Position numbers and translations under genes: made by a program
DNA from: a virus
Strand: one strand, 5' to 3'
Virus record (IMG/VR): IMGVR_UViG_3300030109_001816
Location: 1 to 22,449 of that record
Length of the DNA stretch: 22,449 nt
Notes under the pieces: generated by a model
What the model was told of the DNA's origin: nothing
The model's input: the letters and a program-made list of their open reading frames with translations, nothing else
Database searches by the model: none
In this document: positions 1-22,449 of the stretch, piece after piece
Numbering within the stretch: the stretch's first letter is position 1
How the letters are laid out: the number at the start of each line of letters is the position of its first letter

Positions 1-406
1 TCTTGAGGAAGAGCCCTCCGGTCCGGGTAGTGCACGACATGCTAGCCTCTGAATATCCAGCTAGTGGAGCAGGGAGATAGAGAGTCATTTAGTTAGGGTT
101 TTGATTGGTAGTATACAACAAGCAGTCACTGAGTAGCCAACTGTACAAAACCCGCCTGATTTGGAATCAGAAAGAAATATATACTGCCGTGTGGGGCGGT
201 TAATATTTTGTGTTTGAAAAGGCTTACACAGTTCTTGTAATGTGAAGTGTAAAAGCAATCACCACAATGATTGCACACGAACTATTTACAGGGGGTGTAT
301 TAAAGTCGAAAGACGACCGGACTTAATTGATTCCAAACCTTACATGCCAAGGAGTGGCATCAGTATAGCCCAAGATTCGGAGTCCCGGCTTGGGCTATGC
401 GCTTTT
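1..406 (+). ncRNA. Candidate structured non-coding RNA (no gene in this stretch)
   Basis: No convincing coding frame is present; the only open frame (242-436) runs through the stems described here and has no ribosome-binding site. The stretch is dense in short perfect stems: 96-103 with 146-153 (8 bp, closing a 42-base interior), 156-161/165-170 (6 bp, three-base loop), 183-188/195-200 (6 bp, one G-U), 255-261/268-274 (7 bp), 305-307/312-314 closed by a GAAA tetraloop, and 344-349/355-360 (6 bp). A possible long-range helix joins 21-26 to 317-322. The series ends in a 10-bp hairpin and T-run at 365-406. This is what a large phage ncRNA on the + strand would look like. The 5' end may lie before the window. 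I cannot match it to a named RNA family; GOLLD-like or ROOL-like phage RNAs are possibilities only. Confidence 0.45.
365..406 (+). terminator. Rho-independent terminator-like hairpin
   Basis: A perfect 10-bp stem (365-374 with 389-398) encloses a 14-base loop and is followed by GCGC and four T. The T-run lies only on the + strand side, so it would end rightward transcripts from 1-364. It also sits directly beyond the stop codon of the leftward gene 410-820 and could protect that 3' end. Confidence 0.6.
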
Positions 407-409
407 AAC

Positions 410-820
410 TTAGGATATGTATACCCAAAGTTCTAATGTACCAGTTGCAACATCTGAGCCTGGAGCCACTTGACAGGTGATATCAATAGTATCATCTGCT
501 GTGTATTCCTTTGGAGCTACGTTTGCATCTTGGTCATCGCTAACACCAGTTTGACCTGCTGTTGATCCATCAATGTAATAGTCTGGATCTGAACCGTCGC
601 CAACATCCCACACAAGGGCTGTTCCGCCGTCTAAATCGCTAGACTTAAGTATTACATCATGAACTGTTTCACCAGCAAAAACATCTACCATTTGGTACAC
701 GTCAGCTGCGTTTGGTGCCGCACTTATTGTGATTTTCCCCTTTCTAACACCTACATTTCCACTTGGGAAAGGCTTGAAAGATTGATTACCACTTACCATG
801 TCACTTGTAAAAGTTGCCAT
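410..820 (-). CDS. Hypothetical protein, probable virion or accessory protein (136 aa)
   Basis: The frame opens with ATG at 820, preceded by a GGAG-type ribosome-binding site and, further upstream, by a good sigma70-like promoter (867-895). The product is small, acidic, rich in Gly, Asp, Thr and Val, and looks like a beta-rich single domain. It starts without a signal peptide and has no membrane segment. It resembles the small conserved proteins found beside structural genes in marine phages, possibly a decoration protein, but I recognise no family motif and do not assign a function. It is the only leftward gene left of the replication block and is isolated from the other late genes, so it appears to have its own transcription unit. 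Confidence 0.75.
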   Translation of the reverse strand: MATFTSDMVSGNQSFKPFPSGNVGVRKGKITISAAPNAADVYQMVDVFAGETVHDVILKSSDLDGGTALVWDVGDGSDPDYYIDGSTAGQTGVSDDQDANVAPKEYTADDTIDITCQVAPGSDVATGTLELWVYIS

Positions 821-832
821 AATATTCTCCGT

Positions 833-861
833 TTGTTTTATTACCCATTATTAGGTAATAT
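833..861 (+). promoter_or_regulatory. Weak candidate early promoter with inverted repeat, rightward
   Basis: TTGTTT (833-838), a 17-base spacer and TAATAT (856-861) could form the promoter of the replication operon that begins at 916. An inverted repeat, ATTACC (840-845) and GGTAAT (854-859), overlaps the spacer and the -10. It could be an operator controlling both divergent units, or a hairpin in the leader of the leftward gene. The match to consensus is modest. Confidence 0.3.
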
Positions 862-866
862 CTATA

Positions 867-895
867 GTCATAAAGACAAAAAGGAGTTTTGTCAA
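867..895 (-). promoter_or_regulatory. Sigma70-like promoter, leftward, for gene 410-820
   Basis: On the minus strand a perfect -35 TTGACA (895-890) is followed after exactly 17 bases by TATGAC (872-867), a 4-of-6 match to the -10 consensus. The predicted start, near 860, lies about 40 bases upstream of the ATG at 820. Confidence 0.55.
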
Positions 896-915
896 ATATA
901 TTAAGGAGTAATTAT

Positions 916-1128
916 ATGCCCCCATCTCATGTGTATGTGAAACGTAACCCGATTCATCCATATACATACAACAACCCAGATGACTTACCTTACATACAAT
1001 GGAAGTATGTCAAATTGTCTGTTGCTTATACTATGTACACCAGTAAGCAAATTGGTTGGGAGCGTGCAAAACGTTCTGAATACGAAAATTGGTGTACTAA
1101 AATGAAACAATTCAAGGAGGAATTGTAA
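916..1128 (+). CDS. Small hypothetical protein, first gene of the replication operon (70 aa)
   Basis: ATG at 916 was chosen because AAGGAG (903-908) sits 7 bases upstream; a longer reading from a TTG at 889 would put that ribosome-binding site inside the gene. The product is rich in Tyr, Pro and Lys, with a basic and aromatic middle (Ile-Gly-Trp-Glu-Arg-Ala) and a charged C-terminus. It has no signal peptide or membrane segment. Its TAA overlaps the ATG of the DNA polymerase (TAATG), so the two are translationally coupled. The family is not recognised. As the first gene of the early operon it could be an early host-takeover or polymerase-associated protein, but nothing in the sequence shows this. 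Confidence 0.75.
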   Translation: MPPSHVYVKRNPIHPYTYNNPDDLPYIQWKYVKLSVAYTMYTSKQIGWERAKRSEYENWCTKMKQFKEEL

Positions 1129-2918
1129 TGCAAAAAATTTATTTAGATTTCGAAACTTATTATGATCAGTTACTAACTTTATCCGCAATGTCCACTGCAC
1201 AATATGTAAATCACGAAGATTTTAAAGTTTGGGGCGTGGGAATAAAGGTTGAAAACGGGCAAACAGAATGGTTTAACGAGGATGAAACCCCGGCCATTTT
1301 GGAACAAATCGATTGGGCGAACACCGCTCTGGTTTGTCACAATACCCTGTTCGACGCTTTTGTTCTTACACAGCATTTCGGGCACAAACCAGCGTATTAC
1401 TACGACACAGCGGCAATGAGCCGTGGTTTGTACCCGAACATGTCTGCACGGTTAAAAGATTGTGTCGTGCGAGAATTCCCATCCCGGGCCGATTTACGTA
1501 AGGGAGAAGAACTAATCAATGCAAAAGGAGTGCGAGACCTTGACCCACAACTTGATGCACAAATCGGTGGCTATTGTATTCAAGATGTTGACCTAACGTA
1601 CGAACTTTTTCAAGCGTATGTAAAAGACTATCCGTGCAATGAGCTAGATCTTATTGATCTCACTGTCCGCATGTTTGTTGAGCCTAAATTAACTTTAGAC
1701 AAAAATGCATTAATAGAATATAGACGAAATATAGCTAATAAAACAAGACTAGCCATAGAAGCTAGTGGTATAACCAGAGAAGTATTAGCTAGTCAGGTAA
1801 AATTTCGTGCGCATTTAGAAGAACTTGGGATAACAATTCCCACGAAAAAAAGCCCAACAACAGGTCAACAAATACCTGCGTTTGGTAAAAACGACCCTGC
1901 ATATATACAAATGTGCAATATGTACCCAGAACACGCGTGCGTGTGGGAAGCGCGTGAGTTAGTTAAATCACGAATAGAAGAAACTAGAGCAACTAGATTT
2001 ATTAATTCGTGCAACCCGGACGACACCTTTAGTGTACCATTGCGTTATTATGCCGCGCATACAGGTCGTTTTGGTGGCTCTGATAAACTAAACGTACAAA
2101 ACCTTCCCCGGGGTTCAAAATTACGCACGGCAATTCAAGCACCTGAAGGACAAAAGTTATTTATAGCTGACCTGTCTAATATAGAAGCACGTATGCTAGC
2201 ATGGATGGCAAAAGAATATGATTTGCTTAACGCATTTGCTACAGGTCGCGATGTGTACTGTGAATTTGCGTCGCAAATATACAACCGCACGATTACTAAA
2301 GACGATAAACTAGAAAGATACGTAGGCAAAACTGCAATATTAGGTCTCGGCTATGGTATGGGACACGCAAGATTCCAAGATACATTAAAAGCAGGCTCAC
2401 CTTCAGTTGAAGTATCTGAAATGGTTGCTAAAAACATCGTGTTGCAATACAGAGGAATGTACCCAAACATATCAATGTTGTGGTCTAAAATGAAAGACGC
2501 TTTGTTTCTTATGTTAAATAGAAACACTGTACCTTATGGCCCTTTAATCGTACAAAAACAACAGCTGCAGCTGCCGAACGGAATGGCACTTAAATACCCA
2601 AAACTAAATTATATAAATAATGAATTTACTTACAATCAATATGGTAAATTAATTCGTACACACGGCCCTAGACTTACAGAAAACGTAATCCAAGCTCTTG
2701 CTAGGATTGTAATAACTGATCAAATGTTAGACATACAAAAACTTTCTGAAGTTAATGTAGTTATGCAAGTACATGACGAAATAATTGCAATTGGCTCTGA
2801 AGTTGATTCAGATGTTACAATGAATAAAATAATAGACATAATGCGTACACCACCTGAATGGTGCAGTGATTTACCACTCGACGCAGAAGGTGGCGTTAGT
2901 CAAAAGTATGACAAATAA
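1128..2918 (+). CDS. polA: DNA polymerase I family (A) with 3'-5' exonuclease
   Basis: This is the replicative phage polymerase: a DEDDy proofreading exonuclease followed by a family A polymerase, 596 aa, with no 5'-3' exonuclease domain, as is usual for phage PolA. Exonuclease motifs are D7/E9 (LDFETY), N72-D76 (CHNTLFD) and Y149/D153 (YCIQDVD). The polymerase part carries TGRF near 312-315, motif A with D348 (ADLSNIEAR), the O-helix R397-K401-L405-Y409 (RYVGKTAILGLGYG) and motif C H549-D550-E551. The residue equivalent to E. coli Phe762 is Leu405. The gene has a strong AAGGAGG ribosome-binding site, overlaps the previous stop, and its last 11 bases overlap the csrA-like gene. All catalytic residues are present, so it should be active. 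Confidence 0.96.
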   Translation: MQKIYLDFETYYDQLLTLSAMSTAQYVNHEDFKVWGVGIKVENGQTEWFNEDETPAILEQIDWANTALVCHNTLFDAFVLTQHFGHKPAYYYDTAAMSRGLYPNMSARLKDCVVREFPSRADLRKGEELINAKGVRDLDPQLDAQIGGYCIQDVDLTYELFQAYVKDYPCNELDLIDLTVRMFVEPKLTLDKNALIEYRRNIANKTRLAIEASGITREVLASQVKFRAHLEELGITIPTKKSPTTGQQIPAFGKNDPAYIQMCNMYPEHACVWEARELVKSRIEETRATRFINSCNPDDTFSVPLRYYAAHTGRFGGSDKLNVQNLPRGSKLRTAIQAPEGQKLFIADLSNIEARMLAWMAKEYDLLNAFATGRDVYCEFASQIYNRTITKDDKLERYVGKTAILGLGYGMGHARFQDTLKAGSPSVEVSEMVAKNIVLQYRGMYPNISMLWSKMKDALFLMLNRNTVPYGPLIVQKQQLQLPNGMALKYPKLNYINNEFTYNQYGKLIRTHGPRLTENVIQALARIVITDQMLDIQKLSEVNVVMQVHDEIIAIGSEVDSDVTMNKIIDIMRTPPEWCSDLPLDAEGGVSQKYDK

Positions 2919-3147
2919 AAATTTAGTATTAACAAGAAAAGTTGGTGAACGTGTTGTGTTACACACTGGTTCAGGAAAGCCTTCTTGTACGATTACAGTA
3001 ACCAACATATCTACTAAACAATGTAAATTAGCATTTGAAGCAAACCCAGATGTTCGCATTGACAGAGAAGAAATATATAAAGGAGATACCGATGAAAATA
3101 ACATTTCTAAAAGCAAAAAAACCCCTAGTAAAGGAAATAACAGTTAA
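2908..3147 (+). CDS. csrA: CsrA/RsmA-like translational regulator
   Basis: CsrA proteins are small dimeric RNA-binding proteins that occupy GGA motifs in mRNA leaders and change translation or stability. The 79-aa product begins with the family signature LVLTRKVGE and ends its core with IDREEIY, which matches the RNA-binding VHREEIY strand including the critical Arg. A Lys/Ser-rich tail of about 18 residues follows. ATG at 2908 was chosen because it places the N-terminus as in the family; upstream starts would add residues read from the polymerase gene. The ribosome-binding site is poor, so translation probably depends on coupling to polA, which it overlaps by 11 bases. Its 3' end overlaps the primase-helicase by 56 bases. 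The likely targets are phage or host mRNAs with GGA in their leaders. Confidence 0.82.
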   Translation: MTNKNLVLTRKVGERVVLHTGSGKPSCTITVTNISTKQCKLAFEANPDVRIDREEIYKGDTDENNISKSKKTPSKGNNS

Positions 3148-5581
3148 TGGCTCTAAACCTTATCCACTAGTAAAAAACTTTACTTCAACAGAAGAAGATA
3201 TATCTATTGACACAAAAGGTTTAAATAAATTATTTCGTGCACTTTCCCGAGAAGCCGGTCAAGGCACGTGCATGCACAAAGGCCCTTTAAAACGTCCGTT
3301 AGTTGATGAGCCTCGTGCATTTATGTCAGATAGATCTATACCAACGCAGTTGTTAGTTTTAGATATAGACGGTCTTCCGTACAAAGGCACTAATAATATA
3401 GCTATAGGAACACTCGCAGAACATATCGTGTTGCAATTACCTGAGCTATTTCATGACGTGTCGTACATAGCACAGGCCAGTGCATCTTTAGGTGTAAAGA
3501 AAAATACTGTGTCATTACATTTATTTTTTCTATTAGATATGCCAGTACATCCACAAACTTTAAAAGATTACATACGTACTTTAAATTATGAATGTGAGTA
3601 TTTTGCACAACATATAAAGTTGTCAGCTAATGGTCACAGTCTTTCTTATATATTAGACCCTTCAGTTGCAGACAACAGTAAACTAATATATATTGCACCG
3701 CCTAAATTTACAGGTGTAGAAGACCCTTATCCAACAAATAGACTTGTTAAGGTTGACCGTAGTTCACCTGTTCTTGATATCTCCTCATCTTTAATAGGAG
3801 TTAATCCTGAAAGAGTGCATACTCTTGGTTTGCAAATTAAAGATAACTTAAGGAAGAAAAGTAATCTTCCTAAAAGAACAGGCAAAGTAACTACGGTCAA
3901 CGTTGCAGGTGAAACCCAAGAAGTCTTACAAAACCCAGACAAAATGACCATCCAAATCAGCCGTGTGTCTGAACCTTTTGTTAACTGTAATGTAAACGGA
4001 GGCGATAGCGGAGGTTATTATTTTGTATTAACTAATCCTCATTACATGTACAACTTTAAAGGAGAACCTGTATGGGAAATAGAAAAAGCTGACCCAGAAT
4101 TTTATAAAAATATTTTTGAGATATTCGCTGACAAAATTGACGGTGATACTAAAAAGAAACCAATCGTATTACGTGATTTTTTCACTGATACTTATTACAA
4201 CGGAGTGTATGATGAAACAAAACAACAATTTGACGATGAGTACCCGCTCACGCCCACCAATAAAAGCAGTATTAATGATTTCCTTAAGTCTCATGGTCGT
4301 CCTACCATGGATTTTGTTCCAGATGCTCGTGTTGTATTTGATCCGAGCAGTAATAAAGGTATTGACTTAGAAACAGTCCCTTACAGTGTAAATTTATTTA
4401 GACGTACAAAATACATGTTACGTGCAGAAAAACACGTAGAAAAACTTTCGTACGGTGAAGCAATTAAGATGGCAACTATTACACCGCATATATATAAACT
4501 TATTATGCATGCGTTAGGTGACGGCAAACCAGAGTTTGAACACTTTATAAATTGGCTTGCGTACATTTACCAGCACAAAAAGAAAGCTATGACTGCGTGG
4601 ATATTTACTGGTATCCCAGGCACTGGTAAAGGTTTGTTCGTACACAAAGTTCTTAAGCCACTCTTTGGTGAACAACAAACCCCTATGAGAGCTTTAGAAA
4701 ATATAGAAGAACAATTTAATTTGTATATGCGTACCGCAATGTTTCTAGTTGTAGACGAATTTCGTATGGCTGACTCAGGTTCAGTCGGACGTATGGCCGA
4801 CAAACTTAAGCACCAAATAACCGAACCTAATCTTACTATAAGAGCTATGCGTACCAACCAGATAGAGTTACCTTCTTTTACCAACTTTATTTTTCTTACT
4901 AACAGAGCAGACGCAGTTAAAATTGAAGATTCAGACAGAAGATACAATGTAGCTCCTAGACAAGAACATAAAATAGAAGAAGTTTATCCTAAATTATTAC
5001 AAAATTTAGATTTAATAGAACAAGAACTATATCTCGTGTCAGGAGTCCTGGAAAACTTTGTAGTTGACACACGAATGGCTCATACAGCATTAGAAAACGA
5101 CGCAAAGAAAGAAATGAAAGAAGTATCTATGTCTATTATAGAAGAATGTGCAAACGCAATACGTACACGCAATCTTGAGTACTTTACTGATGTGTTAGAC
5201 ATACCTCTTACAAACACTTTTGACGCAGGAGGTATTAGCACAGCACAAAGATATGTAAAAACTTGGTTAGCTGAAGTAGGTACACAACAAGTTATACCTT
5301 TAGCTCATTTTAAAGTTGTATATGATGCTTTAACTGACAGTCGTAATACTCTTTCACAAAGAGATTTTTCAAAACGTATGTCACGACTAAACATTAAAAC
5401 AGCACGTAAACGTATTAGTAAAGATCGTGCAGCTGGAATCCCCCGGGGCGTTGTGTTAACATGGCGAATAGATAATAATGTTCGTGAAGATTTAATAAAA
5501 CAACATTTTGACGAAAGGGATATTGAATTAATTGACCAATCTAACGCAACCCAATCGTCCAGACCTAATTTCAACAATTGA
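3092..5581 (+). CDS. Primase-helicase (AEP-like primase plus SF3/D5-type helicase)
   Basis: This is a two-domain replication protein of 829 aa. The N-terminal third has an archaeo-eukaryotic primase-like LDIDGL (D91, D93) followed by a strand with SLHLFF, matching the DxD and the conserved Ser-x-His of that fold. The C-terminal half has a Walker A GIPGTGKG near residues 507-514, a Walker B LVVDEF near 552-557, an FLTNRAD sensor and a DRRYNV arginine-finger region, as in DUF5906/SF3 helicases. It would open the duplex and prime synthesis for the PolA enzyme encoded just upstream. ATG at 3092 was chosen for the AAGGAG five bases upstream; a longer TTG reading from 3035 has no such site. It overlaps csrA by 56 bases and the next gene by 50. 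The helicase is well supported and the primase assignment moderately so. Confidence 0.88.
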   Translation: MKITFLKAKKPLVKEITVNGSKPYPLVKNFTSTEEDISIDTKGLNKLFRALSREAGQGTCMHKGPLKRPLVDEPRAFMSDRSIPTQLLVLDIDGLPYKGTNNIAIGTLAEHIVLQLPELFHDVSYIAQASASLGVKKNTVSLHLFFLLDMPVHPQTLKDYIRTLNYECEYFAQHIKLSANGHSLSYILDPSVADNSKLIYIAPPKFTGVEDPYPTNRLVKVDRSSPVLDISSSLIGVNPERVHTLGLQIKDNLRKKSNLPKRTGKVTTVNVAGETQEVLQNPDKMTIQISRVSEPFVNCNVNGGDSGGYYFVLTNPHYMYNFKGEPVWEIEKADPEFYKNIFEIFADKIDGDTKKKPIVLRDFFTDTYYNGVYDETKQQFDDEYPLTPTNKSSINDFLKSHGRPTMDFVPDARVVFDPSSNKGIDLETVPYSVNLFRRTKYMLRAEKHVEKLSYGEAIKMATITPHIYKLIMHALGDGKPEFEHFINWLAYIYQHKKKAMTAWIFTGIPGTGKGLFVHKVLKPLFGEQQTPMRALENIEEQFNLYMRTAMFLVVDEFRMADSGSVGRMADKLKHQITEPNLTIRAMRTNQIELPSFTNFIFLTNRADAVKIEDSDRRYNVAPRQEHKIEEVYPKLLQNLDLIEQELYLVSGVLENFVVDTRMAHTALENDAKKEMKEVSMSIIEECANAIRTRNLEYFTDVLDIPLTNTFDAGGISTAQRYVKTWLAEVGTQQVIPLAHFKVVYDALTDSRNTLSQRDFSKRMSRLNIKTARKRISKDRAAGIPRGVVLTWRIDNNVREDLIKQHFDERDIELIDQSNATQSSRPNFNN

Positions 5582-6287
5582 GGTCACGGAGGACATCGAA
5601 TTAGGCCATGTACCTGCATGGTCTTACTCAGCTTTAAAAACCTTTGAACAATGTGCTTATCGCACTTATATATCTAAAGTTAAACGCATACCAGAAGACT
5701 TCGGCCCAGCAGCTGCACGTGGTACTACAATCCATAAAGAAGCTGAAGATTATGTTGCTGGTAAATTAGCCGAACTACCTGAATCTTTACGTAAATTTAC
5801 AAAACAATATAAAAAACTACGAGAACTATATGCAGAAGCTAAAGTGGAACTAGAAGGAGATTGGGGCTTTACCATAGACTGGCAAACATGTGGTTGGATG
5901 GCACCTGATGTATGGGCACGAGTAAAACTAGACGCCTTTGTACATCAAAATGAAACTTCTGCGAGAGTTATTGATTACAAAACAGGTAAAGCTTTTGGTA
6001 ATGAGATTGCTCACAGCCAACAAGCACTTATATATGCAATTGCTAGTTTTTTTAGATACCCAGATTTAGATATGTTAAACACAGAAATATGGTATTTAGA
6101 CCATGGCACTACTTTAGAACAAAGTTACACACGAGATGAAGCTATGTTATTTATGCCCAAACTACATGAAAGAGCTATTAATATGACAACTACAACTAAG
6201 TTCCCACCTAATCCAAGTGATTGGAATTGTAAGTGGTGTACTTATAATAAAGGTGTAGACCCCTATTGCGAATGGGGGCATAAATAG
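5532..6287 (+). CDS. Cas4/RecB-like PD-(D/E)XK nuclease with probable Fe-S cluster
   Basis: The 251-aa product has the RecB-family nuclease core in order: H68 (TTIHKEAE), D134 (VKLDAF), D148-x-K150 (VIDYKTGK) and the QxxxY-type motif Q164/Y168 (QQALIYA). One Cys near the N-terminus (C41) and three near the C-terminus (C233, C236, C246) match the layout that binds an iron-sulphur cluster in Cas4 and AddB nucleases. It probably resects DNA ends in phage replication or recombination; no CRISPR genes are nearby, so a Cas role is unlikely. The start is a TTG at 5532, inside the end of the helicase gene; no in-frame ATG lies between there and the conserved core, so the start is uncertain by a few residues. 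Confidence 0.85.
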   Translation: MTNLTQPNRPDLISTIEVTEDIELGHVPAWSYSALKTFEQCAYRTYISKVKRIPEDFGPAAARGTTIHKEAEDYVAGKLAELPESLRKFTKQYKKLRELYAEAKVELEGDWGFTIDWQTCGWMAPDVWARVKLDAFVHQNETSARVIDYKTGKAFGNEIAHSQQALIYAIASFFRYPDLDMLNTEIWYLDHGTTLEQSYTRDEAMLFMPKLHERAINMTTTTKFPPNPSDWNCKWCTYNKGVDPYCEWGHK

Positions 6288-6302
6288 TTTATAATTAACA
6301 CT

Positions 6303-6332
6303 TAGTATTCAACCAACAAACACAGAATACTA
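6303..6332 (+). promoter_or_regulatory. Leader hairpin upstream of the SNF2 helicase gene
   Basis: A perfect 8-bp inverted repeat (TAGTATTC 6303-6310, GAATACTA 6325-6332) with a 14-base A/C-rich loop lies in the 65-base gap before 6353. It has no T-run, so it is more likely a translational or mRNA-stability element than a terminator. Confidence 0.4.
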
Positions 6333-6336
6333 ACAA

Positions 6337-6351
6337 CAATGAGGAATGAAA
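6337..6351 (+). repeat. 15-base leader repeat, copy 1 (identical to 8200-8214)
   Basis: CAATGAGGAATGAAA ends one base before the ATG at 6353 and contains the GAGGA ribosome-binding site. The identical 15-mer occurs at the same distance from the ATG at 8216. A related GAGGAGAGAATGAAAA lies before 9493. The GGA-bearing element could be a target of the phage CsrA-like protein (inference). Confidence 0.6.
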
Positions 6352-6352
6352 G

Positions 6353-7720
6353 ATGGATAATATCCCAGAGCCCTATGCTCACCAAAAAACAACTACTAAT
6401 TTTATAGTAGACAACCCAAAATGTATGATAACGTCTGACCCAGGCACTGGTAAAACACGTGCATGTTTAGACGCTCATGCTATACTTGGAGGCAAGACAT
6501 TAGTCTTAGCGCCACTTTCAATATTGGAAGCGGCTTGGGGGGAAGACATTAAAAAGTTTCAACCCAATATAAAATATGGAGTAGCTTATGCAAAAAATAG
6601 GGAAAAAATATTTAAACAAACTGACTTCGATATGGTCATCACTAACTTCGAAGCTGTTAACTTTTTATCAAAAAATACACAGTATTGTGAGCAATTCGAT
6701 ACAATTATTATTGACGAATTTACCGCTTTTAAAAATCGCACAGCCAAACGTAGTAAAAATCTCAAAAATATCATCCCACATTTTACTAATAGGATTGCCA
6801 TGTCTGGTACTCCTAATAGTAATACTATTCTAGATATCTGGCATCCAACTTTGCTCATCGACGATGGGCAACGGTTAGGTGCACGTTTTTATGCTTTTCG
6901 TCACCAAGCTTGTACACCACGATTTAATGGTTTTGCAAATGAATGGGTAGACAAACCTGGTATAGAAGAAACAATTGCAGATTTATTAAAAGATATAACT
7001 ATACGATATAGTTTAAGCGAGTGTATAGATCTACCTGATAACATTACACGAACAATAAATACTAAACTTACTCCGCAAGTTCAAAAACAATATAAATTAT
7101 TATCAGATGAATCTGTCTTATATACAAAGTCAGGCACAGTTAACGCTGTGCACGCAGGTGCCCGTGTCAAGAAATTACTCCAGCTTGTCACGGGGGCTGT
7201 TTATGATGAAGACAGTCTAGTTCAATTTATACACCAAGAAAGGTACGACATAGTTATGACTCTTGTAGCACAACGTGCACATAGTCTTGTAGCATTCAAC
7301 TGGAGGCACGAACGTGACGCACTAGTTAAACTAGCAGAAAAAGAAGGTATTTCGTACGAGGTCATCGATGGTTCGGTGCCCGCTGAACGAAGAAAAGATA
7401 TAATTGCTAGGTATCAAGCAGGACAGATACGTGTGTTGTTTTGCCATCCGCAGTCAGCTTCGCACGGTCTTACACTTACTCGTGCAAACACTGTAATCTG
7501 GTGTTCGCCTACGTATAACGCAGAACACTTTCAACAATTTAATCAACGTATATATAGAGCAGGTCAAACTCAAAAGACTGAAACTATATTAATACAAGCT
7601 AAAAATACTTGGGAGCCTGAAGTATATAAAAAGCTAAATACTAAACTAGGGCGAATGGAAAACTTATTACATATATTAACAGAGGTAAAAAACTATGAAA
7701 GGAAAAACAAGGCAAGTTAA
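6353..7720 (+). CDS. SNF2-family (SF2) helicase/ATPase
   Basis: This 455-aa protein has the SF2 helicase motifs of the SNF2 group: motif I DPGTGKT (K34, T35), motif Ia region LVLAPLSIL, motif II IIIDEF (a DEAH box variant, DEFT), motif III MSGTP, and motif VI QRIYRAGQ, where the two Arg act as finger residues. It lacks extra N- or C-terminal domains, which is normal for the minimal phage version. Such proteins probably remodel DNA or protein-DNA complexes during phage replication or recombination. It lies between the Cas4-like nuclease and a set of small genes in the early operon, after a 65-base leader with a hairpin and a strong GAGGA ribosome-binding site. The last 26 bases overlap the small basic protein gene. 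Confidence 0.93.
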   Translation: MDNIPEPYAHQKTTTNFIVDNPKCMITSDPGTGKTRACLDAHAILGGKTLVLAPLSILEAAWGEDIKKFQPNIKYGVAYAKNREKIFKQTDFDMVITNFEAVNFLSKNTQYCEQFDTIIIDEFTAFKNRTAKRSKNLKNIIPHFTNRIAMSGTPNSNTILDIWHPTLLIDDGQRLGARFYAFRHQACTPRFNGFANEWVDKPGIEETIADLLKDITIRYSLSECIDLPDNITRTINTKLTPQVQKQYKLLSDESVLYTKSGTVNAVHAGARVKKLLQLVTGAVYDEDSLVQFIHQERYDIVMTLVAQRAHSLVAFNWRHERDALVKLAEKEGISYEVIDGSVPAERRKDIIARYQAGQIRVLFCHPQSASHGLTLTRANTVIWCSPTYNAEHFQQFNQRIYRAGQTQKTETILIQAKNTWEPEVYKKLNTKLGRMENLLHILTEVKNYERKNKAS

Positions 7721-7814
7721 AGCTTTTGGTGGTAAGAACACAAACTTATCAACAAACAATCGAAAAATGAAAAGAGCACTTAAAAAACTAAAAACCCAAA
7801 GGAGGATAAAATAG
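7695..7814 (+). CDS. Small very basic protein (39 aa)
   Basis: ATG at 7695 follows AGAGGT and the frame runs to TAG at 7812-7814. The product has roughly 15 Lys and Arg in 39 residues, with no acidic residue, and a Lys/Arg-rich amphipathic C-terminal half (KMKRALKKLK). It would bind nucleic acid or be structural. It overlaps the end of the SNF2 gene by 26 bases, and its last base is the first base of the next gene (TAGTG), a packing that argues for a real gene. I recognise no family. Confidence 0.6.
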   Translation: MKGKTRQVKAFGGKNTNLSTNNRKMKRALKKLKTQRRIK

Positions 7815-8188
7815 TGTCTAACAAAAAAATAACAGATTTGTTAACAGAGTTAGCAAAAACTAAAAGAGAAATTAAAAATCTTCAAGAAGCTGAAAAGTTG
7901 TATAAACAAACTCAACGCGAACTTGAATCTCAAATAGTCATTAGAATGCAAGAGCAAGGGCTCGACAAAGTTTCTAATGATTTATGCACAATATCTATTA
8001 AACAAGAAATTGTGCCAACTGTAGAAAACTGGGACGATGTACACCAGCATATAGTAAAAACTAATCAGTTTGAGCTATTGCAAAAGCGTATGTCAGCAAC
8101 AGCCTACAGAGAACTTGTAGCATCAGGTATGGACGTACCTGGTGTTAAAAGTACGGAGCTGACTAGAGTTAACTTTAGGTCAGTATAA
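7814..8188 (+). CDS. Conserved phage hypothetical protein with coiled coil (124 aa)
   Basis: The start is a GTG at 7814 overlapping the previous stop, with AAAGGAGG about 8 bases upstream, which decides the start. Residues about 5-45 form a charged heptad-like helix (KTKREIKNLQEAEKLYK). The C-terminal half, with FELLQKRMSATAYRELV and a VPGV turn ending in VNFRS, resembles a small protein I have seen repeatedly in phage replication modules, but I know no biochemical role for it. It sits just before the candidate ssDNA-binding protein, so it may work with it as an accessory factor in replication or recombination; that is context only. Confidence 0.75.
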   Translation: MSNKKITDLLTELAKTKREIKNLQEAEKLYKQTQRELESQIVIRMQEQGLDKVSNDLCTISIKQEIVPTVENWDDVHQHIVKTNQFELLQKRMSATAYRELVASGMDVPGVKSTELTRVNFRSV

Positions 8189-8199
8189 TATTAACATAT

Positions 8200-8214
8200 C
8201 AATGAGGAATGAAA
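8200..8214 (+). repeat. 15-base leader repeat, copy 2
   Basis: Identical to 6337-6351 and at the same position relative to the following ATG (8216), including the GAGGA ribosome-binding site. Two identical leaders in one operon suggest shared translational control. Confidence 0.6.
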
Positions 8215-8215
8215 A

Positions 8216-8884
8216 ATGTCTAAAGATATAAGTATAGTGAGCAATGAACTACCTGCTCACATTAAATTGGGTAGTGGGTTAGGAAATGAGAATGTTCAAT
8301 CTGATCATCTCTCTGTTCCTAGAGTAAAACAGCTTCAAAAGATGTCTAATGAAGTTGATGAAAACCACAGTGATTATATGGAAGGTGCCAAAGTTGGCGA
8401 TTTCATTAACACTGTTACTAGCGAAAACTATGGCCAAGAGATGCTACTTGTAAATGTGCATTTCAAGGAAGAGTTTGTTGCTTGGAAAAAACGTGAAGTT
8501 GGTGGCGGCCTTTTAGGTAGTTACCCTACACGTGAGGAAGCAATACAAGCTATTGCAGACCAAGGTGTTTCTGAAGAGGACACTGAAATTATCCAAACAC
8601 AAACACATAGTTTGTTAAAAGTAGACGAAAAGAGCATGGAAATATCTGATATTCCATTTCTATTCGACTGTGCGTCATCTAAGCTTAGAGTATCTAGAGA
8701 ATGGAATACTCAAATAACTAAACTTGGTGGCGATAGATTCGCATCTCTATGGAAGATGTCTTCTGTATCAACAGCAAACAGAAAGGGACAAGCTTTTATG
8801 AATATAAGCATCTCTAATGTTGGTTGGTTAAACGAGTCTGTATACAATAAAGCTAAAGATTTTTATACAAGGTCTTTTGCTTAA
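8216..8884 (+). CDS. Conserved phage protein, possible ssDNA-binding protein (222 aa)
   Basis: The protein starts with a disordered acidic stretch and has a Ser/Val-rich beta-type core with recurring aromatic residues (FLFDCASSKLRVS, NISISNVGWL). The acidic hinge region, the position among DNA replication genes and the size are those of phage ssDNA-binding proteins, but the motif evidence is weak and the fold is not recognisable by eye. No signal peptide or membrane helix is seen. It has a strong ribosome-binding site in a leader identical to that of the SNF2 helicase. A strong hairpin follows 19 bases after its stop. Treat the function as unproven. Confidence 0.7.
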   Translation: MSKDISIVSNELPAHIKLGSGLGNENVQSDHLSVPRVKQLQKMSNEVDENHSDYMEGAKVGDFINTVTSENYGQEMLLVNVHFKEEFVAWKKREVGGGLLGSYPTREEAIQAIADQGVSEEDTEIIQTQTHSLLKVDEKSMEISDIPFLFDCASSKLRVSREWNTQITKLGGDRFASLWKMSSVSTANRKGQAFMNISISNVGWLNESVYNKAKDFYTRSFA

Positions 8885-8902
8885 TTACACATACGTGCAA
8901 TC

Positions 8903-8929
8903 GGCGTGCGACAGAATGGTTCGCACGCC
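8903..8929 (+). promoter_or_regulatory. GC-rich 9-bp hairpin between replication genes
   Basis: GGCGTGCGA (8903-8911) pairs perfectly with TCGCACGCC (8921-8929) around a 9-base loop. It stands out in AT-rich surroundings. There is no T-run, so it is not a standard terminator; a TATACT -10-like box follows at 8939-8944. It may be an attenuator, an mRNA stabiliser or a DNA-binding palindrome. Confidence 0.5.
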
Positions 8930-8950
8930 CGGTTGTGTTATACTCTTTGA

Positions 8951-9349
8951 GTGCGAGAAAAGGAGTTCATAAATAAAGTGCACAAACACTTATCAAAAGA
9001 AGTTTATCGATGGAAGATAAACGATCCCTACCATGGAGGCGTTCCTGACGCTTTCTATTCTGGTCAAGCTAACTCTTGTTTTGTTGAATACAAATACACA
9101 GAGTCCCTACCTAAAAAAGAATCCTCTTATATAAAATTAAATTTATCTCAACAACAACGTAATTGGTTAAAACTACAATCTAAAAATAATTTATTTGTTT
9201 ATGTAGTTTTTGCATGCCTGAATCAAGTGTATGTAATAGAAGATTTTGATTTAGAGAAATTTACACTTAAAGAATTTAATGAACGTTCTTACACATTTAA
9301 AAACTATATAGAAGCTTTAAGTAACTTCTGTTTAAAAAAAGGAAATTAA
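8951..9349 (+). CDS. VRR-NUC-like PD-(D/E)XK nuclease (132 aa)
   Basis: Residues HGGVPDAFY and CFVEYKY give the Gly-Val-Pro-Asp and Glu-x-Lys motifs of the VRR-NUC/Holliday-resolvase-type nuclease fold (D33, E46, K48), preceded by the usual N-terminal helix (FINKVHKHL). Standalone VRR-NUC proteins are common in phages and cut branched or flap DNA. The start is uncertain: GTG at 8951 keeps the conserved first helix but has no ribosome-binding site, whereas AAGGAG (about 8959) precedes a second GTG at 8978 by an over-long gap. It is followed directly by a 52-aa gene. Confidence 0.72.
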   Translation: MREKEFINKVHKHLSKEVYRWKINDPYHGGVPDAFYSGQANSCFVEYKYTESLPKKESSYIKLNLSQQQRNWLKLQSKNNLFVYVVFACLNQVYVIEDFDLEKFTLKEFNERSYTFKNYIEALSNFCLKKGN

Positions 9350-9350
9350 A

Positions 9351-9509
9351 ATGGATTCAAATGAATTAGAAATAAAATTGTTTATGTTAGAAAAACTATA
9401 TACTGAAGATAAAAAGTTTAGAGAACTAGTAGACATGGTTACTGCAAAAGTAATGAAAACATTACAAGAAGAACAAGAGGAGAGAATGAAAAATGACGGA
9501 CATGGTTAA
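9351..9509 (+). CDS. Small charged helical protein (52 aa)
   Basis: ATG at 9351 follows AAAGGAAA and sits right after the VRR-NUC-like gene's stop. The product is a highly charged, probably alpha-helical protein (LEKLYTEDKKFRELVDMV, then a Glu-rich stretch QEEQEER). The last 17 bases overlap the start of the DUF3310 gene, and the Glu-rich codons supply that gene's GAGGAG ribosome-binding site. The family is not recognised. Packing and ribosome-binding site support it as real. Confidence 0.6.
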   Translation: MDSNELEIKLFMLEKLYTEDKKFRELVDMVTAKVMKTLQEEQEERMKNDGHG

Positions 9510-9720
9510 CTCACCCCCTCACTACAACATGGGTGGTATAGAATGTATAGATGCAATAGAAGCTAGCATGACACCTGAAGCTTTTAAAGGTTACTTAAAA
9601 GGTAACATACAAAAGTATATGTGGCGTTATGAAGCTAAAAAAGGAGTAGAAGACCTTAAAAAAGCAGAATGGTATCTAAATAGACTGCTTAAAACTCTAA
9701 AAAAAACTAAAATCGTATAG
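9493..9720 (+). CDS. DUF3310 family small phage protein (75 aa)
   Basis: The product has the hallmarks of DUF3310: SPPHYN near the N-terminus, IECIDAIEA, FKGYLKGNIQKYMWRYEAK and KKAEWYLNRLL. The family is widespread in phages; some members are annotated as nucleotide kinase-related, but the function is not established to my knowledge. At 75 aa this is a typical single-domain length. It is the last gene of the rightward block, followed within 10 bases by a hairpin cluster. Confidence 0.9.
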   Translation: MTDMVNSPPHYNMGGIECIDAIEASMTPEAFKGYLKGNIQKYMWRYEAKKGVEDLKKAEWYLNRLLKTLKKTKIV

Positions 9721-9723
9721 AAC

Positions 9724-9760
9724 GCACAGAAACGCTTTCTGTTGCATTTTAAGTATTTTT
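9724..9760 (+). terminator. Terminator of the rightward replication operon
   Basis: ACAGAAA (9726-9732) and TTTCTGT (9736-9742) form a perfect 7-bp stem with a three-base loop, extended by flanking GC/GC pairs with a one-base bulge. It is followed by ATTTT and, further on, TATTTTT. It lies just after the DUF3310 stop, at the meeting point of the two transcription blocks. Confidence 0.65.
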
Positions 9761-9764
9761 AATG

Positions 9765-9787
9765 TTAGCACAAGGACTATGTGCTAA
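9765..9787. repeat. Perfect 8-bp inverted repeat in the convergent junction
   Basis: TTAGCACA (9765-9772) and TGTGCTAA (9780-9787) enclose seven bases. Neither strand has a T-run after the stem, so it may act as a barrier to 3' decay of the late transcript or as a protein-binding site. Confidence 0.5.
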
Positions 9788-9814
9788 AAACGTGCGACAG
9801 TTAATCCTGTGAGG

Positions 9815-10060
9815 TCATTTTTTGCCAGCTTTACGATTTCGAGCAAAAGAACGGTTTTTTGCTTTTCTAATTACTTTTAAGTTACTTTTCTTATCATTCA
9901 TAGGATTTCCGTCTTTATGATGTACATCTTTGCCATCTCCTTTTTTAACTTTTCCTTCTTTAGTTAATTTTCGTCTAACTTTATTTCTCATAGCACGACG
10001 TTTCTTTTGTTTATCTGTGCCTTGGTAGTTAGCGTATTCTTTTTTGTAATTTCTAGCCAT
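9815..10060 (-). CDS. HNH-like small basic protein (81 aa)
   Basis: The protein is strongly basic and carries DVHHKDGNPMNDKKSNLKV, the His-His ... Asn ... Asn-Leu pattern of minimal HNH nucleases, ending with KNRSFAR. It lacks the zinc-binding Cys pairs of larger HNH enzymes. It could be a nicking enzyme or only a DNA-binding relative; activity cannot be judged from the sequence. Its ATG follows directly on the TAA of the adenylate cyclase gene (TAA then ATG), with no separate ribosome-binding site, so it is the last gene of the leftward block and is read by re-initiation. Confidence 0.75.
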   Translation of the reverse strand: MARNYKKEYANYQGTDKQKKRRAMRNKVRRKLTKEGKVKKGDGKDVHHKDGNPMNDKKSNLKVIRKAKNRSFARNRKAGKK

Positions 10061-11809
10061 TTATATAGTATACACTTTTAGTGCTTTTGCTTTGCCTTTT
10101 ACTTTTATAGTATCGTGCAAAGAACATTTGTCTACTTTTTGAGCTGTACGTTCTCCAATAAGTATATCTACTCCAGCTTCTTTAGTTGCACTTTCCAATC
10201 GTGCGGCTGTGTTTACAGCATCTCCTATAGCTGAATAATCAAATCTTGTATCACTACCCATATTACCCACTATAGCTTCTCCTGTGTTTACGCCTATTCC
10301 TATTGCAACAGGTTCTGGTAATTTTTTCTGTAGTTGTTTAATGGCAGTCCGCATGTCTTCGGCACAGGCGACGGCGCGTTGTTCGTGTTCATCTAAATCT
10401 AGGGGGGAGTTAAAGATGGCCATGCACGCGTCGCCTATGAACTTATCAACCATACCCCCATGTGCTTGTATGCAAGTAACTTGTTCAGTAAGCACTTTAT
10501 TCATTATTTCAGTAACTTGTTCTGGTTCTAGTTTTTCAGACAAGTTCGTAAATCCCCTGACGTCGGTGAATAAGAACGTACACGTACGCTTTTCTCCACC
10601 TAACTTTAACAAACTAGGGTCTTTCTGCAATCTTGCAATCTGTCGGGGATCTAAATAATGTTCAAACTGTTTTTTAATTTGTTGTCTTAGTTTGTATTGT
10701 TCCCCAAACCTTAACCAAAATTCTTGTACTGATATAAGTGTTATTGATACTATACTATAACTAAAGTCTATAAGTATATTATTTCGTGCAGAAAATAGAG
10801 CTCCGGTAACAAGCACGACATACATAAACGCAACTCCTACCATAGAAGCTACAACAGGTGTGTTACGTACTATAAGCACTAATAATAATAAAGACCCTAT
10901 TAATATAAGTAATTCATATAATAAAGAAAGCCCGGGTATTGCAGGTACATCTACAGTCATACTCTCAGCCAAAGCCGCCTGCACGTAATGTGGATACTTT
11001 AAACCGTCAGGCGTGGCTATTTGAGGCATTACACCTTTTGCACTAACACCTACAAACACAAATTTATTTTTAACATTCATTTCATCTAAAGTGGTGCTTG
11101 GAGTATCAATCCAAGAAACCCATCTACGTCCAATGCTATCTACTGGTATCTGTGCATACCCAGCTACAGTAATCTCTTCTATTTGACCTTGCTGTCCTTT
11201 AATTATATAAGTATCCGCACCTGCTACCATTTTAATAACTTGCACACCAAAAGACGGAGTCCAACCATCTGGTGTTTGTAATAATAAAGGTAAACGTCTT
11301 ACTAAGTTATCTACATCTGTTCGTGCAACGGCCAGGCCTTGGTAAGTAGACTCTGCTAGCACGGGCACATTTCCAATAACACCTTGAGACTGAATGCCTT
11401 GTATAGGTTTTCCGTCTCCTAATATAACTGTGCCTGTAGTTGGCGCGTGAGAAGCCCCGCCTTCAAAGGTAGCAATAACGCTTGGTATTTGTAAAAGAGC
11501 ATCTGCAAATGCTTCATCTCCACCGAATCTATCTGCTTGTGGAAAAGCAACAACCCAACCTACACCTAAAGCTCCTGCTTCCATAAGGTCTAATTGAATA
11601 CGTGCGAGATCCTGACGAGGGTACGGCCACCCGCCCGCAAGTGCTACATCTTCTTCTGTTATATCTAACGTGGTAAACCAACCAGATGGTTCTGGTGTTT
11701 GCACGAGCGCGTCAAATGTTTTTAATTTAAGCACCTCTAATGCCTGCCAATTAAATAATAAAGGCAGACAAAGTATTGGTATACTAACTAGTGCTATCCA
11801 TTTCTTCAT
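10061..11809 (-). CDS. CHASE2-domain class III adenylate cyclase
   Basis: This 582-aa inner-membrane sensor should make cAMP from ATP. After an N-terminal membrane anchor (about 4-21) a CHASE2 sensory domain faces the periplasm (about 25-290; GGWPYPRQ at 59-66). Three membrane helices follow (about 295-365), then a linker helix and a class III cyclase domain (about 405-582). All catalytic residues are there: metal-binding D416 (FTDVRGFT) and D460 (FIGDAC), ATP-selecting K456 and D524 (FDYSAIGD), and N533/R537 (VNTAAR). Lys plus Asp at the selectivity positions indicates ATP, not GTP. In cellular genomes CHASE2 cyclases are often beside FecR-domain genes, and here a FecR gene is two genes upstream. 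The start overlaps the end of the methyltransferase gene by 26 bases. Confidence 0.95.
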   Translation of the reverse strand: MKKWIALVSIPILCLPLLFNWQALEVLKLKTFDALVQTPEPSGWFTTLDITEEDVALAGGWPYPRQDLARIQLDLMEAGALGVGWVVAFPQADRFGGDEAFADALLQIPSVIATFEGGASHAPTTGTVILGDGKPIQGIQSQGVIGNVPVLAESTYQGLAVARTDVDNLVRRLPLLLQTPDGWTPSFGVQVIKMVAGADTYIIKGQQGQIEEITVAGYAQIPVDSIGRRWVSWIDTPSTTLDEMNVKNKFVFVGVSAKGVMPQIATPDGLKYPHYVQAALAESMTVDVPAIPGLSLLYELLILIGSLLLLVLIVRNTPVVASMVGVAFMYVVLVTGALFSARNNILIDFSYSIVSITLISVQEFWLRFGEQYKLRQQIKKQFEHYLDPRQIARLQKDPSLLKLGGEKRTCTFLFTDVRGFTNLSEKLEPEQVTEIMNKVLTEQVTCIQAHGGMVDKFIGDACMAIFNSPLDLDEHEQRAVACAEDMRTAIKQLQKKLPEPVAIGIGVNTGEAIVGNMGSDTRFDYSAIGDAVNTAARLESATKEAGVDILIGERTAQKVDKCSLHDTIKVKGKAKALKVYTI

Positions 11810-13247
11810 TCGCTATCGCTATTCCTATATGATAAATTATTTGAGGTACTATAGCATTTCCTAGTGATTTAAGTCTGTCCACCCTATTGGGTATCCCATG
11901 AGCCACTCTACCCACTGCGGGTTCAAACTCCCACTGCTTTTTTTGGAAGTGTGCTTCATAGCCACTTTCTCCTCCAAGTTGTGCTTGTATCCCCTGTTGT
12001 TCTCCATTGCCTTGTTTACTGTCTCCATCGACATGCTCATCCCCACTGAGCTCCTTGGCGTCGGCCATAGTTCCTGAGACTTCCACTCTATCGATGTCAA
12101 CGTCGTTAGCTCCTTGTCGTACTTCACTTCCTTCAAGTGTGGTTTTATCATCTCCCAGTCCTCTATTGTTGGGTGACTGAACCCCGCTTTGTCCTTTCTG
12201 AACCAATGTTCTACTGTTGTTTTCTTTATCCCCGTCTTTTCCGCTAGCTCTTTGGCTGTCGTCTGACTTCTCAGATAAGTCACAAACTCTTGTTGTTCTG
12301 GAAGGTTCTCCCTTTCCACCATCTGATGATTTTGATAATGTTCCATCAATTTTGGATTCTTTAGTATCTCCTCCATCATCACTTCGTCCGCTAGACTCTT
12401 CTGTATTGAAGCTCCTGACGCCCTGTGCGTCTTCCCCTGTAGCATTTTCGTCGCATGTTTTAGAGAGTCTTCCTTTGTGTCCATCGTTGTTGGTGTTCGC
12501 CACGTCTTCTCCACTAGTGCTACTTTGTCCGCTAAATTCAGACTGTGACTGTCCTTGCCATCCTTCGTCAATCTCCTGCCTGACTCCGTCAGTTTCGCAT
12601 TCGGGTGTTCTATTGTGTCCTGTGTCGTTGGTGTTGGCCACATCAAGTTGGGGTGTGCTACTTGGTCGTTCAAGCTTATTGGCATCCCCTTCTCTAATTT
12701 CATTTTCATTCGTTCCTTGCTCGACGGCCCCCTGTCGCAATGTGCGTCTGGTGTCCTCCACACATTTTCCAATGATCCAGACTCTGTCTCTTCTGTGGGG
12801 AGCTTCGATACCGCAAGCTGGAATAACAAACGATTGCGTGGCGTAACCTTCTGTTTCCAAGTCAAGGCATACATCGTCGAGTGCCACGTTGACGAAGCCA
12901 CCAACGTTTTCGACAACGACCCAAGTGGGTGTTTTTTGTTTAATAATTTCAAACATGTACGGCCAGAGGTGTCTATCGTCTTCCTTACCTTTTTTTCGGC
13001 CCGCAACGCTGAACGGCTGGCATGGGATCCCACCGCAGATGAGGTCAAATTCTTCTTGGATTTTTTCTGGGTCATTTCCTAACTCCTTTAGGTCATTATA
13101 TATTGGCACATCAGGCCAATGTTTATTTAATACTTTTTTACAGAATGACTCATTTTCACAAAACGCTACTGTTTCGTATTTCCCTGTGCTTTCTAGCCCT
13201 AAACTAAACCCGCCTATGCCAGAACAAATATCAAATACTTTTATCAT
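11784..13247 (-). CDS. C5 cytosine DNA methyltransferase (487 aa)
   Basis: This enzyme would methylate cytosine at C5, probably shielding phage DNA from host restriction. Motif I is FDICSGIGGF (5-14), motif IV GGIPCQPFS with catalytic C76, motif VI VVENV (E113), motif VIII HRRDRVWIIG (151-160), and motif X near the end is RLKSLGNAIVPQ. The roughly 280 residues between VIII and X, where target recognition lies, are unusually polar and low in hydrophobic residues, with recurring VANT/MADA-type segments at about 163, 201, 248 and 393. That stretch is also read in another frame as a plausible protein (11861-13075). The ATG overlaps the FecR stop (ATGA) and has AAGGAAGTGG upstream. G+C is high here: hand counts give 32/60 and 28/60 in two lines, against 15/60 in the FecR gene. 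Confidence 0.93.
   Translation of the reverse strand: MIKVFDICSGIGGFSLGLESTGKYETVAFCENESFCKKVLNKHWPDVPIYNDLKELGNDPEKIQEEFDLICGGIPCQPFSVAGRKKGKEDDRHLWPYMFEIIKQKTPTWVVVENVGGFVNVALDDVCLDLETEGYATQSFVIPACGIEAPHRRDRVWIIGKCVEDTRRTLRQGAVEQGTNENEIREGDANKLERPSSTPQLDVANTNDTGHNRTPECETDGVRQEIDEGWQGQSQSEFSGQSSTSGEDVANTNNDGHKGRLSKTCDENATGEDAQGVRSFNTEESSGRSDDGGDTKESKIDGTLSKSSDGGKGEPSRTTRVCDLSEKSDDSQRASGKDGDKENNSRTLVQKGQSGVQSPNNRGLGDDKTTLEGSEVRQGANDVDIDRVEVSGTMADAKELSGDEHVDGDSKQGNGEQQGIQAQLGGESGYEAHFQKKQWEFEPAVGRVAHGIPNRVDRLKSLGNAIVPQIIYHIGIAIANEEMDSTS
11861..13075 (-). CDS. Overprinted protein inside the methyltransferase gene (404 aa, +1 frame)
   Basis: This frame lies wholly inside the methyltransferase gene, one base out of phase. 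Its ATG at 13075 has AAAGGAG (13083-13089) exactly 7 bases upstream, among the best sites in the window. The product looks like folded protein: a TWKQKVTPRNRLLFQL segment, four W-(R/P)-T-P segments (WRTPDA, WPTPTT, WRTPTT, WPTPRS), a helix-turn-helix (AKELAEKTGIKKTTVEHWF) and a C-terminal LNPQWVEWLMGYPIGW. I recall these motifs recurring in phage proteins annotated as DNA methylase-related, but cannot check. Each WxTP lies on the DNA that reads V(A/E)(N/D)T or MADA in the methyltransferase frame. It could be a DNA-binding partner or alternative recognition subunit, or the C-terminus of a frameshifted methyltransferase. Antisense open frames here show that openness alone proves little. Confidence 0.6.
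   Translation of the reverse strand: MTQKKSKKNLTSSAVGSHASRSALRAEKKVRKTIDTSGRTCLKLLNKKHPLGSLSKTLVASSTWHSTMYALTWKQKVTPRNRLLFQLAVSKLPTEETESGSLENVWRTPDAHCDRGPSSKERMKMKLEKGMPISLNDQVAHPNLMWPTPTTQDTIEHPNAKLTESGRRLTKDGKDSHSLNLADKVALVEKTWRTPTTMDTKEDSLKHATKMLQGKTHRASGASIQKSLADEVMMEEILKNPKLMEHYQNHQMVERENLPEQQEFVTYLRSQTTAKELAEKTGIKKTTVEHWFRKDKAGFSHPTIEDWEMIKPHLKEVKYDKELTTLTSIEWKSQELWPTPRSSVGMSMSMETVNKAMENNRGYKHNLEEKVAMKHTSKKSSGSLNPQWVEWLMGYPIGWTDLNH
13083..13089 (-). promoter_or_regulatory. Internal ribosome-binding site for the overprinted gene
   Basis: Minus-strand AAAGGAG, 7 bases before the ATG at 13075, inside the methyltransferase coding sequence. In the methyltransferase frame these bases encode part of DLKEL, which does not force this nucleotide choice. 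Confidence 0.6.
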
Positions 13248-14332
13248 CCACTTCCTTGTGTGATTGTAATAGTAGAGTTACCTCCACCATTAACTATTAT
13301 TTGTTGGTATTTACCATCCTGTACCAATATTATAGTATATCCTTGCGAACTATTCACGGTCAACTGAGCGTTTTGGTTAACCTTTCTTTGAAACGCAATT
13401 TGTTCTCCTTGTAATAAAGTTATTATTTGTGTTTGTAAATCTTGTCCTATTTCTGTACCTTGTATTGAAGTACCTGTAGTTAACTTTTTAGTATCTAATT
13501 CGTCTACTTCTTCTATTATTGCTAATAAATCTTCAAAGAAATTTACATCTAAGAAGTTTATATCTAGCTCTGTAAACTCTAAAGTATCTTCAGCTAAAGC
13601 ATCTGTATCTAATTCATTAAACTCTAAATAGTCTATATCTAATATAGCCCCGCTATCTGCTACGGCACTTGTGGATGATTCTGTGGATAACTTTTGTTCG
13701 TCCGGGGGAGTAACAATAAGCATGTTATCTATAATATCTAGAGTAAGGTCAAGTATTACAGGTTTACTAGGTGCAGTTTCCCACACCTCTACAGTAGTAG
13801 CTTGGTAAGGTTTATTAAGAGTAACGCTACCTGTTGCGGTAGTTACAAGTATTTCTCCACTAGATATGCCGTTTTCGTCTGGTAACAATATAATTAAACT
13901 ACGACCTAGTTCGTCTACCGTGCAAGTAAAATCAGTCCCTCTAATCGCTATATCTGCGGTAGGTGTAGATAGTCGTATTCTACTTTTGTCTATTCTATTT
14001 AATCTACTACTAACAAATCTAGCTGTGCCACTAGCAAACTGTAACGCCATTTCTCCTTTTGAAGGGTCAGGGTCAAACACATATTTAGTAATAATAAGTT
14101 TAGAATTTTCTGTTAATCGTACAACAGAGTCGTCCAGAAAAGTAATTCCTACACGACCTGTAGTAGTACGGACATCATCCATTTGTTGGATGCCAAAGTC
14201 TAACTCAGCCCCATAAGGCTTATCTCGTATTACTTCAGCAGAGCCATTTAGCTCAGAGATGTCTCCAATGTTAACAGCTTGTGCTTGTACCGCCGTCGTT
14301 TTGAACAACGCACACAGTACCATTGTTGCCAT
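13244..14332 (-). CDS. FecR-domain exported protein with curlin-like C-terminus
   Basis: The protein has a signal peptide (MATMVLCALFKTTAVQAQA) followed by a FecR domain (NIGDISELNGSAEVIR, VRTTTGRVGITFLDDSVVRL, then ADIAIRGTDFTC), a long acidic region rich in Asp/Glu/Leu, and a C-terminal beta-rich end (QIIVNGGGNSTITITQ) that resembles a curlin repeat (Gln ... Gly-x-Gly-Asn ... Gln). FecR domains without a sigma-factor partner are often periplasmic and are found beside CHASE2 cyclases. It lies between the curlin gene and the methyltransferase; its stop overlaps the latter's ATG (ATGA). ATG at 14332 gives a normal signal peptide; a TTG at 14449 or ATG at 14428 are possible but overlap the curlin gene by 160-180 bases. 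It may sense or assemble the curli-like product (inference). Confidence 0.85.
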   Translation of the reverse strand: MATMVLCALFKTTAVQAQAVNIGDISELNGSAEVIRDKPYGAELDFGIQQMDDVRTTTGRVGITFLDDSVVRLTENSKLIITKYVFDPDPSKGEMALQFASGTARFVSSRLNRIDKSRIRLSTPTADIAIRGTDFTCTVDELGRSLIILLPDENGISSGEILVTTATGSVTLNKPYQATTVEVWETAPSKPVILDLTLDIIDNMLIVTPPDEQKLSTESSTSAVADSGAILDIDYLEFNELDTDALAEDTLEFTELDINFLDVNFFEDLLAIIEEVDELDTKKLTTGTSIQGTEIGQDLQTQIITLLQGEQIAFQRKVNQNAQLTVNSSQGYTIILVQDGKYQQIIVNGGGNSTITITQGSG

Positions 14333-14969
14333 TAGACAAAATTTTGAGCCAGTCACTAGCCAATGTAGATGATTGCGTAACGTTAAAAGTCCTGCTGTTG
14401 CCTGTTTGGTCAAGATAGAAATATCCATTTTGATATCCACTTCCGTCAAATGTTATTGAGTTAGAGTCCCCATCTACATCTACATAAGATGTAGCTAGGT
14501 CGTAATCAATGTCGAAATCAAACGTATTGCTATCTCCATTAATTATCCAGTCTAAGTCAAGTGTCGAAGCTAAAGCACCAGTACCAACATCTAAATCAAA
14601 GTCGTTACTAGAACCAGTTACGTCTACATTGTAGTTACCTGAATCTGCACCGTAAGTATTAGTTGGGTCTACTTGTATATTAAATTCGTTGCTATCTCCA
14701 TCAAATTCAAAAAATCCTGTAATGCTATCTCCTAAGATATCACCTACGAATTTGTTTGAACTACCTATTTGATTTATATCTAAAGTAAGATTTAAACCAT
14801 CAAGGTCGAGCGCGGTCATAGTACCACTAACAGCGTTTAGTCCACCAATAATGTTAGACGAACCTAACTGTTCTATATCTATGTTTGCGTTATTCCCGGA
14901 TTGATCGATATACACTTCATTGTCAGCATACAAAAAACCAACTAATAGTAAGGGTAAAAGTTTTTTCAT
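14271..14969 (-). CDS. Curlin-repeat (CsgA/CsgB-like) secreted protein (232 aa)
   Basis: A signal peptide (cleavage after about residue 15, FLYA) is followed by eight degenerate curlin-type motifs: QSGNNAN (23-29), QLGSSN (34-39), QIGSSN (67-72), DGDSN (90-94), TGSSN (118-122), NGDSN (144-148), DGDSN (166-170) and QTGNS (188-192). Between them lie alternating hydrophobic and polar strands, as in beta-helical amyloid subunits. Unlike CsgA, the leading Gln is often Asp, Thr or Asn, and spacing varies from about 22 to 33. Cys220 and Cys232 could form a disulfide. It lies directly downstream of csgG (ATGA overlap, GGAG site), as substrate and pore are expected to be co-expressed. It would be exported to the periplasm and probably through the CsgG pore; whether it makes fibres is untested. 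Confidence 0.85.
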   Translation of the reverse strand: MKKLLPLLLVGFLYADNEVYIDQSGNNANIDIEQLGSSNIIGGLNAVSGTMTALDLDGLNLTLDINQIGSSNKFVGDILGDSITGFFEFDGDSNEFNIQVDPTNTYGADSGNYNVDVTGSSNDFDLDVGTGALASTLDLDWIINGDSNTFDFDIDYDLATSYVDVDGDSNSITFDGSGYQNGYFYLDQTGNSRTFNVTQSSTLASDWLKILSNGNNGTVCVVQNDGGTSTSC

Positions 14970-15781
14970 TTATAACTCCAATATCCAGCTTGTTCACCCT
15001 CCTTGATTATTTCTAATACGGCTGTTTCTATAGCGGAACGCAAAGCAAGTCCTCCAGACTCATTTCGCACCACGCCACTTTCTATCTCTACTAATTCAGT
15101 ACCAGCTTCGATAAAGCGGAACACGTCGTCTGTTAATGATACACTAAGAACAGTCTTTGATACTAATTTTTCTAACAACACTTGGCCAGAATTTACAGAC
15201 ACAAGACGTAATTGTATTGTTAAAGAGTCTGTTCTGTAAGCTTTAGATATACCAATTCCTAAATACCTAGCACCTGCGCCACCAGATGTTACATTAGATT
15301 CGTAAGAAACTACTGCTCCCTCTAATAATAACCCTGCAAATAACAAGGTACCTATTTTGGTATCGTCTTTGTTTTCTGTTCTACCGCTACGAATTATCTG
15401 ACGTTCTTTAGTTAAATGGTCTAATCCAGCACGCTCAACCACTGTAAAAAAACCACCATTTGCTTTGCACGCGCCTTTTAGTGCTTTGATAAGATAAGCG
15501 CTAGGCTGTTGAGTTATAGCTGTAGAAAAACTAGCATACATAGAGTTGCTAAGTCTTTGACCTGTTTGGTCAGTAAAGGCACTTCCGTACACAGCTACAG
15601 TAGGCATACGTTCAGGTGCACGACAGTTGTGCAAGTCAGATATGACTAGCTCTTGTATGCTTGCTGATTCGATTTTCCGTATCGGAGCTATGTTATTTTC
15701 TATGGGGTCTTCTATTAATAATGAAGCGCAACTAGAAAGTAAAAGAACCGATAGGTACCGTAATTTCTGTAGTATTGCCAT
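14966..15781 (-). CDS. csgG: CsgG-type curli secretion channel lipoprotein (271 aa)
   Basis: CsgG makes the nine-fold outer-membrane channel that exports curli subunits. The match is strong: a lipoprotein signal with LSSC (lipidated Cys18), the core YESNVTSGGAGARYLGIG (160-177) nearly identical to the Escherichia coli segment, then LRLVSVNSGQVL, KTVLS, VFRFIEA and the C-terminal SAIETAVLEII. Length is close to the 277 aa of the E. coli precursor. The constriction loop keeps the equivalent of Phe56 (F85), but Asn55 appears to be Ser84 and Tyr51 is not at its exact position (a Tyr lies at 82), so the pore entrance may differ. The ATG at 15781 overlaps the csgF gene by 50 bases, and the stop overlaps the curlin gene's ATG. 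It would be inserted in the host outer membrane. Confidence 0.95.
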   Translation of the reverse strand: MAILQKLRYLSVLLLSSCASLLIEDPIENNIAPIRKIESASIQELVISDLHNCRAPERMPTVAVYGSAFTDQTGQRLSNSMYASFSTAITQQPSAYLIKALKGACKANGGFFTVVERAGLDHLTKERQIIRSGRTENKDDTKIGTLLFAGLLLEGAVVSYESNVTSGGAGARYLGIGISKAYRTDSLTIQLRLVSVNSGQVLLEKLVSKTVLSVSLTDDVFRFIEAGTELVEIESGVVRNESGGLALRSAIETAVLEIIKEGEQAGYWSYK

Positions 15782-16238
15782 CTGGGTCTGTTATCTTTAA
15801 AGTAATCATTGTACCATCTTCACTTACACTGTATTCAATAGTGTTGCCCATAAGTTCTATAATTCCACTTGTAGAAGGGGTATCTCCAAACAAAGCATCT
15901 ACTAACTGTCTAGACAGTTGTGCGTATATTCTAGATTCTAAGTTACGTATAAACCTAGCAAGTGTAGTATTTTCTGCATCTCTTTTAAGCTGTTCTTTAT
16001 AAGCTTTTAGTTCTGCTTTAATATTTTCTTTTCTATTAAACTCTTGGTTTTCAATAGTAAGGTAATGAGAACTAGTGCCTACTCCACTAAAACTAGGGTT
16101 TTTAAAACCATGTACTATTTGGTCTGCTTTTAGGTTTACAGCAATAATCCCAAAAAACAATACAAAACCTATAAAAACTAAAGTTACTGTAAGTCTATAT
16201 TTTTCTAGTTCTTCTTTGTTAATCTTTTCTTTGGTCAT
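15732..16238 (-). CDS. csgF: CsgF-type curli accessory protein (168 aa)
   Basis: CsgF caps the CsgG channel and links it to the nucleator. The N-terminal segment of the mature form, IVHGFKNPSFSG, matches the FRNPNFGG segment of CsgF that inserts in the CsgG constriction, and the C-terminal YSVSEDGTMITLKITDPDGN matches the end of CsgF. Before it lies a membrane segment (about 15-38) ending in LKA, a plausible signal peptidase site, after a long charged stretch. A predicted helix with Arg/Lys/Glu lies between the two matches. ATG at 16238 was preferred over a TTG at 16256 for its AGAG-type site close upstream. The gene overlaps the membrane protein upstream by about 20 bases and csgG downstream by 50. 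Confidence 0.85.
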   Translation of the reverse strand: MTKEKINKEELEKYRLTVTLVFIGFVLFFGIIAVNLKADQIVHGFKNPSFSGVGTSSHYLTIENQEFNRKENIKAELKAYKEQLKRDAENTTLARFIRNLESRIYAQLSRQLVDALFGDTPSTSGIIELMGNTIEYSVSEDGTMITLKITDPDGNTTEITVPIGSFTF

Positions 16239-16569
16239 CTCTATCCGCCTTAGCAATTTTGTTGCTATCTATAAGTTGAGGTACTCCTAGTATAGTCTTG
16301 ATAAGTGTATCTTGTCTAATAATCTCATTGTCTAAGCTACGTATTCTGTCTATCAAAGCTACTAATATACCGTGCTGTGAATCAAGTTTTGTGCCTAGTC
16401 GTTCTTCTATTGCTGCTATTTGGTTTTCTACTTTTTCATCAACAGTATCTAATTTAGTTTCCATGCCATCTACAATACGCATAATAAGTTTATATATAAA
16501 CCACCCTAAACCAAGTGCGGCTGCAATAGGAAATCCAACTTCTTGTATTACGGTAACTGCTGATTCCAT
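16219..16569 (-). CDS. Single-pass membrane protein with coiled coil (116 aa)
   Basis: A hydrophobic helix near the N-terminus (about 10-31, GFPIAAALGLGWFIYKLI) is followed by a charged heptad-like helix (about 34-85, with ETKLDTVDEKV and LDSQHGILVALIDRIRSL), then a polar tail. Its topology is that of small phage membrane proteins next to holins, such as XhlA-like or Rz-like partners, but no specific family motif is seen. ATG overlaps the upstream TGA. It lies between the holin-like gene and csgF, with which it overlaps, so it may belong to the lysis or envelope step. Confidence 0.7.
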   Translation of the reverse strand: MESAVTVIQEVGFPIAAALGLGWFIYKLIMRIVDGMETKLDTVDEKVENQIAAIEERLGTKLDSQHGILVALIDRIRSLDNEIIRQDTLIKTILGVPQLIDSNKIAKADRDDQRKD

Positions 16570-17039
16570 CAGTCACTCTTATTGGAGGCTCCAAAGTAAA
16601 ATGATATTACTGCAGAAGCTAGGCCACCGAGATAACCTAACACCAAATTAATCAGAGCCTCACTGTTCTGTTCTGGTGGTTGAAGGGTTACAAGAAAAAT
16701 ATAACCAAGAAAACCACCAATCATGGCTATACCTATAATCCTAGCTGTCCAATCTTTACTAAACATACCACGAGCATGTTGTTTTTCTGCTGTTTCTAAC
16801 TTGTACAAATCAACATCAAGCTCTTTCATTTTAGCTTCAAAGTCTTTTTCTGCCTTTTTAATTTCGATTAGCTGTTCAGGTGTAGCACTTGCTAACGCTT
16901 GTTCTATAGATTTAGGATTGTTTTCTACCCCTAATACTTTAGATATGACATCTCCTGCCATACCACCAAACGGCCCACCTAATGCAGTTCCTAATGTTGG
17001 AGCTACTGCTCCTACTATATTACTTAATAACTTCTTCAT
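16569..17039 (-). CDS. Holin-like membrane protein, 3TM type (156 aa)
   Basis: The protein has a Gly/Ala/Pro-rich N-terminal hydrophobic region (IVGAVAPTLGTALGG), a long charged middle helix (about 50-100), and two membrane helices near the C-terminus (RIIGIAMIGGFLGYIFLV and LVLGYLGGLASAVISFYFG), ending with a short polar tail. This layout matches the holin family with 3 TM segments found in gene transfer agents and marine phages. Holins open the inner membrane so that lysozyme can reach the wall; the lysozyme gene lies about 5 kb upstream on the same strand. ATG at 17039 was chosen; a TTG at 17048 nearer AAGGAGGAG is possible and would add three residues. It overlaps the nuclease gene by 20 bases. 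Confidence 0.75.
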   Translation of the reverse strand: MKKLLSNIVGAVAPTLGTALGGPFGGMAGDVISKVLGVENNPKSIEQALASATPEQLIEIKKAEKDFEAKMKELDVDLYKLETAEKQHARGMFSKDWTARIIGIAMIGGFLGYIFLVTLQPPEQNSEALINLVLGYLGGLASAVISFYFGASNKSD

Positions 17040-17442
17040 ATTTTCCAAGCTTTAACAGCTCCTCCTTGTTTGCTAAATGTTGTGCTTCAATGTCATCTTT
17101 GCTTTGACCTGTGTAGGCAACAGCAAGATAATTATCAATAAGCGCTTGGTTTAGATCTACGTCATCCGCAACGATAACGCCTAGAACCCTACCGAACTTC
17201 CCTTTCTTGTCTAGTTTTGTTTGTATGACTAAATTGTCAGCATGTAGTATGGCATCTGATAAAAACTTACCAGCTAGTTTACCTCTAGCCTTTTCATCTA
17301 AATCCCTTGTTCGTGATTCTGGTGTGTCTATACCATAGAGCCTAACACGGGACTTATATGATACGTCAAAACCTAAATCTATTATGGCGTCTACAGTATC
17401 TCCGTCTACTACCCGGGTTATTTCGCACCTATACTCGTACAT
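17020..17442 (-). CDS. Snc-type (staphylococcal nuclease-like) nuclease (140 aa)
   Basis: The protein carries the thermonuclease signature: VVDGDTVDA (D13, D15, T16), RVRLYGIDTPE (R34, E42) and KFGRVLG (R85), matching the catalytic Arg35, Glu43, Arg87 and metal-binding Asp residues of staphylococcal nuclease. It ends with a Glu/Lys-rich tail. Unlike secreted nucleases it has no signal peptide, so it should act inside the infected cell, for example on host DNA, or be packaged or released at lysis. ATG overlaps the upstream TAA (TAATG). Its end overlaps the holin-like gene. Confidence 0.93.
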   Translation of the reverse strand: MYEYRCEITRVVDGDTVDAIIDLGFDVSYKSRVRLYGIDTPESRTRDLDEKARGKLAGKFLSDAILHADNLVIQTKLDKKGKFGRVLGVIVADDVDLNQALIDNYLAVAYTGQSKDDIEAQHLANKEELLKLGKYEEVIK

Positions 17443-17633
17443 TATTTACCTACCTTTGCTTGAGCTTTTTTATGAGCAGCTCTAAAAGTAGAACCTTTCA
17501 TCATAAGGTTTTTCATGTATTTCATGTGCTTTGTACTATGGTGTTTAGAATGCCTTTTCATACTAGTTTCTTGTCTTTTAGTTAAAGACTTCTTTTTAGT
17601 AGGCTTTCTTTTTGTTTTTTTCTTATATGCCAT
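17442..17633 (-). CDS. Very basic small protein (63 aa)
   Basis: Nearly half the residues are Lys, Arg or His, with no acidic residue over most of the length (KKKTKRKPTKKKSLTKRQ at the start), a helical basic middle (TKHMKYMKNLMMKG) and SSF-type hydrophobic residues few. It would bind nucleic acid or be a virion-associated peptide. The gene sits in tight order between the tail-chaperone and nuclease genes and shares a base with the latter's start. Proteins of this type are common in marine phages but I do not recognise a function. Confidence 0.75.
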   Translation of the reverse strand: MAYKKKTKRKPTKKKSLTKRQETSMKRHSKHHSTKHMKYMKNLMMKGSTFRAAHKKAQAKVGK

Positions 17634-17647
17634 GTGTATATATTACC

Positions 17648-18001
17648 TTATTCTGGTGGGGTTGGCCAAACAATTGGGTCATCTGTAGAGGCGGGTAAAT
17701 CACGTAACGCTTGTCTATACGTAGCCCACTCTGTTTTTTTGGCGTTTGTTAAAGGACTATCCGCAACTTGTGTCCAATCAGATTCATTTAATAAGTAAGT
17801 TCTATGTGCCCTGATATAGTCTAAAGGGTCTTCAGCTATTGATGTTGCTTTACCATCTACAAATTTATATTGTCCCGGGGCGTATGTTCCTTCTACTGCA
17901 GTTTGTCCGGTTGCTACAGCAATATCAGATATGTTTGTTACGTTTGAAGACCCTGTGCTTATAACTTCACCTGTAGAAGTTGTGTATACCGTATAGTTCA
18001 T
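17648..18001 (-). CDS. Tail fibre assembly/tail chaperone-like protein (117 aa)
   Basis: The C-terminal half carries the pattern of phage tail assembly chaperones: IRAHRTYLLNESDWTQVAD, then WATYRQALRDLPA and a terminal WPTPPE. The N-terminal half is a small beta region. Such proteins sit next to tail fibre genes and help fibre folding or trimerisation. The ATG shares a base with the stop of the fibre gene upstream, which fits that role. Length is typical for the family. Confidence 0.85.
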   Translation of the reverse strand: MNYTVYTTSTGEVISTGSSNVTNISDIAVATGQTAVEGTYAPGQYKFVDGKATSIAEDPLDYIRAHRTYLLNESDWTQVADSPLTNAKKTEWATYRQALRDLPASTDDPIVWPTPPE

Positions 18002-19863
18002 TATTGTGTATTATCTACAGTAACATACAAAGCTTGGTATGTACTGTTGACTTGTCCTCCTGTTACGTTCCAGTTTATTCTCCAATATACAGTGCTTTGA
18101 GAGGAACTCATACCTGTTATATCTATATCCCAAAGAAACACATAAGTCCTAAAAGTACCAGCATTTGCATTTACAGTAGGGCTAAGAGAAGTAAAGTTAC
18201 TATTATCAAAACTATATTGTATTGTTCCTTTTCTTACATCTCCTAAAACAGCTGAATATATTATTCTAGCTTTAGCACTATTTCTAACTTGAGATGTTTG
18301 ACAAGATATATTAACAACTGAACTAGTTTCTGAACTTACAATAGTTTCTCCTGGATATGTACCAGACCAAGATTGCACATTAGCTTGAACACTCAAAGGT
18401 ACAAAACTACCTGTGTGACTTTTTATATCTGTACTAACATTATCAAAATGTTTAACGTTTAACGTGTCAGTATTTATTTTAGCTGAATCTAAAGTCCCAG
18501 TAATTTTAGCATCTGTTATTTGTGCATCCGCTATAAGAGCAGTTGTAATTTGTGCTGACGCAATCTTAGCTGTTGTAATTTGGGCGTCTCCAATCTTAGC
18601 CGTTGTAATAGCTGCGTCTGAAATTTTGGCAGTTTCAATAGTTGCATCAGCAATACGTGCATTTGTTATAGCTCCATCTTTAATACGTGCGTCATCTATA
18701 TAAACTACCCCACCACTTACAATGAATGGAGCTGTGTTGCTTGACCCACTCCAAATTGCAAATTTATCTGCTTGAAACTGTACATAAGATTGAGCACCAG
18801 AACCATCACTGGCGTTAGAACCTATAACCATACCAGCTACTGATTTACTACTATTAGATTCTGTAGCTACTTGCAGTACAAACATAGCATTAAGATCGCC
18901 TGTATGACTTGCTGTAGTAGTATTTAAAGTGCTAATACTAGAACTATTACCATTTACTGTACTAGTCAAACTAGTTACAGAAGACGCAGTAGAAGTTTGT
19001 GCGTTAGTTACTGTAACAATGTCAGACTGAGCAGTAGCCATAGCAGCACTTAAAGTGCTACCTGTAAAACTAGTACTACCAAACAACGTAACTAATGTAG
19101 CATCACGTCCTGCTACCCAAGCATTGTTAGCAGCATTTCTGGTATATATTTGGCCATCATCAGTGTCATACCATATGTCGTTTAACTGCAAAGCTGAACT
19201 ATCTGCTCTCGTGCTAGGAGATCCAGAAGACCTAATGACCGTGGCGGCCGCTGCTGTTGTAGTAATTAAATTGTATCCGGGTAGGTCTGCTAAAGTCTCT
19301 GACAATTGCCCCATAACTTCAGCTATATTTTCTAGTGTTGTAGCTTTTGTACCATTTGTTTGATTAAATGGCCCTCTTACATTGCTAGTGCTTACAAACC
19401 GAACCCAATAGAAATAAGTTTGGTCGTAGCCTACAGGGTCAGTAATAATAAAAGAACTAGTGGTAGTTATAAGGGTAGCTGTACCTACTTCATCATCTCT
19501 AGACCTCCATACTTCTGTAAAAGCATGGTTGCTGTATTGAGCAGAGTTCCAATCTACTATTATTTCTGTAAAAGCACCAGAAGCTTCTAATCCCGTAGGG
19601 GCAGGGGGTATTGATAAGTCTCCTTTTTGATCGTCATTGGGTATAAAATCAGTAAGACCATTAGGGTCAAAAGGTCTTTCAGTTAGTTGTTTAGCTAAAC
19701 CACTATCAATAAGTTCTCTAAGTGTTATAGCTCTGTCTAAAGGGTCTCCTCTTCTACCAAGCCTTATTTCTTGAGCTTCTTTCATAGATTCAAGAGTATC
19801 TTTTAACTCTCTTTCTATTCTTGCGGGTATGTTTTTTAAAGCAGGGACTTTAGTCTTAGGCAT
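18001..19863 (-). CDS. Tail fibre/tail-tip protein with FN3 and gpJ-like C-terminal features (620 aa)
   Basis: The protein begins with a charged helix, then a fibronectin type III-like domain (about 90-180; PTGLEASGAFTEIIVDWN, with FYWVRFV), a Ser/Thr-rich coil (about 280-330), a DUF1983-like segment typical of phage tail-tip gpJ proteins (FQADKFAIWSGSS) and, near the middle to C-terminal part, six tandem decapeptides of the type IxDAxITTAK. A beta-rich end follows. This is the usual architecture of a host-contacting tail fibre. The following gene is a tail assembly chaperone. Its ATG shares a base with the preceding gene's stop. A receptor-binding part is probably in the last 150 residues, but this is inference. 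Confidence 0.88.
   Translation of the reverse strand: MPKTKVPALKNIPARIERELKDTLESMKEAQEIRLGRRGDPLDRAITLRELIDSGLAKQLTERPFDPNGLTDFIPNDDQKGDLSIPPAPTGLEASGAFTEIIVDWNSAQYSNHAFTEVWRSRDDEVGTATLITTTSSFIITDPVGYDQTYFYWVRFVSTSNVRGPFNQTNGTKATTLENIAEVMGQLSETLADLPGYNLITTTAAAATVIRSSGSPSTRADSSALQLNDIWYDTDDGQIYTRNAANNAWVAGRDATLVTLFGSTSFTGSTLSAAMATAQSDIVTVTNAQTSTASSVTSLTSTVNGNSSSISTLNTTTASHTGDLNAMFVLQVATESNSSKSVAGMVIGSNASDGSGAQSYVQFQADKFAIWSGSSNTAPFIVSGGVVYIDDARIKDGAITNARIADATIETAKISDAAITTAKIGDAQITTAKIASAQITTALIADAQITDAKITGTLDSAKINTDTLNVKHFDNVSTDIKSHTGSFVPLSVQANVQSWSGTYPGETIVSSETSSVVNISCQTSQVRNSAKARIIYSAVLGDVRKGTIQYSFDNSNFTSLSPTVNANAGTFRTYVFLWDIDITGMSSSQSTVYWRINWNVTGGQVNSTYQALYVTVDNTQ
18505..18684 (-). repeat. 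Six tandem 30-bp units in the tail fibre gene
   Basis: The DNA encodes six consecutive decapeptides (IxDAxITTAK type: IKDGAITNAR, IADATIETAK, ISDAAITTAK, IGDAQITTAK, IASAQITTAL, IADAQITDAK), so the period is 30 bases over 180. Such short beta-type repeats form rods in phage fibres, and tandem DNA repeats let the rod vary in length by recombination. Confidence 0.9.
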
Positions 19864-21854
19864 TAAACTGTCCTTAATTCACTCATAGCCTCTGCTAAAC
19901 AAATTTCATTAACTATGGTAGCTCCTTCTACTTCTACTTCAAATGTTTTATGCACACTAGCAGGTAAACGTACTACAGGTTCTGCTATAGCGGTAGCACT
20001 AAAACTAGGCGTAGTGCCTGTTACAGTAAAAGCGCTACCAGAGGAAGCTATAACAGCGTTATATATAACGCTACCATCCCCGTACACTTTTAGTCTAACG
20101 GGATAAGTTTCTGCATCTACTTTTGCAAATGCCATGCTTGTTGGTCTTGGCAAAACAAATTCTTTAGATTTCCAATTGTAAGTTAAGTTTGTATTACTAC
20201 CTTGAAATTTTTTAATCGTGTTACTTATAATTAAATATAACTGACTATCGTCCGGGTCTGTATGTCCTCCACGTATTAAACCACTTGCATCTAAATCAAC
20301 TAAAGTTGTTTGGCCAGTAGGTCTTGGGTCAAATATAAACCCTCCATACCCACTTCCAGTAGAATAAAAACCTATATACCTTTCTTCCCACATAAACCCT
20401 GTAATAGTAGAAGGGTAATAGTTAGCTTGCCATTGACTAGGTGTTATTATACTTTCAGTAAGATTCGTTACAGTTGTACCTTCAGCTGCAATCAATCCGT
20501 CCGGGCTAGCATATAAAACGTACGGCCCCATATCTACCATAGACCTTTTGTTTAAGTTAGCTTGCGAACTTTCTATACGTAAGGGGGTCATAGCAGAAGG
20601 GTCAGTCCCTGTAATTAAATAAGGAACACCTTTTGTAGTAACCAATACCCCATTAGAAACTACTTTTATAGCTACTATTTCTTCTTCTATAGCTAATCTA
20701 TAACTAGATGGCCAAGCGTGAGGTAAAAAAGCTTCAGAAAAACAAACACGTTTACCTGTAAAACCCGCAAATACTCCATTTGGTAAAGCACATAAACCTT
20801 TCATAGGCCCATCTGGGTACAGTGAAGTGTCATCATCTGGTGGTGCAATCCAAGTAGTAGAAGGAATAACTTCAGCTAATTCATTATTTTTAGAAGTATC
20901 TGTGTAAGTAGTTGTAGATAAATTAACCTCTGCAACAAACTGAAATGCGGTAGTATTTGAGCCTGTATTAGACCTATATATACGTTTTTTAAGTAAATTA
21001 AGATTTGAGTTAGAGTGGCTAGTTTGTAGGTTACTAAGACTAACATTTTGGTTATCATCTGTTGTTACTACGGTAGAAGCAGCAGACGGTGGCCCCTCTT
21101 CTCCATAAGCAGTTACAAAGGTGTAAACGTAAGAAGTTTCAAAGTCTATATTAGCGTCTGACGGCCCATTAAAAGCCGCACCATTAGTTATAGAACTAGA
21201 AGCACCACTACCAGTAGCAGCTCCGCTTGTTTCTACAGTAAGAGTAGTGGTACTAGGTACAGTTACTATTTTAAAATCGCCGTTTATTTCATCTGCGGTT
21301 AGCCCATTAGTAGCACCAAAACCAGCTAAAGTAACAGTCTCATTTATTGCAGCACTATGTGCACTTGCAGTGGTTACTGTTAAAACACCAGACCCACTTG
21401 TGGTAGTTACTGTTGCATTTATTTGAGTTGGAGAAGCTACCGCTACGGTTGGTGCAGCTGTTGGCGCTGGTACGCCTAGTCTATAAAAAGCGTCAGGATA
21501 AGGTGCACTTCCTAAAACAATATCACTTCTACCCATCCTAGGGAACGATTGACCTGACCAATATATCGTGTCGTTAGTGTCCCCGGCTATTGGCCCACGT
21601 ACGACATCTACATCTTCATCAAACTGTAGCCAACGTTCTGGGCTGTCTGTATATTTAAAAATAGATTGTTTAGTAGTATTTGCAAGTGTAGAAACACCAT
21701 TAGAAGGGTCAACAGTAGAATTATCTGTTATAGGAACTAAACGCCCGCTTTCTAAATTTACATCAGTGCACACTTGTGCAAGGCTGTCTTTTAAAAGCCT
21801 AGGAGAAAGTCTAGGGGCTCTGCCTCCGAACGTTTTAAGTTTAAAATACGCCAT
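19863..21854 (-). CDS. Large virion/tail structural protein (663 aa)
   Basis: The N-terminal region (FGGRAPRLSPRLLKDSLAQ) is followed by a conserved-looking beta-rich body. Residues about 135-225 form an inserted Thr/Ser/Ala-rich beta sandwich (TTSGSGVLTVTTASAH), and about 235-260 a YVYTFVTAYGEEGPPS segment resembles fibronectin-like or carbohydrate-binding loops. A propeller-like region with PNGVFAGFTGKRVCFSEA follows. I know this type from marine phages as an uncharacterised protein next to the tail fibre, probably a tail or stabilisation protein. It has GGAAAA upstream of ATG 21854, right after the lysozyme stop, and shares a base with the fibre gene's start. No enzymatic motif is seen. 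Confidence 0.8.
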   Translation of the reverse strand: MAYFKLKTFGGRAPRLSPRLLKDSLAQVCTDVNLESGRLVPITDNSTVDPSNGVSTLANTTKQSIFKYTDSPERWLQFDEDVDVVRGPIAGDTNDTIYWSGQSFPRMGRSDIVLGSAPYPDAFYRLGVPAPTAAPTVAVASPTQINATVTTTSGSGVLTVTTASAHSAAINETVTLAGFGATNGLTADEINGDFKIVTVPSTTTLTVETSGAATGSGASSSITNGAAFNGPSDANIDFETSYVYTFVTAYGEEGPPSAASTVVTTDDNQNVSLSNLQTSHSNSNLNLLKKRIYRSNTGSNTTAFQFVAEVNLSTTTYTDTSKNNELAEVIPSTTWIAPPDDDTSLYPDGPMKGLCALPNGVFAGFTGKRVCFSEAFLPHAWPSSYRLAIEEEIVAIKVVSNGVLVTTKGVPYLITGTDPSAMTPLRIESSQANLNKRSMVDMGPYVLYASPDGLIAAEGTTVTNLTESIITPSQWQANYYPSTITGFMWEERYIGFYSTGSGYGGFIFDPRPTGQTTLVDLDASGLIRGGHTDPDDSQLYLIISNTIKKFQGSNTNLTYNWKSKEFVLPRPTSMAFAKVDAETYPVRLKVYGDGSVIYNAVIASSGSAFTVTGTTPSFSATAIAEPVVRLPASVHKTFEVEVEGATIVNEICLAEAMSELRTV

Positions 21855-21858
21855 ATAC

Positions 21859-22314
21859 TCATTTTCCAGTGTTAAGAACAGATTCTTGTAGTTCTACGCT
21901 CCTTCTACCTACTTGGCTATACCACCTACTGTTTTCCATTTCAGCAGCCATTTGTTCCCAATTGTGAGACCTGCAAGCTGCTAACATATTTTTAAATTTA
22001 GAAAACCTCGTGCCACCTAAATTAAAACACATGTTAACAAGCACGTGTTGAATATTTTCAGGAAGGTTATAAAACGCTTCTTCCGTACCAAACACATGCA
22101 TAGTTTCTGCTAAATGTTTATCAAAATCATCTTTATAATACATATCTACCACTTCTTGTGATACTTTTGTACCTACTTCCCATTTATATTCAGGATCTTC
22201 TGGTTTACAAAGATGTCCTATACCAAGTGTTTTAAAACCTAAACTATCTTCGTAGATTTTTAAAACTTCACCTTCGTGTCGTTTTATTTCAGCTTTACAC
22301 TTTTCAATATCCAT
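21859..22314 (-). CDS. T4-type lysozyme/endolysin (GH24, 151 aa)
   Basis: The enzyme cleaves the peptidoglycan glycan strand between MurNAc and GlcNAc for lysis. The catalytic triad is in the T4 lysozyme spacing: E14 (KRHEGE), D23 (YEDSLGF) and T29 (KTLGIGH), i.e. Glu-8-Asp-5-Thr as in E11/D20/T26. CFNLGGTRFSKFKNM and the C-terminal NSRWYSQVGRRSVE follow as in the family. There is no signal peptide, so it depends on a holin; the holin-like gene lies downstream in the same operon. Unusually for a lysis gene it is beside tail structural genes, so a virion-associated role is an alternative. Start coupled to the partial gene upstream (TAG then ATG). Confidence 0.95.
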   Translation of the reverse strand: MDIEKCKAEIKRHEGEVLKIYEDSLGFKTLGIGHLCKPEDPEYKWEVGTKVSQEVVDMYYKDDFDKHLAETMHVFGTEEAFYNLPENIQHVLVNMCFNLGGTRFSKFKNMLAACRSHNWEQMAAEMENSRWYSQVGRRSVELQESVLNTGK

Positions 22315-22315
22315 T

Positions 22316-22449
22316 CTATTGTTTTTCTATCTTAACATTAGGCTTTATTTTATCTTCTTCTAAAATAGCACTTAATTCAGCGGTTATGTTTGCATTCGCA
22401 GCTTGTGCTAATTTAACATCCATTGCTAAGCTATTAAGGTTTTGTTGTC
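22316..22449 (-). CDS. Partial gene, C-terminal end only
   Basis: The frame is open from the right edge to a TAG at 22316-22318. The visible 43 residues are an Ala/Asn/Gln-rich helix (NSLAMDVKLAQAANANI) followed by a Glu/Lys-rich tail (LEEDKIKPNVKIEKQ). No family can be named. It ends one base before the lysozyme ATG, so it is in the same late operon. The gene continues outside the window. Confidence 0.6.
   Translation of the reverse strand, partial: QQNLNSLAMDVKLAQAANANITAELSAILEEDKIKPNVKIEKQ

Follow-up and report, generated by a model that had tools for sequence, protein, structure and literature searches.

A modular array of structured RNA cassettes at the 3' end of a phage operon, with palindromes predicted to pair between molecules

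OLE, ROOL and GOLLD are structured RNAs of phages or bacteria that form homo-oligomers, and in OLE (L9.3) and GOLLD (L21a) palindromes that change at adjacent loop nucleotides have been taken as covariation between molecules (PMC12286853). Self-complementary loop sequences likewise dimerise retroviral RNA at the dimer-initiation palindromes (PMC5874298, PMC7357161). In phage PhiTE, pseudo-ToxI, an RNA that mimics an antitoxin and evolves through expansion and recombination, neutralises a type III toxin-antitoxin defence of the host in trans (PMC3475682).

Here we describe a set of small phage RNA cassettes that resemble, and differ from, each of these systems. The argument for intermolecular pairing is the same adjacent-position covariation as for OLE and GOLLD. 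Whereas OLE, ROOL and GOLLD are single RNAs of hundreds of nucleotides with specific folds, the cassettes are swappable modules of 60-180 nt with unrelated sequences, and their palindrome is placed, unlike in those RNAs, in the first loop of a pseudoknot. The retroviral palindrome lies in a hairpin loop of genomic RNA, whereas that of the cassettes belongs to the pseudoknot loop of a small phage RNA and differs widely from phage to phage. ToxI, which is pseudoknotted, is a short tandem repeat that copies a host antitoxin, whereas the cassettes are longer and are not tandem repeats; tandem identical repeats were absent from all 47 distinct arrays.

The array and its genomic setting

The window, that is, the whole stretch of DNA analysed, is the entire IMG/VR contig IMGVR_UViG_3300030109_001816, a linear marine phage fragment of 22,449 bases. 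Its + strand carries genes for DNA polymerase A, a primase/helicase-like protein, an exonuclease and a helicase, and its - strand the tail, lysis and structural genes; the polymerase shares ~34% identity with its counterparts in Pseudomonas phages phiR18 and KPP25. The features discussed are listed in Table 1. Several lie outside the RNA region. The curli-secretion genes CsgG and CsgF, reported in marine phages (PMC9004378), adjoin a gene for a short secreted protein with repeats, the CHASE2/cyclase protein, encoded together with a FecR-domain protein, is an unusual phage cargo, and most of the C5 cytosine methylase ORF is overlapped by a 404-aa ORF in another frame of the same strand.

Table 1. 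Positions of RNA elements and selected genes in the window
Feature	Position	Strand	Details
Cassette A	1-86	+	About 91 nt; contig end removes first 5 nt
Cassette A helices	P1 remnant 1-3/79-81; P2 14-17/71-74; hairpin P3 42-46/60-64	+	
Cassette A pseudoknot strands	25-29 and 54-58	+	GGGTA and TATCC
Cassette A palindrome	30-35	+	GTGCAC, 6 nt
Cassette B	96-156	+	blastn and nhmmer
Cassette B closing helix	96-103/146-153	+	GGGTTTTG / CAAAACCC
Cassette B inner parts	Palindrome 111-116; P3 122-126/140-144; pseudoknot 106-108/137-139	+	Palindrome GTATAC; pseudoknot TGG/CCA
Cassette X	158-338	+	About 180 nt; three copies (window, L004, L194)
Cassette X closing helix	160-169/328-337	+	TTTGGAATCA / TGATTCCAAA, 10 bp
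Cassette X hairpins	183-200, 255-274, 305-314	+	305-314 GAAA-capped
Element T	344-406	+	Conserved double-hairpin 3' element; in 47 distinct arrays, at operon 3' end
T hairpin 1	344-360	+	ATGCC AAGGAGT GGCAT
T hairpin 2 and short U-tract	365-406	+	ATAGCCCAAG 365-374 / CTTGGGCTAT 389-398
Convergent gene, virion structural protein	410-820	-	136 aa; PHROG 486, weak match
CHASE2 domain and adenylate/guanylate cyclase protein	10061-11809	-	582 aa; Pfam 3e-26, 3e-22
C5 cytosine methylase ORF	11784-13247	-	487 aa
Overlapping ORF	11861-13075	-	404 aa
FecR-domain protein	13244-14449		
CsgG and CsgF genes	14271-16256	-	Pfam E 9e-47 (CsgG), 5e-15 (CsgF)

The + strand of 1-412 folds with -131.5 kcal/mol, better than 100/100 dinucleotide shuffles (z -3.8), and the opposite strand of the left-end region is less exceptional (z -2.2). 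The short stems on which the initial annotation had based a functional RNA are found in the sequence, but folding alone does not define the unit. We compiled about 200 IMG/VR loci for comparison; 80 surround the 410-820 structural gene, our anchor for locating the corresponding locus in relatives, and 47 surround the DNA polymerase gene. BLAST of 1-406 against these loci revealed a mosaic, in which 342-406 is kept in about 50 relatives and segments 1-90, 74-157, 89-157 or 159-406 are joined straight to 342-406 in different relatives. The modules occupy the gap between the stop codon of the operon's last small gene and the 3' element T; the operon ahead of T codes, in one relative, for an AAA ATPase and a DUF2201 metallopeptidase/VWA protein besides several small proteins.

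After removal of duplicates, 47 distinct arrays in 17 arrangements were found, with A-T the most common (18), followed by T alone (11), A-E-D-T (3) and A-C-T (2); all others occur once, including A-B-X-T (window), A-X-T (L004), X-T (L194), A-B-T (L003) and B-T (L024). Cassettes A-H and X are lost, gained and reordered ahead of T. Every cassette in these arrays lies on the T strand (56/56), no array holds the same family twice (0/47), and the 14 long records contain one copy of cassette A or none each. In some relatives the slot holds small variable protein genes, and related cassettes in other marine phages adjoin unrelated genes. Thus the left-end stretch, as read from these comparisons, is a tandem of independent 60-180-nt RNA modules that recombine separately.

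Further cassettes were seen at other positions. A second array site, in relatives without T, holds cassettes B-I-D ahead of a gene with a strong RBS (L039 11905-12185, L467 4466-4746); cassette I, about 110 nt with long perfect helices, is found in one phage only. In L219 (8500-8975), L227, L241 and L258 a conserved non-coding stretch (..GCTGTTGGAGGAGTTrGTAGTTACTTCGGAACTAGAAAACTAC..) lies directly upstream of cassette D and may be a further RNA cassette. An additional module (GGTACTTCTC..GAGAAGC then ..CAGATGCATGCC..) lies between cassettes D and J in L446 and L448.

The RNA evidence comes from IMG/VR contigs because BLAST of 50,697 named phages gave no relative of the window RNA region. At the gathering threshold neither the window nor any of 26 relative loci matched an Rfam 15 family, and relaxed thresholds gave chance matches only, none of them meaningful. 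The covariance models of GOLLD and ROOL, the large RNAs that the initial annotation had suggested searching for, were unmatched at gathering in these same sequences and, in window 1-900, even with E values up to 10; apart from possible oligomerisation there is no likeness to either. The cassettes, as judged by sequence, match no described RNA family. A hammerhead or other ribozyme was rejected for want of an Rfam match, and to our knowledge the cassette cores match no such ribozyme core. ARAGORN detected no tRNA or tmRNA in the window, and a promoter scan of the RNA region returned none of note.

Structure and covariation of the cassettes

The initial annotation had named compensating base changes in related phages as the test of a functional structured RNA, and these changes strongly support it. 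For cassette A, whose RNA start lies about 5 nt left of the window by comparison with L067, we aligned 25 distinct sequences with MAFFT, without fitting them to the structure. Standard pairs are formed in 86.4% of cells versus 23-49% with slid partners. Double-change cells number 65 versus 25 in shuffles, and the covariation score is reached by 0/500 shuffles, counts that are not probabilities as the sequences are related. Without being supplied with the structure, RNAalifold recovered P1 and P2. The covariance model R1, built without the window but including its close relative L067, matches cassette A of the window with 47.5 bits (E 2e-8). The A internal loop is conserved as TTGAsGAArAG opposite AGATA; within it, columns 12 and 16 of alignment A2 co-vary as C/A or G/G (GACGAAAAG versus GAGGAAGAG), which is not a standard pair. 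Extra matches of the A 3' strand pattern were mostly due to chance, and a repeated one receives 14.7 bits from R1.

Similar support was obtained for the other families. Cassettes D (19 sequences) and J (8 sequences) have 94.4% and 89.9% of cells paired, versus 35-55% and 28-50%, respectively, with slid partners, and for these families, too, no shuffle attained the covariation score. Together or alone, D and J occur in other contigs beside differing genes, co-directional with transcription where inspected. The B family is found in about 15 further viral contigs, where closing helices differ and P3 is compensated. Short-pattern scans for D gave mostly chance matches, as did a scan of bacterial genomes with a 15-mer of B, which was too short a pattern; the D model found no convincing match in three bacterial genomes. 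The three copies of cassette X contain four compensated pairs, all of them double changes. Two are in the closing helix, where A-U replaces G-C and C-G replaces U-A; hairpin 255-274 has one (C-G to U-A), and so has the GAAA-capped hairpin 305-314 (G-C to U-A). Both this hairpin and the closing helix had been noted in the initial annotation, and both carry compensatory changes in L194.

The gap is also free of a supported gene, as had been noticed. There is no conserved ORF, a 2-nt indel in close relatives breaks the frames of cassette X, and a coding explanation was rejected, the overlapping ORFs of 50-64 aa being unconserved and disrupted by indels. The view of 1-406 as one large structure has to be replaced by three independent modules followed by a conserved 3' element, because relatives hold A, B, X and T separately. 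A proposed long-range helix between 21-26 (GTCCGG) and 317-322 (CCGGAC) would bridge the independent cassettes A and X and is not conserved. It is probably due to chance, since cassette A occurs in L067 with no X, X is combined in L004 with another A that lacks GTCCGG, and the X of L194 lacks this CCGGAC.

In element T, hairpin 1 covaries, with ATACT..AGTAT in L026 and ATACC..GGTAT in L031. The proposed final terminator (hairpins 344-360 and 365-398) is conserved, but its U-tract is short (CTTTT), variable and weaker in several relatives, and a consensus terminator scanner did not score element T. Hairpin 2 with its U-tract is presumed to be a terminator or 3' end, the terminator reading being plausible with a weak U-tract.

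Taken together, comparison among the relatives shows that every cassette forms a structured RNA domain by itself, closed by a helix of its own. It also reveals that modular, strand-specific structured RNA, which we infer to be transcribed, is under selection in intergenic gaps as well as at a phage transcript unit's 3' end.

Palindromes and predicted dimerisation

Common to cassettes A, B and J is a pseudoknot with a self-complementary sequence in its first loop. The core of A consists, in order, of pseudoknot strand a, 0-6 nt, a perfect palindrome of 8-10 nt, a linker of nearly always 4 nt, and hairpin P3, the loop of which ends in pseudoknot strand b adjoining P3'. This descriptor is matched by 22/25 A cassettes, and a comparable score is reached by 1/200 shuffled sequences; in L102 the palindrome is present with no pseudoknot meeting the criteria. 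Cassette J has the same core as A, and the J model matches A weakly. B is arranged likewise, but its palindrome is shorter (GTATAC, GATATC). No such palindrome was found in D and X. A free descriptor search of 2.3 Mb for a pseudoknot combined with a palindrome proved too permissive to be used.

In A and J, the corresponding site, mostly 4 nt ahead of P3, is taken by eleven different perfect 8-10-nt palindromes: GCACGTGC, GCCTCGAGGC, GGACGTCC, GCATATGC, GCTATAGC, GACGCGTC, GAACCGGTTC, AGCGCGCT, GCGATCGC, GAGATCTC and GGTGCACC. A palindrome is expected by chance at 0.3% per 8-mer. Their innermost pairs are of four types, and 8 distinct central tetramers occur among the 11. The computed energy of the self-duplex is -10 to -21 kcal/mol, and only one of the palindromes has an intramolecular hairpin energy other than 0 (-2.1). 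The pattern is not uniform: the window palindromes are only 6 nt long in both A and B, that of L029 is 4 nt, the J palindrome is split by U or UU in L446, L447 and L449, and the long B variants L454 and L462 have an imperfect one.

Covariation at adjacent positions that are unable to pair in one chain, a mark of homo-oligomeric RNAs, is thus seen in these cassettes. Pairing would take place between two molecules because pairs of adjacent nucleotides cannot form within one chain, and we consider it a well-supported inference from the sequences that the A, B and J RNAs homodimerise via the palindrome, over 6-10 bp.

Proposed role and alternatives

We favour, with some reserve, the reading that 1-406 is the 3'-terminal RNA cassette array A-B-X-T of a phage operon, with domains that would self-dimerise and act in trans on a host factor. 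The array lies on the transcript strand between the operon's last stop codon and T, and the first pseudoknot loop of A, B and J would present the palindrome so that two copies of the RNA pair. Less firmly, trans action on the host factor might make the domains the RNA equivalent of small accessory or counter-defence genes. A host component is suggested as the target because the cassette sets are hypervariable and differ from phage to phage, small accessory genes share the slot, and the cassettes have no co-travelling partner gene. The precedent of PhiTE pseudo-ToxI suggests that the action is perhaps one of counter-defence (PMC3475682).

The main rival to a trans-acting role is one in cis, in which stable pseudoknotted folds in 3' UTRs or gaps block exonucleases or Rho and so determine how stable the operon mRNA is or how strongly the next gene is expressed. 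Such a role, which we regard as rather unlikely, would agree with the co-direction of every cassette with transcription, with their location between the stop codon and T or, for some, directly upstream of a gene (L039, L044, L219), and with the J closing helix of L447 and L449, which overlaps a coding gene at its end. However, the operon does not need cassettes, because 11 distinct arrays have T alone, and a simple roadblock would require no conserved internal-loop sequence, several unrelated families or varying palindrome.

That the cassettes are riboswitch-like, ligand-binding RNAs seems improbable. The conserved A internal loop, the pseudoknots and the fact that some phages have D or B ahead of genes would suit this idea, but the 47 T arrays have no gene downstream, just T and the convergent gene, the genes beside D vary between phages, and no Rfam riboswitch is matched; a consistent 5'-leader position before functionally linked genes is not observed. 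It is more improbable still that the palindromes act in DNA, as binding or recombination sites, with incidental RNA structure: although the cassettes move between genomes and a palindrome is a natural duplex-DNA site, its sequence varies freely yet stays symmetric, unlike a protein site, and it sits inside a pseudoknot with separate compensatory changes and an orientation bias of 56:0. Finally, a single large ornate phage RNA of the GOLLD or ROOL kind can hardly be credited despite the dense stems (z -3.8) and the Rfam-known large RNAs of phages (PMC12286853), since the modules recombine independently, the inter-module helix is unconserved and, whereas such RNAs are single units of several hundred nucleotides often near tRNA islands, the window has no tRNA island.

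Beyond the trans-acting reading of this array, we tentatively raise the possibility of a superfamily of small phage RNAs, each combining a pseudoknot with a phage-specific palindrome, forming dimers only with copies of itself and carried in hypervariable arrays as accessory anti-host genes. If true, the superfamily would be an RNA-only counterpart of the anti-defence islands of marine phages. Phage genomes are usually annotated as islands of proteins, and the slot described here holds protein genes or structured RNAs depending on the relative, indicating that phage accessory functions can be RNA-coded and overlooked by gene callers. Should the palindrome rule hold, natural RNA homodimerisation, which is documented for few RNAs, would gain a simple case that can be tested by sequence, and the size of a single module, about 60-100 nt, makes probing, structure determination and expression in trans practical.
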